Source: an uncultured Opitutaceae bacterium (lineage in GTDB: Bacteria; Verrucomicrobiota; Verrucomicrobiia; Opitutales; Opitutaceae). Taken from it: a stretch of 55,951 nucleotides of DNA. Of the stretch, positions 1-55,951 are shown in pieces; position 1 is the stretch's first letter; each line of letters starts with the position of its first letter. The translations under genes were made by a program, and so were the position numbers. The notes below the pieces were generated by a model, which saw only the letters and a list, made by a program, of their open reading frames with translations, did no database searches and had not been told where the DNA came from. Location of the stretch: contig CALFNN010000031.1 in assembly GCA_937902925.1 (NCBI GenBank), forward strand, positions 1 to 55,951, read 5' to 3'.

Positions 1-387
1 AACCACGCCTGACGCATGAGCGCTCCGCTGCTCGCCGCCACCGATACCAGCAGTCACACCAGGAAATAACTTACCGTCGGTCTCCGCCGCGAACCGTTCC
101 GCCGCGGGACAGATCTGCCGCCCGGTTTCTCCGATCAATCGCGTCCGGAAATTGATCCGATTCGGGTCGGAATAAGTTCCCGGCTCCTCGGGGAAATTAT
201 CAAGGCACGGTGCTGCGCGTGGACCTTTCACGCGAGAACCCATGATGAGCGGTTCATCTCGGATTCGGATGACAGGCCTCCAACCGCATTTTCGGTCCAC
301 GCAAAATGTGCGCATCGAAGGCCAAACGATGCCTAGGGGTCTTCCCTCCCGGGACCGTAGGAAGGGAACACCCGGTTAATTCCCCCC
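1..387. other. No recognisable gene, upstream of response regulator
   Basis: I could not support any coding region here. The only open stretch reading in from the left edge runs to about position 150 with low-complexity, Arg-rich translation, which looks like chance openness in GC-rich DNA. The final part is the leader of the response regulator that starts at 388. No convincing promoter, terminator or RNA structure was found. Confidence 0.5.
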
Positions 388-810
388 ATGTCCCGCATCC
401 TGATCATCGACGACGAACCCTCAATCCGGCAGATCATGACGCAGGTTCTTGCCGCTCACGGCCACGAGACCGTGGCGGCGGCCGACGGCGTGGAAGGAGC
501 CGCGCTCCTTCGAACACATTCCGTCGATCTGGTCATCACCGACTTGATCATGCCCGGGGCGGAGGGGATCGAAACAATCATCGGCATGCGGCGGGCAAAT
601 CCCGGCCTGCCCATCATCGCGATGTCGGGGACGATCGATGGGCGCGGCTATCTCCGGATGGCCCGCCTGCTCGGCGCGCGCCGCACACTGCAAAAGCCGT
701 TTACGACGCAAGGATTGTTGAAGGCGATCAACGGGGTGCTCAACGGCGTCGGCGAGAATTTTGAATCTCCCGGCTGTTCCGCCGTCCTGGCGGATCCAGT
801 CGATTCCTGA
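388..810 (+). CDS. Single-domain response regulator (CheY-like receiver)
   Basis: This 140-residue protein is a stand-alone receiver domain with no DNA-binding or enzymatic output domain. It has the acidic pair D8-D9, the phospho-acceptor D52 in the stretch VITDLIMPG, the conserved Ser/Thr in AMSGT and the Lys in LQKPF. Such proteins pass a phosphoryl signal by protein contact, as CheY does at the flagellar motor, or act in a phosphorelay. The gene precedes a run of outer-membrane barrel and chemoreceptor genes, which makes a chemotaxis role plausible, but a non-coding gap of about 320 bases separates them. No partner kinase is present in the window, so the upstream donor is unknown. The ATG at 388 gives a normal receiver N terminus. 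Confidence 0.85.
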   Translation: MSRILIIDDEPSIRQIMTQVLAAHGHETVAAADGVEGAALLRTHSVDLVITDLIMPGAEGIETIIGMRRANPGLPIIAMSGTIDGRGYLRMARLLGARRTLQKPFTTQGLLKAINGVLNGVGENFESPGCSAVLADPVDS

Positions 811-1130
811 CGGGCGAACCGGTCGAGTTGCATGCACCGCGGGAATTCCAACCCAAGCCCGGCCTTCGCGCCGCATTCGATCCGCATGCCAGGCGGACTG
901 CTGGCTCGCGTTGCCGCCGGGATGGACGGTCACGAGTGGGGATTGAGTAAATTTGCTCTCCATCACCGACCTCAATTCGGGAGCGATGCGAACGATTCAC
1001 CTCACATGATCGCGTCCTCCTGCTCGGTTTTCGACCGAAACCACCCCGGCCCAAGTCAGGCGACCCCGTGCCGTCCGGGGCGATTCCGGTCCATGCTTCA
1101 CCCGTCCGAAAACCCTGCATTCCCAACCTT
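811..1130. other. Intergenic gap with no supported gene
   Basis: This 320-base stretch lies between the response regulator and the outer-membrane barrel gene. Short open frames cross it, but their translations resemble no family I know and they read through the start of the next gene in another frame. It probably contains the promoter of the downstream chemoreceptor cluster. I see no clear -10/-35 pair or terminator hairpin. Confidence 0.4.
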
Positions 1131-2417
1131 ATGAATCGCATCCGTCTGTTCGTCGTTTCCACCGGCCTCGCATTCGCGGCGACTTTTCCATTTGTGGCCG
1201 ATACCCGGGCGAACGAGCCGGTGGCGGCCAACGCGCCGCAGTGGAAGGCCACGGGGAGTTTCTCGCTGAAGGTGGGTTACGATTCCAATGTCTTCGTCCA
1301 GGACACCACGCCCGATGGCGCGATTCCCGGCGCCGTGCGCCCGAGGCACGGATCGATGATTACGACGACGGGTGCCGCCTTGGGTGTGGACGGACGCGTG
1401 ATTCCTGCGCTCAAAATCGCCGCGGGATATACGCTGGAGGATTCGCGTTACCAAACGGCGTCGTCGGAGAACAACCTGGTCCACCGGGTGAGCCTCGGCC
1501 TCAGTGGAAGTGTCAGCGGTGCCCCGTGGACCCTGCAAAGCGCGCTGACGGCGATCGACGGCGGCGAGGTCGGTCCCACCTTTGGCGGTCCGGGTGGCGT
1601 GGCCGCGGTCGGTGCGATTCCGCTGCGCGACCGGCGCGCCGCGCTCATCGAGCGCAGCAGCTTCCAGCTCATCCGCACCTCCGGCCGGTGGTTCGTGCGC
1701 CCCGTGGCCACGCTCTACGTGCACGACTTCTTCACCCAGCAGAGTCGCGCTGCCGGCTACGAGAACTACCTCGATCGGCAGGAATGGACCGCCGGCGTGG
1801 ATTTCGGTCGCGAGATGTTTGCCGGCACCCGATTCGTCGCCGGTTACCGCTATGGACGCCAGGATCAGCTCAAGCTTTATGGCGTGGACAGTCCCTACGA
1901 CAGCAGCCTGCAGCGTTTTCTCGTCGGGCTGGAGGGAACGCCGGCTCCATGGCTCCGGCTCAACCTGCTGGCCGGCCCCGAGACCCGCCGCTTTGGGAAT
2001 GGCACCGCGGCGGGTTTCGACCCGGGGCGCGTGCTGCTCTGGATCGACGCGACGGCAGTCCTGACGCCGGATCCGCGCGATACCTGCACGATGGCGATTC
2101 GCCGTTTCGAACAGCCCGCATTCGCGAGCTGCTCGGTTTACGAGGACATCACCTATGAAATCTCATGGCGGCGGAAGATCTCGAACGCACTCACGGCCGG
2201 CGCCGGCTGCAAGCTGTATGGCGGCGACTGGCCGGCGCCCGTGAACCGCGAGGACTGGATCCTCACGCCGAGCCTGCAGCTCTCCTACGCGTTCAACCGC
2301 CACGGGACGATCGAACTCGCCTATGGCCGCGACCGCGCCGACAGCCGCGTGCCCAACACCGCCGGGCGCGAATACCGACGCGAGTTGATCTCCGGCACCG
2401 CCCGCTACGCCTTCTGA
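1131..2417 (+). CDS. Outer-membrane beta-barrel protein
   Basis: The 428-residue product begins with a signal peptide ([10 protein letters not shown]..., cleavage near residue 28), followed by alternating amphipathic strands rich in Tyr, Trp and Gly. It ends in ARYAF; a terminal Phe is the usual BAM recognition signal of outer-membrane barrels. I chose the ATG at 1131 because it starts the signal peptide; an upstream in-frame start at 1068 would add 21 unrelated residues. No enzymatic motif is visible, so it may be a porin or an outer-membrane protein of unknown role. It lies 58 bases before a chemoreceptor gene on the same strand and may be co-transcribed with it. Identification as a barrel is fairly secure; ligand or function is not. 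Confidence 0.7.
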
Positions 2418-2475
2418 CGCTGGCTGCCGCCGCCGCTTCATTCCTTCAACGCACACAGCCGCGACAAGCACTCCA

Positions 2476-4617
2476 ATGAAACTAAGCACCAAGATCACCC
2501 TCGTCGCCGTCAGCCCGGTGCTCGCCGCCCTTGCCGCCGTGTTTGTCACGATGCTGGCGCAGCACCGCGTTCTCACCCAAAGCGTCGACAGCACGGTCCG
2601 CCAGCAGGCCTTCAGCGAAGGCGCCAAGGTCGCGAAAAGTGCCTATCTGCTCTGCGTCAACGCGGAGGCGCGCAATCAGAAGGAACTCACGCAAAGCCTG
2701 GGCGTCGCCCACGATCTGGTCGCGCAGGGCGGCGGGATTCATCTTTCCGACGAGACGGTGGCCTGGCAGGCCGCGAACCAACTGACCAAGGAGGTCGGCG
2801 CGAGCTCCCTGCCCAAGGTGATGCTGGGCGCCCGCTGGCTCGGCCAGGTCGGTTCCGCGAAGGAATCCGCCGTCGTCGTGGACGACGTGAGCCATCTCAC
2901 CGGCAACTTCTGCACGATTTTCGAGCGCATGAATGACGCCGGCGACATGCTCCGCGTGAACACCAGCGTGCTCAAGACCGATGGCACCCGCGCCGTGGGC
3001 ACTTTCATTCCGGCCAAAAATCCCGACGGCACTGCGAATGCCGTCATCAAAACGGTGCTTGGCGGCCAGACCTACCGCGGGCGCGCCTTCGTCGTGAACG
3101 ACTGGCATGCCGCCGCCTACGAGCCGATCTGGGACCCGGCTCACGCACGAGTGATCGGCATGCTTTACGTCGGCGTTCCGCTGACGGCCATCAACAAGGA
3201 TTTGCACGACATCATCCTGAAGATGACGGTCGGCAAGACAGGCTACGTCTACGCGCTCGGCGCCGGCGGCGACCAGCGCGGCCACTACCTCGTCTCCGCC
3301 GCGGGCAAACGCGACGGCGAAAACATCTGGGAGGCGAAGGACGCGTCCGGCCGGCTTTTTATCCAGAGCATTGTCGCGAAGGCCCTGGCCACCCACGACG
3401 GCGAGTCCGACTACGAGATTTATTCCTGGAAGAACGACGGTGAGACGACCGCTCGCATCAAGTTCGCGGCCGTCACCTATTACGCGCCGTGGGATTGGGT
3501 CATCGGTGCCGGCGCCTACGAGGACGACTTCAACGAGGTGCGCGGCAATATCGAAAACACCCAGAATTCACTTCTCCGCTGGGTGGCGCTGGTCGGCGGG
3601 GTGGGCGCGCTCCTCGCGTCGGTGGCCGGCGTCGTGATCTCCCGCGGGATCTCCCGCCCGATCATCCGCGTTATCGGCGACCTTGGCGAGGGATCGGGGC
3701 AGATTGCCGCCGCGACCGGCCAGGTGTCGGTCGCCAGCCAGGCGCTCGCCGCGGGTTCCAGCGAGCAGGCCTCGGCCTTGGAAGAGACCAGCGCCTCGCT
3801 CGAGGAGATGTCCGGCATGACCAACCGCAACGCCGAGAATGCCACCAAGGCCAACGAACTGGCCCGCGAGGCGCGGCAGGCGGCCGACGCCGGTGCCGGC
3901 GACATGCGGGCGATGAGCACGGCCATGCATGACATCAAGGCGTCGTCCGACGACATCGCGAAAATCATCAAGACGATCGACGAGATCGCATTTCAGACGA
4001 ACATCCTCGCCCTCAACGCCGCGGTCGAGGCCGCGCGCGCGGGCGAGGCCGGCATGGGCTTCGCCGTCGTCGCCGAGGAGGTGCGCAACCTCGCGCAACG
4101 CAGCGCCCAAGCCGCGAAGGAGACCGCCGCCAAGATCGAGGGCGCCATCATCAAGACTGCGCAAGGCGTGCAGATCAGTGCCAAGGTCGCCGGCAGCCTC
4201 GCCGAGATCGTCGAGAAAGTCCGGCAGGTCGACGTGCTCGTTGCCGAGGTCACCACCGCCAGCCGCGAGCAGAATCAAGGCGTGCAGCAGATCAATGCCG
4301 CTGTCGGCCAGATGGACAAGGTCGTGCAGAGCAACGCCGCCAGCGCGGAGGAAAGCGCCAGCGCCTCGGAGGAACTCAGCGCCCAGGCCGCGATGCTCCG
4401 GGACGCGGTCGGCGATTTGCAGAGACTCGTGGGAGGCGCCGTTGCCGGTCGCGAGACGACGGCGGACGCGCCGGCCGGGTCGTCCTCCACGCGAACCCGG
4501 CGCGCTCCCGCGATCGCGGCCAAACCCGCGTCGTTCGGCCCCCCGCGGCCGCGCAGCAACCGCCGGGCCGCGGTGCCCGCCACCAACGGCCACGATGACC
4601 TCAACTTCCAGGATTAA
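2476..4617 (+). CDS. Methyl-accepting chemotaxis protein with Cache sensor
   Basis: This 713-residue chemoreceptor has a first membrane helix at about residues 7-27, a large periplasmic sensor to about residue 360, a second helix at about 365-390 and a cytoplasmic signalling coil. The sensor matches the Cache_3-Cache_2 type (for example the stretch [13 protein letters not shown] and the later [14 protein letters not shown], typical of the membrane-proximal Cache module), which usually binds small organic ligands. The signalling tip is present ([20 protein letters not shown], about residues 502-521). I do not recognise a canonical HAMP domain after the second helix; the region is short. CheW follows only 6 bases downstream, so the two are almost certainly co-expressed. 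No CheR/CheB tether pentapeptide is seen at the C terminus. Confidence 0.92.
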
Positions 4618-4623
4618 AAAAAC

Positions 4624-5139
4624 ATGAGCACAACCACTCCAACTGTCACCGGCACGGAAAAGCACGCGGGTAAATATCTCACTGTCGGTCTCGATCACGA
4701 GGCCTACGGCATCGGCGTGTTGCAGGTGCGCGAAATCATCCGCGTCCAGAAGATCACGCCGGTCCCGCAGATGCCCGACTACGTCAAGGGAGTCATCAAC
4801 CTCCGCGGCCGCGTCATTCCCGTGGTCGACTTGCGCGTCAAGTTTGGCCTGAAGGCCGAATTCACGGAGCGCACCTGCATCGTGGTCGTGCAAGTCAAAC
4901 TGGCCAGCGAGCAACTCGTCCAGATGGGCCTGATCGTCGACCATGTCGAGGAGGTCGTGAATCTGAACGCCACGGAGATCGAGCCGGTGCCCGAGTTTGG
5001 GGCGAGCATCGACACGAGCTACCTGCTCGGCATGGCCAAGGTGAAGGGCCAGGTGAAAACGCTCCTCGACATCGACAAGGTGGTCGTGGCCGACACGGTC
5101 CGCGCCCTCGCGGACGCCGGCAGCCCGGCCGGGCGTTGA
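4624..5139 (+). CDS. cheW: Chemotaxis coupling protein CheW
   Basis: This 171-residue protein is a single CheW domain, the adaptor that links chemoreceptors to the kinase CheA. Diagnostic stretches are FGL-type strand sequences and the core INLRGRVIPVVDLR, followed by VDHVEEVVN and a final LLDIDKVV strand. It begins 6 bases after the stop of the Cache chemoreceptor, which indicates translation from the same message. It is the only non-receptor chemotaxis scaffold component in the window; CheA, CheR and CheB are absent, so it must serve an array whose kinase is encoded elsewhere or couple these receptors specifically to it. Confidence 0.93.
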   Translation: MSTTTPTVTGTEKHAGKYLTVGLDHEAYGIGVLQVREIIRVQKITPVPQMPDYVKGVINLRGRVIPVVDLRVKFGLKAEFTERTCIVVVQVKLASEQLVQMGLIVDHVEEVVNLNATEIEPVPEFGASIDTSYLLGMAKVKGQVKTLLDIDKVVVADTVRALADAGSPAGR

Positions 5140-5184
5140 AGCGCGACGAAACCTCGCCGCGCTCGCGCCGAAAAACCGCCGCTC

Positions 5185-6423
5185 ATGAACCGCCAATTTG
5201 CGCATCGCGGACGGATGCTCCTCGCGCTCGGCGCCGGCGCCGTTGCGCTGGCCGCGGCGCCCGAGCCGCGGCTCCCGCCGGCGATCTCGTTCGAGGGCGC
5301 CTATACCGCCGAGGTGCTGGCGGTCGCCAATGGCGGCCTGCACCGCGGCGCGGTTTTTCGGGGACTGGCCGAGGCCGCGGTCCAGGCCGACCTGGCGGCC
5401 TTCGGCGCGCCGGCGGGCAGCGTTTTTCGCCTCAGCGCGCTCGCACCGCACGGCGGCGATTTCAGTGGGACGCGACTCGGCGACCTCCAGGGCGCCAGCA
5501 ACATCGCGGCCTGCAACCAGCCGCTGCTCTACGAGCTCTGGCTCGCGGGGGAGTTCGTCGACCACCGTCTCGACCTGAGAGTTGGCCGCCTGCTGGCCGA
5601 CGGCGACTTCGCCACCACGGACACCGGCGGGGTGTTTTTAAACGGCAGCTTTGGCTGGCCGGCGTTCATCTCGGGCAATACGCGGAACGCCGGTCCGGCG
5701 TTCGACCGGAGTGCGCTTGGCGCCTTTGCCGGCGTGCGCCTGAGCCAAAACCTCCGCGTGCAGGCGGGCGTCTACGATGGCGACGCGATCGACGACGCCA
5801 CGGGCGATCCGGCGGCGCATGCCAACGGCCTGAATTTCGAACTCGGCCACGGCCAGGGCGCGTTCGCCATTGTCGAGGTCGTCTTCGAAACCGTTTCCGG
5901 TCCGGCGGCGGCCGGGCGGCCCGGGGCGCTCAAGCTCGGTGCCTGGCGGCATACTGCGGAATTCGCCGACCAATTCGATCCGGCGCAAAGTCATTCCGGC
6001 AACCACGGCATTTATCTCGTCGCCGAACAGATGCTCTGGCGCGAGAGCGACCGCGGGCGCGGCGAGCCGCAGGGACTGACGGTCTTCGCGCGCACCGGCG
6101 TCAGCCCGGGCGATCGCAGCATTTTCACGCAGACGGCCGACGCCGGCCTGGGATACACGGGGCTGCTGCCCGGCCGCGAGGCCGATAAGTTCGGCCTGGG
6201 CCTGGCCTGGGTCCGGATCGGCGGCGATGCGCGGCGGGCGGGGTGCGCCGCGGGCGCGGCCGTGCTCCCGGACTACGAGCTGACCGTGGAAGCCAGCTAT
6301 GAAATCGCCGCGAGCGAGCGCTGGCGCGTGGTGCCCGACCTGCAGTGGGTCCGCCACCCCGGCGGCTCGGCCGCCCGGCAGGACGCGCTCGTTCTCGGCC
6401 TGCGCACCCGCCTGGCCTTCTAG
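5185..6423 (+). CDS. OprB-like carbohydrate-selective porin
   Basis: The 412-residue product has an N-terminal signal sequence (MNRQFAHRGRMLLALGAGAV, with cleavage near residues 25-30) and then reads like the OprB porin family. Typical elements are the early LGDLQGASNI stretch, YELWLAGEF, LRVGRLLADGDF and the later GYTGLLPGREADKFGLGLAW. It ends in RTRLAF, with the terminal Phe expected of an outer-membrane barrel. OprB proteins admit sugars across the outer membrane. It sits between CheW and the CZB chemoreceptor on the same strand with gaps of about 45 and 40 bases, so it probably belongs to the same transcription unit. Substrate is not predictable. Confidence 0.82.
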   Translation: MNRQFAHRGRMLLALGAGAVALAAAPEPRLPPAISFEGAYTAEVLAVANGGLHRGAVFRGLAEAAVQADLAAFGAPAGSVFRLSALAPHGGDFSGTRLGDLQGASNIAACNQPLLYELWLAGEFVDHRLDLRVGRLLADGDFATTDTGGVFLNGSFGWPAFISGNTRNAGPAFDRSALGAFAGVRLSQNLRVQAGVYDGDAIDDATGDPAAHANGLNFELGHGQGAFAIVEVVFETVSGPAAAGRPGALKLGAWRHTAEFADQFDPAQSHSGNHGIYLVAEQMLWRESDRGRGEPQGLTVFARTGVSPGDRSIFTQTADAGLGYTGLLPGREADKFGLGLAWVRIGGDARRAGCAAGAAVLPDYELTVEASYEIAASERWRVVPDLQWVRHPGGSAARQDALVLGLRTRLAF

Positions 6424-6463
6424 CGCATTTTTGAATTTCACCCCGCCGCCCCAAAACAATTCT

Positions 6464-8494
6464 ATGAAAAACTGGACCATCAAAAAACGCATCGTTCTCG
6501 GCTTTGCGGTCATTCTCGGCCTCGTCGCCGCTTCGGCCGTGGCTTCTTTCATTGTGCTTCGCCAGGTGAAGCACGAGGCGGAGTTCATGGACACCGACGT
6601 CGTGCCGTGCCTGGACATGATGGCCAAGTTGAACGGCGCCGTCGGGGAAATCCAGATGAGCATCCTGCGCGACTTGATCGCCAAGACCCCCGAGGAGAGG
6701 AAGCAGATCGAGGCGGAAGTGGCGGCCATGCGCACCAGCACGTTGAAGATCATGGACGATTACAAAAAAACGATCGTCGAGGACGAGGACCGGGAGCTGT
6801 TCGGCAAACTGGAACAGGCTCGCGACAACTATGTCGCCCTCCGTGGCCAGTTGTTCGACCTGACCCGGGCCGGCAAGATGGACGAGGCAACGGCTTTTTT
6901 CGCGGCGAACCTCCAGCCAAGCTACATCGCCTATCAAGCGACGGTGGACAAGCTGTTCGAGTTTAATTTTCGCGACGGCAGCAACTCCAGCCAGCGCTCC
7001 CGGAAAGTGGCCGAGCGTGCGAACCTGCTTACGGGCGGCTTCTCCGTCGCGGCCATCGGGCTGGGGATCATCTTCGCGGCCACGACCGTCGTGAGCCTGA
7101 ATCGGATCCTGCGGCGCCTCGCGTCATCGCTCGGCGAAGGCTCCAATCAGGTCACCTCCGCGGCCGGGCAGGTCGCTTCCGCCGGCCAGTCGCTCGCGTC
7201 GGGCTCCACCGAGCAGGCCGCGTCGCTCGAGGAAACGAGTTCCTCCCTCGAGGAGATGGCCGGCATGACGAATCGCAACGCCGAGAATGCCGGCAAGGCC
7301 AATGAGCTCGCCCGGCAGGCCCGTCAGGCGGCGGACACCGGCGCGGGTGACATGAAGGGCATGAGCGCGGCGATGAACGAGATCAAGACGTCCAGCGACG
7401 ACATCGCCAAGATCATCAAAACGATCGACGAGATCGCATTTCAAACGAACATCCTCGCGTTGAACGCCGCCGTCGAGGCTGCGCGCGCGGGCGAGGCCGG
7501 CATGGGTTTTGCCGTCGTCGCCGAGGAGGTGCGCAACCTCGCGCAACGCAGCGCCCAAGCCGCGAAGGAGACCGCCGCCAAGATCGAGGGTGCCATCGCC
7601 AAGACTTCCCAGGGCGTGCAAATCAGCGCGCGGGTCGCCGGGAGCCTTGCCGAGATCGTCGAAAAAGTCCGGCAGGTGGACACGCTCGTCGCGGAAGTGG
7701 CCACGGCCAGCCGCGAGCAAAGCCAGGGCGTCGACCAGATCAATGCGGCCGTCCGCCAGATGGACAAGGTCGTGCAGAACAACGCGGCGGCCGCGGAGGA
7801 AAGCGCCAGCGCCGGAGAGGAACTCAACGCGCAGGCCGGAGCGTTGCAGGACGCGGTTGGCGAACTGCTTCAATTGATTGACGGCAACGCCGGCCGGGAG
7901 GCGGGCGCGACGGCGGCCCCGACGGTGGAAGAATCCCCGACTCGAGCGACGAAGCCGATGACCCACCGCAAAGCCCCCGCCGCGGTCCGTCGCACCGAAT
8001 TGGTGATGCCCGCGTCCCGTCACGACAGCAGCGAACTCCGCATGCCGGTGCTCGATTTGACCGTTCGTGCCTCGTCCGCGCCGTCCGTCGGGCAGGCGGG
8101 CGTCGAGGCCATCGACAAGGCCATCGGTGCCCATGGCACTTGGAAAAACCGGCTGAAGGCGGCGATCGACACCGGTCAATCGGACCTGACTCCCGATGTC
8201 GTGGCGACCGACAACCAATGCGCGTTCGGCAAATGGCTGCACAGCCTGCCGGCGGATGTGCAGCATTCCGCGAAGTGTCAGGACGTGAAGAAACTCCACG
8301 CCTGCTTCCATCGCGAGGCCGCCGGGGTGCTCGATCTGGCGCTCGGTGGCGAGAAAGAGAAGGCGATGGAATGCGTCGCGTTCGACGGAGGATTTACCAA
8401 GGCATCCGCCCAGCTCACGCAGGCGATGCTGGAGTGGAAGCGCGAACTCGGCGAACCGATCGCCGCGGGCAATGGAGCCTCGCATTTCGCCTGA
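6464..8494 (+). CDS. Methyl-accepting chemotaxis protein, 4HB sensor plus CZB domain
   Basis: The start is taken at ATG 6464, which begins a membrane helix (MKNWTIKKRIVLGFAVILG); a longer frame from 6299 overlaps the porin gene. The 676-residue product has a four-helix-bundle-type periplasmic domain (about 35-190), a second helix (about 190-215), and a signalling domain with the conserved tip [20 protein letters not shown]. After a linker it ends in a CZB (chemoreceptor zinc-binding) domain from about residue 547, recognisable by AHGTWKNRL, then NQCAFGKWLHSLP and KLHACFHREAAG, giving the His-Cys-His-His zinc ligand set. CZB domains in other bacteria sense zinc and hypochlorous acid through the zinc-bound Cys. 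An 80-base block of the signalling region is identical to the upstream Cache receptor. Confidence 0.92.
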   Translation: MKNWTIKKRIVLGFAVILGLVAASAVASFIVLRQVKHEAEFMDTDVVPCLDMMAKLNGAVGEIQMSILRDLIAKTPEERKQIEAEVAAMRTSTLKIMDDYKKTIVEDEDRELFGKLEQARDNYVALRGQLFDLTRAGKMDEATAFFAANLQPSYIAYQATVDKLFEFNFRDGSNSSQRSRKVAERANLLTGGFSVAAIGLGIIFAATTVVSLNRILRRLASSLGEGSNQVTSAAGQVASAGQSLASGSTEQAASLEETSSSLEEMAGMTNRNAENAGKANELARQARQAADTGAGDMKGMSAAMNEIKTSSDDIAKIIKTIDEIAFQTNILALNAAVEAARAGEAGMGFAVVAEEVRNLAQRSAQAAKETAAKIEGAIAKTSQGVQISARVAGSLAEIVEKVRQVDTLVAEVATASREQSQGVDQINAAVRQMDKVVQNNAAAAEESASAGEELNAQAGALQDAVGELLQLIDGNAGREAGATAAPTVEESPTRATKPMTHRKAPAAVRRTELVMPASRHDSSELRMPVLDLTVRASSAPSVGQAGVEAIDKAIGAHGTWKNRLKAAIDTGQSDLTPDVVATDNQCAFGKWLHSLPADVQHSAKCQDVKKLHACFHREAAGVLDLALGGEKEKAMECVAFDGGFTKASAQLTQAMLEWKRELGEPIAAGNGASHFA

Positions 8495-8780
8495 ACGGCG
8501 CGGCGCCACCGGTGTGACCGGTCCGGAATCGCGACGGGGAGCGCGCCACGGACGGGCAGTCATCGGGGCGCTGCGATTTCCCACGGCAATTTTTAAGCCG
8601 CCTCCTTATGAGAACGATGAACCCGGCGACTAAGCCCGCACGCACCGGCGTTTGCGCCGATGTAGAGGGGATACACTTGGCTTTTGAACGCGAAATACCT
8701 GGACCGCACCGGCCGGAGGTCGGGCCGGCCAGGCTTTGTCCCCGCCCGTCGCCGGCGCGAGACCGCCGGCCATCCTCGCC

Positions 8781-10385
8781 ATGAAACTGCAAACCAAGCT
8801 CCTCACGAGCGTCCTCGTCACGATCGCCTCGATCTATCTCGTGGCGCAGGTCGTCCAGCAGATCCGCAGCCGCGCCCAGATGCGCGGGCTCGCGGCCACG
8901 AACCTCCGGCTGGAGGAGGAATCGCAATGGGAGGTCGTGCAACAACTGCTCGGGGCGAGCAGCGCGGCCCTCGTCGATGCCATGACCGAGGGCGAGATGG
9001 ACCGGTTTCAAAAGCTCATCGCCGCCCAGCGAAACGTGAAGGGCGTGATCGAGTTTTCGTTGCACGACCACAAGGGCAGGGTCGTATATTCGTCGGACCC
9101 GGCGCGGTTGAAGCAGGGGTTGCCGGTTGACTTGCAGGTGGCGGTGCTGGGCTCGCCGACCGAGCAGAAGCGCCGCACGGCCGACGCCTACGAAATTTAC
9201 CGTCCGGTCGCGGTCGAGAAGAGCTGCCTCGAATGCCATCCGGCTTTCAAAATGGGGGAAGTCGGCGGCGTGTTCGCCTATCGCTTCAGCACGGCCGGGC
9301 TCGTGCGCAGCCAGAAACAGTGGAGCGATTTTGTCGCGGATCTCGGGGGATCGTTGCTTTGGCAGGCCTTGATAACCTCCGCCGTCCTGCTCGTCGTCGT
9401 CAGCGTCGTCGTGACCCTCGTCGTGCAACGCCAGATCAGCCGGCCGCTGGAGCGCGTCACCGCGGCGATCGGCACCGGTGCCGGCGAAGTCGACGCCGCC
9501 GCCGGCCAGCTTTCGTCGTCGAGTCAGTCGCTCGCCGCGGGCTCCAGCGAACAGGCGGCCTCGCTCGAGGAGGCCAGTTCGTCGCTCGAGGAGATGGCCG
9601 GCATGACCAAGCGCAACGCGGAGAACGCCGCCAAGGCCAACCTCCTCGCCAGCGAGGCCCGCCACGCCGCCGACGCGAGTGCCGGCGACCTGCAGGCCAT
9701 GGGTGTGGCCATGCGGGAGATCAAGACGTCCAGCGACGACATCGCCAAAATCATCCAGACGATCGACGAGATCGCGTTTCAGACGAACATCCTCGCGCTG
9801 AACGCCGCGGTCGAGGCGGCCCGCGCGGGCGAGGCCGGCATGGGCTTTGCCGTCGTGGCGGACGAAGTGCGCAATCTCGCGCAACGCAGCGCGCAGGCCG
9901 CGAAGGAGACCGCGGCCAAGATCGAAGGAGCGATCGGCAAGACCGCACAGGGCGTCGGGATCAGCGCCAAGGTGGCCGCCACGCTGGCCGAGATTGTCGA
10001 GAAGGTCCGCCAGGTGGACACGCTCGTCGCAGAAGTGGCCTCGGCCAGCCGCGACCAGAGCAGCGGCGTCCAGCAGATCACGACCGCCGTCGGCCAGATG
10101 GACAAGGTCGTGCAGAGCGATGCGGCGGCAGCGGAAGAAAGCGCGAGCGCCGCGGAGGAACTCAACGCCCAGGCCGCGGCCTTGCAGGGCGCGGTCGGCG
10201 AGTTGCGGCAGATGATCCACGGTGACGCCGGCGGGACTCGAGCCGTCGCACCGGCGGCGGGGGCGATTTCGCCGGCGAAAAAATCGTCGCACACCAACCT
10301 TTCCGTCCGGCGGCGCCACCGCGAGACGCCGGGACTTGCCGCCGCCGGCGCCGACCCGCGATGGGAAAGTTCCGGGCGGGCGTAA
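8781..10385 (+). CDS. Methyl-accepting chemotaxis protein with c-type heme motif
   Basis: I start this gene at ATG 8781 ([20 protein letters not shown]), which opens the first membrane helix; the longer frame uses a TTG at 8736. The 534-residue product has a periplasmic domain at about 27-195, a second helix at about 200-222 and a standard signalling domain with tip [20 protein letters not shown]. Inside the periplasmic part residues 149-153 are C-L-E-C-H, a canonical CXXCH covalent heme attachment site, in a context ([20 protein letters not shown]) like DUF3365/Tll0287-type sensor domains. Heme-c chemoreceptors described in Geobacter are thought to sense redox state or small gases. It needs the cytochrome c maturation system, which is not in this window. 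A gap of about 286 bases precedes it, so it may have its own promoter. Confidence 0.9.
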
Positions 10386-10413
10386 GCAGCCGGAGGCCTC
10401 GCGCCGACTGGCG

Positions 10414-11694
<1,281 letters not shown>

Positions 11695-11837
11695 TAAAGC
11701 GGGCGAACCAACGCGGGTGCCGCGGCAAAGTCAACCGGGCGGCGGCGGTGGGACGTGGCGTTTCGACGTCGGGGGCGCCGATTTTTTGTCGCCGAGGTCG
11801 CTGATCTCGGGCCGGGGTCAGCGACCCCGGCCACAGG

Positions 11838-13190
11838 TTACTTTTGCGCGGCTACGAGGCCGGCGAAGTAGACCTCGAGGGCGGTGTAGCCGGCGGGGTC
11901 GCGCTGGGCGGCGTCGGTTGGGTTTTGCGCGTCCAAGTGATGGGCGGCCTCCCAAACGTCGGGCAGTCCGTCGCGGTCGGTATCGGGAAGCGCGGCGCCG
12001 CCCAGGACCTCAGGCTGGCCGCCGGCGAGGGCTTCGCCCTTGTCGTCCTTGTGCGAGAGAGTCCTGCCACGCGTGCCGAGCGACGTGAGTTCGGCGATGA
12101 GGCGGCGGTCCACCGCGTCGCGACGCAGCGAACAGCCGGCGCCGACGACGATTTTTTCGTAGGCGGCCGGTGCGGCGTCGACGGTGACGGGAATCGGCGG
12201 ATGCATGGCGGCGGCGGGGACGAAGGTCGGCAGCGTGTAGGTGGCTTCGTCGGCGCGGTGAAACTCGGCATCGGTCACCGGCCGGCCGTTGAGTTTCCCG
12301 TCGGCGTCGAGGTCGGCGAAGTTGCCGGCTTGGTAAACGTGATCGGTGGCGTAGAACTGGCCGGCGAAACGGTCGTTGGAGGACGGACCCTCGATGAAAT
12401 AATTGCCGATGACGTCGAGGTCGTGGTCCGCACCGGAATGTCCGCCGCAGAGGCCGGTCTCGCCCCAGTTGTAGACGACGTTGTTGATGTATTGCACGGT
12501 GCCCTTGACCTTGGGGTTGCGGCTCTCGTTGCTCATCCAGAGATTGTGGCTGAGCGTCACGCGCGAGACCGTGTCGATCAGCGCGCCGAAGCTTTGGGGA
12601 TGGATGCCCTCGGCCATGAGACAGTATTGGATCGTGATGTCGTGGCTGTTGACGGTGAGGCCGAGATCGTCCCAGCGGCCCCATTCGACGGAGCAGTGAT
12701 CGACGATGATGCTGCCGGCGTGGTCCATGCCGAGGGACTTCTTGCCGCGGTCGCTCGCGATGCCGCCGCGGAAGCGCAGGTAGCGGACGATGATGTTCGA
12801 CTGGCCGCCGAGCGAGACGCCGCCGCCGTAGAGGCAGATGCCCTCGCCCGGAGCGGTCTGGCCGGCGATGGTGAGATTGCTCCGGACCTCGACGCTGGAG
12901 GCGAGGTGGATGATGCCGCCGACATCGAAGACGACGGTCCGGTTGGGCTGGCTGACGGCGTCGCGGAACGAGCCGGGACCGGAATCGGCGAGGGTGGTGA
13001 CGTGATAAACTGCGGTCCCGCGGCCGCCGGTAGCGAGCGCGCCGAAGCCCTCGGCGCCGGGAAACGCGGGCAGCGAAGCGGCCGGGAGGGCGGGCGAACC
13101 GGCGGCGTTGACGGCGAGCGCCGCGAGCAAAAAGGAGGCGACGGCTGCGAGTAAAGCGGCGCGGCGCACGGATGGCGGGGAATGACGCAT
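11838..13190 (-). CDS. Secreted pectate lyase (PL1-like)
   Basis: This 450-residue protein starts with a signal peptide (about residues 1-29) and then a right-handed beta-helix of the polysaccharide lyase 1 pectate lyase type. Recognisable blocks are FPGAEGFGALATGGRG, VFDVGGIIHLAS, LTIAGQTAPGEG, IIVDHCSVEWG and LSHNLWMSNESRNPKVKG. The last carries the Asn/Arg pattern found near the PL1 catalytic Arg. Near the C terminus DTDRDGLPDVWE resembles a thrombospondin type-3 calcium loop. It would cleave polygalacturonate by beta-elimination outside the cytoplasm. It is clearly paralogous to the N-terminal 430 residues of the giant protein at 45701-51046. It lies downstream of korB, but a terminator hairpin between them argues for separate transcription. 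Confidence 0.88.
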   Translation of the reverse strand: MRHSPPSVRRAALLAAVASFLLAALAVNAAGSPALPAASLPAFPGAEGFGALATGGRGTAVYHVTTLADSGPGSFRDAVSQPNRTVVFDVGGIIHLASSVEVRSNLTIAGQTAPGEGICLYGGGVSLGGQSNIIVRYLRFRGGIASDRGKKSLGMDHAGSIIVDHCSVEWGRWDDLGLTVNSHDITIQYCLMAEGIHPQSFGALIDTVSRVTLSHNLWMSNESRNPKVKGTVQYINNVVYNWGETGLCGGHSGADHDLDVIGNYFIEGPSSNDRFAGQFYATDHVYQAGNFADLDADGKLNGRPVTDAEFHRADEATYTLPTFVPAAAMHPPIPVTVDAAPAAYEKIVVGAGCSLRRDAVDRRLIAELTSLGTRGRTLSHKDDKGEALAGGQPEVLGGAALPDTDRDGLPDVWEAAHHLDAQNPTDAAQRDPAGYTALEVYFAGLVAAQK

Positions 13191-13238
13191 AGGTTCCGGC
13201 GGGCAGGGCTCGCCGGTGGGAGCGAGACGAGCGCGCGC

Positions 13239-13267
13239 AAAAAAAAGCCCGGGCGAAAAGCCCGGGC
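13239..13267 (-). terminator. Rho-independent terminator of the korAB unit
   Basis: Two copies of the self-complementary octamer GCCCGGGC (13247-13254 and 13260-13267) flank a 5-base loop. On the minus strand this forms an 8-base-pair GC-only stem followed by a run of eight T residues (13239-13246 on the plus strand read A). It starts 38 bases past the korB stop codon and precedes the pectate lyase start. Confidence 0.88.
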
Positions 13268-13304
13268 GGAGAAAAATGCGGTTGAGCGCGGCGACGCCGT
13301 GCGA

Positions 13305-14252
13305 TCAGCGCAGTTTGGCGAAGGTCGCCTGGAGGAGCTGGAGGTCCGAGGCGTTCTTGGTCCGCTCGCGGGTCTTCGCGATGAGGTTGGCCTCGAGTTT
13401 GTTTTTCGTCAGGCGCGTCTTGTTCTCGTAGAAGACGCCGAAGGAGCCGGGCCAGGCCTGCTGGGCGAGCTTGAACGCGGCGACCTCGTCGGTGACGTCG
13501 TGGCGGTTCGCGTCCTCGGGCGTGCCGTCGTTTTTCTTTTCCTCGATCATGGTCCAGACGCCGCCCTTGCGCGGGTTGGCGCCGTCGAACGCGCCGTCGT
13601 AGAACTCGACGCACTCGGAGAGAATCTCGACGACCGAGAAGCCGTCGTGCTTCGCGGCGCGGAGCATCAGATCGGTCATGTGATTGACCTGTGTCGCGTG
13701 GCTGCGGGCGACGAAGGTGGCGCCGCTATTGAGCAACGTGCGCATCGGGTTGACGGGCTGGTCGAACGCGCCCCATGGGTCGGTCTTCGACTTGAAGCCG
13801 ACGGGCGAGGTCGGCGAGGTCTGCTTCTTCGTCAGGCCATAGACGGAGTTGTCCATGATGACGTAGGTGAGGTTGACGTTCTTGCGCGCGGTGTGGACGA
13901 GATGGTTGCCGCCGATGGAGAAGCCGTCGCCGTCGCCGCCGAAGACGAAGACGTGGAGGTCGTCGTTGCCGAGGCTGATGCCGGCGGCGAAGGGCAGCGC
14001 GCGGCCGTGGATGAAATGGCCGCCGTGGGTGTTGACGAAATAGGGGAAGCGCGACGAGCAGCCGATGCCGGCGAAGGTGACGATCTTCTCGTGCGGGTAG
14101 TTCAGCTTCTCGAGCACGCGGTAGAACGAGGCGAGGACGGCGAAGTCGCCGCAGCCGGGGCACCACGTGGGGTGGTCGGCGACGAGGACTTTCTTGGAAA
14201 GCGGCGCCCCGGCGGGGGCGGGCGGCGGCGTGGCGGTGGCGGCAGAGGACAT
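13305..14252 (-). CDS. korB: 2-oxoacid:ferredoxin oxidoreductase, beta subunit
   Basis: This 315-residue protein is the thiamine-diphosphate-binding subunit of a 2-oxoacid:acceptor oxidoreductase, most like 2-oxoglutarate synthase. Near the N terminus it has the Cys motif PTWCPGCGDFAVL, and further on GDGDGFSIGGNHL and DNSVYGLTKKQTSPTSP, which correspond to the ThDP/Mg binding motif. With the alpha subunit it would oxidatively decarboxylate a 2-oxoacid to acyl-CoA while reducing ferredoxin, or run in reverse as a carboxylase. It follows korA by 42 bases on the same strand, and a strong terminator follows it. Substrate choice between 2-oxoglutarate and others cannot be fixed from sequence alone. 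Confidence 0.9.
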   Translation of the reverse strand: MSSAATATPPPAPAGAPLSKKVLVADHPTWCPGCGDFAVLASFYRVLEKLNYPHEKIVTFAGIGCSSRFPYFVNTHGGHFIHGRALPFAAGISLGNDDLHVFVFGGDGDGFSIGGNHLVHTARKNVNLTYVIMDNSVYGLTKKQTSPTSPVGFKSKTDPWGAFDQPVNPMRTLLNSGATFVARSHATQVNHMTDLMLRAAKHDGFSVVEILSECVEFYDGAFDGANPRKGGVWTMIEEKKNDGTPEDANRHDVTDEVAAFKLAQQAWPGSFGVFYENKTRLTKNKLEANLIAKTRERTKNASDLQLLQATFAKLR

Positions 14253-14294
14253 GGGAAGAATTGGAACGAAGGGTTTTGAAGCGTGAGGGACGGA

Positions 14295-16175
14295 TCAGCG
14301 CGCGGCGGCGAGGTTGCTTTGGGCGGCGGCGCCGAAAGACGAATCGATGTTCTTGCTCTCCAGATGGACGGAGATGCCGGTGACGATTTCGCCGACCTTG
14401 AAAGTGAGGCCATCGGTCTTGGTGATGCTGACGATCGACGGATTCGCGTAGCGAGCCCGGAGCATCATGGCGAACTGGCCGTAGCCATAGAGACCCTCGT
14501 CGTTGAGCTCGGCGACGACGACCCGATGGTAACGCTTGAAGGTTTCCTCGAGCCCGTTGGGCATCGGATGGAGGTGGCGGAGATGGAGGTGGCCGGCCTT
14601 GACGCCGGCGGTGCGGACGCGGCCGATCGCCTCGCGGCCGGGGCCCCAGGCGGAACCCCAGGTGACGAGGAGGACTTCGCCGCCGCTATCGCCGGTGAGC
14701 TCGGGTGGCGGGAGCGAGGCGCCAAGGGCCTTGATCTTGTCGCGGCGCTTGATGGTCATCTTCTGGTGCATGACCGGGCTGCCGGAAGGATGGCCGAGTT
14801 CGTCGTGCTCGAGGCCGGTGACGGTCGGATATTTGCCGGTCTCGATTTTTGCGCCGGCCGGGGCGTGCCGCGTGTGGCGGTCGAGCGGGTAGGGCTTGAA
14901 ATCGGTGCCGCGCGGGGAGAGGTCGGGCTTGGGGTCGACCATGAGCTTCGCGAGGTCGGGTTCGTCGAAGACCTCGATGCGCGAGGAGAGGCCCTGGTCG
15001 GTGAGGATGATGACCGGCGTCGAATACTCCCGCGCGATGCGCGCGGCCTCGAGGGCGATATAGAAGCAGTCCTCGACGTTTTTCGGGGCGAGCACGACGC
15101 GGGGGGTGTCACCGTGCGAACCGTAGATGGCCTGCATGAGGTCGGATTGCTCGACGTTGGTCGGCATGCCGGTGGACGGGCCGCCGCGCTGGACGTTGAC
15201 GACGATGAGCGGCATCTCGGCCATCGTGGCCCAGCCGAGCGCTTCCATCTTGAGGGAGAGCCCCGGGCCGGAACTGCCGGTGATCGCGAGCTGGCCGGTG
15301 TAGGAGAAGCCGATCGCGGTGGAGATCGAGGCGATCTCGTCCTCGCATTGCACGAAGACGCCGCCGTATTTTGGCAACTCGGTGCGAAGCGTCTCCATGA
15401 TGGAAGACCACGGCGTGATCGGGTAACCGGCGCCATGGCGGACGCCGCCGGCCAGCAGGCCGTAGGCGAGGGCGGTATTGCCATCGAGGGTGACCTGGGG
15501 GCGGCCGGAGGCATTGGCGGCGCGGTCGACGGCCTCGAAGCGGAAGAAGAGGTCGCGGAGATTGTTTTGCGGCCAGGCATAGCCGGCGTCGAACGCGAGC
15601 ATGGCGTTGCGGACGATGTCCTCGGATTTGCCGCCGAAGCGCTCCTTGATCAGTGCGGCGAGCTTCTGGACGTCGAGATCGAAGACGCGCGCGAGCAGGC
15701 CGAGGATGAAGATGTTCTTGCCCTTGTCCTTCGCGGTGCCGCCGACGGCCTCGACCGTGGCGCTGGTCATCGGGCAGGCGACGTTGGTGAAGCGATTGTC
15801 GTCGGCCTTGGGGGTGACGTGGTCGGAGTCGTAGAGCAGCACGCCGCCGGGGCGGAGGGAGCCGATGTGCGATTCATAACTGTGCTGGTAGAACGCCACG
15901 AGCATGTCGGCGCGGTCGCCGGCGGAGAGAATCTCGCCGTTGCCCATGCGGACCTGGAAGATCGACGGGCCGCCGGAGATGGTGGCGGGGATCGTCATGT
16001 AGGTCATCACGTCCTGATCGCTGCGGCCGGCGAGGCGGGCGAGGAAGCCGCCGACGGCCTGGATGCCGTCCTGCGAATTGCCGGCGAGGCGAATGACGAC
16101 GTCGTTGATTGATCGGGGCGCGCCGGAAGCGCTCTTAGCGCCGCCCGGGGTTTCGGGAGTGTTTGGGCTGACCAT
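14295..16175 (-). CDS. korA: 2-oxoacid:ferredoxin oxidoreductase, fused gamma-alpha subunit
   Basis: The 626-residue product fuses the gamma domain (about residues 25-190, beginning VVIRLAGNSQDGIQAVGGFL) to the pyrimidine-binding alpha domain (GYPITPWSSIMETL, FVQCEDEIASI, ITGSSGPGLSLKMEALG) and a C-terminal transketolase-like domain (LHPMPNGLEETFKRY). This is the arrangement typical of KorA in aerobic and facultative bacteria with a two-subunit enzyme. With KorB it joins 2-oxoacid oxidation to ferredoxin reduction in the cytoplasm. The gene leads the korAB pair, and upstream lies a gap of about 230 bases that probably holds the promoter. The first 20 residues are Pro/Ser/Gly-rich and may be a disordered extension. 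Confidence 0.92.
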   Translation of the reverse strand: MVSPNTPETPGGAKSASGAPRSINDVVIRLAGNSQDGIQAVGGFLARLAGRSDQDVMTYMTIPATISGGPSIFQVRMGNGEILSAGDRADMLVAFYQHSYESHIGSLRPGGVLLYDSDHVTPKADDNRFTNVACPMTSATVEAVGGTAKDKGKNIFILGLLARVFDLDVQKLAALIKERFGGKSEDIVRNAMLAFDAGYAWPQNNLRDLFFRFEAVDRAANASGRPQVTLDGNTALAYGLLAGGVRHGAGYPITPWSSIMETLRTELPKYGGVFVQCEDEIASISTAIGFSYTGQLAITGSSGPGLSLKMEALGWATMAEMPLIVVNVQRGGPSTGMPTNVEQSDLMQAIYGSHGDTPRVVLAPKNVEDCFYIALEAARIAREYSTPVIILTDQGLSSRIEVFDEPDLAKLMVDPKPDLSPRGTDFKPYPLDRHTRHAPAGAKIETGKYPTVTGLEHDELGHPSGSPVMHQKMTIKRRDKIKALGASLPPPELTGDSGGEVLLVTWGSAWGPGREAIGRVRTAGVKAGHLHLRHLHPMPNGLEETFKRYHRVVVAELNDEGLYGYGQFAMMLRARYANPSIVSITKTDGLTFKVGEIVTGISVHLESKNIDSSFGAAAQSNLAAAR

Positions 16176-16407
16176 GAGAAGGAAGGAAAGTGTGCCAGTG
16201 CGTCGCGGGAGTCAACGGACGGACGGACGCGGACGCGGGTGATTAGTGAAGGGTGATTTAAAAAAAACGTGGCAGAAGGGAGGGTTATGCCGGGAACGAG
16301 GCTTTCCGCACGAGCGGCGGGCCGGACGAGACAAACGGGCGATGGATCCTGGGCGTCATCGGAGGCGGGGAAAATTATTGGTGGTCGATAATTCGGCGCC
16401 GGTCGGC

Positions 16408-17541
16408 TTAATCGTAAAACAATACGCAGACACAGGCGGGCACGTTGATGGTGCTGGCCGTCCGCGTCAGCCGGCCGGTGGTGGGGTCGACACGGAAGAC
16501 GGTGACATTGTTCGAATCTTGATGAGCGCAGACGAGCCAGTTGCCATCGGGTGAAAGGGCGAAGTTGCGCGGGGTCTTGCCGCCGGAGGGAACGATCTCG
16601 ACGGGCGTCAACCGCCCGGTGCCGGGGTCGATCGCGAACACCGCGATGCTGTCGTGGCCGCGGTTGGAACCGTAGAGGAACCTGCCGCTGGGATGGACGC
16701 GCACCTCGGCGCAGGTGCTTTCGCCCTTGAAATCGGCGGGCAGCGTCGGGACTGTCTGTCGCGGCGTCAGGGCGCCATTGACGGGATTGTAGTCGTAGGC
16801 GGCGACGGTGCCGCCCATCTCGTCGATCGCATAGGCGTGCTTGCCGTCGAGGCCGAATTTGAAATGCCGCGGTCCGGCGCCCGGCGCGGTGACGACGAAG
16901 GGCGGATTGGCCGGGGTGAGTTTCGCGGCCGCGGAATCGAGCGCGTAAGTGAAAATCTTGTCGAGGCCGAGATCGCAGACGATGACGAAACGGTTGTCGG
17001 GCGAGAGCGTGACCGAGTGGACGTGCGACTGGTTCTGACGAACCGGGTTCACGCTCGAGCCGCTGTGCTTGATCGCGTGGGGGGCGCCCAGCGTGCCGTC
17101 GGCGTGGATGGGAATGGATTCGACGTAGCCGTCGGCGTAGTTGGCGGCGAGAAGGGTGCGACCGGTCGCATCGACGGCGAGGTGACTGGGCGGCCGGGCC
17201 GCAGGGGAGGAGGCGGTGGGAAGCGGGGTGAGGCGGGCGTTGGCGGCGTCAACGGCAAAGCCGACGGCCTGGGCCTCAGTGTCGCTCACGGCGTAGAGAA
17301 ATTTCTTGCTGGGCGAAAGTGTGATCCAGGGCGCGTTGGTGACCGCCGCGGCCAGGGTGGGGGCGCCCAGGGTGCCCGTGGCGGCGTCGAGACGGGCCGC
17401 GTAAATCCCGCGGCTCTCGTTTTTTGAATAAGTCCCAAAGAGGATGAGATACGACGGCATGGCGAAAGTCACACTTTGGAACAAAACCGTGGCAACGCAA
17501 AGCGCGAGAGGGTGCGGCAGCGGGCGGAATAATGATCTCAT
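16408..17541 (-). CDS. Lactonase-family seven-bladed beta-propeller (6-phosphogluconolactonase-like)
   Basis: The 377-residue product belongs to the YbhE/lactonase beta-propeller family: SYLILFGTYSKNESRGIYAA opens the first blade, followed by repeats such as SPSKKFLYAVSD, GRTLLAANYADG, SPDNRFVIVCDLGLDKIFTY, GPRHFKFGLDGKHAYAIDEM and GRFLYGSNRGHDSIAVF. Family members hydrolyse 6-phosphogluconolactone or other lactones; exported homologues have uncertain substrates. ATG 17541 adds a 27-residue hydrophobic leader (MRSLFRPLPHPLALCVATVL) that looks like a signal peptide ending VTFA, suggesting a periplasmic enzyme. An alternative ATG at 17460 would give a cytoplasmic 350-residue form. Two near-palindromes of 13 bases lie at and just inside the start region. 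Confidence 0.82.
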   Translation of the reverse strand: MRSLFRPLPHPLALCVATVLFQSVTFAMPSYLILFGTYSKNESRGIYAARLDAATGTLGAPTLAAAVTNAPWITLSPSKKFLYAVSDTEAQAVGFAVDAANARLTPLPTASSPAARPPSHLAVDATGRTLLAANYADGYVESIPIHADGTLGAPHAIKHSGSSVNPVRQNQSHVHSVTLSPDNRFVIVCDLGLDKIFTYALDSAAAKLTPANPPFVVTAPGAGPRHFKFGLDGKHAYAIDEMGGTVAAYDYNPVNGALTPRQTVPTLPADFKGESTCAEVRVHPSGRFLYGSNRGHDSIAVFAIDPGTGRLTPVEIVPSGGKTPRNFALSPDGNWLVCAHQDSNNVTVFRVDPTTGRLTRTASTINVPACVCVLFYD

Positions 17542-17544
17542 GAT

Positions 17545-17557
17545 GAGTGTGACACTC
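17545..17557 (-). promoter_or_regulatory. Palindrome GAGTGT-C-ACACTC overlapping the lactonase ribosome-binding region
   Basis: A perfect 6+1+6 inverted repeat sits 3 bases before the ATG at 17541 and overlaps the Shine-Dalgarno-like AGGAG. A second similar repeat, AAAGT-GTG-ACTTT, lies at 17465-17477 just upstream of the alternative ATG at 17460. It could be an operator or a translation-controlling hairpin. This is a pattern observation only. Confidence 0.3.
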
Positions 17558-17738
17558 CTGATTGCATCGAGGTCGGGACGCAACCCCGGGCGATCAGGGA
17601 GATTTGGCCCGCCAGTCTGCCCGAAGGGCCTCGTTGGGCGAAGCCTGAAAATCCCGCATGGCCTGCAAAGGATGCCGCATTTTTTGACCTCCACCGAGGC
17701 TGGCTGGGCGTTTCTTGCCGAGCCGGCATGGCCGCCGG

Positions 17739-18353
17739 CTAGTGGGGAAATGGCGATGCCGACTGGGTGACGCTCGCCGCGGTGAGCGCCTCCTTGTAAT
17801 GCCGCCGGCAGATCGCGACGTAGCGCTCGTTGCCGCCGAGTTCCACTTGGGCGCCCTCGCGAACCGAGCGGCCCTCGGCGTCGAGGCGGAGGTTCATGGT
17901 GGCCTTGCGGCCGCAGTGGCAGATCGTCTTCAACTCGGTAAGATCGTCGGCGAGGGCGAGCAGCGCGCCGCTGCCGGGGAAGAGTTTCCCTTGAAAGTCG
18001 GTGCGCAAGCCATAGCAGAGCACGGGAATGTCGAGGTTGTCGGCGACGTCGGTGGCCTGCCAGACGTGCGCCGGCGTGAGAAATTGGGCCTCGTCGATCA
18101 ACACGCAGGCGACGGGTTTGGCCTGGTGCTCGGCGAGGACGTGGCGGAGGAGGTTGTCCCGCTCGGCGAGCGCGACGGCGCTGGAGCGGAGGCCGATGCG
18201 GGATTCGATGCGGCCGCCGCCGCCGCGCGTATCGATGGCGGGAATGAACAGGAGTGTCCGCATGCCGCGCTCGCGATAGTTGTAGCTGGCCTGGAGCAGG
18301 ACGGTGCTCTTCCCGGCGTTCATCGCGGCGTAGTAGAAATAAAGCTTGGCCAT
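17739..18353 (-). CDS. tdk: Thymidine kinase
   Basis: This 204-residue protein is a type II (TK1-like) thymidine kinase. It has the P-loop AAMNAGKST at residues 9-17, the Walker B-like IDEAQF with the catalytic Glu, [17 protein letters not shown], and the zinc-binding pairs CHCG and CRRH in the C-terminal lasso region. It phosphorylates thymidine to dTMP in the salvage pathway. It is transcribed divergently from the alpha/beta hydrolase gene, with about 98 bases between the starts. The ATG at 18353 gives the expected N terminus. Confidence 0.97.
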
Positions 18354-18451
18354 GGCGGCGGGGAGTGTGGAAGTCGGCGCGGAAAATGCCAGAGCGCGCT
18401 GCGGGGCTTCGCGCTTGCGTCGCGGCGGAGTCGGGTAACATTGCCGGCGTC

Positions 18452-19351
18452 GTGAAATTCGGGGCCCTCTTTCTTTTCGCGCTGGGTGTCGCGGGTGCTG
18501 CGCTGCCGACGACCGGCGCGCGGGCGGCCGGCGAGGATCAAGTGACGCAATCGGTGTGGAACGGCTACCAACGGCTGGATTTCACGGTGGACGGCCGGCC
18601 CTGCCTGCTGGTGGCGCCGGCGCAGGTGGCGCCGGGCCGCCCATGGATCTGGCGCACGGAGTTTTTCGACGTGGAACCGCAGGCCGACCTCGCGCTGCTC
18701 GCGCACGGGTGGCACGTCGCCTACATGGATGTGAAGAACATGTATGGTGCGCCGCGGGCGATCGCGTTGATGGGGCATTTCTACGCGCACGTGACGGCGT
18801 TCTACGATCTGGCGAAGAGGCCGGTGCTGGAGGGTTTCAGCCGCGGCGGATTGTATGCGTTTAACTTCGCGTGGGTTCATCCCAGCGAGGTGGCCGCGCT
18901 CTACCTCGACGCACCGGTGCTCGACATCCGGAGCTGGCCCGGGAACAACCGCGCCTCGAAGGAATGGGCCGATTGCCTGGCGGCCTATGATCTCACCGAG
19001 CAATCGGTGGCGAGCTACCGCGGCGGCCCGCTCGAACATATTGCGACGGTGGCGCGCGCGGGGATTCCGATCGTTGCCGTCTGCGGCGACGCCGACCAGA
19101 CCGTGCCGTTCGCCGAAAACACGGCGGTGCTCGAAAAGCGCTACCACGAACTCGGCGGCAATATCCAGGTCATCCTCAAGCCGGGCGGCGACCACCACCC
19201 GCACAGCCTGAAGGATCCCGCGCCGATTGTGGATTTTCTGCTGAAGAACGCGCGATTCACTGCGAGCGAGCCAAAAGTTTCCCTGACAACGGCGGCGACG
19301 GCCGAAGTGGTCCGGCACGTCATAGCTCCAGTCGTCGACCGGTTGCCGTAA
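18452..19351 (+). CDS. Exported alpha/beta hydrolase
   Basis: I place the start at GTG 18452 because it opens a signal peptide ([20 protein letters not shown]) and avoids overlap with tdk; the frame itself stays open back to 18254. The 299-residue product has the alpha/beta hydrolase triad elements: the nucleophile elbow GFSRGG (Ser), the acid in [10 protein letters not shown] and the His in GGDHHPHSL. It resembles the prolyl-oligopeptidase-like or esterase branch found beside polysaccharide-degrading genes. The substrate is not predictable. Convergent with the MFS transporter gene, with 37 bases between stops. Confidence 0.8.
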
Positions 19352-19388
19352 CGGCGATCGACCGGCGCGCGATGCCAGCGGCGCGGGC

Positions 19389-20687
19389 CTACGTGGCCTC
19401 GTCCTCGTGCGTCCGCACGGGCAGCCAGCACGACCAGACGGCGGCGGCGAGCGCGGGCGTGCTGGACACGAGTAGGGCGAAGCGAAAGTCGCCGACGGGT
19501 GCGAGCAGGCCGAACACGACCGATGCGATGCCGGCCGCGACGCGGCCGATGTTGTAGCAGAAGCCGGCGCCCGTCGTGCGCAGCAGCGTCGGGAAGAGCG
19601 GCGGCAGATACATCGTGAAGAGCCCGAACACGCCCGAGAAAAATCCGACGAGCGGGCACCAGAACCACGCGAGGGAGGCGAAGCCGCGCGGCACGATGAA
19701 CGCGCCCGCGATGCCGAGGCCGAGGCCGGCGAACATCACGACGATGGCGCGGCGGTTGCCGAGGAGCTTCGCGAGCCAGCCGCCGGCGAAATTGCCGGCG
19801 ATGGCGACGGCGTTGACGACGAAGAACGACGCCGACACGAGTTCGGTGATGCGCGCGGCCGGCGTGCCGGCGTCGCTCAGGATTTTTCGCAGGTGCTGCG
19901 ACTGCCAGAAAAGAAAGAGCCACCAGCCCGACAACCCGAGCGCGCAGACCGCGGTCGTGTGCACGGTGGTCCAGGCGAGTTTGCCGCGGAAAAGTTCGCG
20001 GGCGCCGGGATTGCGATGATGGACGGCTTCCTCGGCGCGCTCCCAGGTTTCGGGTTCGGGCACGTGGCGCCGGATCCAGTAGACGAGCAGCGCGGGCAGG
20101 ACGCCGATGAGAAACACGTAGCGCTCGCCGTGCGCCGGCAGGACGTAGGACAGCAGGAACACGAGCGTCGCGCCACCGAGGACGCCGAGGTTCACGCCGG
20201 TTTGGAGCACGGCGGCCATCCAGGGGCGCCACGCGCGCGGCCAGGTTTCCGTCAACAGCGAGGCGCCGACGGCCCATTCGCCGCCGATGCCGAGGGCGGC
20301 GACGAAGCGAAAGATCATGAGTTGCCACCAATTTTGCGCGAACGCGCACAGCCCCGTGCAGCAGGCGTAGGTGAGGACGGTGAGCGCGAGCGCGCGGCTC
20401 CGCCCGAGCAGGTCGCCCAGCCGTCCGAAAAACGCGCCACCCAGCGCCCAGCCGATGAGGAACGACGCCTGGATGTAGGCGCTCTTCTCCTTGACCGCCG
20501 GATCGGCGGCGCTGCTGGCGTGCAGCAGTTGGACGACGAGCGGCGTGGCGACGAGCGTGTAAAGGTGCAGCTCGAGCCCGTCGAAGAGCCAGCCCAGCCA
20601 AGCGGCGATGCCGGATTTCCACTGACGGGGCGAGAGTTCGCGAAGACAGGTCGCTTCGCGCGGCGCGATGGACGGCGTCGGGGTCAT
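19389..20687 (-). CDS. MFS transporter
   Basis: The 432-residue protein has the pattern of about twelve hydrophobic helices of the major facilitator superfamily. The signature between helices 2 and 3 is FFGRLGDLLGRSRAL, and GIGGEWAVGASLLTETWP in helix 4/5 is typical of the metabolite:H+ symporter branch (sialate, aromatic acid and sugar acid carriers). The N-terminal cytoplasmic segment is about 28 residues. It may import an acidic sugar or organic acid, but no neighbour fixes the substrate. Gene and flanks show nothing unusual. Confidence 0.9.
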   Translation of the reverse strand: MTPTPSIAPREATCLRELSPRQWKSGIAAWLGWLFDGLELHLYTLVATPLVVQLLHASSAADPAVKEKSAYIQASFLIGWALGGAFFGRLGDLLGRSRALALTVLTYACCTGLCAFAQNWWQLMIFRFVAALGIGGEWAVGASLLTETWPRAWRPWMAAVLQTGVNLGVLGGATLVFLLSYVLPAHGERYVFLIGVLPALLVYWIRRHVPEPETWERAEEAVHHRNPGARELFRGKLAWTTVHTTAVCALGLSGWWLFLFWQSQHLRKILSDAGTPAARITELVSASFFVVNAVAIAGNFAGGWLAKLLGNRRAIVVMFAGLGLGIAGAFIVPRGFASLAWFWCPLVGFFSGVFGLFTMYLPPLFPTLLRTTGAGFCYNIGRVAAGIASVVFGLLAPVGDFRFALLVSSTPALAAAVWSCWLPVRTHEDEAT

Positions 20688-20811
20688 GGGGCGGCGGAAA
20701 GTGCGGCAGGAGCCGGCGGGGCGCTCAAGCCAAATGGCGGAGGGCCGCGGGAATCTTGATTCAGCTCAAGGCGCCGGCGTAGGGTGTCGCTATGATTCCT
20801 GGCCATCGACC

Positions 20812-21006
20812 ATGAGTTTTTCCTGCCCGCATTTTTGTCCCGATGAAGAGCACTGCCTGCGGTTGAAAACCGACTGCGTGCCCGGACGGCGCGGCTGCGT
20901 GCTCGAGGGCCGGGCGGTGTTCGCGGTGCCGGCGGACGTGCGAGTGCGGGAAAAGGAAGAGGAAAAGCGGCAGCGTCGCCTGGAAATCCCGCGGGATCCG
21001 CCATGA
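20812..21006 (+). CDS. Small Cys-rich protein coupled to WYL regulator
   Basis: A 64-residue frame starts at ATG 20812 (MSFSCPHFCPDEEHC...) and ends in a TGA that overlaps the ATG of the WYL regulator as ATGA, a classic sign of translational coupling. It holds five Cys at residues 5, 9, 15, 22 and 29 plus a His at 7 and 14, then a charged, Lys/Glu/Arg-rich tail. The spacing could bind a metal ion. I do not recognise the family. The four-base overlap, Cys content and downstream partner support a real gene; function is unknown, possibly an accessory of the regulator. Confidence 0.65.
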   Translation: MSFSCPHFCPDEEHCLRLKTDCVPGRRGCVLEGRAVFAVPADVRVREKEEEKRQRRLEIPRDPP

Positions 21007-21965
21007 ACCGCACCGACCGGCTGGTCGCGATGGTCATGCACCTGCAGGGTCGGCGCGTCGTGCGCGCCGAGGAGCTGGCGACGCGTTTCGAGGTGAGCGT
21101 GCGCACGGTGTATCGCGACGTCGCGGCGCTCGGCGAGGCGGGCGTGCCGATCGTGGGCGAGGCGGGCGTGGGCTATTCACTGGTGAAAGGCTATCATCTG
21201 CCGCCGGTCATGTTGACGGCGGACGAGGCCACGGCGCTGTTCCTCGGGGCGGAGATGGTGAAGCAATTCACCGACGCGTCGCTGAGCGGACCGGTGGGCG
21301 CGGTGCTCGACAAGCTGCGCGCGGTGCTGCCGCGCGACCGGCAGGAACACGTCGAGCGGTTGTCGCGCCAGACCGTGATCGTCGGCCGGCCGGGCCACGC
21401 CACGCCCGACCCCGGGGCGCAACCGTGGCTGCTGGCGGTGCAGCGCGGCGTGGCGCAGCGGCGGGTGTTGCGCATGGACTATCGCACCGGCGGGCGCGGG
21501 GACGAGACGACCCGCGACGTCGAGCCGCTGGGCGTGGTGTTCTATGGCGGCGCGTGGTATCTCGTCGCGTGGTGCCGGCTGCGGCGCGATTTCCGGCATT
21601 TCCGGATCGATCGCATCCAGCGACTCGAGGTGCGGGCGGAGATGTTTCCCGGGCGGCCGGACTTTTCGCTCGCGCGGCATCTCGCGGAAAAGGTGGACCG
21701 ACGCGAGACCGAGTCGGCGCGCGTGTGGCTGGCGGAACGATCGCTGCAGCGCGCCCGGGTCGAAAGCTACGCGACGCTCGTGGAGGAACGCCGGCGCGAC
21801 GGCGGCGCGGAGTTTTCGCTTTATACCTTCTCGCTCGAATGGCTGGCGCGGTGGCTCCTCTCGTTTGGCGCGGACGCGGAGGCGCTGGCGCCGGCACGGC
21901 TGCGCGAACTTGTGCGTCACGAGGCGGAGAAAATCGCGCGGCGCCACGGGGCAAAAGGCTCCTGA
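21003..21965 (+). CDS. WYL-domain transcriptional regulator
   Basis: This 320-residue protein has an N-terminal winged helix-turn-helix of the HTH_11/DeoR-like type (about residues 5-58, EELATRFEVSVRTVYRDVAAL), then a WYL domain (about 138-210) with the segment GVVFYGGAWYLVAWCRLR and FRIDRIQRLEV, and a C-terminal WCX-like extension. WYL proteins bind nucleic-acid or other small ligands and regulate transcription, often of stress or defence genes. The start codon overlaps the stop of the small Cys-rich gene, so the two should be co-translated. No defence gene is next to it; the nearest downstream genes are a DUF4440 protein and, on the other strand, the Tag glycosylase. Confidence 0.92.
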   Translation: MNRTDRLVAMVMHLQGRRVVRAEELATRFEVSVRTVYRDVAALGEAGVPIVGEAGVGYSLVKGYHLPPVMLTADEATALFLGAEMVKQFTDASLSGPVGAVLDKLRAVLPRDRQEHVERLSRQTVIVGRPGHATPDPGAQPWLLAVQRGVAQRRVLRMDYRTGGRGDETTRDVEPLGVVFYGGAWYLVAWCRLRRDFRHFRIDRIQRLEVRAEMFPGRPDFSLARHLAEKVDRRETESARVWLAERSLQRARVESYATLVEERRRDGGAEFSLYTFSLEWLARWLLSFGADAEALAPARLRELVRHEAEKIARRHGAKGS

Positions 21966-22094
21966 CATAGGGCTGTCAGCGGGTCGGGGCAGACTCGCGG
22001 CATGACAAAATCCCGCCCGGCTGTTCCCACCGCGTCCCGAGCACGCGCGAGCGCGCGAACGGCCAGATCGGCCCGCACCGCGCCCGATTCTTGC

Positions 22095-22574
22095 ATGACC
22101 CGCCGGTCGCTCTATCTCCGCTCGATCACGCTCGCGGTCGGCGTCCTCGCGGCGGCGACCGCCGGTCGCGCGACTGGCCCGGCGGGTGACATCCGGGCGG
22201 TCGCCGCGCTGGACACGACCTACCAGGCGGCGGTGGAGAAAAACGACGCGGCCACGATGGACCGGATTCTGGCGGACGACTTCACGCTCGTCACCGGTCG
22301 CGGCCGGGTTTTTCACAAGGCGGAATTGCTGGGCGACGCGCGGGCGGGGCAGGAGGGCTACGAGGTTCAGGCCGAGGAATCTGGCACGCAGGCCGTGCGC
22401 GTGTGGGGTGACACTGCGGTCGTGACGGCGTTGTTGCGGGTCAAGGGCGCGCGGGCGGGCAGGCCCTTCGAATACCGTCTGTGGTTCAGCGACACCTATG
22501 TGCGGACGCCGGCCGGCTGGCGCTACGTGTTCGGGCAGGCGTCGCTGCCGCTGCCGGCGGAGGCGGCGAGGTGA
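22095..22574 (+). CDS. Exported DUF4440/SnoaL-like protein
   Basis: From ATG 22095 the 159-residue product opens with a signal peptide (MTRRSLYLRSITLAVGVLAA) and continues as an NTF2-fold domain of the DUF4440 type: ALDTTYQAAVEKNDAATMDR, ILADDFTLVTGRG and WRYVFGQASLPL near the end. A frame start at 22002 would prefix an Arg/Ala-rich stretch with no signal character. Members of this family have varied, mostly unknown roles in small-molecule binding. It follows the WYL regulator on the same strand by about 130 bases and may be under its control, which is inference. Confidence 0.75.
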   Translation: MTRRSLYLRSITLAVGVLAAATAGRATGPAGDIRAVAALDTTYQAAVEKNDAATMDRILADDFTLVTGRGRVFHKAELLGDARAGQEGYEVQAEESGTQAVRVWGDTAVVTALLRVKGARAGRPFEYRLWFSDTYVRTPAGWRYVFGQASLPLPAEAAR

Positions 22575-22603
22575 CCACCGCGGTTCCCGCGGCAACCCGG
22601 GGT

Positions 22604-23182
22604 TCAGTGCAAGCGGGCGCACGCGGCGTGGCGCGGGCACGTCACGAGGTGGTCGTTGACCATGCCGCTGGCCTGCATGAAGGCGTAGCAGATCGTCGAG
22701 CCGGCAAACTTGAACCCGCGCGCAAGGAGATCCTTGCTCAGGGCGTCGCTCTCGGCGGTGCGGGCCGGGACCTCTTTCATCGCCCGGCGCCGGTTCACGA
22801 TCGGCCGACCGCCGACGAATTGCCAGAGGTAGCGATCGAAGCTGCCAAACTCGCGCTGCACCGCGAGAAACGCCTTCGCGTTTTGAATCGTGGCGGCGAC
22901 CTTGAGCCGGTTGCGCACGATGCCGGGATCGACGAGGAGTGCGGCCGCCTTGCGGGCATCGTAACGGGAAACTTTTTTCAGGTCGAACGCGTCGAACGCG
23001 CGGCGGTAGCTTTCGCGTTTGTTGAGCACAATGGACCAGCTCAGCCCGGCCTGCGCGCCTTCGAGCGTCAGCAACTCGAAGAGCGCGCGGTCGTCGTGCA
23101 GCGGCACGCCCCACTCGGTGTCGTGATAGGCGATGTTGAGTTCGGTGGTCGGCCAGGGGCAGCGGGTGGGTTGAGCGGGCAC
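22604..23182 (-). CDS. tag: DNA-3-methyladenine glycosylase I
   Basis: This is the Tag family of base-excision repair enzymes, which remove 3-methyladenine from alkylated DNA. Recognisable elements are the N-terminal Cys-Pro-Trp, YHDTEWGVP, LEGAQAGLSWSIVLNKRE, GFKFAGSTICYAFMQASG and MVNDHLVTC. The zinc ligands of E. coli Tag (Cys4, His17, His175, Cys179) correspond to the Cys of RCPW, the His of YHD, the His of NDH and the Cys of VTC. I chose GTG 23182, giving 192 residues like E. coli Tag; the frame could extend to a TTG at 23287 with an unrelated leader. Confidence 0.93.
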   Translation of the reverse strand: MPAQPTRCPWPTTELNIAYHDTEWGVPLHDDRALFELLTLEGAQAGLSWSIVLNKRESYRRAFDAFDLKKVSRYDARKAAALLVDPGIVRNRLKVAATIQNAKAFLAVQREFGSFDRYLWQFVGGRPIVNRRRAMKEVPARTAESDALSKDLLARGFKFAGSTICYAFMQASGMVNDHLVTCPRHAACARLH

Positions 23183-23292
23183 GGCAGGGGAGCAAAACGA
23201 TGGACCGCGGGCGGGCAAGCCGGCGTCGCACGGGCGGAGCCCATTAGGCTGGACGATGGTGGCCGGCCGCCTAGAACGATCATGCAATAATC

Positions 23293-24006
23293 ATGAATTA
23301 CCGCGGCTTTTCATTCGGTTGGCTCCTCGTGGCGCTGGGTTGCGCGGCCGGAGCGACCGGGCGGGCCGGGGAATCGAAATGGACTTCGCTCTTCGATGGC
23401 AAAACCCTGAACGGCTGGCACCTGGTCCAGGGGCACGCGAAGTTCGAGGTGCGCGACGAGGCGATCGTCGGCCGCGTGACCGCCGGCGAGACCCAGAATA
23501 CGTTTCTGGCGACCGAGGACGACACGTTTGCGAATTTCATCTTTGAAGCGGAGTTTCGCTGCGACCCGGACATCAATTCGGGGGTGAATTTCCGCAGCCG
23601 GCCGGCGGACGAGAAGGTGAAACGCGTCTACGGCCTGCAGTATGAGATCGACCCGACGGCGCGGGCGCTGACGGGCGGCGTGCAGGAGGAGGGCGGCTAC
23701 GGCCGCCGCGGGAAGGACAACTGGCTCGCGCCCGACGAGTCGAGCGGGCCGCTGCGCGACGCGTGGAACCGCGAGCATGGCGACCAGTTCCAGCCGGCGC
23801 CCGCCTGGAACACGATGCGGATCGAGGTGCGCGGACCGCACATCAAAACGTGGCTGAACGGGCACCTGCTGGCCGACTTCGACGATAACGCCGAAGTGGC
23901 GATCCCGCACGGCTTCTTCGGACTCCAGGTGCACGCGACCAAGAACGAGAAACTTTTCGGACGGGAAGTCGCGTTCCGCAACCTGCGGGTGCAGATTCTC
24001 AAGTAG
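23293..24006 (+). CDS. DUF1080 (3-keto-disaccharide hydrolase-type) exported protein
   Basis: The 237-residue protein has a signal peptide (MNYRGFSFGWLLVALGCAAG) and a single DUF1080 domain with the family landmarks FDGKTLNGWHLVQG, FEVRDEAIVG, NFIFEAEFRCDPDINSGVNF and WNTMRIEVRGPHIKTWLNG. The fold is a concanavalin-like beta-sandwich; some members act on 3-keto-glycosides made by Gfo/Idh-type dehydrogenases. This kind of gene is very abundant in Verrucomicrobiota and Planctomycetota. It is divergent from tag and about 200 bases upstream of the TonB-dependent receptor, in the same direction. Confidence 0.88.
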   Translation: MNYRGFSFGWLLVALGCAAGATGRAGESKWTSLFDGKTLNGWHLVQGHAKFEVRDEAIVGRVTAGETQNTFLATEDDTFANFIFEAEFRCDPDINSGVNFRSRPADEKVKRVYGLQYEIDPTARALTGGVQEEGGYGRRGKDNWLAPDESSGPLRDAWNREHGDQFQPAPAWNTMRIEVRGPHIKTWLNGHLLADFDDNAEVAIPHGFFGLQVHATKNEKLFGREVAFRNLRVQILK

Positions 24007-24213
24007 GAGCGGCGCGTCCCGGCCGGCGCCTGGCGCAGAACAATTGCCGGGTCCAGCCTGGTCGCGGGAGCGGTGCCGCCTGACAGAAATGTAAGGTTAC
24101 GTGCCTTGGCGGCGGGCGGCCGCGGTGGTTCATAACTATCAAATTCGCGGCCTGTCACACCAAGGTGAGCGACACAGGGTCGGACACGCGGGCCGCGGCC
24201 AACTCCCCCAAAT

Positions 24214-27200
24214 ATGACTGCCCCCAAGTTGGGCGGCCGGCCCCGGCCGCCCGCTCCCCGTCTCGCGTCCCGACTGGCGTCCCCTCGCGCCGGCCGTTTT
24301 TCCGGCTTCGTCTGTGGTTTGCTGGTCTTCCTGTGGTGCGCGCCTGCGACCGTTCACGCGCAGCCGGCGGCGACGGGCATCGTCACCGGCCGCGTGCAAA
24401 ACGCGGTGACGGGCGATTCCCTGAACAACGCGCGCGTCAGCGTCAAGGGCACGAACCTGGTCACGTTCACCGACGAAGGCGGCCACTACGTCCTCGACAA
24501 GGTGCCCGCCGGCCCGGTGACCCTGCGGGTCTTTTTCACCGGGCTGGACGAGCAGGATATCGCGCTGAACGTCGCCGCCGGGCAACAGGCGGTGCGGGAT
24601 GTCGACATGACCAGCGTGGCCCGTTACGGCGCCGCGGGCGACACGGTGAAGCTCGATGCGTTCGTCGTGCAGTCGACCAAGGAGACCGACGCCGCGGCCA
24701 TCGCCGTCAACGAGCAGCGGACGACGCCGAACATCTCGAGCGTCGTCTCGGCCGAGGAATTCGGCACGATCGTCGACCGCAATCCCGGCGAGCTCCTGAA
24801 ATACCTGCCCGGCGTCGACGTCGACTATTTCGCCAACAACATCACGGGCGTCAGTGTGCATGGCATGGGTTCGAACAACACCGAGCTCAACTTCGACGGC
24901 ATGCCGGTCGCGAGCATGAACGCGGAGGGCGTCGGGCGGGGCGCCGAGGTGCAATACGCCTCCGCCGCCGACATTGCCTACGTGAAGATCCACGAGTTGC
25001 CGCTGCCCGAGGACAGTGCCAACGCGATCGGCGGCTCGATCGACATGGTCCGCCGCTCGGCCTTCGAATACAGCAAGCGGAAGATCACCTACAAGGCGCT
25101 GTTCAAGTCCGATGGCGAAAAATTCACTTTCCAGGACATGGATGGGCCGAAAGACCGGCTCGTGCCGCGCTGGCGTCCGAACTGGGAGGTGCAGTGGACC
25201 GAGCCGGTCAGCCGCAATTTCGGTTTTGCCGTGACGGCCGGCCAGAACGACACCGTCGTGAACACGCACTGGTCGCTGCCCGGCCAGAACTATGGCACGA
25301 GCGCGAACAACGCGGCGGCGCAGGCCGCGCTCGCCGCGGGTCAGCCGCTGCCGACCGTGCCCAGCATCTACAACCCCGGCCTGAGGGCGCCGCTCAATCA
25401 CAACGCGCCAAAACAGCAGGGCAAGGACTACGCGAGCGCGCGGATCGACTGGCGCCCGTCGCCCGAGCTGACGCTCGGCTGGTCGCTGAGCGGCACGAAG
25501 GGCTGGGTCCAGAATGCGGACGACATTCGCTATTCCTGGGATGCCGCCGCCACCGGCAGCGGCAACGTGACGCGATACAACGACGCCACCACGAGTCTCG
25601 GCCGCGTCGGCGGTGGTGGGATTTATCACAACAGCCCGCTGTGGCGCGACGTCTACGCGCCCTCGGTCTCGACGGTCTTTGACGGACGCTGGCGCAAGGG
25701 GTCGTGGAACGCGGCGGTGAAGGCCGGCTGGTCGGAATCCCGCTATCAGTATTACGACACGGAGCACGGGTTCTTCGGGAGCACGACGGAGGGCGGCGTC
25801 ACCGGTCTCGTGAACATCCCGAACACCGGCGTCGGCTCCGGCACGGCCAACCCGATTCCGCTTACGGTCGATTTCAAGGACATCGACTACTGGGGGCCGA
25901 AGTCCATCCAGGCCTGGACGACCAAGACGGGGGCGGGCAGTTCGAACTTCGCCGATTACACCGTGCCGGTGGACTGGGCGAGTAACGCCGTCACGCGCAT
26001 CGGCGGCGCCCGTGCCCGCCCGGGTTCCGGCAAGGAGATCCTGTCGTCGGTGAAGAGTTTTCTGAAGCACGATTTCAGCCTGCGCAATCCGCTCTCGCTG
26101 CAGCTCGGCCTGGATTACTACGAGGACTTCCGGAACCGGCATTATCCATATTACACGTGGCGGTTCGTCGGCGCGGACGGCGTCCCGAATTCCGCGGACG
26201 ACGCGTCGACCTTGATCGCCGCCGAGAGCCTGCACTCCCGCCCCGATTCGCAATACGGCTATCCCGGCAGCGAGCGCATCAGCATGTCCAAGCTCTACAG
26301 CCTCTATCAACAGCACCCGTCGTGGTTTCAATACGACGAAGCGCGCTCCGAGCGCCTGAGCCGGACGAACAATCCCGCCTACGACCTGACCGAGAAAAAC
26401 CTCGCGACCTACGCGCAGTTCGACTGGAGCCTGTTCGAGAACCGGCTCCGCCTGGTCGGCGGCGTGCGCTATGAAAAGACCAGGGCCCATGCCCGCGGAC
26501 TCCTCACGGACAACACCGCCGCCTACCTGAAATACTCGGACGGATCCGTCGTGCACGTGAGCGACAAGGACGCCAGCGGCGCGGCCCTCGTGGCCAATCT
26601 CGGCTCGTCGACGAACGTGAACTACCAGTTGGTGAAGGGACCGAACGTGCTGCCGGCCACCCGCGGCGGCGCGCCGATCTTCGTGCCCGCCGTGCAGGCG
26701 GCCGGCAACGCGGCCCGCGCCGCGGGCGAGACGACGGATTCCGGCACGAATCTCGGGCGCGGCACGCTGGCGCAGACGCTCCTCGTCTACACGGAAAAGG
26801 GCGCGACCGGCGACGGCGAGAACGACGGCTACTATCCGAGCCTGAACCTGAACTTCGACCTCACGAGCAACCTCGTCTTCCAGTTCGGCTACGCCCGGAC
26901 GCAGGCGCGACTGGACTACAACAGCGTGCTCATCCCCGGCTCCTCGCGGACCGACGATATCGTGACCAGCGGCGTCGGCACGGGCGCGCTCGGCAAGATC
27001 ACGGTCCACAACACGGACCTCAAGCCGTGGACCGGCGACAACTACACCGCCCGGCTCTCCTATTACACGAATACCGGCGGAGTGCTCGGGCTCGAGTTGT
27101 TCACCAAGGACATCAAGAACATCATCGTCGGCGAGGACACGGCGCCGCTGACCTCGCAGGATATCGCCACGCTCAACGCGCAGTATCCCAATCTCGATCT

Positions 27201-27717
27201 GGGCGAGGATGCCGTCGGCTACTCGCTGCATACCGACTACAACGAAGGCGACGGCCGGCTCGATGGCGCGCAGCTCGAGATGCGCCAGAACTTGAACCGC
27301 TACCTGCCGCAGTGGGCCCGCGGCTTCTCGGCGGACGGCTCGGTGACCTACACCAACCGCACCGGACCCAACAGCTCCGCGCTGGGCAAGAACGTCGCAT
27401 GGAACAATAAACTCCACATCGGCTTCAACCGGCGGCGGCTGACGCTGAATGTCGGCTACACGGTCGTCGGCACCCAGGTGGAGACGCCTGTCATCACGAG
27501 CAACGGCATCGACGGCACGCAGGTGCGGGTGCGGCAGGATCTGGTCGATGCGAGCTTTGCCTACCGGCTGAGCAAGAACCTCCAGCTCTTCATCCAGGGC
27601 AGCAATCTGCTGAACGAAGTGACCGCCCGCGAACAACGCTATCCCGGCAGCACCAACATGACGAGTTCGAACACTTACGGCAAAACCTACACCATGGGCG
27701 TGACCGGCTCGTTCTGA
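24214..27717 (+). CDS. TonB-dependent outer-membrane receptor
   Basis: The 1,167-residue product has a long signal peptide ending near residue 50 (LLVFLWCAPATVHAQ), a carboxypeptidase-regulatory-like domain (about 53-140, GIVTGRVQNAVTGDSLNNA), a plug domain (about 160-290, with RNPGELLKYLPGVDV, ELNFDGMPVASM and AIGGSIDMV) and a large barrel ending in MGVTGSF with terminal Phe. It imports a ligand using TonB energy; receptors of this carboxypeptidase-domain type usually take oligosaccharides or siderophores. No SusD gene is adjacent. It may serve the pectin locus 11 kb away or another glycan, which the sequence does not settle. The ATG at 24214 is the only start that preserves the signal sequence. 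Confidence 0.93.
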   Translation: MTAPKLGGRPRPPAPRLASRLASPRAGRFSGFVCGLLVFLWCAPATVHAQPAATGIVTGRVQNAVTGDSLNNARVSVKGTNLVTFTDEGGHYVLDKVPAGPVTLRVFFTGLDEQDIALNVAAGQQAVRDVDMTSVARYGAAGDTVKLDAFVVQSTKETDAAAIAVNEQRTTPNISSVVSAEEFGTIVDRNPGELLKYLPGVDVDYFANNITGVSVHGMGSNNTELNFDGMPVASMNAEGVGRGAEVQYASAADIAYVKIHELPLPEDSANAIGGSIDMVRRSAFEYSKRKITYKALFKSDGEKFTFQDMDGPKDRLVPRWRPNWEVQWTEPVSRNFGFAVTAGQNDTVVNTHWSLPGQNYGTSANNAAAQAALAAGQPLPTVPSIYNPGLRAPLNHNAPKQQGKDYASARIDWRPSPELTLGWSLSGTKGWVQNADDIRYSWDAAATGSGNVTRYNDATTSLGRVGGGGIYHNSPLWRDVYAPSVSTVFDGRWRKGSWNAAVKAGWSESRYQYYDTEHGFFGSTTEGGVTGLVNIPNTGVGSGTANPIPLTVDFKDIDYWGPKSIQAWTTKTGAGSSNFADYTVPVDWASNAVTRIGGARARPGSGKEILSSVKSFLKHDFSLRNPLSLQLGLDYYEDFRNRHYPYYTWRFVGADGVPNSADDASTLIAAESLHSRPDSQYGYPGSERISMSKLYSLYQQHPSWFQYDEARSERLSRTNNPAYDLTEKNLATYAQFDWSLFENRLRLVGGVRYEKTRAHARGLLTDNTAAYLKYSDGSVVHVSDKDASGAALVANLGSSTNVNYQLVKGPNVLPATRGGAPIFVPAVQAAGNAARAAGETTDSGTNLGRGTLAQTLLVYTEKGATGDGENDGYYPSLNLNFDLTSNLVFQFGYARTQARLDYNSVLIPGSSRTDDIVTSGVGTGALGKITVHNTDLKPWTGDNYTARLSYYTNTGGVLGLELFTKDIKNIIVGEDTAPLTSQDIATLNAQYPNLDLGEDAVGYSLHTDYNEGDGRLDGAQLEMRQNLNRYLPQWARGFSADGSVTYTNRTGPNSSALGKNVAWNNKLHIGFNRRRLTLNVGYTVVGTQVETPVITSNGIDGTQVRVRQDLVDASFAYRLSKNLQLFIQGSNLLNEVTAREQRYPGSTNMTSSNTYGKTYTMGVTGSF

Positions 27718-27812
27718 GCGGAGGTTAGATCCGACGGCATCCGCCACCCGCCGCGTTTTTTCGCGGCCGTGGCGCGATCGTCGAATAGCGCCACCCCCAC
27801 GGAAACGCGGGG

Positions 27813-28850
27813 TCAGGGTTTGACGGGTGCCGGGGCCGGCGGTTTCGCGGGAGCCCCATCGGCACCGACGACAACGGGCGTGCCGACCTCCACCTTGCCA
27901 TCGCGCACGGGGCGCTTGATCAGCGTCTCGGCCTCATCCATTTCCCGGCCAAAATAGGGTGCTGCAGTCGCGATGAGCGCGGGCAGCGTTTGCTCCTGCG
28001 AAACGCCCTTGGCCGCCACCGTCATCCGCGTGCGCCAGAGCAGTCGCCGGTGATTTTGGGCCAGGGACTGGTAGTCGTAGGCGGATGCGACGACGTAGTA
28101 AACGTCGTCGGCGGTCTGATCCAGGAGGAACTCGTTTTTCGGGTTCCGCATCTTGAAAAGGTTGATCGGGTTCGCGAACGCCATCATCTCGGGTGTCATC
28201 GGCGACTGGCCGCCGGGCGCCACGTGCGTGTCGGCGGCGTCGCTCATGGCCTGCGCCTGATTGAAGAGGTCGAGCAATTCCTTCGCGAATTTCTCGCCAC
28301 CGACGAGGGAGGCGCGATCGAGCATGTTGCGGGCGACCTGGTCGCCGGACAGCGAGGGGTTTTCCTCGTCGCCCTCGACGAGAATGTTGTCCGAACCCCA
28401 CGAGTAGAAAACGGCCAGCGTCGGCGGCTGGGCCGGCGGCTTGGCCGGCAGGAAGCCGTTTTTGGCGAGGGCGCTGGTGAGGATGCGTTCCACCTCTTCT
28501 CTGGGAAAAATTTTCTTCTCGCCGCCGGGATCGCCCAGTTGGTGATAGCCGCTGGACTCGGCGATGTAGTAAGCGGGGTGTTCCGGCGTGACCGGGGTCA
28601 CCTTCTTGCCCTCATCCGTCATCTCGGTGATGACCGTGAGCTCAAGGTTGGGGTTTTGTTGAAACGACTTGGGCAGGAGCGAAAACACCCACTGCGTCGA
28701 CTCGGGCGATTTCGGCGGCTTGAGTTGCGGCACGGGTCCGGGGATGACGGGCGCGGGAGGGGGGGTGAGCATCGGCGCGGCGCCCGATTGGGCGCGCAGG
28801 ACAGGCAGCAGGCAGAAAAAAGCCGCGAGGCAGGCGAGGCGGGATTTCAT
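27813..28850 (-). CDS. Exported protein of unknown function, tandem paralogue B
   Basis: Starting at ATG 28850 the product has 345 residues with a signal peptide (MKSRLACLAAFFCLLPVLRA) and a Pro-rich linker. I do not recognise the family. Shared with its upstream neighbour are WVFSLLPKSFQQNPNLELTV, ITEMTDEG, PEHPAYYI, LAVFYSWGSDN, ADDVYYVVASAYDY, WRTRMTV and PYFGREMDEAETLIKRPV. No membrane helix or catalytic motif stands out. The frame can start at 28865 (MNPPAMKS), but the Met before KSRL gives the better signal peptide. It lies 56 bases after the stop of the paralogue and is probably co-transcribed with it. A periplasmic or secreted role is inferred. Confidence 0.8.
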   Translation of the reverse strand: MKSRLACLAAFFCLLPVLRAQSGAAPMLTPPPAPVIPGPVPQLKPPKSPESTQWVFSLLPKSFQQNPNLELTVITEMTDEGKKVTPVTPEHPAYYIAESSGYHQLGDPGGEKKIFPREEVERILTSALAKNGFLPAKPPAQPPTLAVFYSWGSDNILVEGDEENPSLSGDQVARNMLDRASLVGGEKFAKELLDLFNQAQAMSDAADTHVAPGGQSPMTPEMMAFANPINLFKMRNPKNEFLLDQTADDVYYVVASAYDYQSLAQNHRRLLWRTRMTVAAKGVSQEQTLPALIATAAPYFGREMDEAETLIKRPVRDGKVEVGTPVVVGADGAPAKPPAPAPVKP

Positions 28851-28906
28851 GGCGGGAGGATTCAATGGGAAAGAGTGGGGGAGTCGCGAGTGGCATCCGG
28901 CTTCGC

Positions 28907-29893
28907 TTAAAGCCTGGGCGGCGGGTCGGCGGCGGTGGCGGGGCTGACCACGGTCGGCGTGCCGATTTCAACCTTGCCGTCGCGCACGGCGCGCTTGGTC
29001 AGGATTTCGACGTCGTCCATTTCGCGGCCGAAGTAAGGGGCGGCGCTGGCCACGAGCGTCGGCAGCGCCTGGTCCTGCGAAACGCCGCGGGACGCCACGG
29101 TCATCCGGGTGCGCCAGAGGAGCGTGGGCGGCTTTTGGCCGAGCGTCCGGTAGTCGTAGGCGGACGCGACCACGAAGTAGACGTCGTCGGCCATTTGATC
29201 GACGAGGAACTCGTTTTTCGCGCGCTTCATCCTGTAGGCGTTCATCGGGTCGATGAACTCCATCCCCGGACCCATGTCCGGACCGTGCGTGGTCGGCGTG
29301 GCGGAAGCGTTGGTTTCCTCGGCGGTGAAGATCCGCCGCATCTCGCCCGCGAATTTTTCGCCCCCGACCAGCGCGGCGCGGTCGAGGAGATTGCGGGCGA
29401 CCTGCTCCGCCGATTGCGCCGGGTTCTCCTCGTCGACGTCGTGGAGCAGCTTGTGCGAGCCCCAAGTGTAGAAAACGGCCAGCGAGGGCGGCTGGTCCGG
29501 CTCGCGGGCGGGGCGATAACCATTCGCCGCGAGGGACTTGGTCAGAATGCCCTCCACGTCCGCCTGGGGCAGGATTTTTTCATCGGCAGAGGGATCGCCG
29601 AAACCGTGCGCGCCCATCGACTGCGTGATGAAATAGGCCGGATGCTCCGGGGTCACGGCCGGGCGCTCCGCGCCGTCGTCGGTCATCTCGGTGATAACGG
29701 TCAGTTCGAGGTTGGGGTTTTGCTGCAGCGATTTGGGCAGCAGCCGGAACACCCACTGCGAGGACGGGGCGTGACTGGCCGGCTTCGGCGCAGTTGCCGA
29801 AGGCACGTCGGGCGTGGGCGCGGCGACCGGTGGCGCGACCTGGGCGTGCGCGGAGAGCAGCAGCAAAGGCGCGAGAAAGGCGCGAGCGTGCAT
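28907..29893 (-). CDS. Exported protein of unknown function, tandem paralogue A
   Basis: This 328-residue protein opens with a short signal peptide (MHARAFLAPLLLLSAHAQ) and a Pro/Ala-rich linker, then a domain of about 270 residues nearly colinear with the next gene downstream. Conserved blocks include WVFRLLPKSLQQNPNLELTV, PEHPAYFI, ILPQADVEGILTKSLAANGY, LAVFYTWGSHKLL, NEFLVDQMADDVYFVVASAY and WRTRMTVASRGVSQDQALP. The two proteins differ most in the linker and in the central segment. It is the first gene of the pair in transcription order. I know no characterised homologue and cannot assign a function. Confidence 0.8.
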   Translation of the reverse strand: MHARAFLAPLLLLSAHAQVAPPVAAPTPDVPSATAPKPASHAPSSQWVFRLLPKSLQQNPNLELTVITEMTDDGAERPAVTPEHPAYFITQSMGAHGFGDPSADEKILPQADVEGILTKSLAANGYRPAREPDQPPSLAVFYTWGSHKLLHDVDEENPAQSAEQVARNLLDRAALVGGEKFAGEMRRIFTAEETNASATPTTHGPDMGPGMEFIDPMNAYRMKRAKNEFLVDQMADDVYFVVASAYDYRTLGQKPPTLLWRTRMTVASRGVSQDQALPTLVASAAPYFGREMDDVEILTKRAVRDGKVEIGTPTVVSPATAADPPPRL

Positions 29894-30029
29894 GGTGTAG
29901 GTTGGCTGACCTAAGGACGCCCGGCGGCGCTTTTGGTTGCCTGCAGGAAGGCAGGACAGTCTGGCAACGCGCAGGGGTGCTCCCCCTAGGCGGCGACAAA
30001 CACTGGTGGACGTGCCGCCGTGGCGGTCG

Positions 30030-30782
30030 TCAGGAAATCAGGCCTCGCGCGACCAGAGCGTCGAGCGTGTGCGCCAGAATATCCATCGGTGCGCCATCCG
30101 CCATGATCCGCACGAGCAGGTTCTGTCGATCGTAGTAGGCGGCGAGGGGTTGGGTGGCGGACTCGTAGGCTTCGAGCCGGACGCGCACGGCCTCGGGGCG
30201 ATCGTCCGGGCGCTGGGTCAGGGCGGCGCCACACTGGTCGCAGATGCCGGGCCGGCGCGGTGGATGCGTGGTGGCATGGAAAACAGCCTTGCACTTCGGG
30301 CACACGAGGCGGCCGCTGATCCGGGTGACGATTTGGTCGAGCGGCAGTTCGTAGCTGATGACGGCGTCGAGGCGCACCTGCACGGTTTCGAGATGCGCGT
30401 CCAGCGCCGTGGCCTGCGCCAGCGTGCGGGGAAATCCGTCGAGCATGAAGCCGCCGCGGCAGAGCAGGCAATGATCGCGCTCGCGGACCATGGCGAGGAC
30501 GGTGTCGTCGCTCACGAGTTCGCCGTTCTGCATTGCCGCCTGCGCGCGGGCCATGGCGGAGCCGGGTGCGGCGGGATGGCCTTTCGCGGCGCGAAACACG
30601 TCGCCGGTGGAAAGCGGGCAGGCGCCGAGGGAGTTGCAGAGAAGTTCGCCCTGGGTGCCCTTGCCGACACCGGGCGGACCGAGTAGAACAAGGCGCCACG
30701 TGCGGCGCACCACCGGGGGAGGTTGCAGGCAGACGGCTTCGCCACCGTGCAACCATGCGGTCCGATCGCGATGCTGGGGCAT
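30030..30782 (-). CDS. adk: Adenylate kinase with extended N terminus
   Basis: The 250-residue product is an adenylate kinase: P-loop LLGPPGVGKGTQ, AMP-binding LSTGDVFRAAKG, GFMLDGFPRTLAQA, and a long-form LID domain with Cys4 zinc ligands (VCPKCK and ICDQCG). The LID is followed by QRPDDRPEAVRVRLEAY and TQPLAAYY. It interconverts ATP+AMP and 2 ADP. It is unusual in having about 28 residues before the P-loop strand, in the P-loop sequence (canonical GAPGAGKGT), and in an additional CLLC before GGFML. ATG 30782 is used; GTG starts nearer the P-loop exist and would give a canonical N terminus. It follows the candidate PPi-PEPCK gene by 76 bases on the same strand. It may be a second, specialised copy, since housekeeping adk usually lies in the ribosomal-protein cluster. 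Confidence 0.87.
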   Translation of the reverse strand: MPQHRDRTAWLHGGEAVCLQPPPVVRRTWRLVLLGPPGVGKGTQGELLCNSLGACPLSTGDVFRAAKGHPAAPGSAMARAQAAMQNGELVSDDTVLAMVRERDHCLLCRGGFMLDGFPRTLAQATALDAHLETVQVRLDAVISYELPLDQIVTRISGRLVCPKCKAVFHATTHPPRRPGICDQCGAALTQRPDDRPEAVRVRLEAYESATQPLAAYYDRQNLLVRIMADGAPMDILAHTLDALVARGLIS

Positions 30783-30858
30783 GGCCCGAGTATGCCAGCA
30801 AACGGCCCCGGGGGCGGCGCCGATATTGGCCAAACCTGTGCGGATTTTGACCGGTCCG

Positions 30859-33800
30859 CTAAGCCCGGCCGGCGGCCGGAACCGGCTGGGCGGCGGCGAT
30901 CGTCGGGTCGGCGCCAAGCGTGCCGCGGAGTCGTTCCAGATATTCCGGTGCACGCGCTTCGCGGGCCGCAGTGCGAATGGCGGCGAGGCGGTCGCCGATC
31001 CCGAGGCGCTCGGCGACGTCCGCGTAGTTCGGCCGCGCGAGGAATTTCTCGAGGTAGCGCGCCTGCGATTCCCGCAGATGGAGGTCGATCGTGCGCTGGG
31101 CCTCGAGGCGGCCGCGATACCAGTCGCTCGCGAGGACGGCTTCCCGGGTGAAGAGCGCACGGAACGCGGGATCGTCCGGCCCGCGGCCCTCCCACGTGCC
31201 GTCGCGCATCACGTGCAGCAGCGCGCGGAGCGGCGGCACGGCCTGGCTGACGGAGTCGTCGGCGAAATAGTGCGCGGCCGCGTCGCGCATGGCCGCGACG
31301 ATGTTGTCGACGCCGTCGGCGAAGACCTCGACGCCTTGCGTTTCGGGTCGGAGAAACTCCTCGTTGAAGAGCGAACTCGGGTTGCCGAGCACGCGGCCGA
31401 AAAAGGTCTGGACGAAGCGCGCGGTGATGCGCCAGCCGAGCCGGCTGGCGAGCACGCGCCGGCCGTGGTGGTCAAAATCGGCGCAACGCTCGAGGTGGCC
31501 CTCCGCGATGAGATACTTCGTGTCGCGCTCGGCCGGAGTCATGCGGCACCAGATCTCGGGCACGAGCAAACTGATGTCGTGGTCCACGCGATGACGGGGA
31601 CCGACCCAGCCGGCGGCGGTGGAAAAGATCGGCAGCCCGGTGAGCACGAAGGAGACGAAGGCGGCGTTGAGATCGTAGACGGGCGGGAGCGCGTTGAACG
31701 GGCCCTTGGTCAGCGCACCCTCGGAGCCCGCACCCGTCGTCGACGGCGACTTGCCCGTGAGGCTGGCGATGAGGTCCATGAACGCCTCGGGGAGCTCCTG
31801 ATAGTGGATCGGGTTGAAGACGCAGAGCGGGCGGATGCCGGGCTCGGGCGGATTCAGGCGGCGGCCCATCAGCACGGAGCCGACGGGAAATGGCGCGGGC
31901 TGGTCGGGCGTGAGCCGCCGGTAGAGCCGTGCGCCGGTCTGGGCCAGATAGGTGGCGCGCGGATCCTCGAGGTCGGGACGCACCTGGAGATAGCGCGGAT
32001 TCTTCGACGGTTTGCCGTCGACGAGGCGCGGGTGCGCGGGCGACACGAGGTAATCGGGCCGCTCGGCCGCGACAAATTCGCGGAAAATCTTCTGCACCGG
32101 CGCCGTGAAGGATTCGAAGGCGAGCGTGTCCTCGACGATGGCGCGGGCGGTGTCGCGGGTGAGGGCCTCGTAATTGGAGAAGAAATTTCCCCCGCGGCCG
32201 AAGTCGCGCTCGGTGCGCTTGTCGTAACCGCGCACGATGGCATCGTCGGGGCGCTGGAAAAGACGGAGTTCGCAATTGTGGACGAACTTCAACGAGGGCT
32301 CGGTGACCCACTGCGGCAGGCACGGCACCTGGCTGCGCGGCGCCACGGTCGAGGCCGTGATGTCGTCCTCGGCCTGGATTTTCTCCGCGGGAAAAAAGTC
32401 CGACCGCAGCGTGAAGGTGCGCCAGCCGCCCTCGCGGGTGTAGCCGACCCGGAGGTAGTTCGTGACGAGGCGTTCCTTGTGGTATTTGAGCTCGTTGCCG
32501 GGCCGGGCGTTGATCGTGTCGACGGTGAATTGCTGGCGCCAGTCGGCGCCCCATTCGGGCTTGTAGAGGCGCTTGAGGAGCAGCACGAGATCGCGCACCG
32601 AGCGCGGGATGGTCGCGAGCCACGCGTTGTATTCGTCGGTGTAGTCGGAGCTGCGGCTGAGCAGCTTGACGACGGAGCCGAGCGAGCGCTGGGGGCTGAG
32701 AATCGAGCGTCCGCGGGGCTGGTTGTGCGCGGGATTGCGAAAACGCTCGTGGTAGTCGCGACCCAGGATCACCTCGACGGCATCGAGGTCGCGCGCGAGG
32801 TCGCTGACGAAGACGGGCCCGGCGAACATCGCGTCGGCGATCGGCTTGGAAATCTCGGATTTGCCGCCGCCGGACACGGTGCACGGTTTGTGGCAGAGCA
32901 GGCCCTCGGCGGTGGTGCCGCGGAGGCGCCATTGGTGGGTCTCGTCGGGCTTGGCCATCTCGACTTTGTAGCCGGACGGCAGGACGTAGGTGATGCCGGG
33001 GAGCAGTTTCAGCTTTTGCTCCGCGCCGCCGGCGTCGGGCCACGCGATGCGCTGGGTGCGCAGATCGAACCGCGCGTCGGACGGAACGTAATAGACGTCG
33101 GCATGGAGGCGGTCGCGCGCCCAGCCGCCCGGCTGGACCTCGGCGCGGTCGCCGAGCAAGGCGAGCGACTCGGCGAACGTGTGCGTCACGTCGGGGAGGT
33201 TTGGATTGAGCGTGAAATCCTCGCCGAGATCGTAGCTCGGGAAAACGATCGCACCGCCCGCATGTTCCTCCTCGGCGCGACCGAGGAGATTCGCGGCGAA
33301 GCTGATCTGGGTCTTCACCTCCTTCTTGCAGTAGCCGAAATAGTTGTCGGAGATCAGGGTGACGATCACGCCCGAGGCATCGCGCGCGGTGAGCTTGAAG
33401 GGCGTGCCGTCGTTGTAGGGCTCGGCGGCGTCGCGCCAGCACATGCCGTCGCGGCGCTGGCGCTCCGTGGCGTCCTCCCAACGGGGCAGGCCGAGTTCGC
33501 GCTTGGTGATGCCGTTGAGGTGCGGCGCGAGGATGACGCAGCCGGTGTGGCCGGTCCAGTGCCCGGGATCGAGCGCGGCGTCGTTTTCGGGCAGATGCGG
33601 GTCGCCGGCGTTGCCGAAGATGCTTTCGACGAAGTCGAGGTTCGCCACGAGGCTGCCCGGGACGAAGAACCGCGTCTCCATCGCGCGGAGGGGCGAGAAT
33701 CCCGGGACTTCCGGCACGACGACGGGGCGCAGGTGGAGCGACACGAAACATTCCGCCTGGGTCGATTCCGCCGCGGTGAATGGCAGGCGGAGGAAATCGG

Positions 33801-34326
33801 GGGTCGATTGAAACGCCCGGGCGAGCAGCCGGGCGAAGACTCCGGGGGGCACCGCCTTTTTGTCGTTGGGGATCGGCAGGCCGCCCTCGGTGACGTGGAA
33901 GATGCCCTGGGTTGTGCGGCGGTCGCTGCGCGGGTTGTGGAGCACGCCCTGGCGCACGCGACGCGAGGAGAGGATGCCGCCGTTGTGGGCATCGCGGGTC
34001 GGGGGCAGCGAGAGCGCGCGGGCGAGGCCGGGTCGGTCGAGCACCAGCGTGGCGGCCGGAAGCCGCGGGACCTCAGCGACGCCCTCCAGCGTGTCGTAGA
34101 GGAAGTTCTGGATGCGCTGGTCGACCGGGCAGAGGTGCTGGGCGAGCGCGCGGTCTTTTTCCCGGCTGAGGGTCAGAAAATGGTCGACGAAACCGGCAAA
34201 CGCGTCGTTGCCAGCGAGAGCCACGCCGGGCTGGCCGATTTCCCGAAGTTTCAGGTTGAGATAGGCGAGGAGGCGCGGGTCGTTCGGATCGGGCAGCGAG
34301 GGCAGGGCGGTGGTCAGCGAAGGCAT
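30859..34326 (-). CDS. Large protein, candidate PPi-type phosphoenolpyruvate carboxykinase
   Basis: This 1,155-residue cytoplasmic protein (no signal peptide or membrane helix) has a glycine-rich loop TVSGGGKSEISKPIADAM at about residue 480 and, before it, DNYFGYCKKEVKTQISFAAN and EEHAGGAIVFPSYDLGEDF. I read these as equivalents of the PEPCK P-loop and of the metal/substrate-binding YAGEMKKG segment. Known PPi-type PEPCKs (Entamoeba, Propionibacterium) are of similar size, around 1,100-1,200 residues, and make PEP or oxaloacetate using PPi/Pi instead of nucleotide. The assignment rests on motif recall and size and is therefore tentative. ATG 34326 is preferred; a GTG at 34395 would add 23 residues. 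The adenylate kinase gene lies just downstream. Confidence 0.6.
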   Translation of the reverse strand: MPSLTTALPSLPDPNDPRLLAYLNLKLREIGQPGVALAGNDAFAGFVDHFLTLSREKDRALAQHLCPVDQRIQNFLYDTLEGVAEVPRLPAATLVLDRPGLARALSLPPTRDAHNGGILSSRRVRQGVLHNPRSDRRTTQGIFHVTEGGLPIPNDKKAVPPGVFARLLARAFQSTPDFLRLPFTAAESTQAECFVSLHLRPVVVPEVPGFSPLRAMETRFFVPGSLVANLDFVESIFGNAGDPHLPENDAALDPGHWTGHTGCVILAPHLNGITKRELGLPRWEDATERQRRDGMCWRDAAEPYNDGTPFKLTARDASGVIVTLISDNYFGYCKKEVKTQISFAANLLGRAEEEHAGGAIVFPSYDLGEDFTLNPNLPDVTHTFAESLALLGDRAEVQPGGWARDRLHADVYYVPSDARFDLRTQRIAWPDAGGAEQKLKLLPGITYVLPSGYKVEMAKPDETHQWRLRGTTAEGLLCHKPCTVSGGGKSEISKPIADAMFAGPVFVSDLARDLDAVEVILGRDYHERFRNPAHNQPRGRSILSPQRSLGSVVKLLSRSSDYTDEYNAWLATIPRSVRDLVLLLKRLYKPEWGADWRQQFTVDTINARPGNELKYHKERLVTNYLRVGYTREGGWRTFTLRSDFFPAEKIQAEDDITASTVAPRSQVPCLPQWVTEPSLKFVHNCELRLFQRPDDAIVRGYDKRTERDFGRGGNFFSNYEALTRDTARAIVEDTLAFESFTAPVQKIFREFVAAERPDYLVSPAHPRLVDGKPSKNPRYLQVRPDLEDPRATYLAQTGARLYRRLTPDQPAPFPVGSVLMGRRLNPPEPGIRPLCVFNPIHYQELPEAFMDLIASLTGKSPSTTGAGSEGALTKGPFNALPPVYDLNAAFVSFVLTGLPIFSTAAGWVGPRHRVDHDISLLVPEIWCRMTPAERDTKYLIAEGHLERCADFDHHGRRVLASRLGWRITARFVQTFFGRVLGNPSSLFNEEFLRPETQGVEVFADGVDNIVAAMRDAAAHYFADDSVSQAVPPLRALLHVMRDGTWEGRGPDDPAFRALFTREAVLASDWYRGRLEAQRTIDLHLRESQARYLEKFLARPNYADVAERLGIGDRLAAIRTAAREARAPEYLERLRGTLGADPTIAAAQPVPAAGRA

Positions 34327-34530
34327 TTCGGGAGAGTGAGCGGTGGAGTTAAGCGAACGAAAAAGGACCGGCGCAACCTCGGAAGCCGGTTTCACACCAG
34401 AACAGGCAAAAAAAAGACGGTGATTTTGGCCAGCAGGATTCAGGTGAAACCCTCACTTCGATTTCGACAAAGGGGGTCGATATGTGCATTGAGGCACCTT
34501 CGTTTTTCGATCCGAGGCGCCTTTCGACCG

Positions 34531-34722
34531 ATGAATTCTCCCGACCCCGTCGTCCTTCGCCAGCTCCCGGTGATTCACAAAATCATCCAGGACGAAACTT
34601 GGCTCGAGGGCGAGCGACGTGGCTGTAAGGTTGCCACCGACGATCCCGTGGTGCGTGAAAATGTCTGCCGGGTGGTGCTGCGCGTGGGTCAGCAGTTGCG
34701 GGATTCGCTGGTCAAAGGCTAG
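34531..34722 (+). CDS. Small protein of unknown function
   Basis: A 63-residue frame from ATG 34531 encodes MNSPDPVVLRQLPVIHKI..., with an acidic/basic amphipathic middle (DETWLEGERRG) and a C-terminal helix (RENVCRVVLRVGQQLRDSL). It lies in the gap between the divergent PPi-PEPCK candidate and the export adaptor gene, and its translation looks like a compact helical protein rather than the Arg/Pro-rich shadow frames common here. I do not recognise a named family. It is not preceded by a strong ribosome-binding site. Confidence 0.55.
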   Translation: MNSPDPVVLRQLPVIHKIIQDETWLEGERRGCKVATDDPVVRENVCRVVLRVGQQLRDSLVKG

Positions 34723-34923
34723 CCTTCGGCCCGGTTGCGGGCGGTTGTGCGCGCGACGCCCGGCGTTACCGCCTGTGGACTCGGCCGAGTGGGAATTGGC
34801 CGGCTCGGTGGGACTGTTTGTCGGGTTCCATTGCCTTCGAACCAACTTATCCGCCGTTCGTATCGTTAATTGACCGGTTGGCAGCACGGTGCTTGCCGGA
34901 CGTTCCGATTTTGCCACCGTGGC

Positions 34924-36492
34924 ATGATGGAAAAGCAACCGCCCGCTCCCAACGACCCGGTGTCTGCCGCCCCGCGGCTCCCCGATCTTAGCGACATGGG
35001 AGAAGAGCCCGTCGCGCCGCGCGCCAAGGGGTTCGGCGGTCTCGTGAAGTGGGGCATCGTCATCCTGATTGCCGCCGGGGCCTTCATCTGGTGGCGCCGT
35101 TCCGGAGAGGTTGCCGCCACCACGGTGGCCTTCCGCACTGCCGCCGTGCAGCGGGGTGACGTCACGCAGACGGTCACCGGCAGCGGCTCGCTTTCGGCCC
35201 TGACGACCGTCGACGTCGGCAGCCAGGTTTCCGGCAACATCCTGAAACGCTACGTGGACTTCAACGATGTCGTCACGGAGGGGCAGTTGCTGGCCGAGAT
35301 CGATCCGTCGACCTACGAGGCGCGGCTGTTCCAGGCCGACGCCAACCTCCAATCCGTGCAGGCCGCGCTCGACCTCAAGCAGCTCAATGTCACCCGCTCC
35401 GCCGAGCTGCTCACCAAGCGGCTGATCGCCCAGTCGGATTTCGACCAGGTGAGCGCCGAACTCCGCCAGCAGCAGGCCTCGGCGAAAAACGCCGAGGCCG
35501 CGGTGAAGAGCGCGAAGCTCGACCTCGACCGCTGCAAGATCTACTCGCCGGTCAAGGGCGTCGTGCTCAAGCGCTCCGTCGATGTCGGCCAGACTGTGCA
35601 GTCGAACTATTCGGTCGCGACGCTTTTCACCATCGCCGGCGATCTCAGCCAGATGGAAATCGAGGCCGCGATCTCCGAGGCTGACATTGGCAACGTCGAG
35701 TCGGGCCAGTCCGTGACGTTCACGGTCGACGCGTTTCCCGGGCGCACGTTCCAGGGCAAGGTCCGGCAGGTCCGCAACAATTCCACCATTGCCAACAACG
35801 TCGTCACTTACCCGACGATCATCTCGGCCGACAATTCCGACCTGAGGCTGCGCCCCGGCATGACCGCCAACATCATCATCGCCACCACCCGGCGGACCAA
35901 CGTCCTCCGGCTGCCCAACTCCGCGCTGCGCTTCAAGCCACCCGAGGGTGCGACGGTCCTCGCCGCCGCGGCCAGTCCCGAGGGCGAGGGGCCGTCGCTT
36001 GACCAACTTCCGCTGGAAATCCGCCAGCGCCTGCTCGCCCAGTTCGACAAGAACGGCGACGGGAAACTCGACGCCGACGAGCGAACCGCCATGGCCGCCG
36101 CGATGCGGGCGCGGATGGCCGCGGCGGGTGCGGGCGGTGGCGGAGGTTTTGGGCCGCCGGGTGGAGGGGGCTTCGGTGGCGGCGGCATGGGCGGAGGCGG
36201 CATGGGCGGTGGCTTTGGCGCCGGCCGCGGTCCGTCCGGCGGGGCGCAGCGCGCGACACTCTACATCGTCAACGGCACGCCGAACGCCGCCGGCCAGGCC
36301 GCGGGATCGCTCCAGGCGGTCATGGTCCGCGTCGGCGTGAGCGACGCTTCCAACGTCGAGATTCTTTCCGGCGTGAAGGAGGGCGACGTCGTCGCAATCG
36401 GGACGGTGACGGCCCAGGCCGCCGCCGCGGCGAGCGGCGGCACCAACAATATCTTCGGCCCGCCGCGTCCGCCCGGCGCTCCCAAGAAATGA
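34924..36492 (+). CDS. MacA-like periplasmic adaptor with EF-hand insertion
   Basis: The 522-residue protein (start ATG 34924; the open frame begins at a TTG at 34870) has a cytoplasmic tail, a membrane helix (VKWGIVILIAAGAFIWWRR, about residues 39-57) and then a HlyD/MacA-type adaptor: biotinyl-lipoyl half motif SQVSGNILKRYVDFNDVV, a coiled-coil hairpin (about 120-190), and beta-barrel domains (VTFTVDAFPGRTFQGKV). Unusually, residues 375-386 form an EF-hand loop (DKNGDGKLDADE), followed by a Gly-rich tract of about 50 residues before the final membrane-proximal domain. It would join the MacB-like ABC transporter downstream to an outer-membrane channel; no TolC homologue is in the window. The ATPase gene starts 22 bases after its stop. 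Confidence 0.88.
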   Translation: MMEKQPPAPNDPVSAAPRLPDLSDMGEEPVAPRAKGFGGLVKWGIVILIAAGAFIWWRRSGEVAATTVAFRTAAVQRGDVTQTVTGSGSLSALTTVDVGSQVSGNILKRYVDFNDVVTEGQLLAEIDPSTYEARLFQADANLQSVQAALDLKQLNVTRSAELLTKRLIAQSDFDQVSAELRQQQASAKNAEAAVKSAKLDLDRCKIYSPVKGVVLKRSVDVGQTVQSNYSVATLFTIAGDLSQMEIEAAISEADIGNVESGQSVTFTVDAFPGRTFQGKVRQVRNNSTIANNVVTYPTIISADNSDLRLRPGMTANIIIATTRRTNVLRLPNSALRFKPPEGATVLAAAASPEGEGPSLDQLPLEIRQRLLAQFDKNGDGKLDADERTAMAAAMRARMAAAGAGGGGGFGPPGGGGFGGGGMGGGGMGGGFGAGRGPSGGAQRATLYIVNGTPNAAGQAAGSLQAVMVRVGVSDASNVEILSGVKEGDVVAIGTVTAQAAAAASGGTNNIFGPPRPPGAPKK

Positions 36493-36514
36493 TACCGCCG
36501 GTTTCCTTCGCCGC

Positions 36515-37276
36515 ATGAAACCCGTCATCGAAATCGTCGACCTGCACCGCATCTATAACACCGGCGCCACGCCGGTCCACGCGGTGCGCGGCATTTCTCT
36601 GCGCGTCATGCCGGGCGAATTCGTGGCAATCATGGGCGCCAGCGGGTCCGGCAAGTCCACGCTGATGAATACCCTCGGCTGCCTCGACCGGCCGACCCGC
36701 GGGATTTATCGGATCGACGGCACCAACGTCGCCGCGCTCGATTCCGACGCCCTCGCGGCCATCCGGAACCACAAGATCGGTTTCGTCTTCCAGGGGTTCA
36801 ATCTCCTCAGCCGCACGACGGCGCTCGAAAACGTCGAGCTGCCGATGCTCTACGCGCATCCGCCGCTGCCGGGCGACGAAATGCGGCGGCGGGCGTTGCG
36901 CTCGCTCGGCCAGGTCGGCCTCGCCAACCGCGCCGACCACGTGCCCAATCAGCTCTCCGGCGGCCAGCAGCAGCGCGTCGCCATTGCCCGCGCGCTCGTG
37001 CTCGGCCCTTCGCTCCTGCTCGCCGACGAGCCCACCGGCAACCTCGATACGCGCACTTCGATCGAGATCATGGGCGTGTTTCAAAAGCTCAACGACGCCG
37101 GCATGACGGTGGTGATGGTCACCCACGAACTCGACGTCGCCCGGTTCGCTCGCCGCATCATCATCATGCGCGACGGGCGCATCCGCCGGGACGACGTGGT
37201 CAACCCCCGCCTCACCTCCGCCGAGGAACTCGCGCGCGTGGCCGCCGAGGAGCAGGCGGCCGATCTTGTCTCATGA
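36515..37276 (+). CDS. MacB-type ABC transporter ATP-binding protein
   Basis: This 253-residue ATPase has Walker [11 protein letters not shown]-loop FVFQGFNLL, the ABC signature [15 protein letters not shown] and Walker [12 protein letters not shown], followed by the H-loop VTHELDV. It is of the LolD/MacB family that powers export from the periplasm or inner membrane rather than import. Its stop overlaps the start of the permease gene as ATGA, so the two are translationally coupled. With the adaptor and permease it makes a tripartite export unit for a peptide, lipid or antibiotic. Confidence 0.95.
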
Positions 37277-38493
37277 AACGCCTTTTCGCCATCATCCGCG
37301 TCGCGCTGCGCGCCCTCCGGCGCAATCTCATGCGCACGCTCCTGACGATGCTCGGCATCATTATCGGGGTCACCGCCGTGATCGGCATGGTCAGCATCGG
37401 CACGGGCGCGCGCGTGCAGGTCGAGCAGCAGATCGCCGCGCTCGGCCAGAACGTCGTCATGATCATGGCCGGCAACATGAGCCGCGGCGGCATGTTCTCC
37501 GGCATGGGCGGTGCGCCCACGCTCACGCTCGACGATGCCGTGGCCCTGCGCAAGGAGGTCGACGGGGTCGCCTACATGAGCCCCGAGGTCCGCGGCAACG
37601 TCCAGCTCGTCGCTGGCAATCTCAACTGGAACGCGTCGGTCATGGGCGTCAGCCACGAATACCTCGACCTCCGGGCCTGGCCGCTCGCCGAGGGGGACTT
37701 TTTCACCGAGGAGGATATCAATGGCGCCGCCCGCAAGGTCGTGCTCGGCCAGACGACCGCCAAGAAACTCTTCGAGGATGCCAGCCCCATCGGCGCCACG
37801 GTGCGCGTGAAGGGCATCCCGTTCACCGTGGTCGGGCTCCTTTCTGCCAAGGGTTCCAACATGATGGGCCAGGATCAGGACGACGTCGCCCTCGTCCCGC
37901 ACACGACCGCCATGCGCCGGCTGTTCGGGCAGAATTTTCTCCGGTCGATCAACGTCAGTGCCACCGATGCGAGCTCGATCGAGAATGTCACGACGCAGAT
38001 TTCCGAGCTGCTCCGCCAGCGCCACCGCATCCTGCCGGGCCGCGACGACGATTTCATGATCCGCTCCCAGGCGGAGATCACGGAGTTCGCCACCTCGACC
38101 GCGAAGACGATGACCGGGCTGCTGGGCGCGATCGCGGGGGTGTCGCTGCTCGTCGGCGGCATCGGCATCATGAACATCATGCTCGTGTCCGTGACCGAGC
38201 GAACGCGGGAGATTGGCATCCGCCTCGCGGTGGGCGCGCGCAAGCGCGATATCATGCGCCAGTTCCTGACCGAGGCGGTGTTGCTCAGCATCGTTGGCGG
38301 GCTGATTGGCATCGGCGTCGGCATGGGCGTATCGTCCGCGCTGGCCGCGCAGTTCAACTGGCCCACGCTGACGCCCAGTTACGCCATCGTCGGCTCGTTC
38401 GCTTTCAGCGCGGTGATCGGGATTTTCTTCGGTTACTATCCGGCGCGGAAGGCCGCGCAGCTCGATCCGATCGAGGCGCTGCGCTACGAGTAA
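37273..38493 (+). CDS. MacB-type ABC transporter permease
   Basis: The 406-residue protein has one N-terminal membrane helix (about 21-42, LLTMLGIIIGVTAVIGMVSI), a periplasmic MacB_PCD domain of about 220 residues, and a FtsX-like C-terminal membrane domain (about 275-400) with three helices, including VSLLVGGIGIMNIMLVSVTE and REIGIRLAVGARKRDI. It ends ALRYE, as typical for this family. The MacB-type permease uses ATP binding in the partner ATPase to drive a mechanotransmission cycle in the periplasm. It overlaps the ATPase gene by four bases and is convergent with the GH105 gene. Confidence 0.94.
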   Translation: MKRLFAIIRVALRALRRNLMRTLLTMLGIIIGVTAVIGMVSIGTGARVQVEQQIAALGQNVVMIMAGNMSRGGMFSGMGGAPTLTLDDAVALRKEVDGVAYMSPEVRGNVQLVAGNLNWNASVMGVSHEYLDLRAWPLAEGDFFTEEDINGAARKVVLGQTTAKKLFEDASPIGATVRVKGIPFTVVGLLSAKGSNMMGQDQDDVALVPHTTAMRRLFGQNFLRSINVSATDASSIENVTTQISELLRQRHRILPGRDDDFMIRSQAEITEFATSTAKTMTGLLGAIAGVSLLVGGIGIMNIMLVSVTERTREIGIRLAVGARKRDIMRQFLTEAVLLSIVGGLIGIGVGMGVSSALAAQFNWPTLTPSYAIVGSFAFSAVIGIFFGYYPARKAAQLDPIEALRYE

Positions 38494-38521
38494 CCGGTCC
38501 GCGGGCAGGGCGGCGGCTCCG

Positions 38522-40069
38522 TCACGGCCCGCGCCGTGGAAACTCGCGGCTCGCCGGACCGGTGTCGTTGGCGGTCTCGCTCAACGCCATGCTCAGATAC
38601 ATGAAGGCGCCGATGCCTTTCTGGTCATTGGTCACGACGCGGTCGTTCATGTAGGTGTCGTAGAATCCGTTGTTGCCGCCGAGCGTGCCGATGGAGACGG
38701 TGCCGAGGATGTCCATCGTGCCGTTCGGTTTCAGCTCGATCTTGTGATTGAGGATGCCGCGGGCGGCGCGGCGGGCGTGCTCGAGATACTCGGGCGGAAG
38801 CCAGCCCCGCTGGGCACCGCGCGCCATCGCGTAGGCAAACATGGTCGAGCAGGAGGTCTCGACGTAGTTCTTCGGCCCGTTGGGTTTGTCGACGATCTCA
38901 TACCACATGGCGGTGTCGCGGTCCTGGAATTTCAGCAGGGTGGCGCAATACGCCTGGAAGACCGGCAGGATCTCCTTGCGCCCCGGATGATCGGGCGGAA
39001 GCCAGTCGAGAATGTCGGCCATCGCCGCGCCATACCAACCGATCGCGCGCCCCCAGAACTCGGGTGAGGCGCCCGTCTCCTTGTTCGCCCACGGGCGGGT
39101 TTTCGTTTCGTCCCATCCGTGATAAAACAGCCCGGTCTTCGGGTCGTGGGTGTGTTTGTAGACGGTCAGCACCTGATGCACCGCCTCGTCGAAGTATCTC
39201 GGCTCGTTCGCCGTCGCGGCGTATTCGACCGAAAACACGTCGGCCATGTAAATGCCGTCGAGCCACATCTGGTTGGGATAAGTCTGCCGGTGCCAGTAGC
39301 CGCCGTCGCTGGTCTTCGGTTGGGCGTCGAGCTGGCGGGCAATGTAGGTGGCGGCCTTCAGGTATTTTTCGTCCTTGGTCCGCTGGTAAGTCCATAACAG
39401 GGCGGGACCGGGCCGGAAGCGGTCGAGGCTGTGGAGGTCCGGCGGAATGGCGTTCGCGTTGAGCGTGCCCTCGGGCGTGATGTAGCGATCGAGCCATTGC
39501 TGGATGTAGGGAAAATCGGACGCGCGGTCGGTGCGCGCCGCGATGGCATAGAGGGCGTCGAGGACCATGCCCTGCGTGTAGTTCCACCCGCCGGGCCCGT
39601 TGGGATAGAGTGCGCGCACGGTGTTCGCGATCCGGATCGACCAGTCGAACATCGCGTCGCGGTCAGCCTTCGCGGTCGTGGTGAAATCCAGAATCTCGCC
39701 GCGTCTCGTGCCGTCGGCCATGACGGGATCGACCCGCCAGTGGTAGGATTTCCCCGCGCTGAGCGTCTCCAGGAGAAACGTTGGGGCGGAAACGCGGCAC
39801 TGGAAGGCGGGCGAATCTTCCGGGCCGAAGTAAATCTCGTAGCCCTTGGCCCCCGGCACCGCCTGCCATGACAGCTTGACGTTGATCGGGACGCCGGTGG
39901 CGCCGTTCGCCGGCGTGGCGTCGGCCGTCGGCAGCTCGGCGGCGGGCGACGTCGTGGTCGCGCCCGCAACCAGCACACTCAATGCACCTGCGGCCAGCGA
40001 TCGACGGGCGGCATTCCGGACGCGCGCAAAGCCGCGAGGGCGGGTCAAGTATTCACGAGGGGTATTCAT
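38522..40069 (-). CDS. GH105 unsaturated rhamnogalacturonyl/glucuronyl hydrolase
   Basis: The 515-residue exported protein has a signal peptide (ending near residue 44, TTSPAAE), a fibronectin type III-like domain (about 50-130, SWQAVPGAKGYEIYFGPED) and a GH88/GH105 six-hairpin domain (about 135-500). The motif MWLDGIYMADVF holds the candidate catalytic Asp; others are GWNYTQGMVLDALY, LFYHGWDET and EFWGRAIGWYGAAMADIL. GH105 enzymes remove the unsaturated uronic acid left at the non-reducing end by pectate or rhamnogalacturonan lyases. It would therefore act after the pectate lyases in this window. It heads a divergent pectin locus with the GH28 gene immediately upstream on the same strand. 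Confidence 0.92.
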   Translation of the reverse strand: MNTPREYLTRPRGFARVRNAARRSLAAGALSVLVAGATTTSPAAELPTADATPANGATGVPINVKLSWQAVPGAKGYEIYFGPEDSPAFQCRVSAPTFLLETLSAGKSYHWRVDPVMADGTRRGEILDFTTTAKADRDAMFDWSIRIANTVRALYPNGPGGWNYTQGMVLDALYAIAARTDRASDFPYIQQWLDRYITPEGTLNANAIPPDLHSLDRFRPGPALLWTYQRTKDEKYLKAATYIARQLDAQPKTSDGGYWHRQTYPNQMWLDGIYMADVFSVEYAATANEPRYFDEAVHQVLTVYKHTHDPKTGLFYHGWDETKTRPWANKETGASPEFWGRAIGWYGAAMADILDWLPPDHPGRKEILPVFQAYCATLLKFQDRDTAMWYEIVDKPNGPKNYVETSCSTMFAYAMARGAQRGWLPPEYLEHARRAARGILNHKIELKPNGTMDILGTVSIGTLGGNNGFYDTYMNDRVVTNDQKGIGAFMYLSMALSETANDTGPASREFPRRGP

Positions 40070-40104
40070 GATCGATTCGCGACAGGTGGCGGGTGGTGGT
40101 GAAT

Positions 40105-40110
40105 TGTCCG
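40105..40110. promoter_or_regulatory. TGTCCG (CGGACA) motif upstream of GH105
   Basis: The hexamer lies 36 bases before the GH105 start within an AATTGTCCGGCGG context. The same hexamer occurs in the other non-coding regions of the pectin locus. It is proposed only as part of that pattern. Confidence 0.2.
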
Positions 40111-40181
40111 GCGGAAAACCGGCGAAGCTTCCCCGGCCGGAACGCGCTTCGCCAGCGGGGCACTGCGCGGGGAAAGTCCGC

Positions 40182-41687
40182 TTACTCGCCGGACCGCGGG
40201 GCCGCGGCCCGGGCCGGCCCGGCGTTGCGGGCGCGCGGCGCGGGGGTGATGGTCACGTTCTTGTAGCTGACGTCGCCGGAGTGGGCGAGAATGTCGGCCC
40301 CCTCGACGCCGGTGAACGTGCAGTCCTCGATGCGCACATTTTCGATGATCGACTGGTCCGTGCCGACGATGCTGAGCACGCGCGGGGCTTTCTTCGACGT
40401 GACATTCTGCATGAGCACGTTGCGGACGGTCGGCGGAAACTTTCCCTCGGTGACGCGACCGTAGACGAGGTCGATCGTGAGGATCGAATCGGAAACCTGG
40501 CCGACGGTGCAGTTGCGCATGAAGACATTTTCGAGGACGCCGCCGCGGCCTGCGTTGGTCTTGAGCCGGAGCGCCCGCTGGAGGTTGGGGCTGTCCATCT
40601 TGTTGTTTTCGGCGAAGACGTTGCGGATGCTGCCGGAATTCTCGCTGCCCAGCACGACCCCGCCGTGGCCGTCCTGCATCACGCAGTTGCGGATGATGAG
40701 GTTCTCCGATGCGACGTTCACGCGGCGGCCGTCGGCGTCCTTGCCGGATTTGATCGCGATGCAGTCGTCGCCGGTGTCGAAGATGCAATTCTCGATCAGG
40801 ACATCGCGGCTGCTCTCGGGGTCGCAACCGTCGTTGTTCGGGCCGTGGCTGTGAATCTCGACGCCGCGGACCGTGACGTTGACCGAAAGCTCGGGGACCA
40901 CCTCCCACATCGGCGAGTTGATGATGTGGACGTCCTCGATGAGGACGTTCTTGCAGCGATAGGGGACGATGAAGTTCGGCCGCAGCGTGCCCCGGTCGCC
41001 GAAGATGCGTTGCTCGACCGGCACGTTTTTTTCACCCATTTGAATCAATTCGAGCTGCGACGACTGGCGCTGGCCGTTGGCGCCGTTGGCGATCGCGTCG
41101 CGGCGGATCAGGCCCCACCACGTCTCGCGCGACGCGGAGCCATCGAGCGTGCCCTTGCCGGTCACGGCGATGTTCTCCTGCTGGTAGGCGTAGATCAGCG
41201 GCGAGTAGTTCATGCACTCGGTGCCCTCGAAACGCGTGAGCACGACCGGCAGGAACTTCGCCGGGTTGGGGCTGAACTTCAGCGTGGTGCCCTCGGCGAC
41301 ATAGAGGTTGACGTTGCTCTTGAGGTGAACGGCACCGGTGAGAAACACGCCGCCGCTCACGACCACGCGCCCGCCGCCGGCGGCATTGCATGCGGCGATG
41401 GCCTGGGCGATCGCGTCGGTGCAATCCGTCGTGCCGTCGGCCTTCGCGCCGTAGTCCGTGATCGCGAAGTCACGGTTCGGAAATGTCGGGGCCTTGATCC
41501 GGGCGAGGATGCCGGGGACGGAGTCCCAGCCGATCGGCGCGGACGTGCTGGCGGTGGCGCCCGCGGTGCCGGCATCCGGCATTGTGGCGCAACCCGCGAC
41601 CGCCAGAGTCGCCGCCAGGGCCGCGGCAAAAATCGAAGGCGCGAAACGGCGGGAACGAGGAAGGGGGGACGATTGATCGAGGGTCAT
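40182..41687 (-). CDS. GH28 polygalacturonase, predicted lipoprotein
   Basis: From ATG 41687 the product has 501 residues. A signal peptide with the lipobox LAVAGC predicts a lipid-anchored periplasmic or outer-membrane enzyme. The parallel beta-helix of GH28 carries the family motifs: HGPNNDGCDPES (Asn-Asp), DTGDDCIAIKSGKD (double Asp), DGHGGVVLGSENSG (His-Gly) and RLKTNAGRGG (Arg-x-Lys). It hydrolyses alpha-1,4-galacturonan or rhamnogalacturonan. It lies upstream of GH105 on the same strand, separated by 112 bases, and divergent from the symporter gene. A longer frame from 41729 would add 14 residues before the signal peptide. Confidence 0.93.
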   Translation of the reverse strand: MTLDQSSPLPRSRRFAPSIFAAALAATLAVAGCATMPDAGTAGATASTSAPIGWDSVPGILARIKAPTFPNRDFAITDYGAKADGTTDCTDAIAQAIAACNAAGGGRVVVSGGVFLTGAVHLKSNVNLYVAEGTTLKFSPNPAKFLPVVLTRFEGTECMNYSPLIYAYQQENIAVTGKGTLDGSASRETWWGLIRRDAIANGANGQRQSSQLELIQMGEKNVPVEQRIFGDRGTLRPNFIVPYRCKNVLIEDVHIINSPMWEVVPELSVNVTVRGVEIHSHGPNNDGCDPESSRDVLIENCIFDTGDDCIAIKSGKDADGRRVNVASENLIIRNCVMQDGHGGVVLGSENSGSIRNVFAENNKMDSPNLQRALRLKTNAGRGGVLENVFMRNCTVGQVSDSILTIDLVYGRVTEGKFPPTVRNVLMQNVTSKKAPRVLSIVGTDQSIIENVRIEDCTFTGVEGADILAHSGDVSYKNVTITPAPRARNAGPARAAAPRSGE

Positions 41688-41722
41688 GAAAAAAGAGAGA
41701 CTGGAGGGGATCGCGGAGCGGA

Positions 41723-41798
41723 CAGGCAAGCGTGCCCTGCCTGACGTTTCGGACAGCTATCCGTTCCTGCGAAAAAAAAGACGACTACAATTTGTCCG
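41723..41798. promoter_or_regulatory. Candidate operator region between GH28 and symporter genes
   Basis: This divergent 259-base intergenic region contains an inverted repeat caggca/tgcctg (41723-41743), an imperfect palindrome CGGACAG-CT-ATCCG at 41750-41763, and another CGGACA (as TGTCCG) at 41793-41798. A very similar palindrome, CGGACAG-TCC-ATCCG, lies at 51393-51407 upstream of the giant pectate lyase. Such repeats fit a shared regulator of the pectin genes, which is inference. Confidence 0.35.
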
Positions 41799-41946
41799 AT
41801 CCGGCAAGCTGGCCGCGGGAGCTTGAGTATCGCGGCTGACGCGTTGCTCGCCTTCATCGGGCCTTGCCACACTGCGGGTGCTGCGAAAGTCTCGCGCTTC
41901 GCGCGCTGTTGCGAGGCGCCGGCCAACCCCCTTTTTTCGCCGCCCC

Positions 41947-43455
41947 ATGCCGACTGCCACCATTGTCCAGCTCTGTGTCTTTCTTGGCCTGAACGCGCTG
42001 GTCGCGTTGCTCACGTGGCTCCATTGCCGCAAGTCGACGCGTTCAACCGACGACACGAAGGAATACTTCCTCGCGAGCAGCGGCCTGAGCTGGGTTTTCA
42101 TCGCGGGCTCCATCACGCTCACCAACATCAACACCGACACGTTTGTCGGGATGAACGGCCCGCAGACGCTGAACATGGTGTTGTGGGAACTCTCGGGCTT
42201 CGTGGGCCTGCTGCTGCTCGCGACGATTTTCGTGCCGCTCTACTACAAATACAAATGCACGACGGTCACGGAGCTCCTCGAGCGTCGTTACAACAACAAG
42301 CACATCCGGGCGACCGTCTCGGCCATTTTTCTCCTCGGCGACGTCCTGATCTTCCTGCCGATCATGCTCTACACGAGCTCGCTGCTGATCAAAACAATGT
42401 TCGGCCTCGACACGCCGATCATCGTCCTGTCGTGCGGGGTCGCGGTGGTCGGTGCGGCTTATGCCATCGGCGGCGGGCTGCGGGCGGTCGCGGTGTCCGA
42501 CACCTACACGGGCGTGGTCGTCCTCGGCATGGCGGTGCTGGTGACGGTGCTCTCGCTCAACGCGATCCATTGGGATTTCTCCGGCGTTCCCGCCGAGCGC
42601 CTGACGCTGTTCCGCGGCTCCGATGCGCCGATCCCGTGGCCGACCTTGCTGACGGGCATGATTTTTTCGCAGCTCTACTATTGGAGCACCAACCAGACGA
42701 TCACGCAGCGCGCGCTCGCGGCGCCCTCGATCCGCGAGGCGAAACGGGGCGTCTACGCCGCGGCGGCGGTCCGCCTGCTGATCATCCCCCCGATCGTGGT
42801 CATCCCCGGCCTCTGCGCTTACAAGCTCTACGGTGCGATGGAGCACGACGCCGCTTACGGGCACATTGTCGGCCAGTTGCTGCCGCACTGGCTGCTCGGC
42901 GCGTTTGCCGCGGCGATGTTCGGCGCCGTGATGACGAGCTACAATGCGACGCTCAACTCCTCCGCGGCGCTCTACGTCTGCGACCTGCACCAGAAATACA
43001 TCAACGCGAACGGCAACGTCCGGCGGTTGAGCACGTGGCTGCAGGTGGGGTTCGCGTTGTTCTCGATCGCGATGGTCCCGGCCTACGCGCAGTCGCAAAG
43101 CATCATGCAGACGATCCAGTCGCTCATCGGACTGTTCTCGATGCCGATCCTCTCGGCGTTCATCATCGGGCTCCTGTTCCGCAACGTCGATGCGCGCGCC
43201 GTCATCGCGACGATTGTCTTTGGCGCCGGGTTTTACGCGCTGTTTGCGTTCGGCTGGCCGGCGCTGCACGACAGCCACCCTGCAACGGTGCCGGCGCCGT
43301 GGCATTTCCTGCACTCGATGGCCCTGACGGTGTGGTCGTGCGTCGGATTTGCGCTGGCCGTGAATCGGTTCGTGTTCGGCCAGCGTGCCGAATTCGAGCT
43401 CGGGTCGCGTGGAAAGGCTCGCGACTTGGTGACAGCGATGCGCCCAGGAACTTGA
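41947..43455 (+). CDS. Sodium:solute symporter (SSS family)
   Basis: Beginning at ATG 41947 (MPTATIVQLCVFLGLNALVA), this 502-residue integral membrane protein has the hydropathy of a 13-14 helix SSS/LeuT-fold symporter. Typical stretches are EYFLASSGLSWVFIAGSIT, TNINTDTFVGMNG and WSTNQTITQRALAAPS. SLS2-like members carry sugars or sugar acids with Na+. Its position divergent from GH28 and just before an aldo/keto reductase suggests uptake of galacturonate, rhamnose or unsaturated pectin products, which is inference. The longer frame to 41878 gives a leader of Arg-rich residues before the first helix and is not preferred. Confidence 0.9.
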   Translation: MPTATIVQLCVFLGLNALVALLTWLHCRKSTRSTDDTKEYFLASSGLSWVFIAGSITLTNINTDTFVGMNGPQTLNMVLWELSGFVGLLLLATIFVPLYYKYKCTTVTELLERRYNNKHIRATVSAIFLLGDVLIFLPIMLYTSSLLIKTMFGLDTPIIVLSCGVAVVGAAYAIGGGLRAVAVSDTYTGVVVLGMAVLVTVLSLNAIHWDFSGVPAERLTLFRGSDAPIPWPTLLTGMIFSQLYYWSTNQTITQRALAAPSIREAKRGVYAAAAVRLLIIPPIVVIPGLCAYKLYGAMEHDAAYGHIVGQLLPHWLLGAFAAAMFGAVMTSYNATLNSSAALYVCDLHQKYINANGNVRRLSTWLQVGFALFSIAMVPAYAQSQSIMQTIQSLIGLFSMPILSAFIIGLLFRNVDARAVIATIVFGAGFYALFAFGWPALHDSHPATVPAPWHFLHSMALTVWSCVGFALAVNRFVFGQRAEFELGSRGKARDLVTAMRPGT

Positions 43456-43539
43456 TGCCGGCACTTTGCCAGAAGGACCCTCGCTCGCATCCCGCCTTCC
43501 TGCTTTATCAGTCGGCGATGAATAGCCTATAGGATCGTC

Positions 43540-44571
43540 ATGGAATTCAGAAAACTCGGCCGGTCGGGATTCAAGGTGCCGGCGCTCTGCCTCGGCACGG
43601 CGACGTTTGGCGGCGGGCGTGGGTTCACGGAATGGGGCAATGTCGGCGTGCCGGAGGCGACGCGGCTGGTCGACCTCTGCCTCGAGGCGGGCGTCACGAT
43701 GTTCGATTCGGCCGACATGTATTCCGCCGGTGCGGCGGAGGAAATCCTTGGCGGGGCGGTCAAGGGACGGCGCGAGCAGGTGATCATCTCCACGAAGGCG
43801 ACCTTCCGCCTCGGCGACGGGCCAAACGACGTCGGCTCGTCGCGCCATCATTTGATCAAGGCGTGCGAGGGGAGCCTCCGGCGGCTCGGCACGGATTACA
43901 TCGATCTCTACCAGTTGCACGGCTTCGACGCGATGACGCCGGTGGAGGAGGCGTTGCAGGCGCTCGACGATCTCGTGCGCGCCGGCAAGGTCCGCTACAT
44001 CGGCTGCTCGAATTTTTCCGGCTGGCACCTGATGAAGTCGCTGGCCGTGTCCGAGAAATACGGACTCGCCCGCTATGTGGCGCACCAGGCTTATTACTCG
44101 CTGATCGGACGCGAATACGAATGGGAACTCATGCCGCTGGCGTTGGATCAGGGCGTGGGCGCGGTCGTGTGGAGCCCGCTCGGCATGGGCCGGCTCGGCG
44201 GCAAGGTGCGACGCAGCCAGCCGCTGCCCAAGGTCAGCCGGCTCAACGATCCCGACACGGTCAAGATCGCGCCACCCGCGGAAGAAGAGTTTGTTTATCG
44301 CGTGGTGGATGCGCTCGACGACGTCGCGAAGGAGACGGGCAAAAGCGTGGCGCAGGTCGCGATCAACTGGGTGTTGCGCCGGCCGAGCGTGGCGACGGTG
44401 ATCGTCGGCGCGCGCGATGAGGCGCAATTGAAGCAGAATCTCGCCGCCGCAGGCTGGGCGCTGACGCCAGCACAGGTCGCGAAACTCGATGCGGCGAGCG
44501 CGAAGGAACGGATTTATCCCTACTGGCACCAGGCACAGTTTCCGGAGCGGAATCCGTTCCCGACGTCGTGA
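43540..44571 (+). CDS. Aldo/keto reductase
   Basis: The 343-residue protein is an aldo/keto reductase of the YajO/Kv-beta-like group. The barrel tetrad is present: the Asp-Tyr in FDSADMYSAG, the Lys in ISTKATF and the His in YQLHGFD; C-terminal NADP-binding segments WSPLGMGRLGGKV and VIVGARDEAQLKQNL follow. It would reduce a sugar or other carbonyl with NADPH, for example galacturonate to galactonate. It lies 84 bases after the symporter stop and 105 bases before a Gfo/Idh dehydrogenase, both on the same strand. Substrate is not fixed by sequence. Confidence 0.92.
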   Translation: MEFRKLGRSGFKVPALCLGTATFGGGRGFTEWGNVGVPEATRLVDLCLEAGVTMFDSADMYSAGAAEEILGGAVKGRREQVIISTKATFRLGDGPNDVGSSRHHLIKACEGSLRRLGTDYIDLYQLHGFDAMTPVEEALQALDDLVRAGKVRYIGCSNFSGWHLMKSLAVSEKYGLARYVAHQAYYSLIGREYEWELMPLALDQGVGAVVWSPLGMGRLGGKVRRSQPLPKVSRLNDPDTVKIAPPAEEEFVYRVVDALDDVAKETGKSVAQVAINWVLRRPSVATVIVGARDEAQLKQNLAAAGWALTPAQVAKLDAASAKERIYPYWHQAQFPERNPFPTS

Positions 44572-44611
44572 GCGAAGAGATTTTGCCGATGGAAAACTCG
44601 AAAAAAAACTG

Positions 44612-44669
44612 AATTCAGAAGCCAGGAAAGAAAGGTCAGTTCCGTTCGTGGCTTCCTGGCTTCTGAATT
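44612..44669. repeat. 17-base perfect inverted repeat between two oxidoreductase genes
   Basis: The arms AATTCAGAAGCCAGGAA (44612-44628) and its exact reverse complement (44653-44669) are separated by 24 bases. The RNA would form a long stem that ends 7 bases before the ATG of the next gene. There is no T-run after it, so it is not a canonical terminator. It is AT-richer than its surroundings, and could be a dispersed palindromic element, a regulator site or an mRNA structure affecting translation of the dehydrogenase. Confidence 0.85.
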
Positions 44670-44676
44670 ATTCCGT

Positions 44677-45690
44677 ATGAATCCGACCGATCCCGCTTCG
44701 CTTAGAATCGCCGTCGTCGGCACGGGCGAAGTGGCGCGAAACAATTATCTGCCTTTCCTCGCGGCGCAGCCCGGCGTGACGTTCGCCTGTTGGAATCGCA
44801 CGGGCGCCAGGGCGGTGGAGGCGGGCCGCCACTTCGGATGCGAGGTGCTGCCGACGCTCGAGGCGGTCGCGGCTTGGCAGCCGACGGCGGCGCTGGTGTT
44901 GACGGCGGAGACCGTCCGCCACGAGGTGGGCACGGCGTTGATCAAACTCGGCGTGCCGAAGATTTTCTTCGAAAAACCGCTGGTTGCGGTGCAAGGGCAG
45001 GCGCGGGTGAGCGAGGAGGATTTTACCAAGGGACGTGAAATGCTCCGGCTCGCGGCGAAGCGCGGATGCGAGACGGCGATGGTGTTCAACTACCGGTTTT
45101 TCGAGCAGAGCATCACGGCGCGGAGAATCGCAGCGGAGCGACGATTCGGCCGTGTGATCAACGTCGCGGCCCAGGTGCACTACGCGTGCTGGAGCCATGC
45201 GATCGACTTGATCCACTGGTTCGCCGGCGACATCCGGGAGATCGCCGCGCTGGCGGGTCCGGTCGAGCGCACGGGCGACCGCGTCGGCGCGGCGAAGGAC
45301 GTGACGGCGGCGTTCGTCACGGCGGAGGGCGCGGCGGGCACGATCATCGGCACGGCGGGGATGAAGTGGCAGCATCCGCTCTTCGAGCTGACGTTCACCT
45401 TCGAGAATGGCCGGCTGCACCTGCGCGATCTCGACGGCACGCTGGAGATTCTCGACGGTGCGCGGTCGCAGCACGAGACGATCTCGTTCGTGCGCGACAC
45501 CTCGCGCTGGGCGAGCTATGACGAGTCGTTTCGCAAAGCGATCGGCGCGTATTTGCAGTCGCTGCGCGAGGGCAAGCCGCCGCCCGTGCCCGGGGCGGAT
45601 GGGCTGCGCGAGTTGCAGGTGGAGGCCGCCCTCCGGCGTTCGATTGCCGAAGGGCGGCCCGTGAAGTTGGCGGAGGAATTTCCGCTGTAG
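44677..45690 (+). CDS. Gfo/Idh/MocA family oxidoreductase
   Basis: This 337-residue enzyme has an N-terminal Rossmann fold with the dinucleotide motif AVVGTGEVARNNY and the conserved FFEKPLVAV, then a GFO/IDH/MocA C-terminal alpha/beta domain with HYACWSHAIDLIHWFAGD. It uses NAD(P) to oxidise or reduce a sugar or sugar derivative. Its position in the pectin locus suggests galacturonate, rhamnose or keto-sugar processing. The ATG lies 7 bases after a long hairpin and has no clear Shine-Dalgarno sequence. It converges with the giant pectate lyase gene, with only 10 bases between stop codons. Confidence 0.9.
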   Translation: MNPTDPASLRIAVVGTGEVARNNYLPFLAAQPGVTFACWNRTGARAVEAGRHFGCEVLPTLEAVAAWQPTAALVLTAETVRHEVGTALIKLGVPKIFFEKPLVAVQGQARVSEEDFTKGREMLRLAAKRGCETAMVFNYRFFEQSITARRIAAERRFGRVINVAAQVHYACWSHAIDLIHWFAGDIREIAALAGPVERTGDRVGAAKDVTAAFVTAEGAAGTIIGTAGMKWQHPLFELTFTFENGRLHLRDLDGTLEILDGARSQHETISFVRDTSRWASYDESFRKAIGAYLQSLREGKPPPVPGADGLRELQVEAALRRSIAEGRPVKLAEEFPL

Positions 45691-45700
45691 GGCGCCGGGG

Positions 45701-48700
45701 CTACGGTGCGGGCTCCTCCAGCAAGCCGTTGCCGTTGATCGTGAGACGATCGGCGGTGACGTGGCCGTGGAGCGTGCTGCTGCCGTTGACGACGACGGTG
45801 CCGCCCGGCGCGATCACGACGCCGCTGAACGAGACGTTGCCATTCAGCGTGAGTCCGCCGGCCGCGAGTTGCAGCGTGAGCCACTCGGGATGCGGGGAGG
45901 AACCGACGTTGCCGTTGAGGTTTGTGCCGCTCGCGAGCGTGAGGACCACGGGGCCGACGATCTGGAGTTGCGCCGTGCCGTTGAGCGTGAGCGCCTGCAA
46001 GTTGTAGACGGCGGGTTCGGTCGCGCCGGCGATGCCGAGGACGAAGCTGCCGTTGCCGTTCGCGATGAAGCTGCCGTAGGAGCCCGGCGGGACGGCGATG
46101 GCGCCGGCGTTGCCGTTGAGCGTGAGATTGCGCAGCGTGGCGAAATCGCCCGGGCTCTGGCCGGGGGAGTTCAGCGCCACATTGCGCGTGCCAGCGGGCG
46201 GCGGCGGCGCGGCGACGGCGGGCATCGCGATCGGGTCGACGCGGCGGACGACGTGGCGGAGGACGGAGCCGCCGTTGAGCGTGATGGTGTAGTTCGCGGG
46301 CGAAGCGCTGCCGGAGCCGTCGAGCGTGCTGCCATAGGTGGGGTGGCCGTTGAGCTGCACGGCGGGCGAGCCCGGCACGAGGAGATCGCCGGAGACCATC
46401 GCGTTGCCGTTGAGCGTGGTGCTTTCGGGCAGGAGCATTTGCACGGAGCCGTCGATGTCGCCGTTCAACGTCGGCGCGTGGCGGACGAGCGCCGTGGCGC
46501 TGATCGTGAGTGTCGCGCTGGCGGTGCCGGAGGAACTGGGATCGTCGATCGTTGCGATCACCGCATACGAGCCTGGAAGCGTGGGCGGCGTGGAGCTGCC
46601 GTCGTAGGTGAGCGTCACGGCGAGTCCGGCGGGAGCGGTCGCGGCGGTGACGGACTTCGGCGTGCCGTCGTAGGCCTGCTGGAGGTTGCCGAGCGTCAGG
46701 CCGGCGACGGCTTTGACGGTGACCTGAAGGCTCGTGCCAGTGAGCGTGAAGAATGCCTGGTAACCCGACGGCAGACCGACGGCGGTGAAGTCGTTCGCCG
46801 CGAAATCCGTCGAGGCAAACGTCGCGATCGTATAGGTGTTGCCCGCGGCGAAGCCGCTGCCGGCGGCGAGTGCGACAACGTAGCTGCCGGCGGCGCCCTT
46901 CGTGAGCGGGCCACCGAGCGCGAGCTGGTCCGAGCTGCCGCTGGCGCCGAGCCGGATCGCGAGCAGGCTGCCGGCGTTCCAGGTGACCGCCGCGGCGGGC
47001 GCGGTGCCGGTGGGCGCGAGGGTGCCGCCGTTGAGGACGATGGCCTTGCCGATCGCGCCGCCGCCGGCGAGCGTGCCGCCGGGGTTGATGTCGACTTCGC
47101 CGCCGGCGGCGAGGCTGCCGGTGACGAGCAGCGTGCCGGCGTCGATCGCGACCGAGCCGGCGAACGTGTTCGCGCCGGCGAGCGTGAGCGTGCCGGCGCC
47201 GGTTTTGTCGAATCCGCCGGGGCCGGTGAGCGGGCCAGTGAGCGCGAAGTCGAACGGATCGCCACTCGCGTTTGCGGCGCGCAGCGCGAGAGCCGCCGGC
47301 GTGCCGTTGAGCACGATCGGTTGCGAGGTGCTCCACGGGGCGAAGGCGCCGAGCGTGCCGCTATTGAGCGTGATGGAACTGGCCATGGTGCCGTTCTTCA
47401 CGATACCGCCCGTGCCGAGGTTGAGCTCGCCGTCCGTGACCGCGACGGTGACGGAGCCGGCGCTCGAGCTGGCATCGTAGCCGAGCGCGAGGCGGGCGAT
47501 GTTGCTCACGCCGCCGGTGATCGTGAACTTGGCAATCTGGTTCGTGTTGTTGGCGCGGGCGGGCGAGTCGGTGGCTGGGTTGCGGGCGAGGATCAAGCCG
47601 CCGGTGGGTGAGGCGTCGAGCGCGTCGAACTCGCCGCCGGAGACGGCGACATCTCCGCCGCGGGCGGACGTGACTTGAAAACCGACGTGGACCGGCCCGG
47701 TGACCGTCAATCGGCCGCCGGAGATCGTCATCGCACCCCAGGAGTTGTCGGTGCCGAGCCCGATCGTGCCGACGGTCGAATCGCCGCCGCTGATCTGCAC
47801 GCCGGCGGCGAGCGCCTGCGACTCCGAATCGCCGCTGCGCGGAAACTTGATCTCGGTCGCGGAGAACGTGCCGCCGGTCACGCGCACGAAGCTGTTGCGG
47901 GTGTTCGAGGGCAGGATGCGCTGGAAGTCGCCCGTGCCCGCGCTGACGATGATGCCCGTGCCGGTGCCGGAATTCCACGTCACGTTGCCCGGCGTGGTGA
48001 ACGTGCCGCCGGCGACGCGGAGCTGCTGCGAGGTCGAGATGCTGACGGACGACGGCGTGAGCGATCCGCCCGGGCCGATCTGCACGACGCCCTTGGTGAT
48101 CGTGAGTGGGCCGGTGATCGTCGCGGGCTGCGTGATCTGCAGCGTGCCGACGCCGGTCTTCGTGAAGCCACCCGAGCCGGCGAGAACGACATCGAGCGTC
48201 GTTGGGAAATCGGCCGCAGCAGGCACGTCGACGGTGTCGCCGCCCGAGGTGACGACGGCGTTGACGTGGAGATTGGGCGTCGGGCCCGCGAGCGTGAGCA
48301 CATTGGCCGGCGAACCGTTGTTGCCGAGCGTCCAGAGCGCGGGGTCGGTGACGCCCGGATCGCCGAACACGAGCCGGCCGAGCGTGCGCGCCGAATCGAG
48401 CTGCACGGTCACGTCCTCGGAGAAGTTGGTGAAGTCCGCGGTGGCGCCGGCGCCGTCGGCGACGATGGCGTCGTCCCAGTTGGCGGGATTGCTCCAGCGT
48501 TGGTTGTTGTCGGTCGAGGTCCACACGCCGCTGCCCGGCAGCCGGATGGTGTAGGTCTGACCGGAGGTGAAGCCGGTGTTCATGGCGTTGCCCGCGACAT
48601 CGACGATGCCGGTGCCGCTGCTCTTCGCATCGAGCCGCACCGTGCTGTCGCCCGTGACGCCGGTCACCGTGACATCATAGGCGGTGCTGTCGACGGGCAC

Positions 48701-51046
48701 GAGCGAGGCGATGGCGCCCGTGACGCCCGCGCCGAGCGTAAGCGAGAAATCTCCAGCATCGACCCCACTGACCGGCTCGGCAAACGTCACGCGAAACACG
48801 ACCGTGCTCGCGGTCGTGGCCGAGGTCGTCGGGTCCTGGCGTTTGATCGAACTGACCGTCGGGCGGGTCGTGTCGATCGTGACGACGAACGCCGACGACG
48901 ACGGGCTTGCGTTGCTACCGTCCGAGGCGGTGGCGGTGAACTGATACGTGCCGGCGGGCAGCGTCGTGCCGGTGTAGTTGAACGACCACGCACCGCTCGC
49001 ATCGGCGGTGGCGCTCCCGATCACGCCGACGCCGAGGCGCGTGATCGAGACGGTGGCGCTGGCGAAGCTGGTGCCGTTGAGGACGAGCGTGGGATCGTTG
49101 GTGATCTGGTCGGTCGCGGAGGCGCCGGAATCGCTGACGATGCCGGTGAAGACGGGTGCTGCGAGAGCGGTGTCGGCAGCGTAAGGCGCGGAGGCCGGAC
49201 CGCGGTTGCCGGCGAGGTCCGTCGCCGCAGCGGTGAAGGTGTATGTGCCCGGAGGGAGTGGCGCGCCAGTGTAGGGTGCGCTCCAGTTGCCGAGATCGTC
49301 GGCGGTGGCGCTGCCGACGACACCGGTGCCGGCGAGCGTGACGTCGATATGGTTGGCCGGATCGCTCGTGCCGTTGATGGCGAACGCCGGCGACGTGACC
49401 ACGCTCGTGATCGCGGGCGCCGTGGCCGGAGTGGTCTTGACCTGGACCACGAACGCGATCGACGGCGCCGATGCACCGACCACGGCCTGAAACGCATACG
49501 CGCGATCTGTGAGCAGCGTGCCGGTATAATCGAAAACCCACGCGCCGCTCCCGTCCGCGGTGGTGCTGCCGATCACTCCGGTATCGACGCGAGAAAGCGC
49601 GACGGTCGCATTGGGTGCGCTCGCGCCGCGGAGCTCGATGCCTGGATGCGCGGTATACGTGATCCCATGATAGAGCGTCGTCCCGCTGGTGTCGCCCGCG
49701 AGGCCGTCGATCGTGGCCGAAGGGCCGCCGGCGCTCGCGATGGCGTTGACGTAATTTTCGAGATTGGAAAAACCGTCGCCGTCGAGATCGCCGTTGTTAT
49801 CGGCGAGGAGCGCGTTGGTGCCAGCGGCGCTCTCCCAAAAATCCGGCAGACCGTCGTTGTCGGTGTCCACGGCCGCCAGGCCGCCCGCGACGTCACCCTG
49901 ACCGCCGACGAGCGCTTCGCCGCGCGGGTCGGCGTGCGGAATCGTCTGCCCTTGGAGTCCGAGCGACGTGAGCTCGGTGATCAGCCGCTGGTCGACCGAA
50001 TCGCGGCTGAGCGAACAGCCGGCCTCGGCGACGATTCTCTGGTAGGCGACCGCGGCGCTGTCGATCGTGACGGGAATCGCCGGGTGCATCGCGGCGGTCG
50101 CCTCGAAGGTGGGCAGCGTGTAGCCGGATTCGTCGGCGCGATGGAAATCGGCCTCGCCGATGAGCTGGCCGTTGAGCGTGCCGTCGGTGTCGAGGTCGGC
50201 AAAATTACCCGACTGATAAACGTGATCCGTCGCGAGGAACTGGCCGGCGAGCCGGTTGTTCGACGACGGGCCCTCGATGAAGTAGTTGCCGATGACATCG
50301 AGGAAATGGTCGCCCGCGGAGTGGCCGCCGCAGAGGCCGGTGCCGCCCCAGTTGTAGACGACGTTGTTGATATACTGGATCGTGCCCTTGGCCTTCGGAT
50401 TGCGGCTCTCGTTGCTCATCCAGAGATTGTGGCTGAGCGTGACGTTGGTCACCGAGTCGATCAGCGCGCCGAAGCTCTGCGGGTTGATGCCCTCGGCCAT
50501 GATGCAGTATTGCACCGTGATGTCGTGGGCGTTGTTGGTGATGCCGAGGACGTCCCAACGGCCCCATTGGATCGAACAATGGTCGACGATGATGTTGCTC
50601 GCGTTGTCCATCCCGAGGGCCTTGCTGCCGCTGTCGCCCGCGATGCCCTGGCGGATGCGCAGGTAGCGGACGATGATGTTGGTGCGGCTGCTGAGCGACA
50701 GGCTGCGGCCGTAGAGGCAGATGCCCTCGCCGGGCGCGGTCTGGCCGGCGATCGTGACGTTGCTGCTGACGGCGATGTCGCTCGCGAGGCGGATGACGCC
50801 ACCGACATCGAAGACGACCGTGCGGCCGCCGGCGCTGACGGCGTCGCGGAACGAGCCGGTGCCGCTGTCGTTGAGATTCGTCACGTGATAAACCGTGCCG
50901 CCGCGGCCGCCGGTGGCGTTGGCGCCGAAGCCTTCCGCGCCGGGAAAGGCGGAAACGGCGAGCAGTCGCGGGAGTGCAAGCGCGAGGAATAATCCGAGGG
51001 AGGCGAGCGGGTGGCGCCGCGGAGCGGGAGCATTTGTCGTGGTCAT
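45701..51046 (-). CDS. Giant mosaic pectate lyase with Ig-like, strand-repeat and LNGN domains
   Basis: From ATG 51046 the product has 1,781 residues. A signal peptide (about 1-30) precedes a PL1-type pectate lyase domain (about 32-390; FPGAEGFGANATGGRG, LTIAGQTAPGEG, IIVDHCSIQWG). Then come a DTDNDGLPDFWE calcium-type segment (about 392-430), three similar Ig-like repeats (VIGSTTADGSGAW, VVGSATADDLGNW, VIGSATADASGAW), a further beta domain, autotransporter-associated strand repeats (TKTGVGTLQITQPATITG near 955 and DKTGAGTLTLAGANTFAG near 1282), an MBG-like domain (AYDGTPKSVTAATAPAG) and about 250 residues of LNGN-type repeats. There is no autotransporter barrel or PEP-CTERM signal at the end. 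It would bind and cut pectin at the cell surface or after release. The N-terminal 430 residues are paralogous to the protein at 11838-13190. Confidence 0.88.
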   Translation of the reverse strand: MTTTNAPAPRRHPLASLGLFLALALPRLLAVSAFPGAEGFGANATGGRGGTVYHVTNLNDSGTGSFRDAVSAGGRTVVFDVGGVIRLASDIAVSSNVTIAGQTAPGEGICLYGRSLSLSSRTNIIVRYLRIRQGIAGDSGSKALGMDNASNIIVDHCSIQWGRWDVLGITNNAHDITVQYCIMAEGINPQSFGALIDSVTNVTLSHNLWMSNESRNPKAKGTIQYINNVVYNWGGTGLCGGHSAGDHFLDVIGNYFIEGPSSNNRLAGQFLATDHVYQSGNFADLDTDGTLNGQLIGEADFHRADESGYTLPTFEATAAMHPAIPVTIDSAAVAYQRIVAEAGCSLSRDSVDQRLITELTSLGLQGQTIPHADPRGEALVGGQGDVAGGLAAVDTDNDGLPDFWESAAGTNALLADNNGDLDGDGFSNLENYVNAIASAGGPSATIDGLAGDTSGTTLYHGITYTAHPGIELRGASAPNATVALSRVDTGVIGSTTADGSGAWVFDYTGTLLTDRAYAFQAVVGASAPSIAFVVQVKTTPATAPAITSVVTSPAFAINGTSDPANHIDVTLAGTGVVGSATADDLGNWSAPYTGAPLPPGTYTFTAAATDLAGNRGPASAPYAADTALAAPVFTGIVSDSGASATDQITNDPTLVLNGTSFASATVSITRLGVGVIGSATADASGAWSFNYTGTTLPAGTYQFTATASDGSNASPSSSAFVVTIDTTRPTVSSIKRQDPTTSATTASTVVFRVTFAEPVSGVDAGDFSLTLGAGVTGAIASLVPVDSTAYDVTVTGVTGDSTVRLDAKSSGTGIVDVAGNAMNTGFTSGQTYTIRLPGSGVWTSTDNNQRWSNPANWDDAIVADGAGATADFTNFSEDVTVQLDSARTLGRLVFGDPGVTDPALWTLGNNGSPANVLTLAGPTPNLHVNAVVTSGGDTVDVPAAADFPTTLDVVLAGSGGFTKTGVGTLQITQPATITGPLTITKGVVQIGPGGSLTPSSVSISTSQQLRVAGGTFTTPGNVTWNSGTGTGIIVSAGTGDFQRILPSNTRNSFVRVTGGTFSATEIKFPRSGDSESQALAAGVQISGGDSTVGTIGLGTDNSWGAMTISGGRLTVTGPVHVGFQVTSARGGDVAVSGGEFDALDASPTGGLILARNPATDSPARANNTNQIAKFTITGGVSNIARLALGYDASSSAGSVTVAVTDGELNLGTGGIVKNGTMASSITLNSGTLGAFAPWSTSQPIVLNGTPAALALRAANASGDPFDFALTGPLTGPGGFDKTGAGTLTLAGANTFAGSVAIDAGTLLVTGSLAAGGEVDINPGGTLAGGGAIGKAIVLNGGTLAPTGTAPAAAVTWNAGSLLAIRLGASGSSDQLALGGPLTKGAAGSYVVALAAGSGFAAGNTYTIATFASTDFAANDFTAVGLPSGYQAFFTLTGTSLQVTVKAVAGLTLGNLQQAYDGTPKSVTAATAPAGLAVTLTYDGSSTPPTLPGSYAVIATIDDPSSSGTASATLTISATALVRHAPTLNGDIDGSVQMLLPESTTLNGNAMVSGDLLVPGSPAVQLNGHPTYGSTLDGSGSASPANYTITLNGGSVLRHVVRRVDPIAMPAVAAPPPPAGTRNVALNSPGQSPGDFATLRNLTLNGNAGAIAVPPGSYGSFIANGNGSFVLGIAGATEPAVYNLQALTLNGTAQLQIVGPVVLTLASGTNLNGNVGSSPHPEWLTLQLAAGGLTLNGNVSFSGVVIAPGGTVVVNGSSTLHGHVTADRLTINGNGLLEEPAP

Positions 51047-51591
51047 GGGATGAGAAAGCGGAGGGCCGGTGGCCTGCCACCGGGGTTGCGAGTGGAGCGG
51101 ATCAGCGATCCGCCCGGACTGAATCAAGGCGAGAGGCCGGCCGGGATGCCGCGGACATTGCCGGCGAGGCGGTCCGCACCGATGCAGCTGGCGGGAGCGC
51201 GATGGCTGGTTGTGACCGTGCCGGAAATGACGCGGCTACGATCCGCTGCCGGGACGCAACGCGAGCGAGAAGGGGAAAACGTGAATACCCTGGGGCGAGT
51301 TCTCAAGGGGCAGGGATTACAGACACCGCGACGCCGCGGTGGTTGAGCAAAAATATCGAAGCCGTCGATGCCGCTTCAACGGGAACATTCGCCGGACAGT
51401 CCATCCGGAATATTTTTTTAAAAACTCCCGACTGCGCCGGAAGGAATTTCCCCCAGACACATCGCGGGGGAGACCCGACTCGAAATTTTCCACGCGGGAT
51501 ATTTGTAGTGCAACGCGACGTGTGACGCGCGTCGGGCGTGGCGAGCGTGGACTTTTCCGGCGAATTCCCGGCGGCGTGCGGGCGAAGTTTG
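51047..51591. other. Non-coding upstream region of giant pectate lyase
   Basis: I could support no gene in these 545 bases. Short open frames are present but have no family resemblance. The part from about 51340 to 51500 is AT-richer than its flanks and includes CCGGA-cagtcca-TCCGG at 51392-51408 followed by T(7)A(5). The repeat resembles the palindrome between GH28 and the symporter. The region probably holds the promoter of the minus-strand pectate lyase. On the plus strand the hairpin plus T-run has the shape of a weak terminator, but no plus-strand gene ends before it. Confidence 0.5.
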
Positions 51592-52932
51592 TCAGCGCGG
51601 ATCGGTGATCCGGCCGAGAAAAAGGCAGGTGCCGCTGGCGCGATGTTGGATCGCGAAGAGGAACGGCCGGTCGACGCGGACTTCGACCGGCTGCTGTCGC
51701 GCGGCGCTGCCGGCATAGCTTTCCGCCGCGGCCGTCGCAGCCGCGGCCTCGGTGCCTTCCTCGTCGAGCGCAAGGAATGTCTGGTGGAAAACCTCGGAGA
51801 GCTTGAGATAGTCCTCGGGCCGGCGCGCCGCGATCCGTTCGAAATTCGCGCTGCCTTCCGGCTCGTCGAAGGCGCTGGTCACGCCCAGTCGTCTAAGCAC
51901 CGGACGCAGCGGAACGGTTACGCCAGCGACGCGAAATCGGGGCAGGTGCAATGCCACCAGCGTCGAGCCGGTCTCTTTGCCGAGTTTCGACCACCGCGCG
52001 AAATCGGCGGTCGAGAGTTTGTTTGCGACTGCGCTGACCGAGGATCCTTCATCCGGGAGCAGGATCAGGCACTGCAACTCGCGCCCGAGGTAGTCGAGCG
52101 AGACGACCGTGAGTCCGGTCATATGTTCGTAGCCGAGATAGCCTCCCTGTTGCATGGTCGGGACTTCGCGGCTGGCGCTGTCCGTGAGATGGAAGGGCTG
52201 CGGCACCGTGAAAATTTTTTCGAACGGCGTATGCCACGGGGCCTTGAGATAGAGGGCGTTGACGAGCACGAGGCGGGTGTCGGGGCTCACCCCGCGTGGA
52301 GGAATGAGATCGAGGATTTTTTCCCGGGTTTGTTCTTCCACCCAGCGGTTGATCACGCTTCGCGCCTTCTCGTCCTCGTGACGGAAATCGAGCGATTCAA
52401 ATGGCGCGGCGTAGCGGTCGCGCAGCAGCGCGAGGAACGAACTGCGAAACGCATAGCCGCTTTGCGCGAACAACCGGTTCGCCTCGTGCCATTCGATGCC
52501 CGCGGCCGGGGCCGGCTCTTCCGGGAGCTCGACCCGCTGGCCGTTCATGATCGCATAGATTGGCGTGCGACTGGCGCGGTGGCGCGCGACGGCAACCTTC
52601 GCGGACTCGGCTGCGGCGGTTGCCAGATCCGTGCGCAGGCCGGCGAACGCTCGATCCACCGCGGCGTCGTCCACCGGAAGATGCAGCGCGGTGGACATCT
52701 CGCTGCGCGTGGAGCCGTCCGCGCCGGCGTAGGCGAGCGCGAGGGCGCTCTCGATCGAGTAGGGAGAGATGACGAGGTTTTCGCCGGGCTTAGCGCCGGC
52801 GAGTCGGCGATAGAGATCGAGGCCGACTTGGTTGGTGGCGGAAGCGACGTCGAAACTGGCGGCGGCGAGTGGCAGGGCGGAACCGAAGATGCAAAGCGCA
52901 AGGAGGAGTGGACGGGCCGGGAGCGGGTTCAT
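51592..52932 (-). CDS. Exported serpin (serine protease inhibitor family), copy 1
   Basis: The start at ATG 52932 gives 446 residues with a signal peptide (MNPLPARPLLLALCIFGSAL). The body is a serpin: ISPYSIESALALAYAGADG, EWHEANRLFAQSGYAF, LVLVNALYLKAPWHTPF and RVDRPFLFAIQHRASGTCLF. The hinge of the reactive-centre loop, E391-E-G-T-E-A-A-A-A-T400, fits the consensus of inhibitory serpins (small residues from P12 to P9). The loop continues as AAAESYAGSAARQQ before the conserved PVEVRVDRPF, and counting suggests a scissile bond near Ala/Gly or at the Arg. It would trap a serine or cysteine protease outside the cytoplasm. It is paralogous to the serpin at 54225-55499; a dioxygenase gene stands between them. 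Confidence 0.93.
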   Translation of the reverse strand: MNPLPARPLLLALCIFGSALPLAAASFDVASATNQVGLDLYRRLAGAKPGENLVISPYSIESALALAYAGADGSTRSEMSTALHLPVDDAAVDRAFAGLRTDLATAAAESAKVAVARHRASRTPIYAIMNGQRVELPEEPAPAAGIEWHEANRLFAQSGYAFRSSFLALLRDRYAAPFESLDFRHEDEKARSVINRWVEEQTREKILDLIPPRGVSPDTRLVLVNALYLKAPWHTPFEKIFTVPQPFHLTDSASREVPTMQQGGYLGYEHMTGLTVVSLDYLGRELQCLILLPDEGSSVSAVANKLSTADFARWSKLGKETGSTLVALHLPRFRVAGVTVPLRPVLRRLGVTSAFDEPEGSANFERIAARRPEDYLKLSEVFHQTFLALDEEGTEAAAATAAAESYAGSAARQQPVEVRVDRPFLFAIQHRASGTCLFLGRITDPR

Positions 52933-53187
52933 GGCTTGGCTGCGATGAGACACCGTGGCGGCCATGGTTTGGAAAGACAACTGGGCTGTGGGCGCGGGCA
53001 TCACGCGAGGGTCGGGCGGAAAACAGGCGGATGATCGTCGAGTCCACGGCAAGTTTGGCGGCTCGGAACGCGGTCGTGAGGCACGAGCGGATGCGGGGCG
53101 TGCGACGGGAACTTGCGTCCGATTTGTTTTGGATGCAGCGTCCCGGGCTGCCGCGGGCGTGCTGCTCGTGACGACGTTCTACACCCC

Positions 53188-54219
53188 ATGTCCCAAATCG
53201 AAGCCCAGCTCGTGGCGCCGTCGGAAAAAGGCGCGCTCGGTGTGTATCAGCTCAAGCGACTGTGGTCGCGTGCGCTGGCCTCGCGCCAGGGTGGCGCGTC
53301 CGGCGACCTCATCGAACGGCAGCTCGATCATCTCGTCACGGACGCGCTGGGCCTCGGGCTCGAGCAGGTGCAACAACATCTCATGCGCGTCGCGCCGTCG
53401 TTCGAGGAGTTTGAGCGATGGATTGTCGCGACTACCGGCGGCATCGAGCCGGAGCAAGTGGCCCGGATCAACGCCGCCCTCACCGGCGCGGAACCGCCGG
53501 GGTCGACGCGGCGCGGGCTCGCCGCGATCGAGGCGATGGAACCGGTGCTGTCGCCGGCGGATCTCGCCCACTGGGCGGAGCACGGCTACGTGATCGTCCA
53601 CGACGCGGTGCCGGAAGAGACGCGCGCCGCGGCCGAAGCGGCAATCTGGCGGCATCTCGGCGCGCGCCCGGACGAGGCGGATTCGTGGTATGTCCCAAAC
53701 GACCACGGCATCATGGTGCAGTTCTTCCAGCATCCCGCGTTTACGGCGAACCGGCGGTCGCCGCGCGTTCACAAGGCGTTCGCGCAGCTCTGGGGCACGG
53801 CGGACTTGTGGGTGACCACGGATCGCGCGGGCTTCAACGTGCCCGAGCGGCCGGGTTGGAAGTTTCGCGGGCCGGACATGCACTGGGACGTGAGCCTCGC
53901 GCGGCCGATTCCGTTCGGCACGCAGGGCATCCTCTACCTCGCCGACACGCCGGCGGAGCAGGGCGCGTTCACGTGCGTGCCGGGATTTCACCGCCGGATA
54001 GACGCGTGGCTGGACACGCTTCCGCCCGGCGTCGATCCGCGACGGGAAGACCTGCACGCGCTCGGCTCGCAGCCCATCGCCGGCCGGGCCGGCGACCTCG
54101 TCATCTGGGACCAGCGGCTGCCACACGGCAGCCGGCCGAATCGCGGCGAGCGGCCGCGAATCGTTCAATACCTCAACATGTATCCGACGCGCTTCGAGGA
54201 GCGCGCGGAGTGGATCTGA
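53188..54219 (+). CDS. Phytanoyl-CoA dioxygenase family protein
   Basis: Starting at ATG 53188 (MSQIEAQLVAPSEKGALGVY) the protein has 343 residues. The C-terminal two thirds are a PhyH-type Fe(II)/2-oxoglutarate dioxygenase domain: DLAHWAEHGYVIVHDAVPEE at its start, the metal ligands His and Asp in GPDMHWDVSL, and the distal His in RLPHGSRPNRGERPR. The N-terminal 110 residues form a separate helical segment that I do not recognise. Members hydroxylate varied small molecules or lipids; the substrate here is unknown. The gene is convergent with serpin 2, with only 5 bases between stop codons, and divergent from serpin 1. Confidence 0.85.
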   Translation: MSQIEAQLVAPSEKGALGVYQLKRLWSRALASRQGGASGDLIERQLDHLVTDALGLGLEQVQQHLMRVAPSFEEFERWIVATTGGIEPEQVARINAALTGAEPPGSTRRGLAAIEAMEPVLSPADLAHWAEHGYVIVHDAVPEETRAAAEAAIWRHLGARPDEADSWYVPNDHGIMVQFFQHPAFTANRRSPRVHKAFAQLWGTADLWVTTDRAGFNVPERPGWKFRGPDMHWDVSLARPIPFGTQGILYLADTPAEQGAFTCVPGFHRRIDAWLDTLPPGVDPRREDLHALGSQPIAGRAGDLVIWDQRLPHGSRPNRGERPRIVQYLNMYPTRFEERAEWI

Positions 54220-54224
54220 GCGGG

Positions 54225-55499
54225 TCAACGCGGGTCGGTGACGCGGCCGAGAAAGAGGCACACGCCGCTCGCGCGGTGCTGGATCGCAAAGAGAAACGGC
54301 CGGTCGACGCGCACTTCGACGGGCTTGGGCGGTTTTGCGGCCACGGCGAACGTGCTCAGCACCACACCGACGGTCGCGGCGGCGGCTTCGGTGCCGTCTT
54401 CGTTGAGCGCAATGAAGGTATCGTGGAAGACGTCCGACAGTGCGAGGTAGTCGCCGGGTTTGCGCGGCGCGATGCGATCGAAGTTGGCGCTGCCGGCGGG
54501 CTCATCGAACGCGCTTTTCATTCCGAGCGCGCGCAAGCTCGCCCCGAGCGGAATGGTTCCGCTCTCGACATGGAACCGGGGCAGGTAAAGCGCGACGAGG
54601 GTTTTGTTTCCTTCGCCGATTTTCGACCACCGGGCGAAATCATCTGCCGTGAGCTTCGCGGCGACGGCCTCGGGCGACCGGCCCTTGTCGGCCAGCAAAA
54701 TCAGGAACTGAAGGTCGCGATCAAGATAGTTCAGGGCCACGACGGTCAGATTGCTTTCCTTCGCGTAGCCGAGATCAGCCGTCTTGATCATGGTCGGCAC
54801 GTTGCGGGAGGCGCCACCGGCGGAATAAAACGGGCGTGGCTCCGTGTCGTCTTTCTCGAACGGGTCCTGCCACGGCGCCTTCAAATAGATCGCGTTGACG
54901 AGCACGAGCCGGGTGCGCGCGTTGATGCCGCCGTCCGGAACGACCTCGTCGATCCGGTGTTTCGTCTGGTTCGCAACCCAATCGTTGATCGTCGTGCGCG
55001 CGTTTTCCGCGGCGTGCTTGAAATCGAGCGGCGCGAACGGTGCGGCATAACCGTCGTTCACTAAGTTTAGAAACGAATCGCGAAAGGCATAACCCTGCTG
55101 GCCGAAAAGGCGGTTGGCTTCGTGCCATTCGATCGGATCGACAGCCCCGCCGTCCCGCCGGCGTTCCTTGGCCGTGTTTTCCGTGCGCGTTGCGATCGCG
55201 TCGAAGGCCGAATGCAATTCGCCGAAGCCAGACCGCACGGTTTGATCGTCCGACGGAAGATGAAGCACGCGCGCCATCTCGGCGCGGGTCTCGCCGTCAG
55301 CCCCTGCATAAACGAGGGCGAGTGCGCTTTCGATCGAGTAGGGGGAGAGGACGAAATTGTCATCCGGCTTCGACGGTGCGAGGTGCCGGTAGAGTGCCAG
55401 GCCAACCTGATTGGCCGCCGCCGCCGCATCGAAGTCCGCCGCGCGGAGGAAAGACGGCTGCGCGAACGCGAGCATCAGAGAAAGGACCCGAAGCTTCAT
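54225..55499 (-). CDS. Exported serpin, copy 2
   Basis: This 424-residue protein has a signal peptide (MKLRVLSLMLAFAQPSFLRA) and a complete serpin fold with LSPYSIESALALVYAGADG, EWHEANRLFGQQGYAF, LVLVNAIYLKAPWQDPF and a C-terminal RVDRPFLFAIQHRASGVCLF. The loop hinge E367-D-G-T-E-A-A-A-A-T376 is of inhibitory type. The following loop, VGVVLSTFAVAAKPPK, differs almost completely from that of copy 1, while the flanking sequences are nearly identical. It would inhibit a different protease class, for example an elastase- or chymotrypsin-like enzyme. Probably arose by duplication. Confidence 0.93.
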   Translation of the reverse strand: MKLRVLSLMLAFAQPSFLRAADFDAAAAANQVGLALYRHLAPSKPDDNFVLSPYSIESALALVYAGADGETRAEMARVLHLPSDDQTVRSGFGELHSAFDAIATRTENTAKERRRDGGAVDPIEWHEANRLFGQQGYAFRDSFLNLVNDGYAAPFAPLDFKHAAENARTTINDWVANQTKHRIDEVVPDGGINARTRLVLVNAIYLKAPWQDPFEKDDTEPRPFYSAGGASRNVPTMIKTADLGYAKESNLTVVALNYLDRDLQFLILLADKGRSPEAVAAKLTADDFARWSKIGEGNKTLVALYLPRFHVESGTIPLGASLRALGMKSAFDEPAGSANFDRIAPRKPGDYLALSDVFHDTFIALNEDGTEAAAATVGVVLSTFAVAAKPPKPVEVRVDRPFLFAIQHRASGVCLFLGRVTDPR

Positions 55500-55535
55500 G
55501 GTATGGAATCTGACCCGGCCCGCGCCGGTTTCTTA

Positions 55536-55570
55536 GAAGAAAAAAGCCCCGCGCTTTCGACGCGAGGCTT
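55536..55570 (-). terminator. Rho-independent terminator of ppdK
   Basis: On the minus strand AAGCCtCGCG (reading from 55570) pairs with CGCGgGGCTT (down to 55544) around a 7-base loop, with one internal mismatch, and is followed by a T-rich run. It lies 33 bases past the stop codon of the dikinase gene and before the start of serpin 2. Confidence 0.85.
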
Positions 55571-55603
55571 GAAGATATGGACGAACGACTGCGCTACCGC
55601 GGA

Positions 55604-55951
55604 TTACTTCTTGGCGTCGGCGAGGGCGGCCTGGGCCGCGGCCAGACGCGCGACCGGCACGCGATAAGGCGAGCAGGACACGTAGGTCAGGCCGAGCTTG
55701 TGGCAGAACTTCACCGAGTCCGGATCGCCGCCGTGTTCGCCGCAGATGCCGAGCTTGATGTCGGGGCGGGTCTGGCGGCCCTTGGCGATCGCGATCTCCA
55801 TGAGCTGGCCGACGCCGGTCTGGTCGACCGAGGCGAACGGGTTCTTCTTGAACACCTCGGCCTCCTGGTAGGCGCCGAGGAAGGAGCCGGAGTCGTCGCG
55901 CGACATGCCGAGGCAGGTTTGCGTGAGGTCGTTCGTGCCGAAGCTGAAGAA
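55604..55951 (-). CDS. ppdK: Pyruvate, phosphate dikinase, C-terminal part (cut by window edge)
   Basis: The frame is open to the right edge and encodes the last 115 residues of the enzyme. It begins within [11 protein letters not shown] and contains [10 protein letters not shown], the motif with the catalytic Cys of the PEP/pyruvate domain, then [14 protein letters not shown] near the end. The enzyme converts ATP, pyruvate and Pi to AMP, PEP and PPi, reversibly. It is followed by a clear terminator. Its PPi/AMP chemistry links to the candidate PPi-PEPCK and adenylate kinase encoded 21-25 kb away in this window. Confidence 0.96.

Follow-up and report, generated by a model that had tools for sequence, protein, structure and literature searches.

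Tandem-duplicated, probably exported serpins with diverged reactive-centre loops in an uncultured Opitutaceae bacterium

The window, that is, the whole 55,951-nucleotide stretch of DNA analysed here (contig CALFNN010000031.1 of an uncultured Opitutaceae bacterium), contains two serpin genes on the minus strand, serpin 1 (51592..53052) and serpin 2 (54225..55499, 424 aa), which are the only two serpin matches of the genome at E <= 0.001. Both open reading frames are present where a sequence-only reading had placed them, and both match the Pfam serpin family PF00079 over positions 2-370 of its 370 (E 6.7e-98 and 4.6e-97, respectively). The 486-aa frame of serpin 1 begins with a TTG and was corrected, as an ATG at 52932 gives a start resembling a signal peptide and a likely protein of 446 aa. 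By the usual criteria for Sec signal peptides, the translations begin with the probable signal peptides MNPLPARPLLLALCIFGSALPLAAA in serpin 1 (52858..52932, minus strand), where no lipobox precedes the Cys, and MKLRVLSLMLAFAQPSFLRA in serpin 2 (55440..55499, minus strand), in such a way that both proteins are probably exported. Between the two serpins, and unrelated to them, lies a PhyH-type dioxygenase gene (53188..54219, plus strand; PF05721, E 2.7e-14). Its participation as a serpin partner or operon member is unsupported, the gene being on the opposite strand. Its closest homologues are found in six other genomes of the family, five of them with no serpin match (G209, G094, G047, G049 and G003) and the sixth (G174) with its serpin match on a different contig. 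Upstream of serpin 2 is the 3' end of what is presumably a pyruvate phosphate dikinase-like gene (55604..55951, minus strand), and G012, another genome, has the same order with a serpin, the identity being 94% across 100 aa.

The AF2 models of both proteins have the serpin fold. That of serpin 1 has a mean pLDDT of 92.0 and matches solved serpins at Z 44-47, and that of serpin 2 has a mean pLDDT of 90.7 and a solved serpin as its top Foldseek match (E 1.6e-36); the best structural matches listed for both were all solved serpins, in several states. In the loops, pLDDT falls below 50 at model residues 372-384 of serpin 1 and 352-367 of serpin 2. In both predicted structures the loop has no assigned strand, i.e., it is predicted not to be inserted, as read from the strand assignments. 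Serpin 1 keeps all 24 columns that are invariant across a 46-row alignment, among which are what we take to be the shutter and breach residues. In inhibitory serpins the cut loop inserts in sheet A, and the protease is dragged across and covalently trapped. The GTEAAAAT hinge noticed in the sequence-only reading is indeed present in both proteins, within EEGTEAAAAT in serpin 1 (P17-P8, 51733..51762, minus strand) and EDGTEAAAAT in serpin 2 (P17-P8, 54372..54401, minus strand). In Spence et al. 2021 (PMC8233489), where prokaryotic serpins are divided into groups S, T and U, the rule for an inhibitory hinge at P17-P9 is ExGTEAAAA, x being E, K or R. The EEGTEAAAA of serpin 1 agrees with it throughout, and the EDGTEAAAA of serpin 2 agrees except for the Asp at P16, a position that is variable in related serpins too (A, N, L, I and others). 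Across the clade the hinge has an omega of 0.02-0.03 (12- and 30-row codon sets). The clade does include a degenerate hinge, GTVATASS in L036; serpin 1 has no such hinge.

The two proteins are 58% identical overall, and the difference is concentrated in the reactive-centre loop. This corresponds to AAAESYAGSAARQQ in serpin 1 (P7-P7', 51691..51732, minus strand) and to VGVVLSTFAVAAKPPK in serpin 2 (P7-P9', 54324..54371, minus strand), the same strings quoted previously. The claim that the loop residues differ almost entirely holds, with identity at 1 of 17 columns (2 of the 17 being gaps) against 235 of 379 outside the loop in the 30-row alignment. When segments of 17 columns were compared along this alignment, 379 in all, identity was as low at just two starts, 356 and 357, both of them the loop itself. 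The count shifts with the alignment, to 2 with the BLAST pairing and to 4/16 in a pairwise alignment, the conserved PV being counted there. With 16 and 18 residues, the loops are, as previously counted, 5 and 7 residues longer than that of alpha-1-antitrypsin; but this is unremarkable, since chloropin is 4 residues longer on the same count and the loops of the group span 9-22 residues with a median of 16 (47 parsed rows of 54, window pair included, the other 7 rows being unparsed). Long loops as a special feature were thus rejected.

With the register calibrated on Arg383, the P1 of chloropin, the putative P1-P1' residues are Ala-Gly in serpin 1 (P1 codon 51712-51714) and Thr-Phe in serpin 2 (P1 codon 54351-54353), neither of them of trypsin type, and the P2-P1-P1' residues are unlike in kind, Tyr-Ala-Gly against Ser-Thr-Phe. 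Small or hydrophobic P1 residues would make elastase-, subtilisin- or chymotrypsin-like proteases, or a cysteine protease, candidate targets. These could be foreign or the cell's own, the genome's candidates being six subtilisin-type (S8), six trypsin-fold and one papain-type matches. Serpin 1 also has Glu at P4, within the portion that must insert, where it could weaken inhibition. On a spacing of 17 residues from the P17 Glu the P1 would be Ala and Thr, yet the siropins are cut at P3-P2 and P6-P5 (PMC5127057).

In a 54-row tree serpin 1 and serpin 2 are sister genes (98/91); seven of the 53 full serpins (L007, L037, L038, L040, L042, L043 and L073) were omitted from A1/A2. As far as sampled, the pair is a tandem duplication of this lineage, but an old one. 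The flanks of the loop had been described as nearly identical, and they are alike, but as they are conserved clade-wide (omega 0.04 in the 12- and 30-row sets) and the synonymous divergence of the 32 codons 3' of the loop (pS 0.47) is within the range along the gene (0.44-0.75), they bear no mark of recent duplication. Neither a recent duplication nor gene conversion is supported as the cause of the similar flanks, given the high synonymous divergence along the gene. Serpin matches were found in 109 of 387 sampled genomes of the phylum and in 39 of 252 of the family. The tandem arrangement is not unique, as side-by-side serpins are present in three other genomes of the 387 (G590, G647 and G739), and no further adjacent pair was found among the matches from the 252 family genomes. 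In the adjacent pairs of G590 and G647 the flanks agree and the loop differs, with degenerate hinges in one copy of G590 (GTVATAAT) and both copies of G647 (GAKATAAD and GAEAVAAD); the G739 serpins are identical at only 96 of 382 positions. No paper on serpins of Verrucomicrobia was found in the titles and abstract openings of the literature matches listed, in a search that left subscription journals mostly uncovered, and the sole match for serpin with Opitut concerned sponge Thaumarchaeota.

The rate of change of the loop was analysed with a codon likelihood written for the purpose, in which branch lengths and kappa were taken from the body, omega alone was free for each region and gaps were treated as missing data. 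The rate and codon sets derive from a 32-row clade, from which L011 was dropped for its broken frame and L068 for its long branch. Among the 30 related serpins, the site rate was 1.92 in the loop and 1.03 across 130 positions of other loops, so that the loop changes at about twice their average pace. The sequence-only reading would have been refuted by a loop no more diverged than other surface loops; the loop is indeed faster than their average, but helix D and some short loops equal it. Single short loops reach 1.96 (191-195) and 1.89 (206-210), and windows in helix D also attain reactive-loop rates. This second variable patch, from helix D to s2A, lies at 52498..52638 in serpin 1 (minus strand, limits approximate), where it is around 19 residues longer and is predicted to form two short strands, and at 55131..55217 in serpin 2 (minus strand); by site rates it is variable too, its omega being 0.15-0.23, with 0.23 for helix D in the 30-row set.

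Omega was higher in the loop than in the body, though well under 1: 0.23 (0.18-0.27) against 0.09, with 0.11 in other loops, in 12 rows, and 0.26 against 0.10, with 0.12 in other loops, in 30 rows. An omega of 1 was rejected for the whole loop (2dlnL 99.8 and 248.6, respectively), so that positive selection is not demonstrated, and omega above 1 over the entire loop is unsupported in either set. In pair counts, loop dN exceeded body dN in 7 of 11 measurable pairs, the window pair included; the other four include the three closest pairs minus one. Loop dN was above dS only in L007/L009 (0.96 against 0.45) and L045/L046 (a single change). In these counts the loop of L003/L005 was undelimited, and L070/L071 and L071/L073 have a member in common.

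On the two branches that follow the duplication, loop omega rises to 0.48 against 0.20 (2dlnL 6.3), mainly in serpin 1, and the body (2dlnL 0.01) and other loops (0.3) are unchanged; helix D also rises, more weakly (0.23 against 0.14, 2dlnL 3.4). Three of the six branch tests in the 30-row set concerned the loop, all 2dlnL being single-test values. Synonymous sites are close to saturated on these branches, where neutral changes number 4.1 and 4.9 per codon. The loop branch of serpin 1 has an omega of 0.74 (2dlnL 5.5), fourth of 30 tips, and for P7-P1 its estimate reaches the highest value allowed (2dlnL 6.2), as does that of L022; serpin 2 is unremarkable, tenth of 30. A link of fast loops to genomes with several serpins would fit L036 and L022 of genome G026 and serpin 1, all high in loop omega by eye, but L025, L027, L032 and L035, likewise from multi-serpin genomes, run counter to it. 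A rather improbable explanation of the values of serpin 1 is that this copy lost inhibition and is now weak or non-inhibitory, e.g., a binding protein, to which its fast loop branch, the Glu at P4 and the extra residues after helix D would correspond, but against which its canonical hinge and complete set of invariant columns count.

We favour, with some confidence, the reading that these are old tandem-duplicated, exported, inhibitory serpins whose loops diverged further and which probably differ in protease rate or range. The exposed loop of each would be offered as substrate, and a protease that cuts it would be carried over as the loop enters sheet A and trapped covalently. The scaffold and hinge would be under strong purifying selection and the bait part of the loop loosely constrained, in such a way that it diverged further after duplication; from such loops it follows that the two serpins probably act with unlike rate or range on non-trypsin-type proteases. 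It is less probable, though clearly worth considering, that both face the same broad-range proteases and that the loops drift mostly under relaxed constraint, several bonds being cuttable and few positions mattering. The loop omega under 1 is consistent with such drift, as are L028, the sole serpin match of its genome, where a loop omega of 2.01 (2dlnL 13.5) indicates that loops change without a duplicate too, and the siropins, which despite diverged loops inhibit the same two proteases (PMC5127057). The rise of loop omega after the duplication, absent from body and other loops, and the P2-P1-P1' residues that differ in kind speak against it. A loop more diverged than other loops are on average is thus supported. 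Selection for different target proteases, as proposed from the sequence, is plausible but unproven, and nothing found shows different targets for serpin 1 and serpin 2.

Returning to the favoured reading, the pair is an ordinary, well-formed case of the known pattern of duplication and reactive-centre divergence. Fast reactive centres were reportedly described in mammalian serpins by Hill and Hastie in 1987. A broader and rather doubtful idea is that serpin duplicates of environmental Verrucomicrobiota form an evolving set of bait loops, in which predator or competitor proteases drive the loop of one copy. If true, this would be a bacterial counterpart of the arms race of animal serpins, with the window pair as one instance and the adjacent pairs of G590 and G647 as further ones, although their degenerate-hinge copies may be non-inhibitors. 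One scaffold with near-independent loops in one genome amounts to a natural loop-swap experiment, by which what selects bacterial serpin loops can be asked directly.

We compared the pair with known serpins. Miropin from Tannerella forsythia (PDB 5ncs), a bacterial serpin that inhibits human plasmin according to PMC8233489, has the same fold, matching the serpin 1 model at Z 45.4 over 364 residues (2.1 Å) with 28% identity. Chloropin from Chlorobium limicola (PDB 8gxv), to which serpin 1 is closest in sequence among PDB entries (E 4.2e-60), has a typical hinge and a loop of 15 residues, similar in length to those of the window, but its P1 is Arg, in contrast to the putative Ala and Thr, and it inhibits thrombin and KLK7 (PMC10090351). 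Siropins 1 and 2 of Eubacterium siraeum are, like the window pair, two paralogues in one bacterium with loops more diverged than the rest. They are 60% identical, and 48% in the loop, in such a way that the window loops (1/17) are far more diverged; one siropin is predicted to be exported, whereas both window serpins look exported. Both siropins, cut at those differing loop positions, are inhibitors of proteinase 3 and neutrophil elastase, whereas four further proteases tested were not inhibited (PMC5127057), so that diverged loops are no proof of different targets. Finally, the pair resembles the tandem-duplicated mammalian rodent SERPINA3 and primate SERPINB3/B4, where duplication was followed by divergence of the loop or interface, these being animal genes with targets tested or proposed (PMC12646145, PMC4136820).

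Both genes gave full-length matches to the Pfam serpin model (serpin 1, 51592-53052, minus strand, E 6.7e-98; serpin 2, 54225-55499, minus strand, E 4.6e-97), and the 6.0-Mb genome has no other serpin match. Their products are 58% identical over 415 aligned columns (BLAST); the likely start codon of serpin 1 is the ATG at 52932, and a putative Sec-type signal sequence was recognized by eye at each N-terminus, the Cys in that of serpin 1 not conforming to the lipobox rule. AlphaFold2 models of serpins 1 and 2, built from 46-row alignments of window and locus proteins, had mean pLDDT of 92.0 and 90.7, with values below 50 in one stretch only per model, from the distal hinge into the reactive-centre loop. 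No strand was assigned to the loop in either model, and an open, non-inserted loop is predicted. The nearest Foldseek matches of the serpin 2 model were PAI-2 (with a loop-mimicking peptide) and antithrombin (best E 1.6e-36), and VIA-align gave for serpin 1 Z scores of 46.9 each with antithrombin and native MENT, 45.4 with native miropin and 44.9 with chloropin; as the matches listed are serpins in several states, this comparison demonstrates the fold.

A PhyH-domain gene (53188-54219, plus strand) lies between the two serpins on the opposite strand. Its first ~110 residues (53188-53562, plus strand) match short stretches in many genomes of the family, but a Pfam scan of these residues up to E 0.1 returned nothing; one such stretch, in locus L085, matches DUF5069 (E 4e-6), and the protein may be a fusion of a DUF5069-like domain and a dioxygenase. 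Close to the serpins, a frame of 1808 aa (45701-51127, minus strand) scored above cut-off for the Ig-like (Big_13), MBG and passenger-associated (PATR) models and below cut-off for pectate lyase, and it probably encodes a large, exported protein. Upstream of serpin 2, at the contig end, lies the end of a gene that we take to be ppdK-like; the same order is found in genome G012 (ppdK 94% identical), where the single serpin match (L011 652-2697 / L052) adjoins ppdK and carries one in-frame TGA, either gene decay or an assembly error.

The pair came out as sisters (support 98/91) in an IQ-TREE analysis of 54 serpins, each on a long branch (0.38) and within a 32-row clade mainly from the same family, so that, as far as sampled, the duplication took place within this lineage. 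It is old: in successive windows of the gene, pS between the copies is 0.44-0.75. The flank that follows the loop, with pS of 0.47, is conserved across the whole clade (omega 0.04).

Among 30 clade members, mean site rates were 1.92 in the loop, 0.40 in the hinge, 1.03 in 130 other loop positions and 0.88 in helices and strands; a Mann-Whitney test of the loop against other loops gave p 2e-4, and p 0.07 when restricted to P7-P1. By mean rate the loop window ranked 7th of 379, two of the six above overlapping it and four lying in the helix-D region (residues 75-103). Since the short loops 191-195, 206-210 and 24-28 reached 1.96, 1.89 and 1.76, a fast rate is not unique to the reactive-centre loop, which outpaces other loops on average but is matched by the helix-D region and a few short loops. 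Codon models gave omega of 0.09 for the body, 0.11 for other loops, 0.15 for helix D, 0.23 (0.18-0.27) for the loop and 0.02 for the hinge with 12 rows, and 0.10, 0.12, 0.23, 0.26 and 0.03 with 30. A value of omega = 1 was rejected for every region. Of the 11 pairs that could be measured in pair counts, 7 had a higher dN in the loop than in the body and 4 did not.

On the two window branches loop omega was 0.48 versus 0.20 elsewhere (2dlnL 6.3, 30 rows); when the loop was split, P7-P1 gave 2dlnL 6.9 with the estimate running off, and P1'-P10' 1.6. Helix D showed 0.23 versus 0.14 (2dlnL 3.4), and no change was detected on these branches in body or other loops (2dlnL 0.01 and 0.3). Per tip of the 30-row tree, loop omega was 0.74 for serpin 1 (rank 4, after L036, L028 and L022) and 0.38 for serpin 2 (rank 10). 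The loop is less constrained than most of the protein, and its change after duplication is larger, chiefly in serpin 1.

Mass spectrometry of the released peptide supports Arg383 as the P1 of chloropin, as reported in PMC10090351. Counting from P17 Glu places Arg-Ser at P1-P1' in that sequence, and the same count, calibrated in this way, gives P2-P1-P1' of Tyr-Ala-Gly in serpin 1 and Ser-Thr-Phe in serpin 2. In the 47 parsed rows of 54, the window pair included, P1 is Arg or Lys in 3 and most often Gly (10), Ala (8) or Thr (8). The loops had been singled out as longer than in alpha-1-antitrypsin; the excess is real but ordinary in this group, as serpin 1, with 16 residues, equals its median of 16 (range 9-22) and serpin 2, with 18, slightly exceeds it.

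Serpins are not rare in the phylum, being carried by 109 of 387 sampled genomes. The nine nearest to the window pair (L015, L026, L028, L030, L024, L034, L023, L029 and L032; six from genus g16) are extended at the N-terminus by ~300 residues in which a repeat, ..GPGLxxFGV.., was seen by eye, and the window serpins lack this extension; no Pfam match was found in the extensions of L015 and L026. Serpins of other families (L088 344-4148, minus strand, L096, L101, L102), among them the G590 tandem pair, share a ~220-residue N-terminal domain that we take, by eye, to resemble LolA-type lipoprotein-sorting proteins. At L022 (586-2697, plus strand; also L059, G026 contig C6), one frame of 703 aa joins sigma-70 regions 2 and 4 to a complete serpin and has a hydrophobic stretch (by eye); in this single instance the product is possibly a membrane sigma factor whose outside serpin could sense proteases. 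A further G026 serpin, L036 (1998-3413, minus strand), with the degenerate hinge GTVATASS and the highest loop omega of the 30 tips (4.24), has probably lost inhibitory function.

The sequence-only reading took the loop divergence as the expected outcome of selection for different target proteases. The pattern fits specificity divergence, but much the same would be expected of a bait under weak constraint. It is unlikely that serpin duplicates of environmental Verrucomicrobiota form an evolving set of bait loops, one copy's loop being driven by predator or competitor proteases. Adjacent pairs occur in three further genomes of the phylum sample; two have loops replaced between similar flanks, with the hinge degenerate in one or both copies, and these degenerate hinges count somewhat against that reading. 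Candidate targets within the same genome may be found among six S8, six trypsin-fold and one C1 protease matches. The pair, probably inhibitory serpins and predicted to be exported, arose by an old duplication, and the loop is the focus of their divergence.

The hinge rule for inhibitory serpins, and the unclear role of prokaryotic ones, are set out in PMC8233489. Hypervariability of the reactive centre after duplication has been known since Hill and Hastie 1987, as cited in PMC4136820, and was taken further in a woodrat through the expression of 12 paralogues (PMC12646145). The published pair nearest in kind is that of siropins 1 and 2, with 60% overall and 48% loop identity, and according to PMC5127057 neutrophil elastase and proteinase 3 are inhibited by each of them, while trypsin, chymotrypsin, pancreatic elastase and subtilisin are inhibited by neither. 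As siropins with diverged loops nevertheless hit the same proteases, different targets for serpins 1 and 2 are possible only, and the window pair stands as a sound but ordinary case of the known course of duplication and loop divergence.
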